Assembly (NCBI GenBank): GCA_011033025.1
Contig: WFMF01000034.1
Span: forward strand, 248,001 to 312,000
From: Beroe forskalii
Lineage: Eukaryota; Ctenophora; Nuda; Beroida; Beroidae
Direction of reading: 5' to 3'
Length of the DNA: 64,000 bases
Of this stretch, positions 1 through 64,000 are shown one piece after another. Under the pieces are notes generated by a model. The model was not told the DNA's origin, ran no database searches, and saw only the letters and a program-made list of their open reading frames with translations. The first letter of the stretch is position 1; the number at the start of each line of letters is the position of its first letter. Both the position numbers and the translations under genes were made by a program.

Positions 1-86
1 TTTGGGCGATTTAGTGATGATGTAATTCGTTGATATGTAATCACAAAATCATGTTGTTTTGTTTTGTCTGTGGCATATCATAAAAA

Positions 87-1130
87 CTCAACCAAGTGGA
101 GCAGTCTCAAAACAATATCTAATAACCTACAGCAAAATTAATAACCGTTACTGTTATTCTGTTGTGTGAGTTTTCATGTGTGACTTGTGTGCGTCTGTGT
201 TAGCAACAGCTCCACATGGTTGAGAGTCTCGTTCACCTTGATGGTTCATTATCCAAACATGAATATTATCAGTTAAAAGTTACTGGTTTCCTCAACCAAA
301 GCAAGAATTAAGCTAAAGTTGACAAATAAATTAGCTAAAGATTTAATAATAGTTGCCAATACAAAATGGAAGAGTGTCTCCACATGGTTGAGATAATATT
401 CAAGATTGTATCCTTTTTTGTTCATAAATAGATATTAGATAACATTGAATAAACATTACATTGATTTGAATGTTCAACCAGATGTGGAGACTGATCTAAA
501 TTATAGGTATGGGTACAGCTCCACATGGTTGAGGGCTAGATCATCCAATTAGCTTACAATCCTGTCAGTAAACCCTTGATGAGCCACAGAATACTAAATG
601 GGCCTTCATAACCAACGTGTTGCTTCATAATTGATACAAATTTGATGGTTACCCACAATTTCACATTTTCCACATTTTAGAATTGAAGATGTGTGAGTAT
701 TTGAAATGGTTCTCCACGCTGGTTGAGGTCACTAGAGAACTTATATGGCCTCCAACATTTGGCCAGAAGATGACTTCAGCTAAAATTGGAATTTCTGGCT
801 CCAAATTGGACATAAAACCCCTGGTTGAGGGAATTTTAATATTTATTTTCAATATTTCTCCACATTGGTTGAGGAATAAATGTTAGAAACCTTAATAAAA
901 AGTTGTGAAATGATGTAACCCTTCAGCTACTAAAATTTCAATCAAAAATGTCCATCTGGAGCTGGTTGAGGGCCTTGCTCCACACGTAGCTCCACACGTC
1001 ATATATTAGGCTATATCTTTTGAACCAATCAAGCTTTAAATTTCGTTCTTTAAAAAATGGATGTAAAATTTCCTCAGGCAGAAGTCTCCATATGACTCAA
1101 AATGATAAATACTTGTGGAGCCCCTCAACC
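87..1130. repeat. Scattered 15-16 bp motif CTCCACATGGTTGAG
   Basis: A short motif recurs in both orientations without any obvious longer repeat around it. Near-complete copies lie at 87-101 (reverse), 210-224, 378-392, 473-490 (reverse), 519-533, 712-727 and 858-873. Partial copies lie near 291, 818, 961, 977-1000 and 1111-1133. Three copies are identical 15-mers; others carry one extra base or one to three changes. Spacing varies from about 40 to 190 bp. No coding potential is seen. It may continue upstream of the window. Confidence 0.7.
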
Positions 1131-2332
1131 AAGCATTTTATAGACTATAAAATATGTCAAGACAGCTTTCTAATGTAACTTCACCTTTTCTGCAAATGGA
1201 TGAATAGGGGGTATGACACCGTCAAAACACCACCTAAATCCATGATGATGATGTCAAATTCAACTACTTATCACTCTTTTGATGCCTCTATATATGTAGG
1301 GGTTAAATTAGATGTTATTGATATTCAATTATGTATGCAGGTTTATGTATATTACATATGCACATATATTCCAGTATTTATGCATGACTTCACTTAACAA
1401 TGCCACAACAGAAAACCGTTTTTGATTGGTTGGACCACAACTTCTTTTAACAAAAGTTCCCTTAAATGTCTCGGAATGCTATTGTAGCGATCCTATAACA
1501 ATACCAGGGAATGTTTCCAATGATTTACAAAGGACAATCAATTAGAAATGAATTTATTGCTGCTCTGACTCAATTAGCACAGTCAAATCACGAAAGGGAA
1601 CGATTTTTATTGTTAATAAATGACACAAAAATGACACATATATCATCATATCCGGAGGATATTTATTAAACTGGGCGACACTCATACTCTCAGACATGTT
1701 TCCTCTGGAACACAATCACCTATTTTATTTTTATTCCAGCATCTCAGTCCTCATTTAGCTGCTTCGATCCTCATTTGATCCTCATTTGATCCTTAGAATG
1801 CATTCAACATTTCAGGCAGCTTTATCACTCAGAGTAATTTCATTATTTGTTTTATAAGTTTTGATATGTTTACCATTTTGGTATTTTACCAATTATATGA
1901 TATCTTCGGATAGGGCATAGTTGTGAAAGATTAGGGGCGTTTCGGATACACGTGCCCAACTTTTAGCAACATTTGGTCTTTTATATTTATTATGCGAAAT
2001 ATCGTTATTATTAAAAGTCTTTCAAGATGGGACAACTTTTTCTATTATTATATAGGGCTTTGACATTGCATACCTTGTTGTATATTTTAGTTGTATAATT
2101 GTGATTGTAAATTTGAAAGTTATAATTGTTCGCTGAGACTTGAGAGTGTAAAATGAACAATTATTATGCAATAGAATGGACCATTTCTTGTGCTACCGAG
2201 CGGACCGTTACTCATTCTTTTAGCATTCAGTCTCAGTATTCACAATGCTCTCTTTGATGAGGGACGTGGGGCATTCTTATCACGGATAATTGCCTCAGCC
2301 TCTTTAGACCGCTCTCGCAATCCCATAAAGAT
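1131..2332. other. Non-coding AT-rich stretch
   Basis: No gene, RNA gene or clear repeat is visible. Open frames are short and without recognisable domains. Confidence 0.5.
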
Positions 2333-2384
2333 GCTCCAACGTTATCAACTCACCACTTTAAGATATAATAATGACGTCATTTTA
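2333..2384 (+). repeat. Dispersed ~65-bp TGACGTCA element, partial copy
   Basis: Reads GCTCCAACGTTATCAACTCA, then a short AT-rich middle, then TAATAATGACGTCATTTT. The left and central parts match the copy at 11185-11255; the outer GGCGG/CCGCC ends are degraded. Confidence 0.6.
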
Positions 2385-2654
2385 AGCAACTATTTAAATA
2401 TATCCTTAAGTGAGTCTAGATGAGGGTGTTACATTGAGATCAATTTGTGCTCAATACCCTGAACACCAATCAGACCATTCGATGAGGCTGAACAATAGAA
2501 TATATAATATGTTGAGGCCCTGTTGGTCACACACAACGAATTTATCTGGTGAGGAATATGTTGAAACTTTATCATGGTGATATGGTGGTTTGTTACTCAA
2601 ACGCCTGGGTCACACACACTCGGATGAGTCTGAAATGTCACACAGACACACACA

Positions 2655-2827
2655 CTCACCCACCAACACAAACACCAACACAAACACCAACACAAACACC
2701 AACACAAACACCAACACAAACACACACACCCACAGCGAATTCATCTGGTGGGGAATATATTGAAACTATATCAACTGAACGTTTGGGTCACTCAAATATG
2801 CAAATGAGCCTGGGTGGCCCAGGCTGG

Positions 2828-2881
<54 letters not shown>
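2655..2881. repeat. 12-bp minisatellite and (CA)n microsatellite
   Basis: About four copies of CACCAACACAAA lie near 2658-2715, and an uninterrupted CA tract of about 26 units lies at 2829-2881. The open frame through them is only a translation of the repeat. Confidence 0.9.
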
Positions 2882-2883
<2 letters not shown>

Positions 2884-3080
2884 TCGCACAAACTCGAATG
2901 GGGCTAGCGGGCCTTGTGAATGTGACTCATGCATTTAAATTACAATATAATTATGCTATGGCAAGCATTTGTGGATGAGTGTATAACGCTTTATAAACTT
3001 AATATTAGCTGGTTTAATACGAGATAATGAGTGCACTGAAAGCCATAAATAAATCATATGAATATTAGTTATCACCTGGG

Positions 3081-3145
3081 GTTTGAATGGTAAATTGATA
3101 ACGTCATTATCAGAGTCTAGAATGGTGAATTGATGACACCAGACC
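3081..3145 (-). repeat. Dispersed ~65-bp element, copy in reverse orientation
   Basis: Read on the minus strand it gives GGTGTCATCAATTCACCATT, then CTGATAATGACGTTATC, aligned with the core of the copy at 11185-11255. The central TGACGTCA has changed to TGACGTTA. Confidence 0.55.
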
Positions 3146-4059
3146 ACACGTTGCTCATTGGCAGTTTATTTACTAATATATGTAACTTATGTACTTGAGA
3201 TAGGGGGTTGAAAGCTTTTGTAATATACTTGACCGTTACATTGTGTTGCCTCAAAGAGTCACATACGGCAGCATATATTAGATCATCTCTCATTTAATAT
3301 GAGATGAAAGGTGGTGTTCATGTGATGCCTCCTCGCGAAGTGACGCGATAGATATATGTTCATTTGATGCGAACAAAAGGGATATATTCGTTTGATCAAG
3401 ACAAGGCAGCGAGACCCGCATACAAGACAATGACTTTCTCCCCATGCCATACTCAGCATGATTGCACTTTTTGTGCATCTTTATGTGCATCTCTACATTA
3501 CACATTATCATGATTCATGGGGCTGACACACTCTCAGTCTCATCGCAAGGGGATCGTTCACACCTCGTCAATCTTTCGACTCAAGCAAATTCCCCCAGTC
3601 CCCTGGTTAGATGTATAACGGAGCTCCTTGCAAGCTTGCAAAGGGATCAGTTTTAAAGCCCTGATTACAATTGTTTGATTTATTTCTTTTGACTCACGGT
3701 ACAGTACCTGTAAATTGATAAGAAGTTGATTTGTAACAGAAATTGTACTGTGCAAAGCCCTCATTCTCTCTCCTTTGAGATAATTTCAACCATGTACTGT
3801 CCTCATTCTTTTATCATGGAAGATTTACATTCTGATACACAGTCTGATACACATTGAGGTGTGTCATAAGTGCTATTTGTAACACTACATTAAGAGTAAG
3901 ACAAGAATCTAACACATGAAAGTGGTGGGTTAAGTATAAACCTTCTCACATTACCGCAGGATGATGGCCCCTAAGCACATCTGTTCCCCTCTAATTTTTC
4001 CCTCTAATTTTTCAAAGTCACTTACTTTTTGGCTTTCGTTCCTTACAGCCGCCTATGAG

Positions 4060-4515
4060 TTATAACAGCCCCCCTCTATTCCCTATACCCCTTTCACTCC
4101 TCTTTCACGCTCTTAAACTCCCCTTCCACTCCCCATTCCTAAAACTCCCCTTCCCTAAAACTCAACCTCCATTCCCTAAAAACCCTCTCACTCTCTAAAA
4201 CTACCCTTCCCTAAAACTCTCCCTCCACTCCCTAAAACTACCCCTCACTCTCTAAAACTATCCCTCACTCCCTAAACTCCCCCTCCGCTCCCTAAAACTC
4301 CCCTTCACTCCCTAAACTCCCCCTTCCATAAAACTCCCCTAAAACTCTCCCCATTCCCTAAACTCCCCCATTCCTAAAACTCCCTTCACCCTAAAACTCC
4401 CCCATTCCTAAAACTCCCCTTCCCTAAAACTCCCCTCCATTCCCTAAAACTCCCCCTTCACTCCCTAAAACTACCCTTCCCTAAAACTCCCCTCCGCTTC
4501 CTAAAACTCCCCTTG
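4060..4515. repeat. Minisatellite of CCCTAAAACTCC-type units
   Basis: About 450 bp of imperfect tandem units of roughly 15-22 bp built from CCCTAAAACTCCCC and TTCCACTC. There is a strong C-versus-G strand bias and no coding signal. Confidence 0.85.
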
Positions 4516-5302
4516 TCAGGGTGTCCACTGCGCGTCTTCCCGGCAAATCCTCAGACATTGGGACTCCTGTAAGAATGACACGTGTGTTTTGTGTACACCG
4601 GTCAGGATAACAGGTTAGATACTTCATTCTATGTACTAGATTAAACCGGATTAAGTCATATTCTGAAAACGATATTGAATTCACTCATTCATGAATCAAA
4701 TACGGGGTCATTTTATCACCCCAAAGAAGATATTCTAAACCGTCCAATATAATCGTTACCTATATAATAGATCTAAATGATTTGACATCTCGATCACGAA
4801 TTATAGATCTTTAAATCAGTAACCACTGCCGTTTTTATTATGTTATATGTTTTACAACGAGTTTATGTCATTGATTTAGCTCTGGTCACTGCTTTAAACT
4901 ATGATATAATATAGTAATACGTGACCCATAGTTTTCGTCTCGCTTAAGATCTGTCCTGTTTAAAACGGAGAGTAATTTGACCCTCTCATTGCCCGTGACC
5001 TTGTAAAGTTCGTAACTTGGTCCTCATTTGGTCCCTAAGGGGTCAAAAATGTGAGTTGGGTGGGATAAAAAATAATATGTATGCTTAAACTTCGCTCCCA
5101 TTCGAATATAACTGAGCTGTTATCACCCCTTATTCAATTCCCAGGTGGGTACAAAAACCCAATTCTTAACCCCTCTAATTCTCAGGTGGGTACAAGCACC
5201 CTCCCTCCTCCTGCTCCACCTCATCCTCCTCAGCCTGTTCCACCTCACACGGAGATAAGCCCCCCTCTAAGGGGGTTTCTTCAGGAGATGCTGCCGGACA
5301 AA

Positions 5303-5433
5303 ACTGGTGGGTTATGTGATGGATTTGGTGGGTTTTATGGTGGGTTTAATATGATAGATTTGGTGGGTTTTATGTGCTGAATTTGGTAGGTTTTATGATA
5401 AATTTCGTAGGTTTTATGATGAATTTGGTAGGT
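5303..5433. repeat. Minisatellite of ~21 bp (GATTTGGTGGGTTTTATG)
   Basis: Six or so imperfect tandem units in which GGTGGG drifts to GGTAGG downstream. A separate duplication of about 47 bp (CAGGTGGGTACAA) lies just upstream at 5140-5200. Confidence 0.8.
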
Positions 5434-5630
5434 TTTGGTACGTCTCTCCTCTTATTTGTATGGATTTCTGGACTAATACTTTAAAAGCAATTTGAATGTA
5501 TGCCTGCTAAAAGTATGAAATATATCCTTCCCAAGGAGATATTATAATTATATACGTGACTCGCTTTTTGATAATTGTTTTTGTTTGAACTCCAACTAAT
5601 TACAAGCTATCGTATCTACATACGCACTTC

Positions 5631-5687
5631 TAGGTCATCAGTTTTCCATTTTAACCCCTGATAATGACGTCACTTTTCAACCGCCCG
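5631..5687 (+). repeat. Dispersed ~65-bp element
   Basis: Core TAGGTCATCAGTTTTCCATT, then CTGATAATGACGTCACTTTT, ending CAACCGCCCGC. The right CCGCC end is preserved; the left GGCGG end is not. Confidence 0.6.
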
Positions 5688-5727
5688 CACTTCGCGTGTG
5701 CCCACTAATCGTTTTCTTTGAGGCATA

Positions 5728-6513
5728 CCTTATTACAGGAAATATCGCCTTCAGAAAAATGAGCCTACATGTCATTAAGCTACATGAAATTAAGCCCTTT
5801 TTGAGGCCCTTGGGCTTAATTACATGTAAGCCTAATTTGATGCATTCTTAAATACATGCAGCCAAATTATCATTGTGGAAATAGAAATTTCATGAGATTG
5901 AAATTTCAGCCTTGTATTCAAATAATTAAAACTTTATTATATGTTACGAATTAGAATTTTGGCTTTATTCCCTCATTTGACACTTTGATAGTTTGAATTA
6001 CTATCCAATTACCACTGAACACAATTAATTTCAATTAGGGAATTTTCAGAGACGATAATTACTATGACAAAATAACCTATAGAATAAGTCATCACAGCAT
6101 CATGAGAATCTTATCACTTTATCAGGTGCATCAAATTGATGATAGAATGTATTTCCACAAAACACCACATAATAGTTGATAATCATAACGGCCTTGGAAA
6201 CATTACATGCTATGTAAATTCAGCTAGATGAAGATTTGAAGGTATAATGGAGGGTCAAGGAGTGAGATCCAGGATGTGTTTCTGGCAACACCAGTGGCTT
6301 TCCATCCGGCATCAATTCAAAGCTTATTAATCATGCAATACTGTATCAATACTGATTGAAAAAATCGATGTTTTCGAACTTATTAAGTTCAAATTTGCTT
6401 GGAAAAATAGTCATCATGAATTTAAGAATACATGTCATTAAGCTGCATGAAATTAAGCCCTTTTTGAGCCCTTAGGGCTTAATTATATGTAAACTTAATT
6501 TCCTGTAATAAGG
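5728..6513. mobile_element. TA-flanked inverted-repeat element (Tc1/mariner-like MITE)
   Basis: Perfect 16-bp terminal inverted repeats, CCTTATTACAGGAAAT at 5728-5743 and its complement at 6498-6513, are flanked by TA on both sides (5726-5727 and 6514-6515). The 786-bp interior has no transposase frame. It carries two direct copies (near 5768-5840 and 6428-6505) of a segment that folds on AAATTAAGCCC/GGGCTTAATT. A TA duplication is typical of Tc1/mariner; the family call is inference. Confidence 0.75.
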
Positions 6514-6907
6514 TACACTACCACCTATCGTAATTATATTGCTCTATGCACCGGACATTTTGTTAATATCATAATATGTTAATGGCACTCGACTTCGGAC
6601 ACGAGCTGTAAACGGCACGTGCCAAATTGGGAATATTGTTCTGCCTTCACCGCCCGTGAAATGGGAAATTTCTCCAAAATTTCCGCAGATGCGTGATGTA
6701 AAATATTCAAAGTTCATGGCGCCCGAAGAATAGTTCATAATCAAAATACGTTGGCTTTATTCTTAGAAATGCTCTGACCGCGACCGAGAATTTTGTATAC
6801 TTAGAATGGTACGGTGTACTTTTTTGAATTTTGATAATATTTTCTACGTGTACCCTAAATCTCTCATGATTAAAATACATATTTCTCATTTTCATGTTTT
6901 TCTCCAG

Positions 6908-9900
6908 GGTCAGGAAAAGCTCGAAAGTTCCCCCTACAACAGAGTTCCAGCAGCTTAACAAGAACAGCGACAGTGCTAGCAGCAGTAGTGGAGGAGGGGG
7001 TGGGAGTAGCATGATGAATAACAGCAACCTTAGTAGCAGCCTCATAAGCAACATCAGTAGTAGTAGCAACAACAGCAACATCGGTGTAAGCAACATCGGT
7101 GGGAATGGTGTTATCAGCAACAGTAACATCAGTGGTAATGGTGTTATAGGCAACAATGGTGCTAGCAACAATGGTGCCATTAGCAACAATGGAACTATCA
7201 GTAGCAACAACAGTGGCAGCAACACGAACACCATGACGGAAAGTGAGTTTATAATTTTATTGCACCTTTATTCTGGTCGCTTTAAGTTTATTTATCAATA
7301 TTTTATAATCCGGCAATGGCTTTCTTACGAAAGGATGGTCCCTATGATTCCAAAAGGGAAAGGAGGACCTTTTAAAATGCAATGCAAAAGCTTACTTGGC
7401 ACAAGCAACAGCAATGCCACCTTTAATCAGCCTTTGATTACGATGAAGACCCCAAGGCCTTCAAATCACCCTTTAACTGTGTCAATCGTAACCCGCGGTA
7501 TTTGATCAGTGAAATTTTTGCTCAATTTTTGCTCAATTTTTGCTCAATTTTTGCTCAATTCTTCCTCTTATAGCATGTGTCTTAATTAACGATCATGGAT
7601 CACGTATACCTTTATTTATTGAGTGAGCTGTCAGCTGTCAATCGATGTGTGCCAAGTCAGAAGGTGGCTGCTGTGTTTTACTAGGTATGAACTTGGTATA
7701 GGTATTTGTGTATAGTTTCAGTATTCTATGAGCCGTTTACGTTCCACGAGAATGCCCATAAGACAAAATTAATCCAATTTGAACCTAATCAATCAACATC
7801 ATATAATCAATGAATGGGACCCTTTTCTTTTATTTCATTAAAACAGAAATTTAAACGAGTATGAAAAGCGGTAATTTCCTATGGTGCTATAGGTACCACC
7901 AGTATTGTGATTGACGAGAAGGCATCATGTGCGTGGTAGCATTGTGACCAGATTGGAATGTCATCATTATCATAAGTATGGAGAACATTAAAGACGCTAA
8001 TAAAGAGAGCTCGTATAAAGAAAATCTAGCATATTTCTCTCTGCCTCTCACGTTCGTTAGTATTATAACCTAATATTCTGTCATTAGGAGGATGAGAACC
8101 GTGACTCGGATTGTTAATTGCTATTCTGTAGAAGGCCAGTGATGCGAATGTTAGCAGTTCTCCAGAATTGACGACCTGAATGTGTGATATTTGACTATTT
8201 CAATCTACAAAACACAGGACAAATTTGCAGCGATTCGATCAATCCATGTCTCTGTGTTGACGTTGATAATCACGATTTCGATGAGTTGAACTTGTGATAT
8301 TTCAAATTTCTCAACTACACTTTAACAGTGTCAAGTGTGGGACGGTTAGTGCTGGTGTAGAAAATAGCAGACAAATCTTGAGACTTGAGGGTGCGGTGGG
8401 GTCTTTTATCTTTAGAAGTTGCCAGGTGGTTTCAGGATGGTCAATTTTGAATCTTTTTGTTCTTAAACAAAAGAGAACGCCAGCTAACAGTAGGTTTTTA
8501 CCGCATGAAAAAATATGTATTGTTCCTAGTGGAAGTTATCAGAAATTTGCAAATGGCGAAATTTACCGCGCGCGCATGAATTTTATCCAGAATACCCAAA
8601 AATTAGCATCCACACCATACTGTAGAGCTGTAACTGACCCACACTGAGACACTGTTTGAGTGTAGTTAAGAAATTCAAAGCGTTGGAAAATGCCACATTC
8701 AGCTCATGATGGACGTATGTGTTTAGTAGAAGGCTCGTTCTGAAGAACTCCTGGCATTCTCTTCACTGGTCTTCTACAGAATAACAATTAACTAGATCCA
8801 AGGCACAGTATGTCTTACTCTTACAGTTTTCTGAGGTACTCCCTTCAAACGAGGCCGTTGTGAAACAAAAATTTTGGAGCAGTGAGATTTTAGGTTTGAG
8901 AACCACTTAGATTTTAGAACTTGGGAAGTGAAAATTTGGGTTTTTGAAATTTGAAATTTTGAATTTTTGACCATTCTTGGACAATAGACAACTTTGAAAG
9001 TTCATGGCTTCACTTCTGAAGCTTTAATTCAAAATCGGCTTGCTAAAGATTCTTCTTCAGGGGTTTACTTCGAATCTTCGATAACTGTCGGACGAGATAG
9101 ATTTTGGGTATTCGCGATTAAATTAAAGTTCGTGTGCGCATTGTGATTTAAATTTACAAGGAAACATAAAATTATTCACATTGTAATGCTTAAATTCATG
9201 ATACCGGCTATTGTGAGACTGGACTTGCGCTTATAAATCTAAATAAATTACTCACGGCATCTTTATGTCATGAAAGAATCATGACAAATACCTTCAACCC
9301 AAACTTAACTGAAATATCGGATAATTGTTTATGAGCCGCATAATAGAATGAATAATTTTCTTTATTCTCTTCTTAGCTCAGCGAAGTGAAACGAACTTTT
9401 TCTGAAATTCAATTAATTTCGTCGAATCTTCAACGTCATCAGGAAATCTGACAATGATATAGAATTAACTTTATTAAATGAAAAATCATAAAATTCGAAA
9501 ATGAAAATTCAGAAATTCGAAAATAATAAATTAAATAAATAAATTAGATAAATTAATGTGGAAATCTCAGAAAAATTATAGAGTACAAAATACATAATTC
9601 AAGTTTATGATACCGAGCATAAATTATACAGCCTAACATATATACAGCCTAACATCCTAATCGGTCGACATGGATGTATCGGCATAGTGGCAGTTACATC
9701 ACAATACAATACTAGCTTACTAATAAAACGGAGCGAGATAACTAGTTCACGAGATACCTTTGTAGCAATTTACATTCTTCCTTGTCATTTTATCTCGGGT
9801 TTTCATTAAATATGTACTTCATAAACTTTCCGTAAAATTGTATTCGATTCTGTAATTAATAATTCAAAACTTAAATTCGGTGTCATTGTATTGTCTATGA

Positions 9901-12900
9901 TGAACAGCCATGGCTTCATCCCTATTGCTAGTAGTCTCAGGGTGTGTAGCATACCGTAAGTGTTCTGTGAGACGGTCATGAAGTGACCTAGAACTTCGCT
10001 GAGCTAAGAAGAGAATAAAGAAAATTATTCATTCAACCCAAATCTAGTACTTTTATATCCGCGATGAAAGATATTATATAATGGAAGTCACGTGCTCCAT
10101 ATCACGTGACAAGCAGTCAATCACATGAATCACGTGACTGACCCTCCCGGTGTCATGGCAACCCTCCCAATGTCATGGCAATGAGTCAGGTGATTTAGGT
10201 CGTGTCACGTGATTCACTGCTGTGTCACGTGATAAATTCGTATCACGTGATAGGCTTCCTTTCAAATATTTTAATGTACCCGGTCGTTGGACATCTGACA
10301 TTATCATGTAAATATATAAATCACCCTCATAATAAGGATATTATTGCCTGAGTGTTACATAGATGTATAGATACGGCTCCAACATTCAAGCATTCAACAT
10401 CTCTGCGAAACCCTCCTCATAGAATGATTTGAGATTTAAGTACATTTAAAGACTGTACATTTCTCTGGCCTTTTGATATCATTCAATTACTCAAATGCAC
10501 AAAGACGGAGCATTTTATTCAAATCGGGGATAATCGAATATTTATTCTGTATCTTTATGATCTTTGAAATGGCCGTGTAGATTCTTTTCGTCAGTACACC
10601 ATGACGTAAGGAGGTTCTTTTGTTCTGATACTTAGAACTTTTGAAGGGCATAGGTGGGGCAGGAGCTTTGTTTAAATTTCAATGTGAATATATCCTAAGT
10701 AAAGATTTTATGACAAATTTTAGTTTCCCCATGGCGCGTTAGGTTTTGACCAATCAGAGCACAGCATGTGTTTGATGCTGCGCTCTGATTGATTGCGACA
10801 TGGTTTGCTGTGGGTTAAGTGATTCGCTGCATAATATTATAATGATGGAAATATAAAATATTCATAAACATATATAATTCTAATAATTTTACATAATAAT
10901 AATTTTACATATTATATGTATTGAGACACATATGCGTGACTCATTTGCGTAAATTTGATATTAAATTGCCTCAAAATGTAAATGATGCTGTGCGTAATTA
11001 GCATTGATAAATGAAATTGGCGTTAAGTATAGTATGTACTATGCACATGTAGAGACTTATCTCTTAATATATAATATTTGTAGCTTTTTATCACGAATAT
11101 ATAGCTGATAAAGCTCTGTGGCACATTCCGAATTTCAAAAACTACAAAGTCATTGGCCCATGCTTATATATAGTTTGTGAAACTAAATAGGCGGTTCAAC
11201 GTCATCAATTCACTACATTGAGCTATGATAATGACGTCATCATACCCGCCTATTTCTCGTGCGCGGCGTTTAATAACTATAGACACTTCTTTGTAATAAT
11301 GATATAGGCACACTTTCGAGAAGGCGAATGACTCGCATTCTACTAACCGGATCACGGTTAAAGGAAATTATAGCTGTGGCAAAAAAGCGTTTTTTGGATA
11401 TTTTATATTTTATTTATTTTTAGAAAAAATCTATTTGCGGATTATAATTTATGAGCCGCATATTTTGAGAATAGATTTTTTGCGGATAATAATTTATGAG
11501 CCGCATAATAGAATGAATAATTTTCAGTATTCCATTCTTGGCTGGGCGAACTGAAACGGCTAAGTTCTGGAATTTAATTAATTTCGTCGAAACTTAAACT
11601 TCATCATGAATATCTCAAATTGAATTGTACTAATTTGTACATTTCACTATGCCCTATCACTAGTTTTGATTTAAGCAAAAAGCAAGCCCTATAACTTGTC
11701 TCCCTTCTTCTTTGTGATCTACCTGGAAGGCAGATCGCATTCAAAAAATTGTATTTATTAGCAATTCTATCTCACTTCTGAGAATACTCGATATTATTTG
11801 AGGGAGATAAAAGTGCTGTCGTGTGCGGTGTGTCTAGGCTAATTAGATGCGCAAAAATTTTATCTTTATCTCTGACACAATTAAACATCATAATATACAT
11901 GCATGATTCTCTGATCGTTAACGTAGTTTAGACAAAGTTTATAGTCCTGAAAATTAAAAGTTTAAGGTCACAACATACAATAGTTTTTAAGCAATAATTT
12001 ATTAACTTATATTAAGCATGTTCGGAGAGCTAACATGATGATGTGACAGCTCATGCTTGAGTTTAAAGCAAGCTTATATGTTAACGATAAACCTAGGTTA
12101 ACGATTTGCGTAAAGATGTAGCCTAATATAAGTTTTAACTATTCACTAGGTTTTGTATCATGTAAAATCATTATCATAGCCAGCGATTAATTACATGAAT
12201 CAGCCTTTAGGGCCATCATAGACATAAGTGACATGGTCTTCAAAGATTTGAACTATGTTGAATTCCCATGGACATTGTTCAGGATTAACTTGGGTTAAAG
12301 TGCACTTCTTTTCTTTCGAACTTCTTTACTTCACTGATACTTAACACACAAAGCATTGATCATGTGGCCTGTTAAACGTGATATAAAATGAATGACTCAC
12401 ATAATCAGATGAAAACTTTACCCAAAAATGTAATATTACGTTGCTTCCATTTCATGTGACCTTAAACCTATGCCACTCATGTGACGCTTAACCAAGTTCA
12501 AGCCAGTCCTGAAGTTCTGGATAAATTCAAGCCGGTCTTGAAGTTCTGAATAATTGAATGTAAGCTGACTCTAGACAGTCACGAGGAATATAAATGTTTC
12601 AGGAAATGTAAAAAATGTTTAAATTTAAGTACCCCTGACATAATTACTTACAGTAATACCTGAGAAATTTTGAAGACTTTCAACTAATTTTTAACTGCCG
12701 TAATAATTTATTCGTGGGTACCTACTGAACATAAATTATCACTTAAACGATTGCAAAAGTTGATGCATTTATTTCTCCTTTTTACCGTAGCAAATGTAAA
12801 TTTCTTGAGACATATTCAAGGGATATTCAAGCTCATGATTCGTCTAGCAAATACTTAGAAATTCCTTTCGACATCTCAAATTTCACATTGCAGTTATGTG

Positions 12901-15900
12901 GGTTTCTGTGTGTATTTTTGTCGCTTAACGAACATTTTCCCGTCATGATATTCAAATAAAGAAATAATATAAAATTGTTTATTAAAACGCATTGGTGAAA
13001 GCGTTGCGTTGAAAGGTTTTCGAATTACGAGCAGTCGATGGACCTCTGTTTATCACTAAAATAAAATGCGTTTTTGGCACTTAAATATTATCCTGAATGT
13101 GTTGACCTCAGCTGACATTATCAAAATCCAGTGAGTGATAAGTGAGTATCATTGGACCATTTTTATTTTTAGCAAAATCCGAGTCATGAATCCTGATAAT
13201 CTTTTTAGCCTTTTCGGTTAAAAAACTCGATTTTCCACTTCGAATAAACGAATTTTTATTGAAGGTGTTCAGAACTCTAAACTAATGCTTTGAACCCGAT
13301 ATATTGATTATGTCATACGTTGCAAAACGCGAGCTATATCGAATTTCATTTGGCTGCAATGTGTGTGTTTTAAACACGCAACTACCACACCAGTATAATT
13401 TCAAACATATATAAGTACTTGCAAACCATCACCAGATGACCTTAAGATGTAACCTATCGTCTGAGATGATGAACTAATATCGCACCTGTCACCTCTATAA
13501 GCTATTAATACATCCGATACCGCTCACTTTACCTCACTACTGTAACAGGAAACAATTACCTTACTTTCTTACACACATTATTATATGTTTGTAAACCTAA
13601 CTTTCGTCTCACCTCATTCGCCTCGCTTCAGACAACTCTAATTTTCCCTGGTGTAATTTTCCTCGGCTCAGAGCATTTATTGCACCCTGTTTCCACCGAC
13701 TTCTGCGCGTGCTTCCGGCCAAATTTAAACAATACATTGCTGTCATTATCAGAGTCACGTACAATTTGTCCTTTTGTACCACGGGCACTTTCGACGTAAC
13801 GCGCGAACGTCAATTCTTAACTTTCTAATCCGCGCAGCGCTCTTTGGTTCCAATTTAAGAGCGCGCGCAGGCTGAAAGCTACACGCGCGTAGTGAATTGC
13901 GTGACTGATTAAAATTACATGAGCCGTGTGCAGGTGACGTCTGGCCTTTCCCTTGTTCCACGGAAAGGCTGAGTTCCATACCAGAGATTGCGGAGTGTGA
14001 ACACAATGCTAACAAAGCATCCCACCTCATGAGTTATTGAATTTCAATCACATCACGTATTTCCCTTATTATAATGATGGCAAGGTTGTTAACAATGTTT
14101 GGCCTTTAACTGTTAGATGATTGTTATTGTTATATGGGTTGTTGATCTAATTAGCCTTGGTAATTATGGCTGAACGTGAACATTTTGAACGTGATTATAG
14201 ATGAAATGTGATGTGATATGTCGGAATTACTGAGGCCAGCTTGAGTTCTTTCATGGCTTTTCTGAGCTAATTTAGTGTCACGAACTCAACAAAAACAACG
14301 ACAAGTTACAAACAATTGCACGTACGCCATCTTTATCCCATTCCTAATCTCTGTCCCTCTAAATTATCCTCAATTCAGGTAACGGTTTCTATAGTGTGGA
14401 CCGAACAGATAACCTCAGTGACGAAATGAAGCTTTCTATAAGAGGTAACGTAACATGAACAACAAAATTAATTGTTTCATACAAGTTATGTGTTATTGAG
14501 ACTTTTCACTGGGCTTAATAACATAGCGCTGTTGAAATTATAGGTCACGTATTGTAGAGACAACTTGCTAATTTGGCTCTTACCCTGCATTGGACTTTTC
14601 TTTATTCCTGTTTTAATTGTTAAAGAATCTTTACAATTCGCTATTCCAATGCTGAACCCTTCCCCTCATCTCAGATGCAGTCCTGTCAGCCATGAACAAC
14701 ATGCTACCACAGTTTGAACACATAGTTAGGACAGCAGTACGCTCGGAAATGAGCAGTATTCTGCAAACTTCACACATGAGTTGTAGTCATGAAGAATGTA
14801 CAGTCACTGTCTATACGTGATCATTATACACGATCATTAGCATAGTTCTCTCGTGTTATTTCACTAAATATTAGGAAGGATTTCCTTGTCAATGACCATT
14901 GTTTTACATCCATTGAATGGACATTGTCTTCATGACACCTGAATATTTTCAGATGAACGGTGGTCCCATACCCCCGCCCGTGTATCGGGACCCCTCGGTT
15001 CCGCCGAGATATGACGTCACAGACCAGCCGTCCTCTTACTCCACAAACCAAGCCGCTCCCCCAGCTTCCTTGGCAACCACACTGCCACCGACCACTTCTC
15101 AACCCTTCTCCATTCCGTCAACTTCCGTATCAACTATTGCTCCGATTGAGTCAATTCCTGCTCCTCTTCCACCCTCACTTCCCTCAATGTCAAGTCAGCA
15201 ATCTCCGAGTTTACTTCAGACCTCTCTTCCTCCTACCACACATTCACTTTCTACACCACCTCTTTCTCAGCCTTCCCACTCGCTTGCACAGCCTTCCCAC
15301 TCGCTTCCACAGCCTTCCCACTCTCTTTCACAGCCTTCCCACTCGCTTCCACAGCCCTCCCTCTCGCTTCCGCAACCCAGTCCCTCCCCCTCCACAGCCA
15401 TCTCATTCCCTCTCACAGCCCTCTCATTCCCTCTCGCAACCCACTCACTCTCTCCAGCCTTCACTCCCACCCACCACCCACTCCCTCCCCTCATCTCTTC
15501 CCCCCACCTCCCACACTCCCCCTCTCCCACCTGCTCCCATGACCCTCCTCACCACACCCCGCCCACCCCCTTCCCTCCGCAACCCCACCGCTCCCCCTCC
15601 CATCATTCCCCCCGCCCACCATGCCGTTCTCAGCCCCCCACCTCTCCCCCTCCACATGCCTCCCTCCCCTCCCAGAGAGTCCCTGATCATGACACCGCCC
15701 TCTCAGCAGCCTTCTGCTCGAGTACGACAACACCTCGCCACCCCCTACAACACCGCCTCTCACAACACTTCATCTCACAATCCAAGCAACCTCTCCTCAT
15801 CTCACAACCCCTCTAACATCTCCTCTTCTCCTGTCTTCTCCACCTCCGGACCTGCCCCTTACAAACACGAGAACAAGAGCATCACTTCGCCTAACACTCT

Positions 15901-16228
15901 GAGCGTGGTCCCCAGCTCTAAACCAGGCGTGATGAGTGTGGGAGGGCGTGGTGGTAGGATCTCTGCAGATGGCGTGAAGAGTCCCCTCACCGACTCCTCC
16001 TCTCAAAGCTCCCCTCACCCCCTCTCCGCTTCCTCACCCCACTCGTACCCCCAGGCCTCCCCTGGGTCTCTCTCCAACTCCAGTCAGTCGAGTTTAGTCG
16101 CGTCCCTGCAGGGTGCCTCCCAGATCATCAACTCGGTTTCGCCTCACGCCCCCATGCTGACTCCTTCGTCCGGGCCGCAGTGCGATGTGCCGAATGATTC
16201 CCATTTCATGGACTCACCCTTCTTTTAG
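6908..16228 (+). CDS. Unrecognised Asn/Ser- and Pro-rich multi-exon gene (partial)
   Basis: Likely exons are 6908-7242, 14379-14444, 14675-about 14736 and 14953-16228 (stop TAG). Phases agree across the first three: 6908-7242 ends in phase 1, and 14379-14444 and 14675 continue it. The end of the third exon is uncertain (14736 or about 14798). The first visible exon encodes VRKSSKVPPTTEFQQLNKN and then an Asn/Ser/Gly-rich tract. The middle exons give NLSDEMKLSIRDAVLSAMNN and MLPQFEHIVRTA, a possible short helical segment. The last exon is Pro/Ser-rich with a heptad-like QPSHSLP repeat. Its reading frame shifts by one base near 15370-15400: the upstream part is natural in one frame, while the downstream part, ending HFMDSPFF, is natural in the next. 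This suggests one extra base, either an assembly error or a real break. The 5' end lies upstream and was not found. I do not recognise the family; a nuclear or scaffold-type disordered protein is only a guess. Confidence 0.55.
7509..7562. repeat. 13-bp tandem repeat (TTTTTGCTCAATT)
   Basis: Four near-perfect tandem units inside the first intron of the gene spanning 6908-16228. Confidence 0.85.
8113..8792. mobile_element. Inverted-repeat element, ~680 bp, no coding capacity
   Basis: Imperfect terminal inverted repeats of about 38 bp start GTTAATTGCTATTCTGTAGA at 8113 and end with the complement at 8792, with about five mismatches. No clear target duplication and no transposase frame. Probably a non-autonomous DNA transposon in the large intron. 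Confidence 0.6.
9346..10034. mobile_element. Inverted-repeat element with 41-bp perfect termini
   Basis: The termini are exact complements over 41 bp: 9346-9386 begins GAATGAATAATTTTCTTTAT, and its complement is at 9994-10034. The 689-bp interior is AT-rich and non-coding. Homology with the fragment at 11490-11610 extends left of 9346 through ATGAGCCGCATAATA, so the true outer boundary may lie a little further out. Confidence 0.7.
10088..10250. promoter_or_regulatory. Cluster of TCACGTGA E-box octamers
   Basis: Five exact TCACGTGA palindromes (10102, 10130, 10205, 10225 and 10243) and one TCACGTGC (10088) occur in 163 bp, with a related TCACATGA at 10121. This octamer is the preferred core of USF and MITF/TFE-type bHLH-ZIP factors. 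It lies in a long intron, so an enhancer is possible; a degraded repeat is the alternative. Confidence 0.5.
10751..10791. repeat. 17-bp hairpin with CCAAT-type arms
   Basis: CAATCAGAGCACAGCAT at 10751-10767 pairs with ATGCTGCGCTCTGATTG at 10775-10791, with one mismatch and a 7-nt loop. The left arm includes ACCAATCAG, a classical CCAAT box. Confidence 0.55.
11185..11255 (+). repeat. Dispersed ~65-bp TGACGTCA element, reference copy
   Basis: The best-preserved copy, 71 bp. Perfect 10-bp ends AAATAGGCGG/CCGCCTATTT enclose TTCAACGTCATCAATTCAC, then GCTATGATAATGACGTCATC. It is non-coding and sits in a long intron. Confidence 0.75.
11440..11610. mobile_element. Diverged end of the 9346-10034 element family
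   Basis: Matches the left end at 9320-9430: ATGAGCCGCATAATAGAATG, then AATTAATTTCGTCGAA. The ATGAGCCGCAT segment is itself duplicated (near 11448 and 11495). No matching right end was found. Confidence 0.55.
11611..14378. other. Intronic non-coding stretch
   Basis: Mostly unique AT-rich sequence. A 38-bp tandem duplication (TTCAAGCCAGTCCTGAAGTT type) lies at 12490-12560. No other supported feature. Confidence 0.45.
15268..15470 (+). repeat. 21-bp coding minisatellite (QPSHSLP heptads)
   Basis: CAGCCTTCCCACTCGCTTCCA repeats about five times, encoding (A/P/S)-QPSHSL heptads. Diverged SHSLSQP copies continue downstream in the next frame. The frame change in this gene falls inside or just after this tract. 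Confidence 0.75.
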
Positions 16229-16388
16229 GTTTTATAGTGCGGTGCATGACGTGTGTAGGTTAAGGTGGGGCTTCAGAGACAATGGTTTGACGGCAGAACT
16301 TTTGGCGTGGATTCAAAACTTTACAGCTCAGTGACCGAAACTGTTAATACGAAAGTATTTAAAATAGCGTACAAAATATATTTGTATC

Positions 16389-16394
16389 AATAAA
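16389..16394 (+). terminator. Polyadenylation signal AATAAA
   Basis: The first AATAAA downstream of the TAG at 16226-16228, 160 bp beyond the stop, followed by a T-rich stretch. Confidence 0.5.
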
Positions 16395-18112
16395 ATTAAC
16401 GAGTTGTGAGGGACCTTTTTCTCTTCTTGTCCTCATTGTAACGAGATGATCAATTAACTGACTGGTGTGTTTGATTGGTTTAGGAAGATTGTACTGACCG
16501 GTAAAGATTACATAAGTTTACTTAAATATCAGAATAATTTAAGGGGAATTATTTTGGTCCACTCAAAATAGGATTATAATTTGCAGGTAAAAGGATAATT
16601 CATAAGTTCTAAATTTTATGAATAAAAGCTTTTTATTGCCACTCGTTATTTTGGAGTGGCTCCATTCCATTATTTCCATATGAATTGTGCATGGGTGTTA
16701 TGGGTATTAAATACCTTCAATTTTATTTTTATATTTTGAATCCTATGGAAAAAGAAAGATCTATGATAAAGATAATGTTATACTTTATCAGTATTTATGG
16801 GAGATATTCCCACTTATTGAAAAATTTTGCAAAAATTGTCATTTCTCAACGCTTCGAAACTGATTAGATGGCTGCCTCTTTCCTGATTTTTGACTTTTCG
16901 TTCGACTTTTAACCACAGATAAGAGTAAAAATTATATCATTTACTCCACAAAGGGATACTTTTTGTCTCTCGTCACAGTTCACACGAAATATTCGGCTTC
17001 TTAGAACTTCGAAATCTTAAAACTTCGACATTCACATGAAATCTTTAACTTAAAATCTCATTTCATTTTCATCGGGCAAACAGTAGTCTTCTTACACTTT
17101 TGTGTGTCTATCATTATCACAATGAAATTTTTCAATTGATTATTCGAATAATATGATTAAACATTCCATTTAAATGATATTAATGAATCATTATTGATAT
17201 TATTATCATTATTCTACCGTTTAACTTTAATATTAAAGATGTGTTTTACTTATTCTTTACTATATATTTTTATCTACAAACTACAGTACAGAATTGCTGA
17301 AGTCTGTTCACCAAGTCTTTATAGTTAGTAATCCAAAAATAATAAAAGGAGTAATTTAATATCATGCTCATATCATGCTCATATCATGCTCATAGATTTA
17401 GGCAAGTGTCAAAATGTATGAATAAAGGAGATTCAATGATTTTAATAATAATTTAAGGCCTAAAAACCAACAAGTGCTCTGGGCTAACAAAGGGTCATCA
17501 GTTGGGCAAGGGTGATTATGAGGCACAAAATGTACCGCACACGGTTTTTCGGCTCCCTAGCCCAAGAAACCTACACCCCCGGGAGCCATGGACACAGACA
17601 GTGAGTACATTGCACTGTATCCATCCCGAACTGAAACCAAACTCAAAATAAGATCACTCAAATATATGAAAAGCATGTTAAATTTTAAGAAACTGACAAA
17701 CATGCGACTCACAACTGGTTAAAGTTTCATACTCACTTCATGACAGCAAACTCAAGCTGAACAAGGAAAGTAAACAACGTAGAACCAAAGGTATAAGGAT
17801 AAAATTAAAACACGAGACACCGAGTCTAACAGAATATTACACACCCGCAGTGGTATATATGAATCTTTTCGCTGCAATTCAAGCTTAAAGTTAATCTGCA
17901 CTGCATCATAAAGTTGTCAAGTGTCGTCTTGTCGAGTATCAGTATGTGTCACGTCGCCGAAAAAATGGCGCGCGGCAAAAAATCAAAAACTCAACGGAAG
18001 GAGATTGAACGTAATTTTTTTTTATTGCATTCGATTTTTCTTGACGAGCTGATGATTTTAATGTAATTGTTTGACAAAATCGGACGAAAAATGGCCTAGT
18101 TGTGCCCTTGTC
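16395..18112. other. Intergenic stretch between the Pro-rich gene and RPL3
   Basis: AT-rich, with three tandem copies of ATATCATGCTC at 17362-17397. No gene was recognised. The RPL3 promoter and first exon should lie in the downstream part of this interval or shortly after it. Confidence 0.45.
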
Positions 18113-18250
18113 AGGCGTTGCCTGACCCCCTCGCGCGCGCGAAGCGCGCGCGCCATTTAAATAATGGGTCTGACGACGTCAGACAATTGTGCCCTGTGAA
18201 GCGCGCGCCTCCTGTCTTTATTTGATAAAATCAAATAACCGCGCGCCGCG
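18113..18250. repeat. GC-rich dispersed repeat (TCAGGCGTTGCCTGA ... CGCGCG)
   Basis: Contains the palindromes TCAGGCGTTGCCTGA and GTCTGACGACGTCAGAC around a CGCGCGCGCGAAGCGCGCGC tract. A related copy lies in inverse orientation at about 37785-37900, so this is an interspersed family rather than an RPL3 CpG island. Confidence 0.6.
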
Positions 18251-18781
18251 CATTTCTCAAAATATTTTCAGCAAACGAAATGATTGCGGAGTAGAGCTAT
18301 CTCTCTTACGTACTGTTCGACAGTTGCAGATACGTTACTTTTATACTTGAATTTGTGTATATTTCATCATGAACCGTAAATTCCTTTCCCTTAATAAATT
18401 TTCAAGTTCATTCTCGATCAGATTTTAAAGTTAAACAATTTTAATTGCCCCTGAATGTCGTTACATTGTAGAGTTTTAGGCCAATTATCGATTAGAAATC
18501 TTTTCTTTTAAACGCCAATATCGTACCAATCAGAAGAGTGTTGTCGGACGTACTCGGATGCCCATTGCCCAACCAACTCGACAGCCATGATACCGTGATA
18601 GCCGTATTTGAAAGGTCAACAATGACGCCGTAAATGTACAGGAGCCACCAACAGTATTCCTAGTATTAGATTTATTAGGTTCTAGGAGTGATTTTCATCG
18701 AGCATGATTATTCGTATTAACTAGTTTCATGACTCAACAATTTTATCATTTTATCGTATATCTAACCCAACTTCTCCGCAG

Positions 18782-21700
18782 AGTCACAGAAAATTCAGAG
18801 CTCCTAGGCACGGTTCCCTTGGATTCCTCCCTAGGAAGCGCTGTGCACGTCACAGGGGCAAAGTCAAGTCTTTCCCCAAAGATGACAAGTCCAAACCTCC
18901 CCATCTGACTGCCTTCATGGGACACAAAGCTGGCATGACCCACATTCTACGAGAAGTGGACAGAGTCGGATCTCGTAAGTTATTCTATGAATTTTTTCCT
19001 GTTCCCAATCGCGTTTTTGTTTTACAAAAAGGCATTGAGAATAGGTTAGCAGAGATCGTGTTTTGTGGGGATTGTGTGTATACTACCTTTACACGTACTG
19101 TTAAATCTGAAATAGGTGGTGCGACGAAATTTGGTATGTAATGTGTATGTGTGTATGCATGTCACTTTTTCGATCAACTGCTCCTTTATAATATCACTCG
19201 CGTCAGAGTAGCTTGGTGTAGTGGCATCCTTCGCATTATGGGCTGCAGCTAGCTAACTGGGCTACTTTGTAGGTATTTGAGTTCAATGCTCTGTTCATGC
19301 TGATGTTCTTTATCAAAAATTTAACAATTCTTCAATCATAAAATCAAAACTTAATCAATTTTCACGGAATCAATCAGATTGGATTTCAATCACACAGCCA
19401 TTTGGACTTTTTTAAGCAGCGGGCAATTCGGCCAATTTACAATGGGCAGTATAAGTGCCATCAGTTATGAATGATCTAAAGAATTGACTAGAGGAAAGTA
19501 AAACATGAGAGTTTGTCTCGGTTCATGATTGATAACAATGATAATATATCTGAATCTTTAATCTTGGTCAGTAATTAATACCTATATTGTGTATCTCAAT
19601 TTTGAAAATATCAAGGCGGGGTACAATATAAGCGAACATTGCAATGGTTCGATATCTGCAACGCAACACAAAAGAAAATTTAACGCGTAACTAAAATGGT
19701 GATCATAGTTATGAAACTCTGAACGGCGCGCAACGAATCTTCAAAGAGTTCTATGAAATGGCGGGAACGCGCGCAAACATTTGACACGTGAAACGAAATC
19801 GCCCACGTGATATTTGGATCCGCGCGCGCTATATCAAACTTGTAGGCGATAGAAATGTATATAGCGCCCGCATAACGAGGAATATTTATAAAATTGATTC
19901 AATGATGTTAGTATTGCGATGTCACACTTCCCGTAGGTGTCACACTTCCGTAGGTGTACGCCCGCGATTTGTGAGGTCTTGATTTGTGAGGTCACTTTTA
20001 TGCTTTATCGTCAACTCACTATGTCAGTAAAATAAGACGGACAATGGTCAAATGACAGCGTGTTCTAATAGTAATACCAGCCCCAGGGAACAGGAAATTA
20101 AGCGCCTGCATACGGGAACAATCAACAACGCACAAGAAATGCTCCGGCAGGCGCAATTCTTGTTCTTGATCTGCTTATTTGGAAGATTGATTTCAATCGT
20201 TTAAACCTGCTTCATTTCTTAGAAAAGCAGAGTAAATCATGAATTTAAGACGGATTAAAGATCACATAACATCCCCCCCCCCCTTAGGATCTCACAAGAA
20301 AGAGGTCGTTGAGGCTGTTACCATCGTGGAAACCCCTCCAATGATCGCTGTAGGAGTGGTGGGATACATTGAGACCCCCAGGGGACTCCGATCCTTCAAA
20401 ACTATCTTCGCTCAGCACATCAGTGACGAATGCAAGAGGCGATTCTACAAGAACTGGTATGTGGGTTTTACAGTCCTTAAATTAGTCGTATGTAAATGGT
20501 TTCGAGGCTAAAGTTAGGGGGAAATCACAGCAACAACTTCTGTTTCTTCTAAAGGAATGTTTTCTGTGTTGTCTTCAGTCATGGCCTTTTTTCAAATTAT
20601 TTGCCTATTTCATGTTTTCTAAATATCGCGGAAACTAGCTTTGATCTCCTCTCAGCCAGCAGCTCTTATGCTCCTCAGCCTCTTTACAGTACTGAGTGCC
20701 ATGCCTTGTGCCATTTGGTGCCACTCTGAATGCCATGAAAGTGAGCATTTCCCTGTTACTTTCAGTATTGGCATTTCGCCAATCCTGACATGTCTCAGAT
20801 TGGCATTTCGCCAAACTGGCACCCCTCAGTATTGTTTCTGAGACTGGTACTACAGTGTGTAGTTTGGAGCGCTGAGTGCTGAAGAGGTCAGAGCTTCCCA
20901 TCTCAGGTACCGTTGTAAGAAGAAGGCTCATATCCGAACTGGACAGAAGTGGGCTGATGATGACGGCAAGCAGATGATCGAGTCAGATTTCGATAAGATC
21001 ACTGACACGTTTTCTTGAAAAGTCTATTCTCTCGAAACTGTCCTAGGAGTCAAAACATACATTTAATGTTTAGGCAACTACCCGTTTAAAAAAGAAATGC
21101 GATTTCAACGAATTTTTGACCCTGAATTCTGACTTTGTCGCCAGTACCAAATTCTTGATGTTATGCATGACACCCAAGGCCGCAGTACTGGCAAAGTAAC
21201 TCACTGCCTGTTCACGGTAAATGTACCTTACAATCACCGTCGCAAGGCTTTGATACACATCCTTTTTTGCTCCTACATCCATGGTTACTCATTGTAGGCT
21301 GGGGGGGGGGCCAACCCCCTCAATTTTGGTGGATATAGAAAATCGCCAATAGGGGGTTTAATTTTGGGGGGTTTTGGGGGGTTTTAGGGGGTTTTGGGGG
21401 GCTTAATTCTTAGTGCAAAAATGGGCATTTTTTCTCAAATGGTACCTTTTTTGTTCCTGATTTTTTGCACCATTTCAAAATGGTACCATTTTTGGTCGTG
21501 ATTTTTGGCGATTTTTATAAATGGTACCATTTTTGTTTCCGGTTTTTGGTACCATTTTTGTTTATAATTTTTGGAACTTTTATGAAATGGTACCATTTTT
21601 GTTTCTGATTTTCAGCATATTTTTCAAATGGTACCATTTTGTTTCTGATTTTTAACATCCTTTCAAAATGGTACCGTTTTTGTTTCAGGTATTCAGCCCC

Positions 21701-24700
21701 TTTTTAAATGGTACAATTTTTTTTGGCATCATTTTCAATTGGTACCTTTTTCGTTTCTGATTTTTCAGAAGTACCTTTCTAAATTGGTACCAATTTTTTT
21801 CCGATTTTTTGTGCCTTTTCGAAATGGTACCTTTTTATTCGTGTTTTTTGGCAACTTTTTCAAATGGTACTTTTTTGTTTCTTCATTTTGGTGCTTTTTT
21901 GAATCATACTAGAATAATTTCTGCTGTCGATAGGGGGTTTAATTTTGGGGGGTTTAATTTTTGCTGTCGATAGGGGGTTTAATTTTGGGGGGTTAAATTT
22001 AACCCCCTGGTGGATATAACAAATTTCCAATAGGGGGCTTAATTTTGGGGGGTTTTGGGGGGTTGGCCCCCCCCCTAGGCTGAACCGTAGTTTACACGAA
22101 TTGGGTCCTCAGTTCAATAGAACTTTTCACGTTAGCAAGGTTTGATGCTAAAACGTATTGTGTCCCAAGATGTCATAGCCCCATCCTTACTTAGGGCTGG
22201 TCCATAGTAGTAAATGTTACTAGGCTTTGCACCCATGCTCACTGCATGCCCTGGCCATGCCTTATTACAGTTTCCCTCACCCTCCCCTCTCTTCAGATCA
22301 CAAAGTACTGCAGCGTAGTGCGACTGCTGTGCCACACCCAGCCCAAACTCTTCAAGTTGAAGGAGAAGAAGGCTAACATCATGGAGATCCAGATCAACGG
22401 AGGAGAGACCGCCGACAAGGTACAGTTTTTAGAGTTGTACTAGATTTTTTTTGTAAAACTCAAAAGTTATAATTGAAGCGAAGATCGATATGTTTTGGTA
22501 ATGTCCCCCCTCTCTAATGATTCCGGTCCTTGGAATCATTAGGGTTTGCTGGGAGGTAAAAATTTGCCAAGAGATTTTTGTTACTGCGGGTTGAAGAGTC
22601 CGTTCCCCGATGACTTCAACGCTTTAACCAAATTTGCAGGTTCATTAAAGACAAAGATTGCTCTTAATATTTAGACTTTCAGTGCTCCAGAGGCAAGACT
22701 GTTCAATATCCTCCCCCCCCCATTCATATACTTGGAATATTGCTGTTGTTATTGAAATCACCAGTGCGTGATTCCTTGCCCCCCCCCCCTCCACTAAAAT
22801 TATGATGATGATTTTTTATTACTGTATGTCAAAATGAAATGATAACTAACTGGCATATGTTAGCTCTTCCCCCCCCCCCTTTTTCTTATCTCGCGCCTTT
22901 TTGGCATTTCGCCAAGTCTCCTTGCACCATGGCGTGAAAATATATTGTAAATGTGCTGTAAATTCAAATTCATACGAACTTTTTAATGGTATTTTTGAGT
23001 GGGAAGTCCCCTCACTTATCCTCCGGCCCATCGCGCCTTGTTCGCTCCCAATCGCGCCTTGTTTGGCATCACGCCAAGTTTCCATGCACCAGATATCCAG
23101 CATATCAAGTGTGGTATGTGGGTCGTAATGGTGCTACGAAATTTGCATTTTCATTCAAGACGTTGGATGCAGCTCTTAACATTTAAATTTTCAGTGTTCA
23201 AGAGGCAAGACTGTGAAGGGTGTAATACCCCCCCCAATATACTTTTGTTGTTATTCAAATAACCGGTGTGTAATTTCTTGCCCCCATCCAATGAAATTAT
23301 TATGATAATCTTACATGTCTTGTTGATGCTATGCCTAAGCCAGCTTCTGTAATTTGCTGTGTAATTTCTCCCCCCCCCCCGCCCAATGAAATTGTGATGA
23401 TAATCTTTGAATTTGACTCGTTACCCCTACCCCTTATATAACCCAGATATAAATATGTTGTGCTTAACAAATTTATATTTGAATTGAATTGAATTTTCTA
23501 TACGTGCCACAATATAGCGACTTCGTCCTACTTGCTCCCCGCAAATGTGTAGGAAGTCCCCAATCACACATTTTAGCTCCCACTCGCGCCTGGCACCACG
23601 CCATCTTCTCGCACCAGGTATCTCCAGCTTCCAAGTGTGGTGTGTTGGATGCAAATGAGTGGGATGTCCCCCTCAGTCCTCACTGCCCCCCTCCTATTGC
23701 GCCCCCCTCGCTCCTTGTCCCCACTCGCGCCTTGTTTGGCATCACGTCCAGTGTCCCTGTATCGTGCACCAGGTATCTCCAGCACATCAAGTGTGGTACT
23801 GTGCTAAGTAAGTCGTGATGGTGCAACGAAATTTGCAGGTTCATTCAAGGCGTCGAGTGCAGCTCATAACATTTAAATTTTCAGTGCTCAAGAGGCAAGA
23901 CTGTGTAATTCCCCCCCATATTCTTTATTACTCAAATAACCGGTGTATAATTTCTTGCCCCCATCCAATGAAATAAGCTAGCTTCCCCCCCACCCCCCCC
24001 CCCCATAACATTGGACTTTTTCGTCCTAGTCGCTCCCCACTACTACTACCTCTACTATTTTCTTGATAATTCGTCAAGTATCTTCACTGAATTGATATAT
24101 CCAGCACACAAGGATGTCCCCTCCCTTGTGTGCTGGATACAAATGAGTGGGAAGTCCTCTCACTTGCCCCCCCCCCACTCGCGCATGATTTGTCACCCAC
24201 TCGCGCATTCTTCCCACTCGCGCCTGGCATCATGCCAACTTCCTGCACCAGGTATCTCCAGCGCACCAAGTGTGGTGTGTTGGTCGTAATGGTGCTACAT
24301 TGACACACCGTACACCATATCGTTAAGTGGCGTGTTTTAGCACTTCACTTTGGTGGTTTGTACACACATTCTATACCTTAAACTACACTCAGTTTTATAA
24401 GGAACTATCCATAAAAGCGGAGCTTACAGAATTATGAATGCATTTTCTGCCAACACAAAAATGTTCGCACCAAATGCGGTCACATTGGAAGTGAAAGTCT
24501 CTCGGTGGAATTAAGAATCCGTCCTAGAAAATACTAAACATTTCCCCTATGTTCAGGTCGCCTACGCCAGGTCCCTGCTGGAGAAGCCAATCAGTGTAAA
24601 GGATCTGTTCGCTGAGAACGAGATGCTGGATGTCATTGGAGTAACCAAGGGACACGGATACAAGGGTGAGTGGCGTTAGGGTCCTTGAAGAATATGTTAA

Positions 24701-27091
24701 TTGCATCCCGTAATCGTGTGCACTTGTGCCTCTAGGTAATACATCTGTCCTCTTATGCCAATTTCCTAAATAATTGTTATAGTTGAAAACGATTTTCAAA
24801 GAACACTCGCTGTCTGAACGCAGCAACCTAAAACCTTCATTTGATTGCATCTAATCCTTATCTCCCTAGGTGTAACCTACAGATGGGGCACTAAGAAACT
24901 GCCCAGGAAGACTCACAAGGGTCTGAGGAAAGTGGCCTGTATCGGAGCTTGGCATCCGTCCAGAGTTTGCTTCTCCGTGCCCAGGGCTGGTCAATTCGGA
25001 TACCATCACAGGTAAATAATAAGGACATGGACATTTTGTATCTTGTGCGGTAGTTTTGTAACTAAAATGGGCTCTTTTCTGGTGGTATTTTGTATGAAAA
25101 TTGGGAAAATGTTGAGTCTTGAGAGCTCATTTGGATTATTGTCTGTATTTTTGAATCGTATGAACCGCTGCATTCATTGGTTTCCTCAACTTACGCATGA
25201 GTTGTGAGACATTTCTGGAATGCTAAACTAAACCGAGTTTTGCAGTGGGAGCAAAGATTTCTATCCAATGGTCTTTGCTTCTTGAGACTTACCTACATCC
25301 TTAAACACACGAAATTTAACTTTTCTGGAAGTCAAATTTTTAGGGTATTTTTTTGCGTTTGAGCGTTCATTTGTTCAGTATTCATCAAACTCCTTCCATC
25401 ACAGGACTGAAGTGAACAAGAAGGTTTACAGGGTTGGAGTGAAGGGAGACGCTAAGAGTGCTTCAACTCCATTCGATCTGACTGACAAAGCCATCACTCC
25501 CATGGTAAGCATCTGGGTATTTCTCAACCATTCGAACTGCGGTCAGGCTAGCCGAAGTTTTGACGCGAGACTCTTGAACTCAATTTCTGACATCGTGTCA
25601 ACTGTCGAGCGACGTGACTTGCAAACCAAAATTTTCCGCCGAGAATGATTAAGATTGTGTGGCTGGGCGATTTCATTAAGTAATCCATCTCGACGTGGAT
25701 CGCCGGACTGCCTTTGATCTGGAAATTCGAAGCGGCAAATTGAAGTTTTGGAGATATGGGTCACCAAAATTTTAGCGTCGTTGTAGCTCAAACATTTCAT
25801 GTTGGAATGAAGTACTCCTGAAAAACTCGAAAAGTAACTGCAGTTTTTGAAAACATTTCAGCGATTTTGTGATTTTTTATCTGGAAAACAGTACAATCAA
25901 TATACACTCAGTTTTTTATAAGAAACTATTGAAAACCTAGGGCACAAGTTTCCTTATTTTTCACGATTTTGAGCCTAAAAGTTTCTTAATCGGTTTCTTA
26001 ATTTGTACAACCGACATATCTTACTGAAAATGTTTACCTTAAATTTCCAATATAGGTAACCTACTTTGTAGACTGTAGTTGAGGATTGAAATCGAAGTAT
26101 CTTCATAGATATTTTAGGTAAATTATACCTTTGAAAATGTGTTACCACCTTCCTATCTTAACATAGTTTGGTGTGCTGTTTCAAAAAGTTCGCGAATTTT
26201 AAAATTTAGATAATATCTAAATCCCAGAAAAAGATTTAACTGCCGAGTTTTAATGCTTGGAATTTTTCAAAATTAGCAATTAACTGTCTCAACAACAATT
26301 TGGATGCACTGATTATTGAATGGAAATAAAAAGTCCAATGGAATTTATGATCATTCACCCTCAGTATATGAATTTCACCATATCTATCCGAAAATAAATT
26401 GTCGATAAAATGTGAAACGCAAGTGCGATTATCTTAAAAGAATTTCATGCTAGTAGATTTTATTTTCCAAATTTCAAAATTCTAGGCTAGATTTTCTGGA
26501 AGATTTCTTAAGCGGATGTAATTCCGTTTCTGCCCCACTGGTTAATTTTTCCGAAATTCTAGGCTAAGCGCTAAAATTTTCGGAAATCACCGCTAAGTTT
26601 CTTATAGACAGTTTCTTATTAAAAAAACTGAGTGTACCAATCAATTTCGATTGCAATCTATACAAACTTTTCTACATAAAGCTTTGTAGAAAAACTATTT
26701 GACTCCCGGCGAATGCTGTAGAATTCTCTGCGTCCGTACGGGCTCAGCACTCGTATGATTGTTGCGATGTGTCCACATCCCGCTCTTATACCTCTACGAA
26801 ATGCCCATGCACGTTCGACTAACAGTCATTTCTTTCAGGGCGGATTCCATCACTATGGTGAAATTAACGAGGACTTCCTTATGATCAAGGGATGCGTTGT
26901 TGGACCCAGGAAACGAATCCTTACCCTCCGAAAGTCTATGCTGACTCCACACCAAACGAGTTGCCTTGGAGAAGATCAACTTGAAATTCATCGATACAGC
27001 CTCCAAGTGGGGACACGGTCGATTCCAGACTGACGGAGAGAAGAAAGCCATCCAGGGAATGCTTAAGAAGGATAGAGAAGCCATGGAATAA
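18782..27091 (+). CDS. RPL3: 60S ribosomal protein L3 (uL3)
   Basis: Structural protein of the large ribosomal subunit at the peptidyl-transferase centre. Eight exons are visible: 18782-18974, 20288-20456, 20907-20997, 22297-22419, 24557-24665, 24870-25011, 25405-25504 and 26839-27091. They read [65 protein letters not shown] and so on, giving about 393 residues against 403 in human. The invariant loop [20 protein letters not shown] is present. The first exon, carrying at least the ATG, is not located; the first visible exon starts at codon 2. Two oddities: the intron after 20997 has AT instead of GT at its donor although frames fit exactly, and one extra C near 26947 breaks the frame before [15 protein letters not shown]. 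Both look like assembly errors or polymorphisms, because everything else is intact. Confidence 0.95.
20768..20814. promoter_or_regulatory. Two NFI-type palindromes TTGGCATTTCGCCAA
   Basis: Identical 15-mers at 20768-20782 and 20800-20814 match TTGGC(N5)GCCAA, the nuclear factor I consensus. The same 15-mer recurs at 22901-22915, and TTGGCATCACGCCAA at 23063-23077, all within RPL3 introns. The later ones belong to a repeat array, so function is unproven. Confidence 0.4.
21302..22075. mobile_element. G9-CCAAC inverted-repeat element, 774 bp, in RPL3 intron
   Basis: Termini are GGGGGGGGGCCAACCCCC at 21302-21319 and its exact complement at 22058-22075. The flanks TAGGCTG at 21295-21301 and 22076-22082 form a 7-bp target duplication. 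The interior is non-coding: near-direct copies of GTGGATATA...CCAATAGGGGG at both ends, and a central array of about nine degenerate units of some 50 bp built around AAATGGTACCATTTTTGTTT. Superfamily unknown. Confidence 0.8.
21366..21401 (+). other. G-quadruplex-forming tract
   Basis: Four runs of five or six G separated by TTTT or TTTTA, resembling ciliate telomeric G4 DNA. It lies inside the element at 21302-22075; more G6 runs follow near 21945-22065. Confidence 0.75.
22620..24300. repeat. Degenerate long tandem repeat in RPL3 intron
   Basis: Blocks recur in order: CTCGCGCCTTGTTTGGCATC, then CACCAGGTATCTCCAGC, then AAGTGTGGT..GTCGTAATGGTGCTAC, then TTTTCAGTGCTCAAGAGGCA. Copies are centred near 22680, 23040-23220, 23590-23660, 23730-23900 and 24190-24300, separated by C8-C10 homopolymers. 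Non-coding. Confidence 0.65.
25905..26634. mobile_element. TA-flanked inverted-repeat element (mariner-like MITE)
   Basis: Ends CACTCAGTTTTTTATAAGAA (25905) and, in complement, CACTCAGTTTTTTTAATAAG (26634) differ mainly by small A/T indels and are flanked by TA dinucleotides. The 730-bp interior is non-coding. A solo end of the same family, CACTCAGTTTTATAAGGAAC, lies near 24386. Confidence 0.75.
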
Positions 27092-27339
27092 TTCAATCTT
27101 TGGATTTTTATTTATTTGAAATGAAGTTTTTCCATTGTCCAATCTGTGATAGAGTTTTTCATCATGCATTGCGTAGATAATGCATGATGCAACGTGAAAT
27201 TTCCAAGTTCGTTAAGTCTTGGGCGTTCGCCTCGATGAATTGCTGATTGCACGACGTACACAGTCTCAAAAAATCCTGCTCAAGGCCAATTAAACAATAC
27301 CATGTCAGCATATGCCAAAAGCAAATCCCGGCCGTTCAC

Positions 27340-27990
27340 CAACGTCAAAATTGTCTGATCTTTAAGATCTTTTTGCTGCGCGCAGGTGTGCTTTCTTGCT
27401 GCGCGCAAGTACTCTTTTTGCTTACAGTATTCCAGCGCATGCGCTTCATGATACGCCGCGCACGACAGTTGAGATTCAACCTGATGACATAAAATTTCGA
27501 AGTTGGTATTACCAGGTTGAGTCTCAACTGTCGTGCGCGGCTTGCTAAACACGTATATCCCTGTGTGGCTCGCGCGGCGCGCTTCCCCAGCACAGTGTCC
27601 CGTATAGTAGGGAAGCGCGCGGCGCGTACACACACCTATGCGGGCTTAGGAAGTGCGCGGCGTATCAAGACGCGTATGCGCTGGAATGCTGTAAGCAAAA
27701 GCACATTTGCGCGCAGCCGAAATAGTACTTGCGCGCAGCAAAAAAGCACACCTGCGCGCACCAAAAAGTACATAAGTGCGCAGCGAAAAGCTAAAGCACA
27801 TTACCTCAGTGTATTCACGCGCTGCCCTTCTGAGGAAGCGCCGCGCAATGCGAACGTAACTAGAATATACGATACGTGTTTCCTAAGCCTGCATAGGTGT
27901 GCGTACGCAGACAGGGATATACGTGTTTAGCAAGATACGTGTTTAGCAATATGCCTAGGTTGCCCCCTTGAATAATGTTTAATAGACTTG
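27340..27990. repeat. GC-rich nested inverted repeat (CGCGCAG / GTGTTTAGCAA family)
   Basis: Left arms AGTATTCCAGCGCATGCGC, GATACGCCGCGCAC and GACAGTTGAGATTCAACCTG (27428-27481) have complements at 27513-27540 and 27650-27697. Units such as TGCGCGCAGCAAAAAG and GATATACGTGTTTAGCAA recur here, at 28385-28505 and at 37660-38060. Frames through it are artefacts of GC content. Confidence 0.6.
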
Positions 27991-28384
27991 TCTAGCATTA
28001 CCTGACCCAACCCCCTTGGGCGAAGTGACGTCATACACTGCTAGACAAGTAGACAACGTCACGTCTGGCAACGATTGACTTAACATATAGCACCAATACG
28101 GTACACCATTTGAAATTGAATAAATAACGCAACGATGAACGAAATTGGGCTGATTTGAAACAAAATTAAGACACAAATTGCAATTCATAAATGATATTGA
28201 TAATGAAAACATTTTAAGAGTGCATTTGAGTTTGTACAGAAATAATAAAGCATCATTGATAATATGTTATGATAAGTATTGACAGAACTAGAAGAACATC
28301 ACTCTGTATAATTTTAAAATCAATAGTCAATAAATCTGCACTGTGGTGTCCCGACTCACTCGTGCGAGGCATTACGACGCACAT

Positions 28385-28505
28385 TGAGCTTTTTGCTGCG
28401 CACAAATGTGCTTTTTGCGGCAAGTGATAGCGCGCAAATGTACTTTTCATGCAAAAAAGTATACTTGCGCGCAGCAAAAAGCACAACGCGCGGCGTTATA
28501 TGCCG
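28385..28505. repeat. Second copy of the CGCGCAG repeat
   Basis: GAGCTTTTTGCTGCGCACAA and its near-complement TTGCGCGCAGCAAAAAGC form an inverted pair around a loop of about 70 bp. Same family as 27340-27990. Confidence 0.55.
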
Positions 28506-28823
28506 CGCACACTGCACAGAAGAGTTGGAACGCCACTGGGTTTGAGATTATCGTAGATTATCATATCACCCACGTGATAGGTCTGGAAATATAAGCGAAT
28601 ATTGATACATCATGAAACTATCTTCACTAGACAAAAATCATTTCGAAATAGCCAAATAAAAATGCTGCATTGGATTTGGCATGACCCAATTCTTGAGTTC
28701 CTGGCGTTTCAGAAAGAACACACAATATGATAGAATTGTCATTTGTCACAGTGATTTCTTGACCTTTTGAGGAAATGTGTATTGACCATTGGCCGCATTT
28801 TGGTACTTTTTGACCATCTTATT

Positions 28824-31575
28824 CTAAACGGGAGTAAAGTACATGTGAAGTGGCCCATCATCAGTCAGATAGCTATCCAGCACGGTCTCCAGGGTCATGT
28901 TATTTGGCAGGGTCACGTGGTTATTGTCGTGGATAACGGTAACTATGAACGTGGTATCTCCCGTCGTAGCATCGTCCGAGTTTGTGTCAGCATTGTTTTC
29001 TGTGTTGTTAGGGTTGCTGTTATCTGTGTTGCTGATGTTGTTGTTGGTGTTGTTGATGGCGGGGGTTTCAGTTGGGTTGCTGTTGTTTGTGGTAGGTGAT
29101 TCAGGGGCGGGTGTTGACGAAGCTGTGTCACTGACTTTTACTTTGAGGTATCGCCTGGTAGGGGAGTTTTCGATGAAAATTACTTGAGGAAGGATAACGA
29201 TAAAAAAGGATAACGATAAAAATGAAAAAATGTTGATTTTTGAACCGTTTTTTGAGCGTTTAAACCTGCATCTTAAAACACCATCTCTGATAATGATATG
29301 GAATGACACAAACAGAAAGCAAACTTTTACCAAAACCCCCATTAAAACTCGCTTTATGTGTTGGATGGACGCATTGGAAGTTGTTTTGAGGTATCTGCTC
29401 TGGGCACCGGAGGCTGGATCTCGAGGTTTCAACACAATCTCAACCGTCTCCTCTCCCTCTCTGTCACTTACACTTCCTGAAATGATGTTATTCTTTGGGT
29501 GGGTAACAGCGAGAAAATTGAAGTCAAGCACAAGGAAATCCCTTATGTAAATCTCTCAATGTCTTGAAGCACCTGAAACTCAAATCTACCCTCCCATTTA
29601 AGCTATAAAAAGCATTATATTGAAATTTATGCTACAAATTATGACACCACCCACCCTCCAAGCTGTCCTGATCGTCACTGCAGACCCTGCTCCTCTTGTT
29701 AGGTGTACTCTCTTCCTCATCAGAGGACTGCCCGCCACTCCACCTCCTGATGGGAAGCAACTATACCATAAATGGAATAATATTCGACTTCAAACTGCCA
29801 CTGATAAGTTGCAAGTGGGAATAATTCAGTCGCAAACGATTCAACAGATCATAGAAGCAAGTTTCAATGCCTAGAAAGTTTCAATGGATAGAAGAAAGTT
29901 TCAATAGACAGAAGATTTAAATTATCACAGCGTTTCATGGCTGATCTGCAAAATTTAAGAAATAAGAAATATTGTAAATTTGAGGTTTCAGGCTCTGAAC
30001 GAGAAGTACTCACGCTTCAGTAGAACCGTCCATGTTGGGGAGGGATACTTTTGAGTGTCGTGTGGTGGCTTGCACCTTCAAACCCTCCTCAATACACGCC
30101 TGGGAGTGTCCAGTGAGAATAGACGTTTTAAATGCAATGTTAACATCTTTTGCATACTGCTACCGACAAGAGTTAGAGGTAACTATGTGAGCTTTCAGAA
30201 ACCATTATTTGCATTTGGACCATTGCGAAAGTTACAGACGATATTAATTTTTCACGGAACTTGTGATTTAGTATTACCAAGAATCTTGTGATTTAGTATT
30301 ACCAGGAATCTGATAAACTTCCATGGGGTAGCTGGCGGAAATTCCATTCAGTAATGAGATGTTTTAGTTTCAATATTCATTACGGTTAGCAAATACAAAC
30401 TTGGTTATATGAACTTGCAGTGTTGCAAAGTCTAAAACCTGGAACCCCTGCTGACTGTGGTGTTTGGTTATCGCTGAGAACATCTGCTCCTGTTGTTCCT
30501 CGTAGTCATCTCGGTTAGGGTATATCACTGACATCAACTTGTCGAAATTAGGGTCCGGTCTGAAATGAAGATATGTTGCGTCAGTGAAATCATGAAAAAG
30601 AAGGTACCCCCATCTTAGATTTAAGGAAGAATCTCTATATAGGAGTATTTGACGTTATTAACAATTCACCATCAAATCAAGTGATATTTCCAGTGATTTT
30701 CAGCAGCCCTGATGAGCTTACCTGAGAGACCGCCTTGAAACTAGTTTCTTCCTGCAAGTAGGACACTCCTTGTTTCCAGCTCTGAGTGCTGTGGTGATAC
30801 ACTCGTGACAAAACCTGGGGAATGAGGACTTGAGGAGACATAAATATGTTGGGGAAAGTCACTATTTTGAAGGAATATTAATTGAAATTTCTTGAAAATA
30901 ATTGCTTAGCAAACGTTCAGGAAAATAACTTTGCAGATTTGTAAAAACCTGTGCAAGCATTCCTTGGTAGTCATAGTCTTGCGGAGTAAATCCAGACAAA
31001 TGGGACACATCAGTTCAGTGTGAAGGTCTTTGGCTTGCACAGCGATCTCTGCGAGGTAAAGAAATATATCAGATAACAGGGGTATGATTCATTTGGAAAA
31101 CAAGGGAAAAGAGAAGGAAATTAAGGTGCCCGTAACGTTCGTCGGTCGATCGATTGGAATTGGTCGATCGATCAACTTCATTTGATCGACATATGTGTTT
31201 TAAATGGAAAATTTTTAAGCTAGTAGGAAAACAACTAAATATTGCTCATTTAAACACGATTCAAGTCATTAGGGACCAGTAAAACACATCATTCGTTCAA
31301 ATGGAGTTGATCGATCGACCAATTCCAATCGATCGACCGATGAACGTTACGGGCGCCTAAAAAAAGAAGAAAAAAAAGGAAAGGGGTCTTGAAAACCTAA
31401 ATGATAACATTTTGCTCAAAAAATAATGCGATTACAGTCTTTTGTCAGGTTAAAAAAGGTTACCTGTGTCATCGGTAATGGCAGGTTGTGGCTGTCTGTG
31501 CAATTCATACAGACTCAACTCCCATGACTTGTTGGTTGGTGGGTTCCTGTTTCCGGTGGTAGTTAGAGCTGACAT
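28824..31575 (-). CDS. RNF2: Polycomb RING1/RNF2-type E3 ubiquitin ligase
   Basis: Catalytic core of Polycomb repressive complex 1, which mono-ubiquitinates histone H2A in the nucleus. Eight exons in minus order: 31575-31464, 31048-30949, 30814-30722, 30559-30439, 30099-30014, 29746-29655, 29476-29353 and 29154-28824. All phases agree and give 352 residues (human 336). The conserved N-terminal [20 protein letters not shown] precedes a complete C3HC4 RING (C52, C55, C68, H70, C73, C76, C88, C91) with [14 protein letters not shown]. After a linker containing [10 protein letters not shown] comes the RAWUL domain (about 210-352: [20 protein letters not shown], ending PLHMYFTPV). The RAWUL domain carries a Thr/Asn-rich insertion of about 50 residues. 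Intron 7 appears to be GC-AG. Start chosen at the ATG before [17 protein letters not shown]1 and RNF2 cannot be told apart here, since a pre-duplication single gene is likely. Confidence 0.94.
31125..31357. mobile_element. 233-bp inverted-repeat MITE with TAA target duplication
   Basis: Ends of about 60 bp (GGTGCCCGTAACGTTCGTCG at the left; GGCGCCCGTAACGTTCATCG in complement at the right) are complementary with three or four mismatches and include GGTCGATCGATTGGAATTGG. TAA flanks both sides (31122-31124 and 31358-31360). A TWA duplication suggests PIF/Harbinger. It lies in intron 1 of the RNF2-type gene. Confidence 0.78.
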
Positions 31576-32279
31576 TAGAACATGTAGTGCTATGAGGGAA
31601 GGGATGATTAGTTAAAGGAGATCAAAACGCCCTCACATAGCATGGGCGTTACAAGGAAATAATTATGTAATTAGTGCGTGTCAGATTTAATACATCAAAA
31701 GTAAAATGTTGTCATGGAAACTCAAGTGGGGACATTCTTCATTGTGTTAGAAAACTAAATATCAACACATTTATTTATTGGAACTCAAAGGAATGTGACC
31801 ATTCCGATATATTCAGTAAATGAAACAAAGTTCAGCATACACGAAGATGAAACAAATAACAAAAGTTTGGAAATAACTCAATCTCAAATCCACTTAATAT
31901 TCTTTTCAAACAATACACTGTACAGTGTACATAACAATACAATGTACTGTAACTATTTTATCTTAACAGACGAGATATATTTATCAAAGGGACAGAAATT
32001 ACTAGTTCAAGGGCGTGCATAATAAAAACTAAAAGATCCTTTCATGTAGGCTCCAGCAAATAAAATGGAAATTTTAAATCAATTTCAAGGGTTTTAAGTA
32101 AGGAATAGGTTCACATAACCTTCTGAAGCATAGAAATACATAGGAAATAAATACCCGATTAAATGCAAAATCAGGACATACCCAATTTTCCAAGCGTGAG
32201 ACGTAATTAAGTCAGGAAATCATAACAGCAGCTTAAAATTAAATCATTAAGAACAATTATCATAGAATTATTATATCCG

Positions 32280-34454
32280 CTATTTGATAGAAAGTTTATC
32301 TAACACACTAGCAACTTCTATTATCAAGTTTTTAGTTGTTCCTTTATGGGACTTATAGTGGTCCTCGATCATGTTACTTGCCCAAGCCGCCAGTGATTGA
32401 TTGTCTAACTTCGATTTACTCGATAACTTGCCTGAAATATGTCGCGAAATGATTATGTTGTGACGAAAATGAAGTACCACTACAGTGAAATGAAAAAAAT
32501 GCCAGTCAGCAGAAAATTTGACAAGTGAACATCGAAAATTCGTGTAAAAATAAGAGGAGGTCTTTTCCATGCACACCACCAATTAGACATACCAAATATG
32601 AACGTCAGAATCCGTTCAAAATATGTAAAATATCAAAATTAGGCCCAATAACAGTGCGCGCGCCAATATTTGCGCGTCTCAATTCCGCGGAAAAGTCGTA
32701 TTTGGATCGAGTCATCTGTATCGCGCGCTACGCAGATGTCACATTTACAGTGCGACCGGCCCAAAATAATTACGAAAGTTAATTGCTTTTTCTGGGGTTA
32801 TGGCAGAAATTTACAGAAGTTCAGTCAATTTTCTTAACTAAAGTAACGTACCTATAGTACTAAGCGATGATGAAGCTAGTTGAATACCAAAGAGAGCCCT
32901 AACATTGTTAGGATTCAGCTCAACTGCCTTACAGTAGTACTTGCACGATAACTCAAGGTTTTCTTTGCCACCAATTGTAAAGAGAATATCTGAAAGGTAA
33001 ATTGAGTTTTAAACGGACTTGTGTGATACTTTCTTGGTCGAAGAATAACCAAAGTAATTTGGTGTTGGTGCCAGAAAAAAAGCATATATTGGAGTACTGA
33101 AGTTGAAAATCATGTCATGGTCATATTGTGATTATGGTCGAACCTGCGTATTTCTGATGGTACAGATGGTTGTGAGGGTATTGCAGCAGGAGTTCCTCCA
33201 AACAGAACTGAGCCTTGTTGTAGTTTTGTTGGTTGATGTAGATGTCTGATAACTCCATCCAACTTTCATAGTCACAGCTGAAAATCATTATTAGAAAATC
33301 ATAGATCGAATCAAGCCTTGAAAATCATACACATCCTTCCAATGGAAGGACATGTTCATATACTATCATGCTGAAAAGACATGATTGGACGAGGTACCGC
33401 TGGTCGTGAATTATTGCAAATTTCTTAAGTGAAACGTCTCCTAAGCTCCAATCTGATGTGTCGAAATCTACACACAAAACTCTGCCGTTACCTGAATGTA
33501 CTAAGATATCTATTGAGCTCGTTAACAGCGTCCACTAGCTTGTCTTGAGCTTTGAAAATGGCAACCTTTCTCTTGTATGGAGCGGGGAATGTAGGTTCGT
33601 ACTCAATCATTCCATCATACCTGAAGGATTTAGAGGGTTTCAATTTCATGTCTTAAGCTTTGAATTCAAATTCCTTATACTGTAGAGGGACTTTGAATAG
33701 TGGAAATAGTTATTTATCTCCTCTTTAGCTCATGGTTAAATGTCTCAATAGTGTGTATCGACCGAATTTAATGCATTAATCAGTGCAATTAACAATTCGG
33801 CCTTTGAAGAACTGTTCGGATAGTTGCTGATTTACATCTCGAGTGCCTCATCCCACTTCTTGAGGTGTTCGAAAGCAGCGACACACACCTGGGGACGTAA
33901 CATCATGGAATAACGTGTATTAATTAATCAGTTGGTGCACAGGTTCGCTATTCATCTGGCTAGCACAGATCCAAAAGCGAATAACGTAAGAAGAAAATCA
34001 TGGAATAATCTTAGAAATTAGTTGGTTGGTGGATGGTGAAATAGTCTGATTCGCTTTGATAGGTCCTAATGATTTAGAGAAAGAAATTGTTTTCAACTTT
34101 CAAAGTTTAAGGATGGAATCATAGAATAACAAAATGGTAAGTCGCGAATGGTGAAATAAACGATTTAGGCAGCTTTAATAGGTCCTAATTATTTAGAGAA
34201 AGAAATTGTTTTTCAACTTAAAGTTTACGGATGGGTAGCTTCAAAAATAAGCTCCTTCTTCAACCTGTTCAAAGACGGCCCACTTCTCCCGTCCCAGATT
34301 AGCTGAGTAGTGCCTGAGAGCATACTCCCCCAGTTCCACTATCTTATCACTACACCTCACGTTCTCCTTCCGCCATTGCCGGAGCTTGTTCCGAATCTCG
34401 GGCCATGTCTTTATGTTCGTCAAGTGGGTGGACTGGATCAACTCCACGTAACAT
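32280..34454 (-). CDS. EMC2: ER membrane protein complex subunit 2 (EMC2/TTC35)
   Basis: Cytosolic TPR scaffold of the EMC membrane-protein insertase. Exons in minus order: about 34454-34265, 33888-33836, 33620-33492, 33277-33144, 32989-32852 and 32431-32280. They read [95 protein letters not shown] and the C-terminal helix. All phases fit. Two problems remain. The ATG at 34454 is in frame only if one base (near 34448) is extra, so the start is uncertain. Some 28-30 residues found between EQV and the second TPR helix in human EMC2 are missing; no exon for them is visible in the intron at 33889-34264. The model gives about 264 residues against 297 in human. Confidence 0.9.
34031..34231. repeat. 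~117-bp tandem duplication in EMC2 intron 1
   Basis: GGTGAAATA..., TAGGTCCTAATGATTTAGAG and AAAGAAATTGTTTTCAACTT appear at 34031-34112 and again at 34148-34231 with about 85% identity. It lies exactly where an EMC2 exon is expected but not found. Confidence 0.75.
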
Positions 34455-34599
34455 GGCTCAGGGAGTGTGTTGGTGGAAAAGTTGCAGCATGATTAAAGCA
34501 TGTAGCAGCATGCTACATGCTTTAATTAAATTAGACAATATAAGCAAACTAACTTTAAGAAATATTTCAAGAGTTAATACTGATTTCTGACCTGGGTAC

Positions 34600-35430
34600 G
34601 TCATTAAACTGAAACCATATAACCGTAAGTTATTGTTTATATGAAATTCTTATGATCAGATTCTTTTCCATCCATATTCAATCAATTCTAAATGCGTTGA
34701 TTTGATACTATTTCCCGATAAAACTTGGCAATCCATCAAACACCCCTGGACTGTAGATATCAAGAATAAAACGACAAAACGTAAGTTTTAAGGCGATACA
34801 TGATATGATATCATTTTCATTGATTTTTCCTCATATAAAATCCACACATCACCCTTAATAAAGACACATGCTAACACATAATTTATCCAAATAGTTTCCA
34901 CGTGTTTATATTACACATAAACCGTCCTTAGAATCTGAAAAAGAATATAAACTTAAATGTAGTACATTTTAAGTGTAAGCATAAAACTTGCAGAAAAAGT
35001 CTGTTTACAAGAATTGGAATAATTTAAGATTTTACATAATTTTAAAGAATGGTACACACAAAATATACAAAAACCTCCATCAAAAGAATTTCATAATTTG
35101 TCTGCAAAAGTTAAAATATAAAAGTAAAAGATGATATTCACAAAACTTATTTCAAATATTTCATTAACTTGCACACAATTCTAAAAGTTTCAGCACTGTT
35201 ATTCAACCTGTTCAAATCTGTTCATTCAATTCTAACACAGATGATTAATAGGGGTCATGATGAGAAATGGGAACAGTAAATTAACTCTTCACTTATTCAC
35301 ATGAGCTGTCAGATACTTTTTAAGAGCAGCAAATCCAAATATGTATAAAGTGTAACTTGAGTCAGACACTGCATTTAACTTCATGAAGCTATTAATAAAG
35401 AAATTTATGAAAAGAGGCAATAGCTTGTTT
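34600..35430. other. Spacer between EMC2 and the biotin-ligase gene
   Basis: AT-rich and non-coding. It probably contains the 5' end of EMC2 transcripts and the 3' untranslated region of the gene ending at 35431. Nothing else recognised. Confidence 0.4.
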
Positions 35431-36861
35431 TCATTTATTTGACTTAACTGCAATCAGGTTGTGCATCATATCAAATGAATTGCCATCAGGTTGCACTGAA
35501 ATTAATTCTGAAGTTACCAAATTGAAAACACTAAGATAGCCATCACTGTCAATAGACTTGATAACTGCTGTGCAATCAATAGACCCAACACTTATTCTTA
35601 CTTGTTTATTCTGATGCATCCACTTATCACAATATCTAGTGACAAACTGAGAAAGGCCTTGATTATTAAACTTATCTACTTCAGTCATGAAATGGCAACA
35701 AATCCTGCTAGCAATTTTCTGGATAGAATGCTTAGATCCAGTCATCTGAGAAAGAGAAACAGTTGGCTCTAAGTTATTGACATTCAAACCAATTCCCACA
35801 CAAAGATTACATGAGTTATTGTCAGAACTACAATTAACTAAAACTCCTCCAATTTTTATATTATCAGAGGTATAAATGTCATTAGGCCATTTTATTTGAA
35901 CAGGCACATTTGAGCCACAAATTTCTGCAATAGCCTGAACAGTTGCAAGTGCTGCAATATACTGCACAAATGGAAGCTTTTTTGTAATAAAATTATCTTG
36001 GCTAAGTGAGAAATAAAAGGACAGGCACATTGATCCTTGGGGAGATATCCACTGGTTTTTGTCACGACCCTTACCACTTAACTGAGTATCTGCAAGAATA
36101 GCAACTGAATTACAACATGATGTAATCAACTTATCTTTCCAGAGCAAATCTTGAGTGGAAGTAACAGCTTTGCTATGTATGAATATTTCAGGAAATTTCG
36201 AATCCCCCATCTGTTCAAAAAATTCGATATTCTTTGACTCATTTCTAAAAATAGTAATGTTTTTAAAGGTTTCGTGACCATCTGAATGAAATGTGAATTT
36301 TTTCCTATCACAATCAATAGAGTGATTTTGTAAACTTACAAAAAATGATTCAAGAGCATCAGCAGAGAGACTAAATACCTCCAAGGGACAGACACTAAGT
36401 TCACCATCTTGAACACTAGTTATACCTAGACCACAAAGAGTTTGTGATAATATCAAATTGTCTGAAAAGTATTTCATAGGAAGCATAACTAATGAATCTT
36501 TTACCCCTTGTCCATGAGTCAAAATTGTTGCATGATCACAAATGTCATCAAGACATGGTCCTTGGGGTAGTCTAGCTGAGTTGAGAGGAAGCAGGGATGA
36601 GAAATATCCACCCATTGATAAAATTTTGCCACCATTTCTGGAGAACTGTTTAATTTGACTGGTGGCTCGAAATGAAATGTCATGTGGGTAGGATGCAATG
36701 ACAACAAGAGAACAATGCTTTATCCAGCAGTCACTTTCATCAAGTTTATTGATGGTATATACATTTCTTCCCAAACATGCTGATAGCATCTGAGAAACTG
36801 ATTCAAAAGCATTACCATTTTTGCAGCAATATACCAGAATGCTGTGTGGCCGGGGAGTCAT
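35431..36861 (-). CDS. HLCS: Holocarboxylase synthetase / biotin-protein ligase, intronless
   Basis: Attaches biotin to carboxylases via biotinyl-AMP. A single open frame encodes 476 residues from the ATG at 36861. An upstream in-frame ATG at 36924 exists, but TTTTTTCAG at 36876-36884 looks like a splice acceptor of a 5' UTR exon, so I prefer the inner ATG. The N-terminal BPL_N-like domain (about 6-170: ILVYCCKNGNAFESVSQMLS) is the eukaryotic type. The BirA/LplA-like catalytic core holds TQLSGKGRDKNQWISPQG (the biotinyl-AMP loop, GKGR at 263-266), KWPNDIY (324-330), KIGGVLVN with the active-site lysine, and GIGLNVNN (356-363), followed by the small C-terminal domain. It is shorter than human HLCS (726), lacking the long N-terminal extension. 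The coding sequence is AT-rich and very CpG-poor, unlike neighbouring spliced genes but like the divergent gene at 38877. Confidence 0.93.
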   Translation of the reverse strand: MTPRPHSILVYCCKNGNAFESVSQMLSACLGRNVYTINKLDESDCWIKHCSLVVIASYPHDISFRATSQIKQFSRNGGKILSMGGYFSSLLPLNSARLPQGPCLDDICDHATILTHGQGVKDSLVMLPMKYFSDNLILSQTLCGLGITSVQDGELSVCPLEVFSLSADALESFFVSLQNHSIDCDRKKFTFHSDGHETFKNITIFRNESKNIEFFEQMGDSKFPEIFIHSKAVTSTQDLLWKDKLITSCCNSVAILADTQLSGKGRDKNQWISPQGSMCLSFYFSLSQDNFITKKLPFVQYIAALATVQAIAEICGSNVPVQIKWPNDIYTSDNIKIGGVLVNCSSDNNSCNLCVGIGLNVNNLEPTVSLSQMTGSKHSIQKIASRICCHFMTEVDKFNNQGLSQFVTRYCDKWMHQNKQVRISVGSIDCTAVIKSIDSDGYLSVFNLVTSELISVQPDGNSFDMMHNLIAVKSNK

Positions 36862-37374
36862 GCAACTACTTAGAACTGAAAAAATGTGTTTAATAATGTT
36901 GATGATGATAGATACTAAGCCCATAGGACTAAGTAGGTGAATTCATGCTGTGTCCAGCCATCATTGCCCATCATCTGGCATTAGGAACATTTCTATCACT
37001 AAGATTAAATTCAAATAATCTTTAAACACGCTGACACATAGATAAACTGGCATTCTTTAGGACGAAATAGCACATGACAAATAAAAGTAGATAAATGAAT
37101 AGATAAAATACGATAATGAATATTTAAATTTGATAACATTGTTTGAAGCATTTGGTCATATATGAAATCAAACCCACACACTAAATACTTATCGCCAACA
37201 TTCAAATGAAAATTGACATTGTCAGATTTGAATCTTGATATCACATCAATAAATACATCAAAAAGCATGAACATAATGATCATCAGAACCTAATACAAGC
37301 ATATCAGTCAAGCACGATGCAATGCGAACAAAATAAAATTATACATGTTTTGCAAAAATGCAAAGCATATATTC

Positions 37375-37623
37375 GGTAGGTCTCCCATATAAACGGGAGC
37401 CTTCATTATCTATGACAATGACGTCACTCAGAAAAATATAATTAAGCGCACCTAGCGCTTTAAGGACTAGGGTTAGGGTCTGGATTAGGGTCAAGATTTA
37501 TTAGGGTTAGGGTTAGGATTAAGGTTAAGGTTTTGGTTAGGGTTATGGTTAGGTTTAGGATACAGAAAAATTGATGTTTAGATCTGTGACGTCACTCAGA
37601 GCCGTTTATATGGGAGAGATACC
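37375..37623. mobile_element. 249-bp hAT-like MITE carrying TTAGGG-type repeats
   Basis: Ends GGTAGGTCTCCCATATAAAC (left) and, in complement, GGTATCTCTCCCATATAAAC (right) match at 20 of 22 positions and include TGACGTCACTCAG subterminally. An 8-bp duplication ATATATTC flanks it (37367-37374 and 37624-37631). The core at 37468-37560 is a degenerate (GGTTAG)n/(TTAGGG)n tract. Eight-bp duplications are typical of hAT elements; the assignment is inference. Confidence 0.75.
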
Positions 37624-37659
37624 ATATATTCCCTCACCACGAAACATGTTCCGAAGCCC

Positions 37660-38060
37660 GCATAGCTATAGGTACGCGCTGCGCGCTTCCCTACGCCGCG
37701 CCGTGCAACTGGCAACGCAATTAACAGAGATATACGTGTACGTGTTTAGTAACACGGAATGTTTTCATCAAACCAAATGGTTACGCGTTGTCTGACGTCG
37801 TCGATGACCCATTTTTTAAAATTTAAAATTTAATTTGCGAGTCGTGGCGCGCGCGAGGGGGTCAGGCAACGCCTGACAAATTACGCGCGCGCGGTCTATG
37901 GCTACATAGGGCACGACAGCGTGCCGCGCGCGCAGAATAAAACGCTGGTTAGGGTTTCTCGGCATAGGTGTGTGTATGCGCCGTGTGCTTCCCTACGGGC
38001 GGGACAAACTGTTCTGAGGAAGCGCAACGCGAATAGGGATATACGTGTTTAGCAATGATT
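37660..38060. repeat. GC-rich repeat copies between the divergent gene pair
   Basis: Contains GCGCGCTTCCCTACGCCGCG, GATATACGTGTACGTGTTTA, the TCAGGCAACGCCTGA palindrome (37863) and GGATATACGTGTTTAGCAAT (38038). These link it to the repeats at 18113 and 27340. Confidence 0.55.
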
Positions 38061-38876
38061 AGGGCAACGAAATGTTTGAACACCAGCTATATTTGTCAGT
38101 TGTTCACTAATTTCAAGTCATTAAATACTTTAATTTTATGGCTATAAGTTGAATTACCAGTTGATACAAAGCTGTTTATTTTCAGATGAAGCACATTACT
38201 TTGTCACTCCACTGCCCCTTGTGTGTAAATTTGTTCATTTTAAATTCGAAAAGTTCATAATATTAAGTGCTCATAAGGTCTCACTGGTGCAATGCATTAT
38301 CATTACGAGTGCTGTAAAAATTATTATCATGAGTGCTGATTGATGTCTTGAATAAAAATTACTTTTTAATTCAAAAATTATTACTGATATGTGTGCTCAT
38401 AGGTTGAAAGCAACAGGTCGAAAAGTAGGTTGAAAAGATAGGTAGAAAGGGCTCAATAAAGACCCTTCTTGGATTGAAAATTGCAGATCATGCTTTACAT
38501 CTTCAAGAGAGATGAGGAAAAGATAGTTCCTGTTTTGAAAACCATCCAGATTGGGGCACAGTAAAATTCTACATGTCGTTTCGACCTTCTTTTCGACCTA
38601 CTTTTCAACCTGTTGTTTTCAACCTATAAAGACATATACGTTACTTTCTATTGTGGTGCTGTTGTTCTCATAATACAGGGCCTCACCTCGTGAATTAAAG
38701 TGCACTGAATTGTTTGACTGATCAAACTCAGCTTCACTTTGTTTGATTAGTGCTCTAATTACTACTCCACAATTTCTAATACAATTATTACCCTAACCAG
38801 GAAATACAATTAGAGCAGCACTACCACTGTGCAGTGTCATAACAATTCTGTATTCAAATTTACGCCCTATCCCAGG
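38061..38876. other. Upstream region of the pterin fusion gene
   Basis: AT-rich and non-coding. AGGTTGAAAGCAACAGGTCG (38400-38420) and its near complement around 38590-38625 form an imperfect inverted repeat. CCCTATCCCAG at 38865-38875, directly before the ATG, resembles a splice acceptor. Confidence 0.45.
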
Positions 38877-40604
38877 ATGACTGATTTCTTGGAAGTTAAC
38901 AATCTGCTTCTTCGTACCAGAATTGGTTTCAAGGCTCATGAAATAAACAAATTACAAGATATACTTATCACAGTTAAGATTTTCACCAATACATCAGCTG
39001 TGGGGGACAGTGATGATGCTAAGAATTGTGTTGATATCAGGTCAATTACTAAAGAAGTTATGAAAACTGTGGAAGAAAAAACTTACAATTTAGTTGAAAC
39101 AGTTGCAAATGATGTAGCATATATTGCACTCTTGTTCAAAAAAGTTGAATCAGTTGAGGTAAATGTAAAGAAACCTAATGCCATAAGATTTTCTGATTAT
39201 TCAGCAGTAACCATCAGCCGAAAGTTATCTGATTATACAGTTTACAATGTTGCTATAAGCATTGGATCAAATATTGAACCCTATCTAAACATTCCCCTAG
39301 CCATTGAAAAAATTTCTTATCAAATTGGGGCTATCAAAGACATTTCTTACTGCTACAAAACCCCTGCTATTGATTCTTCATATCATGAAGATGCTACTGA
39401 TTACTTCTTGAACCTTGCCATTGAAATTGATACCTATCTTGATCCAATTAAACTAAAAGAAAAACTGCTAAATATTGAAACTGAAATGGGCCGTGTTCGT
39501 GATGAAAGTGACAAGTTTATTCCCAGAGTTATTGATTTAGATATCTCTTTATACACTGGCAAAAAACAAAACTCTGTTATATACTGGCATAGCATTGAAG
39601 ATATTCAAAAATTTTGCCATGTTGTTGTTCCTTTAGCTGACATCAAACCAAAATTTGAAGTTGAAAATTCAGGAAGAAATATCTTCCAGGTAGCAGAAGA
39701 GTTAACCAAATCTAATTCACCCTCTGATTTCTTTCCTAAAGTGACCTTAGATAGACTTCAAAAATTCATTGAAAAGAGTTGCTATTCTAGGGTAACACAT
39801 CAGTCATACGAAAATGGTGATAATAAGGAGATAACTAAAGCCCTAGCCTTTATTGAAAATAATAGTTCATGCAAAGTTGCATTGGTTACTGGTGGTGCAA
39901 GTAAAATTGGAAAGCATGTAACACAAAGGCTTCATGCAAGTGGTTACAATGTTGCTGTCCATTATTGCTCCCAAGTAGGTCTTGCTACTCAGATAGTAAA
40001 TGAAATGAATAAAACTCGGCATGATTCTGCAATTGCAATTCAAGGCAACTTTTCAAAATGTCCCCAAAGTGTTTGTAATCAAATAGTTGAAACAGTTATC
40101 AAAAAATGGAATACTCTTGATGTGATTGTGAATAATGCATCAATTTTCGAGGAAACAGTTTTACCTACCTGCTCTGAAGAAGAATGGAACAAAATTCTTA
40201 ATACAAATCTATCATCCCCATTTTTCTTGGTGCAATCTTCAATGCCCTATCTTACAAAAAGTGGTGGTAGTGTAATTAATATTGCTGATATTCATGGTGA
40301 TAGGCCACTCCTCAATCATTCTGCATATTCTGTTTCTAAGTCTGGACTTATTGCATTAACCAAATCAATGGCCAAAGATATGGGAAAGCATGGAATTCGA
40401 GTCAATGGGATTAATCCAGGGGCAATTTTCTGGATAGATGAAAAGCATTCTGAAGAGTTCAAACAATCAACTTTGTCTAAAATAGTTTTGAATGAACTAG
40501 GATCTGTGAAAGATATTTGTGACACTATTGAATTTTTGGTTAAAAGTTCTTACATTACTGGGCAAATGATAAATGTTGATGGTGGTAGAACACTGAACCA
40601 ATGA
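38877..40604 (+). CDS. Three-domain pterin enzyme: FolB/FolX-like - FolK (HPPK) - FolM/PTR1-like SDR, intronless
   Basis: One uninterrupted frame of 575 residues. Domain 1 (about 3-118) is a dihydroneopterin aldolase/epimerase fold: RTRIGFKAHEINKLQDILI, E22, NLVETVAND with E74, and VKKP (K98/K99). The usual aldolase tyrosine of the VDY motif is isoleucine (VDI, 52-54). Domain 2 (about 122-310) is 6-hydroxymethyl-dihydropterin pyrophosphokinase: GSN (130-132) and the signature PRVIDLDISL with Mg-binding D220 and D222. Domain 3 (333-575) is a short-chain dehydrogenase of the pteridine-reductase group: TGGASKIG, NNAS, ADIHGDRP, YSVSK (Y484, K488), ending VDGGRTLNQ. No dihydropteroate synthase domain is present. 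Animals lack de novo folate synthesis, so acquisition by transfer is likely. By my count there are only about nine CpG in 1.7 kb. Start taken at the ATG after CCCTATCCCAG, not the upstream GTG. The in vivo reaction is unknown. Confidence 0.92.
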   Translation: MTDFLEVNNLLLRTRIGFKAHEINKLQDILITVKIFTNTSAVGDSDDAKNCVDIRSITKEVMKTVEEKTYNLVETVANDVAYIALLFKKVESVEVNVKKPNAIRFSDYSAVTISRKLSDYTVYNVAISIGSNIEPYLNIPLAIEKISYQIGAIKDISYCYKTPAIDSSYHEDATDYFLNLAIEIDTYLDPIKLKEKLLNIETEMGRVRDESDKFIPRVIDLDISLYTGKKQNSVIYWHSIEDIQKFCHVVVPLADIKPKFEVENSGRNIFQVAEELTKSNSPSDFFPKVTLDRLQKFIEKSCYSRVTHQSYENGDNKEITKALAFIENNSSCKVALVTGGASKIGKHVTQRLHASGYNVAVHYCSQVGLATQIVNEMNKTRHDSAIAIQGNFSKCPQSVCNQIVETVIKKWNTLDVIVNNASIFEETVLPTCSEEEWNKILNTNLSSPFFLVQSSMPYLTKSGGSVINIADIHGDRPLLNHSAYSVSKSGLIALTKSMAKDMGKHGIRVNGINPGAIFWIDEKHSEEFKQSTLSKIVLNELGSVKDICDTIEFLVKSSYITGQMINVDGGRTLNQ

Positions 40605-41006
40605 ACTTATTTACATTAAATTACATAGCCATACAGTGATAGAAGTCAGAAACTTTTTCACTCAATATGTAACATGGATGTTTGCTGAAGTTATTGTAGC
40701 TTACAAGCTTATATAGTTCAATTTTATATTTAAATTATAATAATTCAAATTTAGACTCTTTAATCTTTATTTCAATTTGTTTAACCTTTAAATTATCTTG
40801 TATTTTAAGCTTTCTGAGATGCTTTTGAATATCTAAGTATATTTGTAACTTTTAACCCAGGATATTTTAAAGGATTAATTTATAATTTGTTTTTATAAAT
40901 TCATTTATGAGGATAATGAATTATTCATTAAATTTGCTTTATTGGTAGTGAACTAAGTAATAATAATCCAATAATGTAATATTTATAGATTTATATTGTA
41001 GAATTT

Positions 41007-41012
41007 AATAAA
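41007..41012 (+). terminator. Polyadenylation signal AATAAA
   Basis: About 400 bp after the stop of the pterin fusion gene, at the end of an AT-rich 3' region. Confidence 0.4.
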
Positions 41013-41206
41013 ATTTAAACCCAAATTGTAGATGTTTCTTTTTATGAAATTTTATATAGTGTGAATAATCATTTAAATATTCTTGATGATGATCATAGTG
41101 AAAACGATCATAATAATTACTGATGATGCAATGTTATCACCATGTTAACATGAAACAATGACCATATCACCTCTTGTACAGCTCACACTTATGTACAACC
41201 ACTGAA

Positions 41207-44200
41207 ATGAGACTAGAGGAGCAAGCTGCCCCACCACCCCCTCCAGAAAAGGAACGGACATCCCGGCACAGGTCTCGTGACCGGATACGACGACATGAGG
41301 CTACTGTAGGTGAGTGTCTGTCGCCATGGCAACAGCAAATTAGCTGCAAAGTTATCTTGTTAAAAGCAACGTTTAATATTCTGATGAATATTTGGTATGT
41401 AACAAGGAGTTTTTAAACGAGAACTGTCTTTCAGCCAGGTCTTAGGATGAGATTGATTTTTCTAGTAACTCCACTGCTTCTGTCTTACTTCATGATGATA
41501 TAATCACACACCACATATTAAATCACTTCTTCAAACAATGCTTCGTGTAATAATGATGAGGTATATATAATGATATAACACATGGTTTAACGTGGATCCT
41601 AATTATCATATGTTGTACGGTGTTATAATGCTCTAATGAAGTAGTACAATGATTAAATGTGGGATGTGTGTATAAGGGCTACTAACCGTTTCACCAGCAA
41701 TATATGGCACATAAAGAGAGTACCTGTTAATGATCTTAACCACTCAAATTTAATGATGGCGTGTGAATTATTATAAGCCACTGCAATTGTCAAATTCCAA
41801 AGCACTAGTAACTTCAACGACCTTTAACGACTTTTAATGCATAGTACTTTCAAATCATCATCAGTGCATGAGTCATTGATTAACCTCAAATTTGATTGTA
41901 TAAAGCAGTTTTATATTATAGAGTTTCCACTATATAATCCAGGTATGAACAGACCCTGGGCTTTTCCACTTTTTACAATTCTTTTGCATCATATTCTCCA
42001 CACCATTCTGGCACGTATTCAATGTACACCCTCCCTTCACACACAATACACACACTGGTCGTGTGTAGGTACATAACAAAGAGCTGCTCCTTTATAAAGC
42101 AGGCGTGTGTGTGTGTGTGTGTGGGGGAGGGTGCCCTTTGTAAACATGGATCAAGTGAAGCCCTGTTGTACAGCAGCAACCCTATATATATATGTATCAA
42201 GTTACAATAAGTGTGAAGATGAAGTTATGTGTGGCCAGAACCCAGAAAAATAAATTCTGGGCGGAACATCTGCTTCAGAATTTCTAATCAACCACTGCTG
42301 TCTCTAAGCTACCATAGTTTATAATAATTACTTCTTCAATAAATCTATATCCCGCAGTTCACATATGCTTGACATCATTGAATTCACTAATGAGGGAGCT
42401 TCCTGTTTTGGTAACGACCTGTTCTTGTCACGACCTGTTCTGGTCACGAACTGTTCTGGTCACGACCTGTCTGGTCACGACCTGGTCTGGTCACGACATC
42501 TCTTGATTTCGACCTGCCTTGATCACGATATGTTTTATCACGATCTGTTTGGTCACGATCGTGAGATACTCAATGGTGGCAGTCACGGTATGAATTGTAA
42601 TTATAATATTCCAAGTGTGGCAGATGTCTTTCTCTAGCACTACTACACCTATAACAAGTGCTCCATAACTATAGTTACTTGAGTTATATTACTATAGTTT
42701 TATACTGGTGAGTATAATATTGGAAGAGTGTGTTGGTTAGTATGTACCCAGCTGTTACCACATTGTGTAGAATTATGAGCCGCGCGGTGACAATGGCTTA
42801 TTGCGATGACGTCATTTTCATAGAATAGAATGGAGTGTTACTGACATCAGACTGCTTTTGTTAGTGAGCGGCGTATGAATGTTGTGAGACAGATGTCTGT
42901 AAAATGTTAAGCTTCTCTGAGATGTGTGTGTAACTACAAGTCGTAGAGTCGTAGGACTGAGTCCAGTAGAGGATGGATAAGATTATTATGGATATGATTA
43001 TTATGGATAAGGTTATTGGTGGTACAGTGTACCACTGATCACTGATCAGTCAAAAGATCATTCGCTCTCTCCGTTAATTATGCATCACGTTTATCACAGT
43101 TTTATTATTAATGAATATTTAATTGATATTTTATTATTGATGAATATTTAATTATTATAATTATTATTATTTGATGAATATTTAATAGCACGGTACCCAT
43201 CTATAATATTAATAAGTTGGTATACGCAGAGTTTAGGCCAAAATGTACCACTAACTCAGTAATGAAAAGTCACTGCAAATAAAAACGGGAATTCCGATAA
43301 TCCTGCAACTTTTGCAAACCTTCTACAACGCTACAAGGTGACAAATCATTGTCGTTCATTGAATAAGAAAATAACTTTTTGAATAAGATTCAATTGTTTT
43401 TATCGCTATTTTGTCTGTTGTAATAATGATCTGCTCTTGGTATACAGAATTGTGTCCATTTAAATCGAATATGATGACGATTGAATAAAGATGCTGATAA
43501 ATGATAATGGCCATCATTCTGTCGCGCCTTTAAAAGTTTAAAGTAGTCACATTTATCACCTAAATTGAGATGCCTTCAGACATCTTCCCTCCCACTTACA
43601 TCAAGGCCTGAGGGTTATTTCTATTATTTTACATGGGAAACATGAAACATGTCTTACTGCTGAGTTTTAATTGAAACCACTGATGCATTTAATTGCTCTA
43701 TCACACATTTAATTTCATAGAGAACTGCAAATATTACTGCTCCCTCTATAACTTAACGGTAGAAACAACAGTGAATGTGCAAAAAATTATTCATTTGTCA
43801 CCGAATGCTAGCAGGGAATATTTCGATAAAAACAAGATTTACATCGTGTTATAATATTAGGAAAACCTGGTGAAATTTGATAAAGTGTAAATGAATCTGG
43901 CGTCCCGACTGGGCTCTGGGAAACTTTCTTTGGAATATTGCCAATTTCACGAATTTTCCTAAGAGTATGCCCCCAGTTCATTGATCATATAATATTCGAA
44001 ATATTCTTTAATACCAGGACACTTCATTTGTTGTATAACAAATAACTACATTCGTTTTCAAATTCTTGAACTTTCGATGGCATTTGTATATTGAGGAATA
44101 CAGTGTCCGAAATTTGATTAACATAAACCCAAAATTTAAAAATAACAAAAGAATCGTAGAATTGTAATGTATATAAGTAGCGCACCGAATTGAAACACGG

Positions 44201-47200
44201 GGTTTAGAATACATCAGCCATATAATCTAATAACCAGTCATGAGGTATAGAAAGTAATAATTCATCTATGCTACTTGTATTTTGAGTACAATCCGTTAAT
44301 ATTTCATTTCAAAGCATTCATATATTTCATTGCATGTTTAAATTTGAGCGTATTTTTAGTCTCATGTACTGAGCATTCCAATGTAAATACTGAGTATTTT
44401 TAACGCATCATAAGTTCGTCATATTACGATTTATGATTAAAATGGTATTTATTTTTCACACCAACTTTAACAATAATTCTGATTCGACTAGACTCCCTTT
44501 CAGAAACAATAGAAACAAAGAAGGAATTCGTAACAAAGGAAACATCCGTTGAAATATCAGTCAGCGCCAACTCAGAGATCATATTAAATTCTTAATTTTG
44601 TTTATTTTTTCATGAGTTTGTTGACGAATTCGTTGTTAGGATTATAGATAGTGCAATCGAGTCCCGTTTTCGTACGACATGTTTCATTTCGCCCTGGCCT
44701 CCTTGAAAACTCCCTCCCTTCCAGAGATCAGATCGACGCGTATCGATGACATTCTCAAGTCCGTCTCTGCCTCCGGCTCCCTCCACGTAACTTCCTCCAA
44801 AGACCCTCCTCCTGCAGCAGGAGAAGAAGATGAGGAGGCTCCACCTCCCCCTCCCCCTACCAGGACGGATACTAGGGATATCAAGGATATCCTGGCATCT
44901 CATAGGAGCAGGCCAAGGAGACCCTTCAATGATAGGCAGCGCGAGAATGGTAAGTGGGGACTGGGGTTGAAGTAGACAAAGGGAGAGTGGTGAAATGCCG
45001 AGTATCAAATCGGGTTGTGGGGAAATCTTCAGGAGAGTTCTTGCAATTTATGATGTATGCTTTGACTATTTCAATTCATGTAGGTATGATATGAATTTAA
45101 CAGACTTTAATAACCTCTTCTCAGGTGTGATGTCACCCACAGCCAAGTCCCCTGAACCCACTCCTCCCTCCTCCAAAGCTACCTCTCCTCCTCCCTCCAC
45201 CTCCGCTAGATCCGCCCCTCCCTCAAAACCAGAAGACCCATCCTCTTCTAAAGAAGACACCTCTAAACCAGAAGTAAAAGAGCAATTTATTACTTTATTA
45301 TTACTTTCTTGGCGGCAACGTACAATCAATTCATAGAATAAATAGAATTTATACCTATCTGTGAAATCGTGCTGCCCTTATAAAATGTGCTCTGATAGTT
45401 AGAAATTGATTGTTAATTATTTGGGTTATCTATTGATTATTCATTGATGATACTCCTCCAGAGGCCCCGGTCTGGCACCTCATCCTCCAGACCCCGGGGT
45501 ACCAGGAGTAAGTCTTCAGCTGCCCCTACAGCTGCTGAGGAGGAGGATAAACCGGTTACTAGGAGCAGGACACGGTCTCCTAGGACTTCCAGGAGGAGGG
45601 AGAAGAAGGTAAGGTGTTGAGTGGGTTTTAAATCATATTGGGTAATTGGGGTTGAAAGCCGGAACGAACTGGTACCAAACTAAACCGGTGAAGCGATTCG
45701 TTCCCTGTGAAGCAAAAATCTCAAAAATGTATGTCATAAACTTTTATATTTGGGTTACTCAGGAGGAAGATGAACCAAAGGAGGAGAAGAAAGAAGAACC
45801 GAGGAGGAAGAAAAGAGAAAAGAAGGAAGATAAGAAGGAGGAGAACGGAATGCCACCCATGGTTGATGCTGGAGTGGCTGCTACAGTCAAGAGCGAGGCT
45901 CCAGGGACTTCTGACAAGCCGTGAGTTAAGATTTAAATTCTACATAATTCTATTTCTTAGTTTTAATCAATTATTCGTTTCTTTAAATTGGAATCATCCC
46001 AAAGATGTCCAAGATGTCCAGGTGGAAGTAGAACATGAAATGCCATTTCGCGCCGATTGAAAATATAAATCACCGATTATAATACTGTATACGCCCACAA
46101 ATATATCTAAATCATACTCTTATTATATTCCACCAAGTAAAATGTCCTCTAATCTGCTATCTGGTTACTAACTCCCGACTTCAATTGCGATTGTCTCGCC
46201 TGAAATTGCGTCAATATACGAACGCTTAACCACATTGTTCAAACTGATAACCACTACCATTTCTTGGATGAATTCTCGGGGAAAATATTAATCAAACGAC
46301 ATTCTCAGGCCAGGATTTGTAGTTGTTTATCGCTCGCTTCCTTTTGCCTGCACTTTCTGGATGCGATTATATTATTTTGCAAGAAGTATCTATCAGCGAA
46401 AAAACTGTACATTTTTCTCTTTCGTCTATTTGGAAGAGTAGACCTTAAATAATTAAATTTATACTTCAAATCAGCATCATTTTAGGAACCAATTTTTAAC
46501 TGCTGCCCAATGATAACCAGACCACAGTTATCAACTACCCTGAGCTTCCCCAAATTGTCAGAATTTAAGGAAGTCGAGAATCGCGTAGGGGTTTGCTTAT
46601 TGATTTCTAAATTAGCATCGCTTGCAACTTGCACAAGTCAAATCCATGTTTGGCTTCCATCTCTTATCCAAGGCCTGCAGCTGCAGAATCAATCATCAGT
46701 GCAGCTGGTGCGGAAATTGGGATTTGAGGAAGTGATTTTTATCGGTTAACCCTTAGCTTATTTGCTAGTCACAAATAGTAATTTCTTGCTTCCTCTGTTG
46801 TGGAAAGCTTCCAAAAAGCAAAGTTAAGTGTTCCCATGAATTTATGAATATCGTGACTTATAATGCGTGGCACTATCAGCTCAATGTTAAGCATCTTAAC
46901 ACCTAAAACCACTCATAACTTAGTAAATGACTTTGTGAAGCTTCTTCTAATGCGTGGTGTATCGAGCAGTATATTGCACTCACCATATTTTGTGGAGTTG
47001 TCACATTTGCTCGTGTCCATATATTCGAAGTTATTGCTTCACCCTGTGACTTGATGTTATATTGCTTTATTCATTTCTAAATTTATATCATGAGCACGTC
47101 CAATACTGGTATGCTGTCAGTAAAACGGTATGCGTGTGCAATTAAATGTAGTATATAAGTTTTATTCGGGACTTGATACCCAAATTACAATCTGCTGTTT

Positions 47201-50200
47201 GCTCTATGAGCCTACTTCCAGGCAAATAAAATGCTAATTTGGAGTGCTTTGTTCAGCATCATACATATTATTCAAATTACATAATTAATATAAGATATGC
47301 AATCCTAGCAAGCCCTTAGTTAGGCACTACAGTGCTAAATACTTATCATTCCCATTTCACACAGCGCAAGATCACAAAGCACAATGACGTGATAATGTTG
47401 TTTTGTCAGCCCTCCAATAAATGTTGTTATTTCAGCTCTAGATATATTGAAAATACCTGCATCTCGTCCTTATTTATATTAGTTATTATTCATCACAAGA
47501 CAATATGATATACCCCTTCCTCAAACGTTTGTTGAACTGTTCCTTCGAAAAGACAGATTTGATATTATCAAGATTTGATATTTTTGCAACGTTTTGTAAC
47601 CCATCGTAGATTGACAACCAACCAAAAATGTAGATATTTATTCAGGTTTAATGTGGCGAATCATATCAACAATAGATTGATCTCAGCAATGAAGGAAAAT
47701 TTTATTGTGGAACATTCATGAAATCCATTATGTATCTCTTTAAAGTTGCAAAATTTTCAGAAATTTTCAAAAATTTGAATTTTCTTCGTAAATTGTCGAT
47801 TTCTATCAAAGTAAAGTAAGAGAGCCTACCAAACTTCTTGATCATGTCAATTGGTCTATCCTCCAGCTATGCCAGGAGTTTTGGGCACTAAGAACAACGA
47901 TATTTATTGTTGCACGCCATTTTCTACCATACACAAAAGTTGCTTCTAAGCAACTTTTTAGTTCCTCCATTATGCTGTAATTTTGTTATTCGATCAATAT
48001 TGCCAAAATCTCGAATCAATTTGTGAAGTTGTTGCATGTATCATGAATGTTCAGAAAAATCAAATGTTACTGGCTGCCTAACTCGGTGAAGTGATTTCCA
48101 GTGTCAGAGGATATTTTCTGACCTAAGAAGAATGGGAATTCGATAATATTTTGTGGTTGTATCTGTTCAGATTCAAAACTTTGTGCCCATAAATTAACTC
48201 CATCAATAATTAGCAAGTTCAAAAACTTACTGTCCATTTCTAGCTACCTGGAATGAGTAGAACTGGGTTTGAGAGCAAAAGAAAAAGTTGCTTCAAAGCA
48301 ACTTTTTCGGATTTCGTCTTAGATTCGTCAGAACCATCATTAGGTACGACTGTAGTCATACCTAAGTCACTATTGGAAGTAATTGAGACGAAACAAGATT
48401 ATTTTAGACCCATTCCCGACCACATTCCCTTTTAAACATGTTGTTTTGATCAGATTTCTTGAGCTTCATATTTTTTTCAATGAATGTTCCAAAATTCCCT
48501 CAGAATGCTTAGTTATGGCTGGAAATGTTATAATATAAACTATTCTTATGTACTAAATGGAGAAAAAATATCTCACTGTAAATGGCACAATTTTCTTTGC
48601 TTAAATTTCAATTTACAGGAAAAAGTTGCTCCTAAGCAACTTTTTGGTGTCATTCCAGCATAACCAATTTCAATGCATGTAAATTTCTTTTATATTCAAA
48701 CATAATTGTGCCACTACTCTGGTAAATACTGCTGAAGGTGTACAATATCATCTAAGTGTCCATTTACTGTTCTATGCATTTTTTGATCCCACTAAAATCT
48801 GGCTTAATCGAAATTAATTCCATGATGCAGCAGTGAAATTATTGAAACTGAAACCCTTTATATGTTATAGTAATTGAAATTAGCACAGTTTTCATCAGTT
48901 TAGAAAATTTTTGCATGCCATATCAATGGTTTATGAACCAAACATCATGCTCGGCTAGAAATTGATAGAAAAAGTTGCTTTAGGGCAACTTTTTGAACAA
49001 AATATTGCTTTTTTGGCCTCTGAATTGAAGTAATTATAGAAAACATGGCAGATTCTGCTGAAATAATTGTTGCCAGTCGATAGAAATTGCAATTTAAGGT
49101 TTATTGATGTTCAATAAATTGTTTTGTATGAATAACCAAAAAATTACCCCTACTGGAATAAAAATTATTATTTTTTCATGTTTCTCTAGTCAAAAACTCA
49201 TGATTTGCTCCATTTATCCAACCATTTATCACAGTGATGTAGAAAAGTCGCTCAAGTCGTTATCAGAATGCATAATTTGATTGAATTTCTGAATTTATAT
49301 TGCTCAATTGTCATTTTAATGAAAAAGTTGCTTTGGAGCAACTTTTTGATATTTATCAAAAAAGCAGTGTAGCTTAGAAATACAACAACTGAACTCCCTT
49401 TCCTTATAGATTCTGGTTCTTTGTATGCTCAAAATTGGCCGTAGACATTTCTATAGGCTCCTTGGATCCCAAAACCAAATTATAGGCCACTAAAATAGCC
49501 CCTTTTTTAAAATTCCTTTTATTTTCTAGTTCAAAAACCCAAAAAAATAATCAATTGATGTCTAGAGCCAGGATAGTTTGCCTTAAAATAGAGCCAAACG
49601 TTTTACAAAATGATAGGCACAAACATTTTGGGCCACAATAAAGCAACAGATTCAGGTTAACCACATTAATAACCTTCATTTTTACATGATTTTCGGTAAA
49701 CTATGCTGAAAATGACGAACCATTGCTGGAAAATCAAGCATGCATGGCTTAAACCATTTATTTTTCCAGTTTCAATAATGTTTGGACTTGATATAGTAAT
49801 AGGTGAACAGAAATTTGATGTTTCCTTCTTGTCAACAGCTTAGTTCAATCAAAAAGTTTCTTAAGAGCAACTTTTCATGCAAAAAGTTGCTTCTAAGCAA
49901 CTTATGTACAGTTATCATTAACAATCTTAATCAAACGAAAACCTTGCATCAAATCAGCTTGCTTTGCCCTAACCGGCAACCACCCGTGAGAAAATCAATC
50001 GAATTCATTCCCGAGCCCCAACCCCTTTATTAATCCACAACCATTTAATTTACCACTGTCTAATTATTGTTACCAGTTCCATGAACTCGACCAGAAGCAG
50101 GTGAATTGTCTCCATTTTAGGAAACCATCATTAAATCTCGGTTGTCATGTGACCATGTGACGAACGGAACGGGCCCTAGTAACAAGCAGTGGAGAGTGAC

Positions 50201-53200
50201 GTCATTATCATGGTTTTAAATGGTGAACTGACGATTTGAGATCGCCACTTTTTTGTGAATGACCAATAGTGTAAACCAGTTAAACTATTGGAATCACACC
50301 TTCAAATGCTCCATTAAGGGTGAGGTAATGTTCACCAATCTTCTCACTTCTTTTCATACAGTGTAGATGACAAGGCGGTCGAAACAAGGCGGTCGAACGT
50401 CATCAGATTACTATGTTTCGCTATCATAATGACGTCATCTTGACTGCCTATTTCTCACAGCAGAGAATGGTAATTTGTGAAGTAAAGACACACTACGACT
50501 TTAATTGCTCCTTCACTTCTTTATTATGTACCACTCTGTTGGGTTTTTGGATGTGCTCACTCACTGGTGATTGAAGTTGGGAGTTTTCTCTCTAGTTACT
50601 GTACCAACTAGAGAGAAAACCCGCGTGCGTAAAAAAGGCGATTCAACTTCATATTAAATTTACTGCATTGCGCTATGAAAATGACAACATCTTAACCGCC
50701 TATTTTTCTTATACACACAAAAGTAAGGGAGTTGTCTTCTAGGGAGAAGCTCAAGAATTTCCTAGTTCACGCTGAAAAAGTGCCTGTTATATGAAAGGCG
50801 CTGTGATTGCCATTCTTCTCTAAAACCATACTTTTTCGATATCCGTAGGTTTTTCTATAAATAGCAGTCGCTACACATCTTCATCTAAGTCAGTGTATGA
50901 AAAGTCATTTGAACAGCAATATATCCACTTTTTGTCACACTCGTTTTAATTTCCATACACTTGACAGTTGACACTCTCAGCGCTATATTTAGCGCAACCT
51001 GTCTAATAATAGACCTATCTAGCTGCCAGCTACTACCAGAATACCGGATATAATAAGAATAATTCTGTGACATTCCATGAAACTAGACATGATTGTTCCA
51101 AGGAATTATGTCGCCGTACAATTTGCTGCTTGTCGTACAATTTGAGACATATCTTAGCTAGATCACACTTGATATCTTCCTTGTTCATTTGACAAAATAC
51201 TCTGTATAGCTTTATTAGTGTGTTGATCTATTATCCTATTATTAAATCCTTGACCTTAATCCTTTAATTTATGCTGTAATTCTAAGGTTTGACTTTCTCC
51301 ATATTTCATAGTGTAACTGTGTCCAAATTAGCGAATTAAAGCTATTTCACATCTTGAGAACCGTAATGAAATTACTGGTCAAATGCCGTAATTTTAGCAA
51401 TTTCTGTTAAATCTACATCGAATCCAGTTAAAATTTTGAAGGTTCTCTTCAACCATCTGCTGCTCTGATCCGACGATCAGTGAGCTCGTTCAAATCCCGA
51501 GTTAGTGAGTTAACACTCGTTTACACACGACATTGCAATGTTGATAGTTACACAAACTCATTAAAGATTGAACGTGACCCGCTATCAAGTTCAGAGTCAC
51601 ACCAACGAGCCGCCATATGTGTGGTAAATGAAATTATCAAGTGTAAAATAACACCGATCACATATATAGTACGCTCCCTACGCAAGGGATATATAGGCGT
51701 TAAAATACGACGTCATTATGACAGCTCAACGTGGTGTGTTGATGATGTTGACCGGCACATTAGTTTTGCGCGCGCGGGGTTTAATGTAATATAGCATATT
51801 CGGCATATGTCATGATATATTATGATTGTCAACTCAATTACTGGTACTCGGGCGGGCATATGGTAAGGAGTGACCTGGATTAAACAACTCCTAAAATCAA
51901 GTGACCTGTCCCAAAGATCACGTGACTTATTCTTAGATCATGACTCAGGATTTTGATCACGTATTATTGGGTGCCGAACAAGATGAATAGACTTATCGAT
52001 GTCATCAAATCAACTCTGTGCGCTATGATGATAATTCGACTCACATCCGCCTAACATGCGTTCATTCCTCCATAAATTTTCTCTCAAAAGATCACCTGAT
52101 CTCAATGTCCTTAGTCCCTGCAGTTTCTGCACTCTGGAATTCTGCGCCCTGCAAAGTCCCAAGATGCAGCGTCACTCCAATATCAACATTCCGAGCGGAT
52201 GTCGCCAAACTTTCTCATTTCAACTACACCGCACTAATGATTTGGTGGTAACAACTGGATCATTGCCTTCATCATTGCCTTCAAATAATATCTGGGGAGG
52301 GTAGAGGGAGGTTCAGGTTCGGTAAAAATAGGCAATTCGATGTAGAAATGGAGAAAATTCATCGCTTAAATTCCAACGCATATTCAAGGTACACTGCATT
52401 GGTTTTCAGTCTGGAATTCTTATAGAAATGCGGTATATTGAATGTCAGTTGGGAATTCCTGGAATTCGTGAACCACATAAAAATGCCTGGTTAAGTGAAC
52501 TCCTTCCAGACCAGATATTTCTAGACTTTCTAGTTTCTGCTACTGACAGATGGGGTTGGAGTAAAGAAATAAAGATGAATCACATAAATACTCTAGCATC
52601 TGCTCGAAACATTGTACTGCATTTTCCACACATCAGTAACATTGGCAACATTCCAAATATCTCTGATCCAGCAGCAGTAGAAGTAAGGCACTCCCAAGTG
52701 GACAATGCTAATTAATATATACGCGAGCATGCCTAACATTTATTGACCTTTATTAGAGCAGCGAGAGCTTTATATATTAGCATTGTGGGAGCAGTGGTGG
52801 GTGAGATTGTGACGTCATCATCAGGGATTATAATGCTGAAATGATGACGAAGGAACGCCTATTATCATGTGTGATAGAGAGAGCCCCCCCTCCAGGGTTA
52901 AACTCTCCCAGCTCCCTGGATCTAGGGAGGGGCTTCTATTGGATACAGGAGGGAGCCCTAAATTATTGCGCCGGGATCCAGGGTGGGCTCTATTATTGCC
53001 TGAATTAAAGTTAGCAGTTAACATTGTAGCAATTTTAAAGAATAGCTACATTGGGGGGGGGGGCAACGTAATTTTTGTACATTTTTGTACATTTTTACCC
53101 AGTAAATCTGAATATGTACAAAAATAAGTATGTACAAAAATGTACAAGTATGTACAAAAATGTACTTTCCGACCATAGAAATATGGCTTGAGGAGTAAAA

Positions 53201-55986
53201 TCTATTTTAACTTCTCTATAGACTTATCACCACCAAAACCGTTGGACGGTTGGTCTAGTAACCCCCCGCTGGTTTGGATGTGATCAGCCCATTTTGTCTC
53301 TTTTCAGGTTCCGTTGTCACATCCAAACCCGCGGGGGGTTACTAGACCAACCGTCCAACGGTTTTGGTGGTGATATCTTGACAGATGTATGTAGTTTGAA
53401 CCCATGTTACTTGCCCAAAGGCAGTTTGGACCCACGTTACTTGCCCTCACGTAGTCTGAACCCACGTAACTACTAACTAGCCCACACGCAAGCCGAACCC
53501 ACGTAACTTACCCTGACAAAGTCCAAAACTACGTTATTCTAACTTGGTATTACTAGAATTGATATATTTCTTAATTTCTACAAATTTTCCACGCGAACTC
53601 ACGTGCTTGAATATAGCAACCAGATCTAATTTCACGTACATAAGTCGTATTTGAACTTATTTCAACGTAACCAAGTCGAAAATCCCGTGTAAATTTCAAT
53701 TTCTTCAAATCCCTAATTTCTACAAAACGTCCGTGTGTACTCACGTGCTAAAATATGGCAACCAGATCTAATTTCATGTGCATTAGTCGTATTTAAACTC
53801 ATTTCAACATAATCAAGTCGAAAATCCTGCGTAAATATCAATTTCTTCCAAATCCCCTAATTTCTACAAAACGTCCGCGTGAACTCACGTGCTGAAGTAT
53901 AGCACATGCATCTTATTTCATGTGCATTAGTCGTATTTTGAACTCATTTCAACGTAATCAAGTCGAAAATCCGTGTAAATATCAATTTTCTTTAAATCCC
54001 TAATTTCTACAAAACGTCCGCGTGAACTCACGTGCTCCACTAGTTCATCGTATATTTCCCATCCCTATTCACTGTGAGACATAGAAAAACCATTATCAGT
54101 AGACCATCGTATCACAGAATAGGATTACAGTACAATCTTTCGTTATAAACGTAATTTCAATCAATTTGCAGTTCAATTTTTTAGAAGCCTCTCGACAACA
54201 ATCTTCGACCGATCGCCCTGAAACTCGTTTAAAAAGCTAAATCTTGAGGTCTTAAAGCATCATATCAAAGTGAAAGCATAATCCGATGTAAAATCGTTGA
54301 GTCGGAGATGTCCAAAAGTAGCGCAAAATAGCATTCTATCGCAAAATACGCTATTTTAGTGGTTTTACGCGATTTTATGACGTCATCACAGCACCCAAAT
54401 AGGCTCAAACCCTTCCCATATAGCCTAAGCCACAATTCCGCCTTAGCACAACATACTTTGGCCGGTCTCATCTCAAGATAAGTCGTAGTTCTTGACATCT
54501 CACTCGTTTAAGTTTTGTCCAATAATTTGGAAATCGATTTTCACCGTACCTTAGAAAATCGCGTATATCTCGATGAAAAATCGAGATAGCCCAATAATCC
54601 ATATGATTTTCTGAAAAGCTCTTTAAATTTGCTAAAAAATTATTCTGAAAAATCAGAGAGCTATCTCCTTTCCTTCTTTGTGAAAAATGCGCTCGAAAAT
54701 GGCCTATTTTCGCTAAAATATAATAAAATTTTGCTAAGTTGATGACGTCATAGTGACGTGAAAATGACGTCACCAGAACTTCTCACATAGCCTAAGCCAC
54801 ACTCCCATCTTAGATCAACAAAACTTGACCTCGATCATGGCTCTACCATTTCCCGTTCTTGAGATCTCATCGTTTTAAGATGGGTCCCAATTATCATGAT
54901 ATTATTATGTATATACCACAGACAAAACCGCAAGCGGTCGTCATAGCAACCCCCTCACAGAGTCACAGGGGCGCCGCCTTTTAATTGTAAGAGGTTTTTG
55001 TCTATTGCATTGTGACTTGTTTCAATCAAATCAAGTCGAAAATTCGGTCTTAAGACTCAAATTTCAAATTTGCCTAATTTCTACAAAACGTCCACGTGAA
55101 CTCACGTGCACTTCATTTCCATAGGCCATTTCTTGTTATATTCAAGTACCAAGTAGATCAAAATGTTGATTCAGTCACTATCATGTAGCACAACAGCCCT
55201 GCACTTTTGAAACTCGGCCTGAAATTGGACTTAGCCAAATTTTCGACTTTTCGCGCGGCTCAAATTTACGTTTTTGAGGGGCCACCACACCTTCCCCTTA
55301 AATCGGGAAGACTTGAAACTTTTTACCCTTGATATTTGACTAAGAAATAACATTGATACGCCTGGAAAGATGGAGCAATGTTGGTGAGCTGAGATATAGA
55401 TGCTCAAAGTCACCATATTTTGGCCTAGTAAAGATCCTCGATTTTTGGAGGCCCCCACGACCTCATTTTTCACCAATCACCATGAAACTTCTTTTTGTGG
55501 CTAAATCTCGAGGTCTTGATGCTACATAAGTCGGGAAAACATGACGCGGTAGAAAACTTTTCAGATACAGTGCTTCAAAGTGGTCCAAAATTACGTTTTC
55601 GCTAAAAATCGTGATTTCATCGATTTTGATGACGTCATAACAGCAAAAAAATCGATCCGCGAAACTTCCTACATAGCCTAAGCCACAATTTCATCTTAGC
55701 TGAAAAAAACGCGCCCTCGATCAAGGCTCTACCATTTGCGGTTCTCGATATCTCAGCGATTCAAATTTGGTCCTAAATTATCAGCTATATATAAGTATAT
55801 AAATATTCCCAACTATTTCTTTTTAGTATAGTGTCCTGGCAAGGTTACGTTCGAGGGGAGGATATCTCGAGATTTTGGTATACGCATTCACTCGAGAGGG
55901 GTCGACTCCTACGTAAAATTTGACGAGGAATCGTTTAAGATAGGTTTCAAAGCTCTCAGATGCTTCCTTCACCATTTTCAAACGCA

Positions 55987-56027
<41 letters not shown>

Positions 56028-59000
56028 CTTACTGTGAGGGGGTTGCCGTCCTTGCCAGGACGGAATTATACACCCTGTGACACTCAAATCTCTAACTTAT
56101 ACCCCTGGCCAGTTTTCTTTTTACCGCGGGGGGTTACCGCCCTGGCCAGGGCGGGAATTAAATTTGTATCCTGATCAAATGTTGGAGTTTCGGTCATTTT
56201 ATACAAATTTACACAAGCTATTATATGCACCCATGAATCGACATTTTGCTTGTACACAGTGTAGGTACATGCACGCTTATCATGTACGGATCAACGTCAT
56301 CAATTCAATGCCTAATGCTCCACGATGGCGTGGCACGAATGGCATACTAATCTAACACGATATGTTTATTATGATAAGCACCATGATTCTGTTTCAATTC
56401 AATTACCTTTCCAGATTACGGATGATGGGTCTTGCATAATTGATACTTGTATTCTGTTGTCCGCAGTATAACAATATGATGGGGCCGTGCACCTTTGTTG
56501 TCAATCTCTTGTCTCAACTCTCGTCTCTCACTATGCAGTTGCCATGTTAAGTTGATTTTTTATTGACAGGGATTTTAAAGGGTATAGTTCAAGCTATAGC
56601 TCGAGCAAGCCTTCTAGAATGGGGTTTTATGCTGACCCCGGCTATACAGCCAGGGGCCAGGGCAATAGTTGGAGGCATTTATTATACCCCTGCTATTATA
56701 TAGCTCCGATATGTCACTCAAACGGATGTGTCACTGGTAGTGTAATTGATGTATCACGTGTTGCTACTTCATACGATCGCTAGACAAGGGGCTTTATTTT
56801 CACAGACTTCACCTCCAGTGACAAATCGGTTTTTGAGTTATAAAGCTCGCGGCCCGGATTTGTCACTTTCACACCGATATGTCACTAGAAGTTTCGGTGA
56901 ACCTTAAATTACGAGCCAGACATGGAGACATTGCTGACCAGAAAATTTCTTGGAACGTTGTCTCGCATGTATCACCTTATATATAACTTGAAGAGGGCGA
57001 GGGTCGCTGGATCATGTACTTGGTGCTATAGTGACATATCGGTGTGATAGTGACAAATCCGGGCCGTGAGTTTTATAACTCAAAAACCGATTTGTCACTG
57101 GAGGTGAAGTCTGTGAAAATAAAGCCCCTTGTCTAGCGATCGTATGAAGTAGCAACACGTGATATATCAATTACATAATTACCTGTGACATATCCGTTCG
57201 AGTGACATATCGGGGTCTAACAGATACGCAATACGCATGCCCCTATCACGTGGTGCGCATCATGACATTACCGGACGACAAAGGAAGCAGATCGTAAGAT
57301 CATTGTTGTGCATCATCTCACTTGTTAGTGTAACATAGCACCTTTTTGCACACGTGACATTAGGGGGTTAGCTGACAGGAGCTATACCTTAGTACGGCAT
57401 CACCTAATTTGCGCGCACTTTAAGATCGGAGCACTTTATTAGTGTGGTTTTTATGAGATAGAAAAACGATGTGGAAATTTGAATAAATTTGAAATTTTCC
57501 TCTTGATTGTAGGACATCATATTCAATTCATAGGACCAGCAATCAAAAATTTTGCAATTATGAAAATAAATCAAATTTTCTACAGTAATAATTTATAGTA
57601 TCCATTACAATTTCTTTCTTTAAACTATTTAAGTTTTAGCTAACTGTCACGATATACAGCTCGTTTTGTAATTGTACTTTTGTTTTGGCCACTATAAACT
57701 TATCAAGTACCTATACATTTAAATCTGGTAGTATAGTTATTCATTAATTCATGTCCGAAAAAAACAAAATCGAAAAAACGCAAAATTCAAAAAATTGTTC
57801 ACTAAATTAGCATGCACTTGATTTTATGCGCACTTAAATACTATACACTTAATTAGTGCCGTTTTTTCCAAACCGCACTAATTAAGTGACGCCGTTCTTA
57901 AGTGTACTACTAGTTAGCTGACAGGAGCTATAGTTCTATAGCTCGAGCAGCCCTGTCTAGAAAGAATTTTGTATCGGACAATAACCCGGGTCAGCGTAAA
58001 AGGTCACGTCCCTGTATAGTAATTAGTAACTCTGACCCGAGCTCCTTACTGAGAAGTGAGAGCTCCTGACTGAGAGCTCCTGTCCTGGACAGGTCTAAGA
58101 TATGGGAAACTCCTGGTTCCACCCAGGAACCTCATTCCTCAACCAATTGTCAAAATGCTTCCGGCAGGCAACTTTCTTCTGACATCATGAGATCATGGTG
58201 ATTGGTGATTAAACAGTTTGATATTAATTTCATCACCCAAATTCAATCGCAGTAGGTACTGCATATTTAGATCAATTAATACCTAATTGGACATATTTAT
58301 CACGGACATTAATATTCACGCTGAGCACCTCAGCGTGAATATTAATGTCCGTGAAAATTATGTCCGTGATACTAATGTCCGTGATATTCAGGTCCGTGAA
58401 AATTAAGTCCACTACAGTAGGGTACGGACGCAAAATTTCGGAATTCATCTCTTTAAACGTGCAAATAATAAATTTTCCAGGAAATTGTGTTTCTTTTTCA
58501 TGCTCAGTAACTGCGATATGAAAATTCATCATTAATTTACGAAAAATATCGAAAAATCTTCAATTCAAGTATTCTAATCGTGGAAGAAAATGGGAAACAT
58601 AGAGCCGAAAATTTCGAATTTGTGTTGAAAATTTGAAGTGGCAGAATCAAGCGTGAATATTAATGTCCGTGAAGTTTTAGGTCCGTGAAAATTATGTCCG
58701 ATAAGGTATAAACTTTACCAAACGATTTTCCACCAACTTCTATTGTTTCCATGAAGAAAGGGTGTATCGACTTATTATCAACCCGGTAAGTTGTATAGGA
58801 GTTTTGTCAACAAAGTCCGATAAGATTTAGATTATTGAAAAGAAGGGCGATTGAGTTATGGACACTCCATGTCCATAACTCAATATACGAACACTTTAGG
58901 GCCTATGTTTATCAACAAGTCGTATATAAAGCATGACCATTGTGAAATATAAAGTTGAAACCAAGTTTGTATTCCACCTTCTTGGGCCGAGATAGATTTG

Positions 59001-62000
59001 TACATTTTTGTACATCTTTGTACATTCTTGTACATTTTTACCCAGTAAATCTGAAAGTGTACAAAAATTAGTATGTACAAAAATGTACAAAAATTACGTT
59101 GGCCCCCCCCCCTACATTTATCCGCATATTCTAATTCGCTAAGAATGCACCAATCGCCACTCGCCAAACCACTCACCAAAATGCTGATGAGATCAAGAGA
59201 AGAAAAGAAAGGTATCAAAGAGAGCTGAAATTTTCTGACAAATAGGTCATATATTATGGAGCTCAGGGCTGTACGTATAATTTACGTCAGCATTCAGCAA
59301 TGAACGGTACACTTAGCGATTTATTAAGAAGTCAGTATTCCACCAATCGAATAATAGTTCAGATGGAGTTCTTACTTGGATAAAAGGTTGCTGAGTGACA
59401 TCATAATCAGGGTTAAGAATGGGGATTTGATGACAGAATTATCCGCCGGTTAGAATGGTAGATAAACTTCACAATCAGAATGATTCCCATTTCACTTTAG
59501 TGAATTGATCACGTTGAACCACCCAATCTTTACGTGTACAGCGCCTATTATAATGAACATATTAAGAAGGGAAGGCAGAATCAGGCCAGCAGGTGCTAAT
59601 GGATGTGATAGAATCTTTGTAGCGAGCTCTCTCATGATCACTTTGTGATATATAATGGAGACTTTCCTCCTTTATAAGGGAGCCTTCACTCTGATACAAT
59701 GTCCAGTCTTCTGTGTCGTATAGCTTTATGATGGAATCTTCATTCTATTACAATGTGCAGTCTTCTCGCAGTTATTATGGAGACTTCCCTCTGATACGAT
59801 GCCGTACAATGTCTAGTCTTTTCTCTCTCGTGTAACTTCATAATGGAAACTTTGCTCTTTACAGCTTCAAAATGGAGACTTCGCTCCATCATAATAGGGT
59901 AATGGGTGTCTCTACGCCCACGGCCCATTTAGTTTCAATGCTGTGAACACTTAATGATATACATGAATTTGCTGTTTTCAGTTTTGTATCATAGCTTAGC
60001 GAAAGTTGCTTTTGCTTTTGTTACAGTGTTGTCGTTCTATTCGTTGTTTCGTTACTTTTTTGGACATGTCTCCTCTAGTGTCATGTCTCCTTTTGATCAA
60101 TATTTTAAACGTTGCCCAATCCTTACATTCCTAACATGAATCCTCCAGTAATGGATTTGACGATGTCCTAACCCCCACGGATACAATGACCATATCTTCT
60201 CTGGAAGCTCAACTGATGGGGATCTCCCTCAACCTCTCTCGTATTGATGATTTCGAGATATACGATATCTTAGAGTAGGTGATAATTTTCACTCAATGTT
60301 ATTTTATACATGAATTCTCAGACGCTTCGATTTTGTCAAAGAAAAATCAAATTTCTTCAATGTAACCCCCTGAAAAGTTAAAATAGCAACAAAAATATCT
60401 GAAATATCTCTCCTGGACTGATTTGGCAATTCTCCGCTGGAATATTATACTCAATGCGTCAGCATACACTGTATGACCTCTTATTGCAATGCTTACAATG
60501 TAGCAGTTCTTGACATGCTGACTTGTAGACTTGTATATCAAGACACGCAGTCCTATCGATCCTATTGCTCCATGCTTTAGTGTTCTAATTTCTACACAAA
60601 TTTTTCGAGTTCTCCTGTTGTTCTTCTCCCGTCAAACATTTGTATGCTATTTCTTCTCTTTCCCCTCAAATTTGCCACACGATGTATTTGTTTATTTTTG
60701 CTCGGATACACTCACTAACATGTTGCTGTACACAACATGCTGTACACACAATCACACTGTATGTCTTGCAGATTTGGCTTTTTACAGTGCGCCTAGTGAA
60801 ATAATGACTAAATATGAACAAAAATAAAGAAGGACATATTTCAATGTCCCCATGCACGTCCGATGTTTTTGTTTGGTACCGGGGTGTGAATAACTGAATA
60901 AGTATTGCCATGTAGGCATTGACCAATGCCGATAAAGTTTAAGTTGATACGTCGTACAGCAAAATATTGCGAATTAGTACGATTTAAATGGTATTAAATG
61001 CTTTGCTTGCTAACAGTTTTTGAGAGAATTTCGTTAGCAAGTACTTGGAGTATAATGGAAAACTCCACATTCTAGCAACTCACGTGGTCTTTTAAAATAA
61101 CAGATACTATTCGATATCCAACGAGCGGTGTTCTCCATTGTGATATTCTCAAAATTTATAACCCCCGTACTGTTAAATGCTTTTGTCTTTGGAGTTGATT
61201 TTTGTAAGTTAAATTTTGAAATTTCTCGTTTTTCTGTGCGGCATACTATGCAGTAAAATTACTGTAATCATAGATATAAGAAATTCATTTGAATCTGTAT
61301 TTTATCCATCTCCCAGTTTAAATTGATTGTAATGTTCTTTGTTTCGCCCATGAAAGACGCAAGCCCTTACGAGGGTTTTCAATCCAAACCCCGTCTCCTA
61401 CGTTCTCCCCCACTAACAATCTAGAATCCTCCCCTAGAAGCAGTTGTCATGGAAATCACCGAGAAGGAAGTAGAAATCTGCGGATTCCCCGTGAAAATAA
61501 CAGACGGACGGCCCTTCTCCCGTCCAGTTCACACCGTCCTCATCCTACGCGGACGCCGAAGCCTCCCCTCCTCCGTCTCCATGACAACCGGAATGACATC
61601 TGCCTCTTCTGTTACTTCCCTTACGAGTGTAGCATCTCTTGAGGGTATTAATTCCTGGGAGGAGGGGTGGAGGAGGAGTATTAGGGAGTTGCAGAGCGGG
61701 GGACATAGAGCGGTGGTGGTGGGGCTGCCAGGGGGCTGTGTCAGGAATAAGGGGGAGGTGATTAGAGGGGTGCTGGAGCTGATCAACAAGGAGGAGGAGA
61801 AGGAGGAACATGGTCAAGAAGAGGAGGAAGAGGAGGAGGGGAACTTTATCAAGATAGAGGGGGATGAAGAGGGTCATGTTACAGCAAATGGAGTCTCAAA
61901 TGGAGTTAATGGCGATGCGAAGATTGGAAAAGAAGCTAATGGAACCCCCACTAAACCGGTGATCGGAGTATCTATTGGAACCAGCAGCAGCTACATCCTC

Positions 62001-63839
62001 CCCCTACTTGATACCCCTAACCAGCTCAGCGGATGGGTTAATATCTCACCAACCAGCATCCCTCCCATAGTATCAACCTCAGCTTCAGACCACACCTTCC
62101 CGAGCTTATTTCACCGAACCAACAGCTCATCTTCCCTCTATTCCTCGGTTTCCGCCTCAAATCTGCATGAGATCCCTTCAAATCATCCAGAGAAGGAAAT
62201 CCCTTCAGATCATCCCAACCAAATCCCACTCCTCCTGGTGTACGGAGAGGAGGAAGTGAAGAGTAGGACTCTTTGTGAGAAGATTCTCAGGGTGGGTGTC
62301 CCTGACAACGTAAGGGTTTCCATGGTGAAGGGATCAGGGGATTTAGCTGTGGATCATGAACATTGGGTCAAGTTGCTGAAGAACTTCCTTGCGTCGTTGT
62401 GACAACGGTTGCCATGGAGATTGAGGATGGGGCTGTAATGCCAGTGGTTTCTTTGGTGATTTCAAATGCTGAGTGTTAAATGCGTTTTTGAAGAATGTTT
62501 TGGAGAAGAGATGATGCTGCATTGAACCTGCTTCTTTGTATCTTGATATAGAAATTGTTTTTTGTGTTTGCAACTGTAATGAAATAATGAAATAATGAAT
62601 TAATGAAATTGTTTTATTGTTCTTGCAAAATATTATGATTGGTTGACTACCACGGAAAAAGTCAAAAGCATACAAATTCTCCAAAGTTATCGCTACTGAT
62701 TAATCAAGCTCGATTCCGATGAACTGGTGTCAAACTTCGCTACATATAACTATAATAATATCACGGCACCGTTATAGGCTCTGTCACTGATAATGTGTAC
62801 CTTGATAGGCTTGCACTAATTAGTGCTCCCCCGTTAGAAGTAGTGCTGCGACAAACCTTACAGCTTTCCTTTTAATCCCGCACTCCCATAACGGAGACTG
62901 GATCGTTCCTTGACAGTCCTCTCAAGTTCAAGAGGACTGCCGACTGAGTTCAAATTAATTCTTACTGATTCATTTCTGTGGAACTTTTAGTTAGTAGTGC
63001 GACAAGCCCTACAGCTTTCCTTGCATACCGGTGACATTCGCCTAATGGGCTGGATCGTTCCCTGGACATTAGTGAAGTAGAGAATGCAGCCTCTCATTTT
63101 TTGCTGAGGGTCCAAGGGAAAATATATCTGAGTTCAAATTCATCATGACTATAAATTCATATATCTGAGTAAAACTTTATCCTGAAACTAAAGTTTAATT
63201 CCTTATCGATTCATTTCTCATTTTTTGAAGCTAACTGCAACCCCATGAATATGTTAATGTGTGTTGCTAGTGGCGTAATTTAATCCGGTTTTAGTCATGC
63301 CCCCTCTGCTTTCAATGAAATGAGACTGTACATTAAACATTTCTTAAACACTGAAAATTACTCATTTGGCAGGGAAACTTATCTTGAAATTATAATTGTT
63401 TTGAGATTTTAACACACGCTTATCTCAATGCAACACATCGGAACAAGTGTCCATGTACTTGCCCTTTTCACGAATTAATATCCTATCACACGCGGCTAAT
63501 CTTTCCGAAAATAAATGTTTAGAATTTAAAGTTTCATTTTAACAGTACAGAAAATAAATGTTAAAATTTGAAGTTTTATTTTAACAGTACAAAAACTTTA
63601 AAATGAAACAAAATGAAACGGAAATTGATCTCCTTTTCGCAATTTGGATCAAAACATTTTTTTGGGCGAGATGGCTTTCATGTTCTGCTTATCCTATTCG
63701 AATGCTTCCTTATGATCATTTATGGCGTTTCAAGCTCACACCAACACCAGCTGTATTTGTGTTTTTGACAACTTATAACTTTTCAGGGACGAAGACAATC
63801 TTCTTGACAGATTGAGAAAGAGGAAAGAAAAGAAACTTG
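41207..63839 (+). CDS. Unrecognised low-complexity Pro/Ser/Arg/Glu protein, long multi-exon gene (partial)
   Basis: Proposed exons: 41207-41307, 44725-44949, 45125-45273, 45462-45608, 45763-45920, 60149-60274 and 63787-63839, all with GT-AG borders and matching phases throughout. The product begins MRLEEQAAPPPPPEKERTSR, then EIRSTRIDDILKSVSASGSL, a polyproline tract, RDIKDILASHRSRPRRP, Ser/Pro-rich and RS-like segments (SRTRSPRTSRRREKK), a Glu/Lys stretch (EEKKEEPRRKKREKKEDKK), then SSLEAQLMGISLNLSRIDD and DEDNLLDRLRKRKEKK. It runs past the window. RIDDIL and RIDDFEIYDIL may be related short motifs. The join of 45920 to 60149 implies a 14.2-kb intron and rests only on phase (CC|T); two genes are an alternative. 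The ATG is the first in frame, but a preceding CTTGTACAG could be an acceptor. No domain recognised; a disordered adaptor is a guess. Confidence 0.5.
42405..42565. repeat. ~18-bp minisatellite (GGTCACGACCTGTTCT)
   Basis: About nine imperfect tandem units in an intron; the last three drift to GATCACGATMTGTTT. Confidence 0.85.
42804..42855 (-). repeat. Dispersed ~65-bp element, reverse copy
   Basis: In complement: GTCTGATGTCAGTAACACTC, then TATTCTATGAAAATGACGTCATC. The core and the intact TGACGTCA palindrome remain; the outer ends are lost. Confidence 0.55.
45921..47934. other. Start of large intron, no supported feature
   Basis: Open frames are short and without recognisable domains; no clear repeats or RNA genes seen. 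Confidence 0.4.
47935..49903. repeat. Regularly spaced palindromes AAAAAGTTGCTT..AAGCAACTTTTT
   Basis: Near-identical hairpins lie at 47935-47958, 48281-48308 (13-bp perfect stem, 2-nt loop), 48620-48645, 48969-48994 and 49322-49347; their centres are 348, 338, 349 and 353 bp apart. A closely spaced, partly decayed pair follows at 49851-49875 and 49881-49903. Stems are conserved, while loops (CT, CA, CCTA, TTTAGG, TTGG) vary and the sequence between hairpins shows no similarity I can see. It lies in the large intron. Confidence 0.85.
50193..50247 (-). repeat. Dispersed ~65-bp element, reverse copy
   Basis: In complement: GGCGATCTCAAATCGTCAGT, then CATGATAATGACGTCACTC. Confidence 0.55.
50386..50453 (+). 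repeat. Dispersed ~65-bp element
   Basis: AGGCGGTCGAACGTCATCAG, then GCTATCATAATGACGTCATC, ending CTGCCTATTTCTC like the 11185 copy. The left AAGGCGGTCGAA has a short extra duplicate just upstream (50373). Confidence 0.7.
50583..50620. repeat. Perfect 15-bp hairpin
   Basis: GTTTTCTCTCTAGTT at 50583-50597 pairs fully with AACTAGAGAGAAAAC at 50606-50620 across an 8-nt loop. It is followed almost directly by the element copy at 50633. Confidence 0.75.
50633..50705 (+). repeat. Dispersed ~65-bp element
   Basis: AAAGGCGATTCAACTTCATA, then GCGCTATGAAAATGACAACA, ending CTTAACCGCCTATTTTTC. The TGACGTCA has decayed to TGACAACA while both ends persist. Confidence 0.65.
51694..51755 (-). repeat. Dispersed ~65-bp element, reverse copy
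   Basis: In complement: GCCGGTCAACATCATCAACA, then GAGCTGTCATAATGACGTCG. Confidence 0.55.
51997..52052 (+). repeat. Dispersed ~65-bp element
   Basis: GATGTCATCAAATCAACTCT, then GCGCTATGATGATAATTCGA, ending ACATCCGCCTA. The right end is intact; the palindrome is lost. Confidence 0.55.
52807..52863 (-). repeat. Dispersed ~65-bp element, reverse copy
   Basis: In complement: AATAGGCGTTCCTTCGTCAT, then CCCTGATGATGACGTCACAA. The AATAGGCG end is retained. Confidence 0.6.
53053..53163. mobile_element. Element with G-run terminus, left end preserved
   Basis: G11-CAACGTAATTTTTGTACATT, then TTTTACCCAGTAAATCTGAA, then TATGTACAAAAATGTAC repeats. Homologous to 58997-59112, which keeps the opposite terminus; together they define an element of about 110 bp ending in G9-10-CCAACG. 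A perfect CCAAC end is shared with the element at 21302. Confidence 0.65.
53225..53375. repeat. Foldback: 59-bp near-perfect inverted repeat
   Basis: Arm 53225-53283 (TATCACCACCAAAACCGTTG...) pairs with 53317-53375 with about one mismatch around a 33-nt loop. Such a long, almost exact hairpin implies recent origin or active homogenisation. Confidence 0.85.
53385..54035. repeat. Two successive tandem repeats with CACGTG
   Basis: First, units of about 33 bp (AACCCACGTTACTTGCCC) at 53395-53520. Then about three units of some 145 bp at 53570-54035: AATTTCTACAAAACGTCCGC, GAACTCACGTGCT, AACCAGATCTAATTTCATGT, AATCAAGTCGAAAATCC. A solitary fragment of the second unit recurs at 55020-55110. Confidence 0.75.
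54160..55800. repeat. Three degenerate copies of an interspersed repeat
   Basis: The order GACGTCAT...CATAGCCTAAGCCACA...CTCTACCATTT/CTTGAGATCTCA..TTTAAG recurs at 54375-54530, 54735-54890 and 55625-55780. A second shared block (GAGGTCTTAAAGCATC type) lies at 54250 and 55510. Non-coding. Confidence 0.65.
55989..56027. repeat. 39-bp poly-T run
   Basis: Uninterrupted T39. Just after it, CTGTGAGGGGGTTGC (56032-56046) is the exact complement of 54946-54960, so the interval may be an element with 15-bp inverted ends. Confidence 0.85.
56702..57215. repeat. Large foldback, arms ~185 bp
   Basis: The left arm 56702-56890 and the right arm about 57030-57215 are complementary over nearly their whole length, with few mismatches, around a loop of about 140 bp. 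GATATGTCACT occurs at the outer and inner end of each arm, and CACTGGAGGTGAAGTC, CCCCTTGTCTAGCGATCGTA and CAACACGTGAT lie in between. No coding frame. Probably a foldback or MITE-type element. Confidence 0.8.
57367..57932. repeat. 20-bp direct repeats flanking ~526 bp
   Basis: GTTAGCTGACAGGAGCTATA occurs at 57367-57386 and 57913-57932. Between them is AT-rich sequence ending in a 14-bp hairpin, CACTTAATTAGTGC/GCACTAATTAAGTG (57846-57888), with other CACTTTATTAGTG-like segments near 57440. A long target duplication or remnant terminal repeats are both possible. Confidence 0.6.
58301..58415. repeat. 25-bp perfect hairpin plus GTCCGTGA tandem repeat
   Basis: 58301-58325 (CACGGACATTAATATTCACG..) pairs perfectly with 58329-58353 across a 3-nt loop. 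The right arm opens a tandem series of about 15-bp units ATTAATGTCCGTGA to 58415; three further units occur at 58650-58705. Confidence 0.85.
58997..59112. mobile_element. Element with C-run terminus, right end preserved
   Basis: TTTTGTACATCTTTGTACAT, TTTTACCCAGTAAATCTGAA, then TACAAAAATTACGTTGGCC followed by a C run. Same element as 53053-53163. Confidence 0.65.
59392..59448 (-). repeat. Dispersed ~65-bp element, reverse copy
   Basis: In complement: GGCGGATAATTCTGTCATCA, then AACCCTGATTATGATGTCAC. Confidence 0.55.
59650..59890. repeat. Degenerate tandem repeat, 60-80 bp units
   Basis: TATAATGGAGACTTTCCTC and GATACAATGTCCAGTCTTCT recur four or five times with heavy divergence, immediately before the exon at 60149. 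Confidence 0.55.
61449..62402 (+). CDS. ABHD14-like alpha/beta-hydrolase fold protein, likely catalytically dead
   Basis: A single-exon frame of 317 residues, nested in the same orientation inside the intron 60275-63786. Order and spacing of motifs follow ABHD14A/B: PVHTVLILRG, SWEEGWRRSIRELQSGGHRA, VVVGLPG, KPVIGVSIGTSSSYILPLLD, LSGWVNISPTSIPPI, IPLLLVYGEEEV and VKGSGDLAV..HWVKLLKNFL. In ABHD14B the triad is Ser-Asp-His, by my recollection S111/D162/H188. Aligned positions here are G177, E269 and D298, and HG of the oxyanion strand is RG, so a pseudoenzyme is likely. Two insertions are unusual: a Glu-rich stretch at 115-165 and a Ser-rich one at 208-255. Start chosen at the ATG before EITEKEVEICG, which matches the family N-terminus. 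The family call is good; the function is unknown. Confidence 0.75.
   Translation: MEITEKEVEICGFPVKITDGRPFSRPVHTVLILRGRRSLPSSVSMTTGMTSASSVTSLTSVASLEGINSWEEGWRRSIRELQSGGHRAVVVGLPGGCVRNKGEVIRGVLELINKEEEKEEHGQEEEEEEEGNFIKIEGDEEGHVTANGVSNGVNGDAKIGKEANGTPTKPVIGVSIGTSSSYILPLLDTPNQLSGWVNISPTSIPPIVSTSASDHTFPSLFHRTNSSSSLYSSVSASNLHEIPSNHPEKEIPSDHPNQIPLLLVYGEEEVKSRTLCEKILRVGVPDNVRVSMVKGSGDLAVDHEHWVKLLKNFLASL
62860..63150. repeat. ~150-bp imperfect tandem duplication
   Basis: GTAGTGCTGCGACAAACCTT, CAGCTTTCCTT, GGCTGGATCGTTCC and CTGAGTTCAAATT are in the same order at 62860-62960 and 62994-63145. Confidence 0.7.
63514..63598. repeat. 42-bp tandem duplication
   Basis: GAAAATAAATGTTTAGAATT / GAAAATAAATGTTAAAATTT, each followed by TTTTAACAGTAC: two adjacent copies. 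Confidence 0.8.
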
Positions 63840-64000
63840 GTGAGTTGGAACACCTGCTTATTGAAACGTTTCTTACGATTTGTAGTACATGAAATCCCTG
63901 ACTCGGGCATCTCGCCAAAACGAGTCAAGTGATGAGTAACTTGCATACATGCGTCAGAATAGCTCTTTACATTCGAGTCGTTATGTTTTCCCTAGAAATG

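Follow-up and report, generated by a model that had tools for sequence, protein, structure and literature searches.

A gene of apparent bacterial descent joining FolX-like, HPPK and pteridine reductase domains in an animal genome

The locus lies in a 64,000-nucleotide stretch of Beroe forskalii DNA, which we call the window, and contains a three-domain gene at positions 38877–40604 of the forward strand. The gene is a single, uninterrupted frame of 575 codons with an ATG start and a TGA stop, and encodes, in this order, a FolX-like domain, an HPPK (FolK) domain and a PRK09135-type pteridine reductase. Pfam matches above cut-off cover residues 6–113 (FolB, E = 9.2e-22), 127–258 (HPPK, E = 2.6e-18), and 341–571 (E = 3.2e-44) and 333–517 (both SDR), upholding the three-domain fusion proposed in the initial annotation. 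PF00809 (DHPS), the domain that would mark a FOL1-type protein, is absent from the 575-aa protein in the same Pfam analysis. A longer N-terminus was considered and dismissed, since no in-frame ATG lies between the in-frame stop codon at 38811–38813 and the start at 38877. The ATG has an A at −3 and is directly preceded by a pyrimidine-rich stretch and an AG, a possible splice acceptor of a 5′ exon. On the 3′ side, the AATAAA at 41007–41012 of the same strand, about 400 bases beyond the stop codon (an offset of 407 from position 40600), is a candidate polyadenylation signal.

The gene resides on an 863-kb contig (C403) of a 216-Mb assembly. This assembly contains 11 Wnt matches, all above cut-off (best E = 5.5e-39), as against none in the 14 prokaryote controls, so the host is an animal, as had been claimed. 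Two of the Wnt loci (C634:58813-60480 and C214:896191-897792), with two profile pieces each in frames of 563 and 626 aa, are apparently intronless. Within the window, RPL3 is split between frames at 18.7–19.1 and 25.3–25.6 kb, in accordance with the animal-type introns that the initial annotation saw in the flanking genes, and a frame with a RAWUL domain lies at 28.8–29.6 kb. The divergent neighbour, at 35431–36924 of the reverse strand, is a biotin-protein ligase gene encoding 497 aa in a single frame. Intronlessness had been taken as a mark of foreign origin, a use that fails here because this ligase gene, four PTPS matches and the two Wnt loci are single-frame as well. The ligase gene and the fusion gene are arranged head-to-head across a CpG-rich kilobase (37001–38000, CpG observed/expected ratio 1.38), both genes themselves being CpG-depleted. 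CpG islands between divergent genes suggest shared promoters, and the arrangement suggests that 37001–38000 acts as a bidirectional promoter common to the two genes.

The composition of the fusion gene is that of its host. Specifically, its GC3 is 0.248 (0.279 in the ligase gene), and its relative synonymous codon usage correlates at +0.82 with the ligase gene and at −0.69 with a bacterial relative, L027, described below. The CpG observed/expected ratio is 0.16 in the fusion gene, 0.13 in the ligase gene and 0.76 in the whole window, and the 8 CpGs observed in the fusion gene compare with 25.5 ± 3.2 after codon shuffling (minimum 16, n = 300). Elsewhere in the host the ratio is 0.46 and 0.29 in the RPL3 exon stretches and 0.15, 0.25 and 0.30 in three SDR frames; depletion is not uniform, the RAWUL-domain frame having a ratio of 0.76. 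Germline methylation depletes transcribed gene bodies of CpG, and the depletion of the fusion gene is therefore a strong indication, from base composition, of an old and transcribed gene.

These features bear directly on bacterial contamination or misassembly, a reading that bacterial-type domains in a single uninterrupted frame could invite. It is contradicted by the 863-kb contig, the animal-type neighbours, the host-like codon usage and the CpG depletion, together with the search for a chorismate-binding gene (pabB/trpE-type), which finds none in the 216-Mb assembly although it detects one in each of the 14 prokaryote controls. The assembly accordingly seems free of any sizeable bacterial chromosome, and we assign contamination a negligible probability.

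Domain 1 (residues 1–120; 38877–39236, forward strand) has the FolB/FolX fold. Among NCBIfam models, FolX (NF008418) scores 86.8 bits, as against 51.8 for folB (TIGR00525) and 44.1 for FolB/epimerase (NF008614), and this ranking of FolX and folB models is reversed for a gammaproteobacterial FolB-type control (L036). The score is below the curated FolX cut-off of 152 bits, as is that of L027 (106.9), and we therefore name the domain FolX-like rather than FolX. Compared with solved structures, domain 1 scores 57.6 bits against Escherichia coli FolX and 51.8 against Pseudomonas FolX, versus 29.2 for the best aldolase-only chain and 38.1 for a bifunctional aldolase-HPPK chain. In a FolX/FolB tree of 27 rows, domain 1 groups with L027, the annotated FolX proteins of E. 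coli and Vibrio, and L158 (support 96/92), on a long branch whose placement the program flags as unsure. The FolX-like character put forward earlier is borne out by these scores and by this clade.

The presumed active site of domain 1 differs at one position. Residues E22, E74 and K99 are retained and are invariant in all 13 rows of a smaller FolX/FolB alignment; we take these Glu, Glu and Lys residues and a Tyr to be the active-site residues of the fold. The Tyr at position 54 is replaced by Ile. It is present in 12 of the 13 rows of the smaller alignment, the exception being the window, and in all 26 other rows, FolX and FolB alike, of the 27-row alignment. The initial annotation was right that residue 54 is Ile, but not that this residue reads like FolX: because all other FolX and FolB rows keep the Tyr, Ile54 is a change peculiar to the fusion protein and no mark of FolX. 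Mutating the equivalent Tyr in a bacterial aldolase alters the reaction, and the activity of domain 1 may be changed or lost.

Domain 2 (residues 127–258; 39255–39650, forward strand) is recognised as HPPK by both Pfam (66.9 bits, cut-off 25.7) and TIGR01498 (63.8 bits, cut-off 54.1). It contains the HPPK motif residues G-S-N, T-P, N179, R206, R208, R217, D220, D222 and H238, whose roles, including those of R206, R217, D220 and D222 as catalytic Arg and Asp residues, we assume from the HPPK literature. A FolK tree of 37 rows gives domain 2 no resolved position, and a single common donor for all three domains is for this reason not demonstrated. We know of no partner for HPPK without DHPS, and of no other use for the HPPK product. 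The conserved HPPK is the part of the fusion for which no current explanation accounts.

Domain 3 (39861–40601, forward strand) is an SDR pteridine reductase. The best SDR family model is PRK09135 (NF006598), which scores 258.7 bits and leads the next family (173.5) by 85 bits; the score is below the family cut-off of 288 bits, which L027 (319.1) and L028 (345.6) exceed. Residues Asp471, Tyr484 and Lys488 align to the Asp, Tyr and Lys of a PTR1 chain, which we take to be the PTR1 triad, whereas the FabG chains shown have Ser in the first position. The motif TGX3RXG is given for PTR1 and FolM in one report (PMC1971073); in domain 3 it reads TGxxxKxG, with Lys343 in place of the Arg, and the D471-Y484-K488 triad is retained. 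In a reductase tree of 70 rows, domain 3 falls within mostly gammaproteobacterial PRK09135-type rows as sister to L034 (support 96/87), again on a long branch with a placement flagged as unsure by the program. This position supports the bacterial affinity claimed for the domain. Its identity reaches 46% with gammaproteobacterial proteins, versus 36–37% with L027. Mixed alignments (A4 and A5), in which FolX or FolK rows had been placed on the reductase, were left out.

The reductase is not closest to the E. coli type of FolM. A Vibrio dihydromonapterin reductase FolM, the sole E. coli-type row, is a distant outgroup in the reductase tree, and NF005066 (E. coli-type FolM, dihydromonapterin reductase) is absent from the 25 families listed of the 58 that match domain 3. 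The pairing of FolX with FolM had been read, by homology, as the bacterial tetrahydromonapterin route; with the nearest relatives of domain 3 being of the PRK09135 type, that reading is not sustained. The Xylella protein PD0677 is presumably of the PRK09135 type too. This FolM-like protein is reported to have failed to let E. coli use oxidised pterins (PMC1971073).

We next consider bacterial relatives of the whole protein. A search gave at least 594 matches, of which the best 80 were kept as loci; in nine of these tblastn locates a relative of each of the three domains within 5 kb, and L027 alone among the 80 has all three in one direction. L027 (L027:5001-6650, CANHNQ010000049.1, a Gemmatimonadota MAG) consists of folX followed by a folK-folM fusion, its FolX and FolM identified by tblastn and its FolK by frame reading and a family model. 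The three domains of L027 agree with those of the fusion protein in kind, order and frame, and its match covers residues 1–573 of that protein, with 32% identity in the best segment. L027 differs in comprising two genes, a 427-aa FolK-FolM frame starting with an ATG three bases after the FolX stop codon, and in retaining the Tyr that is Ile54 in the window. L027 is the nearest bacterial arrangement seen among the best 80 of the at least 594 matches. The gammaproteobacterial loci likewise have the reductase family located among pterin genes, but as separate genes, folM lying on one strand and folB and folK on the other.

The phylum of L027 was searched in 298 genomes with the whole protein as query, four candidates being scored per genome and flanks of 1.5 kb examined for the best loci; reductases crowd the candidates in this design, so FolX and FolK parts could be hidden. 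Among the 30 best loci from these 298 genomes there is no second folX/folK-folM case, the only one being that in G001. In L027's family, the L027 FolK as query matches a FolK in 33 of 59 genomes, and among its further FolK frames of at least 340 aa, six in number, none runs on into a reductase, which leaves the L027 arrangement isolated in its own family. Two FolK frames, L178 and L182 (genomes G087 and G674; 450 and 357 aa), have a C-terminal stretch that resembles an HD-type phosphohydrolase by eye.

In the gammaproteobacterial class, the FolX-FolK half as query gives a match in 332 of 369 genomes, and folB and folK adjoin in many of them. None of the seven matches listed with frames of at least 340 aa is a FolK-FolM protein: two are FolK-FolP fusions, three are FolK with a chance upstream extension, and two are adjoining FolB/FolX-FolK. 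Plasmid sequences carry FolX, FolB, FolK and SDR as separate genes, one Fusobacterium record from the plasmid search having a single 281-aa frame for FolB and FolK, and viral contigs give four distinct loci with reductase-type matches only. A bacterial triple fusion may exist beyond the Gemmatimonadota phylum and the gammaproteobacterial class searched. Taken domain by domain against bacterial sets, the searches and trees place domain 1 in the FolX clade and domain 3 among PRK09135-type reductases, with the position of FolK unsettled. The fusion gene is apparently of bacterial descent, judging from these affinities.

The host genome provides the context for a pterin enzyme. GTP cyclohydrolase I (GTPCH, folE) is found at two places, PTPS in four matches, aromatic amino acid hydroxylase (AAAH) as one gene in eight pieces, and DHFR as one exon match. 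The PTPS matches (C445:144459-144842, C445:168775-169158, C180:413046-413432 and C669:294837-295109) each lie in a single frame of 163–210 aa, the C445 pair being in opposite orientation, and some of the copies may be haplotype copies. No folP gene for dihydropteroate synthase is found in the genome: all six PF00809 matches are methionine synthase. A DHPS candidate on C647 was rejected on this ground, its translation read by eye as methionine synthase in two multi-exon copies. The two methionine synthase copies (L151 and L152; C647:11015-12129 and C647:35027-36853) are about 24 kb apart on the same strand. No pABA/anthranilate synthase is found in the host genome either. The absence of dihydropteroate synthase noted from the protein thus extends to the genome, where the search for folE and folP finds only the former.

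The output of the fusion gene is probably not folate, given that neither DHPS nor pABA synthase is found; through the known enzymes searched for, the predicted protein cannot lead to folate. One could still suppose that the animal makes hydroxymethyl-dihydropterin pyrophosphate and leaves the coupling with pABA to a non-homologous enzyme or a symbiont, since the HPPK motif residues are present and the HPPK product has, by established knowledge, no other known use. With neither a PF00809 DHPS nor a chorismate-binding (pABA) gene found in the genome, and no candidate enzyme seen, we consider a folate route distinctly improbable.

A second possibility is that FolX and the reductase make tetrahydromonapterin or tetrahydroneopterin, an alternative cofactor for hydroxylases, from host dihydroneopterin triphosphate, with HPPK as a passenger. 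Such a role would suit a FolX-like domain 1, a domain 3 with the D-Y-K residues of a pteridine reductase, and a genome that has both GTPCH and AAAH. It fits poorly with a domain 3 whose nearest relative is not the E. coli-type dihydromonapterin reductase, with the loss of Tyr54, and with HPPK residues conserved where a passenger would not need them. Moreover, PTPS is present, so a biopterin route probably exists. We regard this cofactor role as unlikely.

Animals are treated as being without the pterin branch of folate synthesis. The initial annotation stated this as known, but amphioxus was already on record as having a folB-folK gene, with less certain cases in Nematostella and Trichoplax (PMC4224340). 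Specifically, Maguire et al. (2014) describe for Branchiostoma floridae a genomic folB-folK fusion whose 180-kb contig also carries animal-type genes, an orthologue transcribed in B. belcheri, no folP, and a FolK that branches with Planctomyces maris; their candidates in Nematostella (folB-folK) and Trichoplax (folB) are doubtful, and the authors found it odd that just the first part of the pathway should be kept (PMC4224340). The window gene resembles the B. floridae gene, compared by description only, as a prokaryote-like animal gene with a FolB-type domain and FolK in the company of no folP, and differs from it in the pteridine reductase domain, which is unmentioned in the accessible description (PMC4224340). 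The folB-folK-folP fusions (FOL1) of fungi and Amoebozoa also carry FolK behind a FolB-type domain within a single chain (PMC4224340); their third domain is dihydropteroate synthase, whereas the fusion gene has a reductase and the host genome no DHPS that we found. Leishmania and Trypanosoma PTR1 and bacterial PRK09135 proteins share with domain 3 the SDR fold with Asp-Tyr-Lys, PRK09135 being its best model, and differ in having TGxxxRxG where the window has TGxxxKxG and in being stand-alone as far as seen, L027 apart. We recognised no FolX/FolB-FolK-pteridine reductase fusion in an animal in the open-access literature, a scope that leaves subscription journals mostly outside and is not proof. 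Beyond the amphioxus report, the new elements are the reductase domain and the evidence from CpG content, in a genome that allowed a check of host adaptation and of which steps are missing.

The animal precedents raise the question of age. The fusion gene and the folB-folK of Branchiostoma, Nematostella and Trichoplax could be one gene, taken up ahead of the divergence of these lineages, inherited vertically and lost repeatedly; the transfer would then be old and not lineage-specific. Such a history is favoured by the report of folB-folK or folB from three animals that are far apart, with no folP beside the amphioxus gene (PMC4224340), and by the strong host adaptation of the fusion gene in codon usage and CpG content. 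The same text, within what is available of it, also offers counter-evidence, in that the amphioxus FolK is placed beside Planctomyces maris, the other two could not be aligned, and a pteridine reductase domain goes unmentioned for the amphioxus gene (PMC4224340). We rate an ancient animal gene a little short of an even chance; it concerns origin and can be compatible with the functional reading that we prefer.

That preferred reading, to which we give an even chance, is of a bacterially derived gene, now resident in the animal, that encodes a multifunctional pterin enzyme, most likely one that supplies or salvages reduced pterins. The gene would probably originate from neighbouring bacterial pterin genes like the Gemmatimonadota folX and folK-folM, now joined in one frame. 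The animal's own GTP cyclohydrolase would feed the fusion protein, whose FolX-like domain would work on the dihydroneopterin side chain, whose HPPK domain would pyrophosphorylate 6-hydroxymethyl-7,8-dihydropterin, and whose reductase domain would reduce dihydropterins using NAD(P)H. The output would be reduced pterins for cofactor, redox or pigment use, and probably no folate. One point against this reading is that the animal already has GTPCH, PTPS and an AAAH and thus no obvious need of a further route to reduced pterins. In a bolder version, which we think unlikely, the gene is an old, patchily retained trifunctional animal pterin enzyme from a fused bacterial folX-folK-reductase unit, serving a pathway outside folate and biopterin synthesis, with aldolase/epimerase chemistry altered by Ile54 and with hydroxymethyl-dihydropterin pyrophosphate put to a novel use or passed to a non-homologous partner enzyme.

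A motif-intact HPPK that shares a germline-adapted gene with a FolX-like domain and a reductase, in a genome where DHPS was not found, suggests animal pterin reactions that are absent from textbooks. It bears on antifolate logic, which takes hosts to be without these targets. The puzzle posed by amphioxus, in which folB-folK is described as kept without folP (PMC4224340), becomes testable.

Two repeats lie in the DNA on either side of the gene. About 240 bases 5′ of the ATG, an inverted repeat at 38388–38638 has 51-nt arms that are 86% complementary and spaced by 149 nt, and may be a small transposon-like hairpin. On the 3′ side, positions 42386–42496 hold an array of 16-base units, about CCTGTTCTGGTCACGA.
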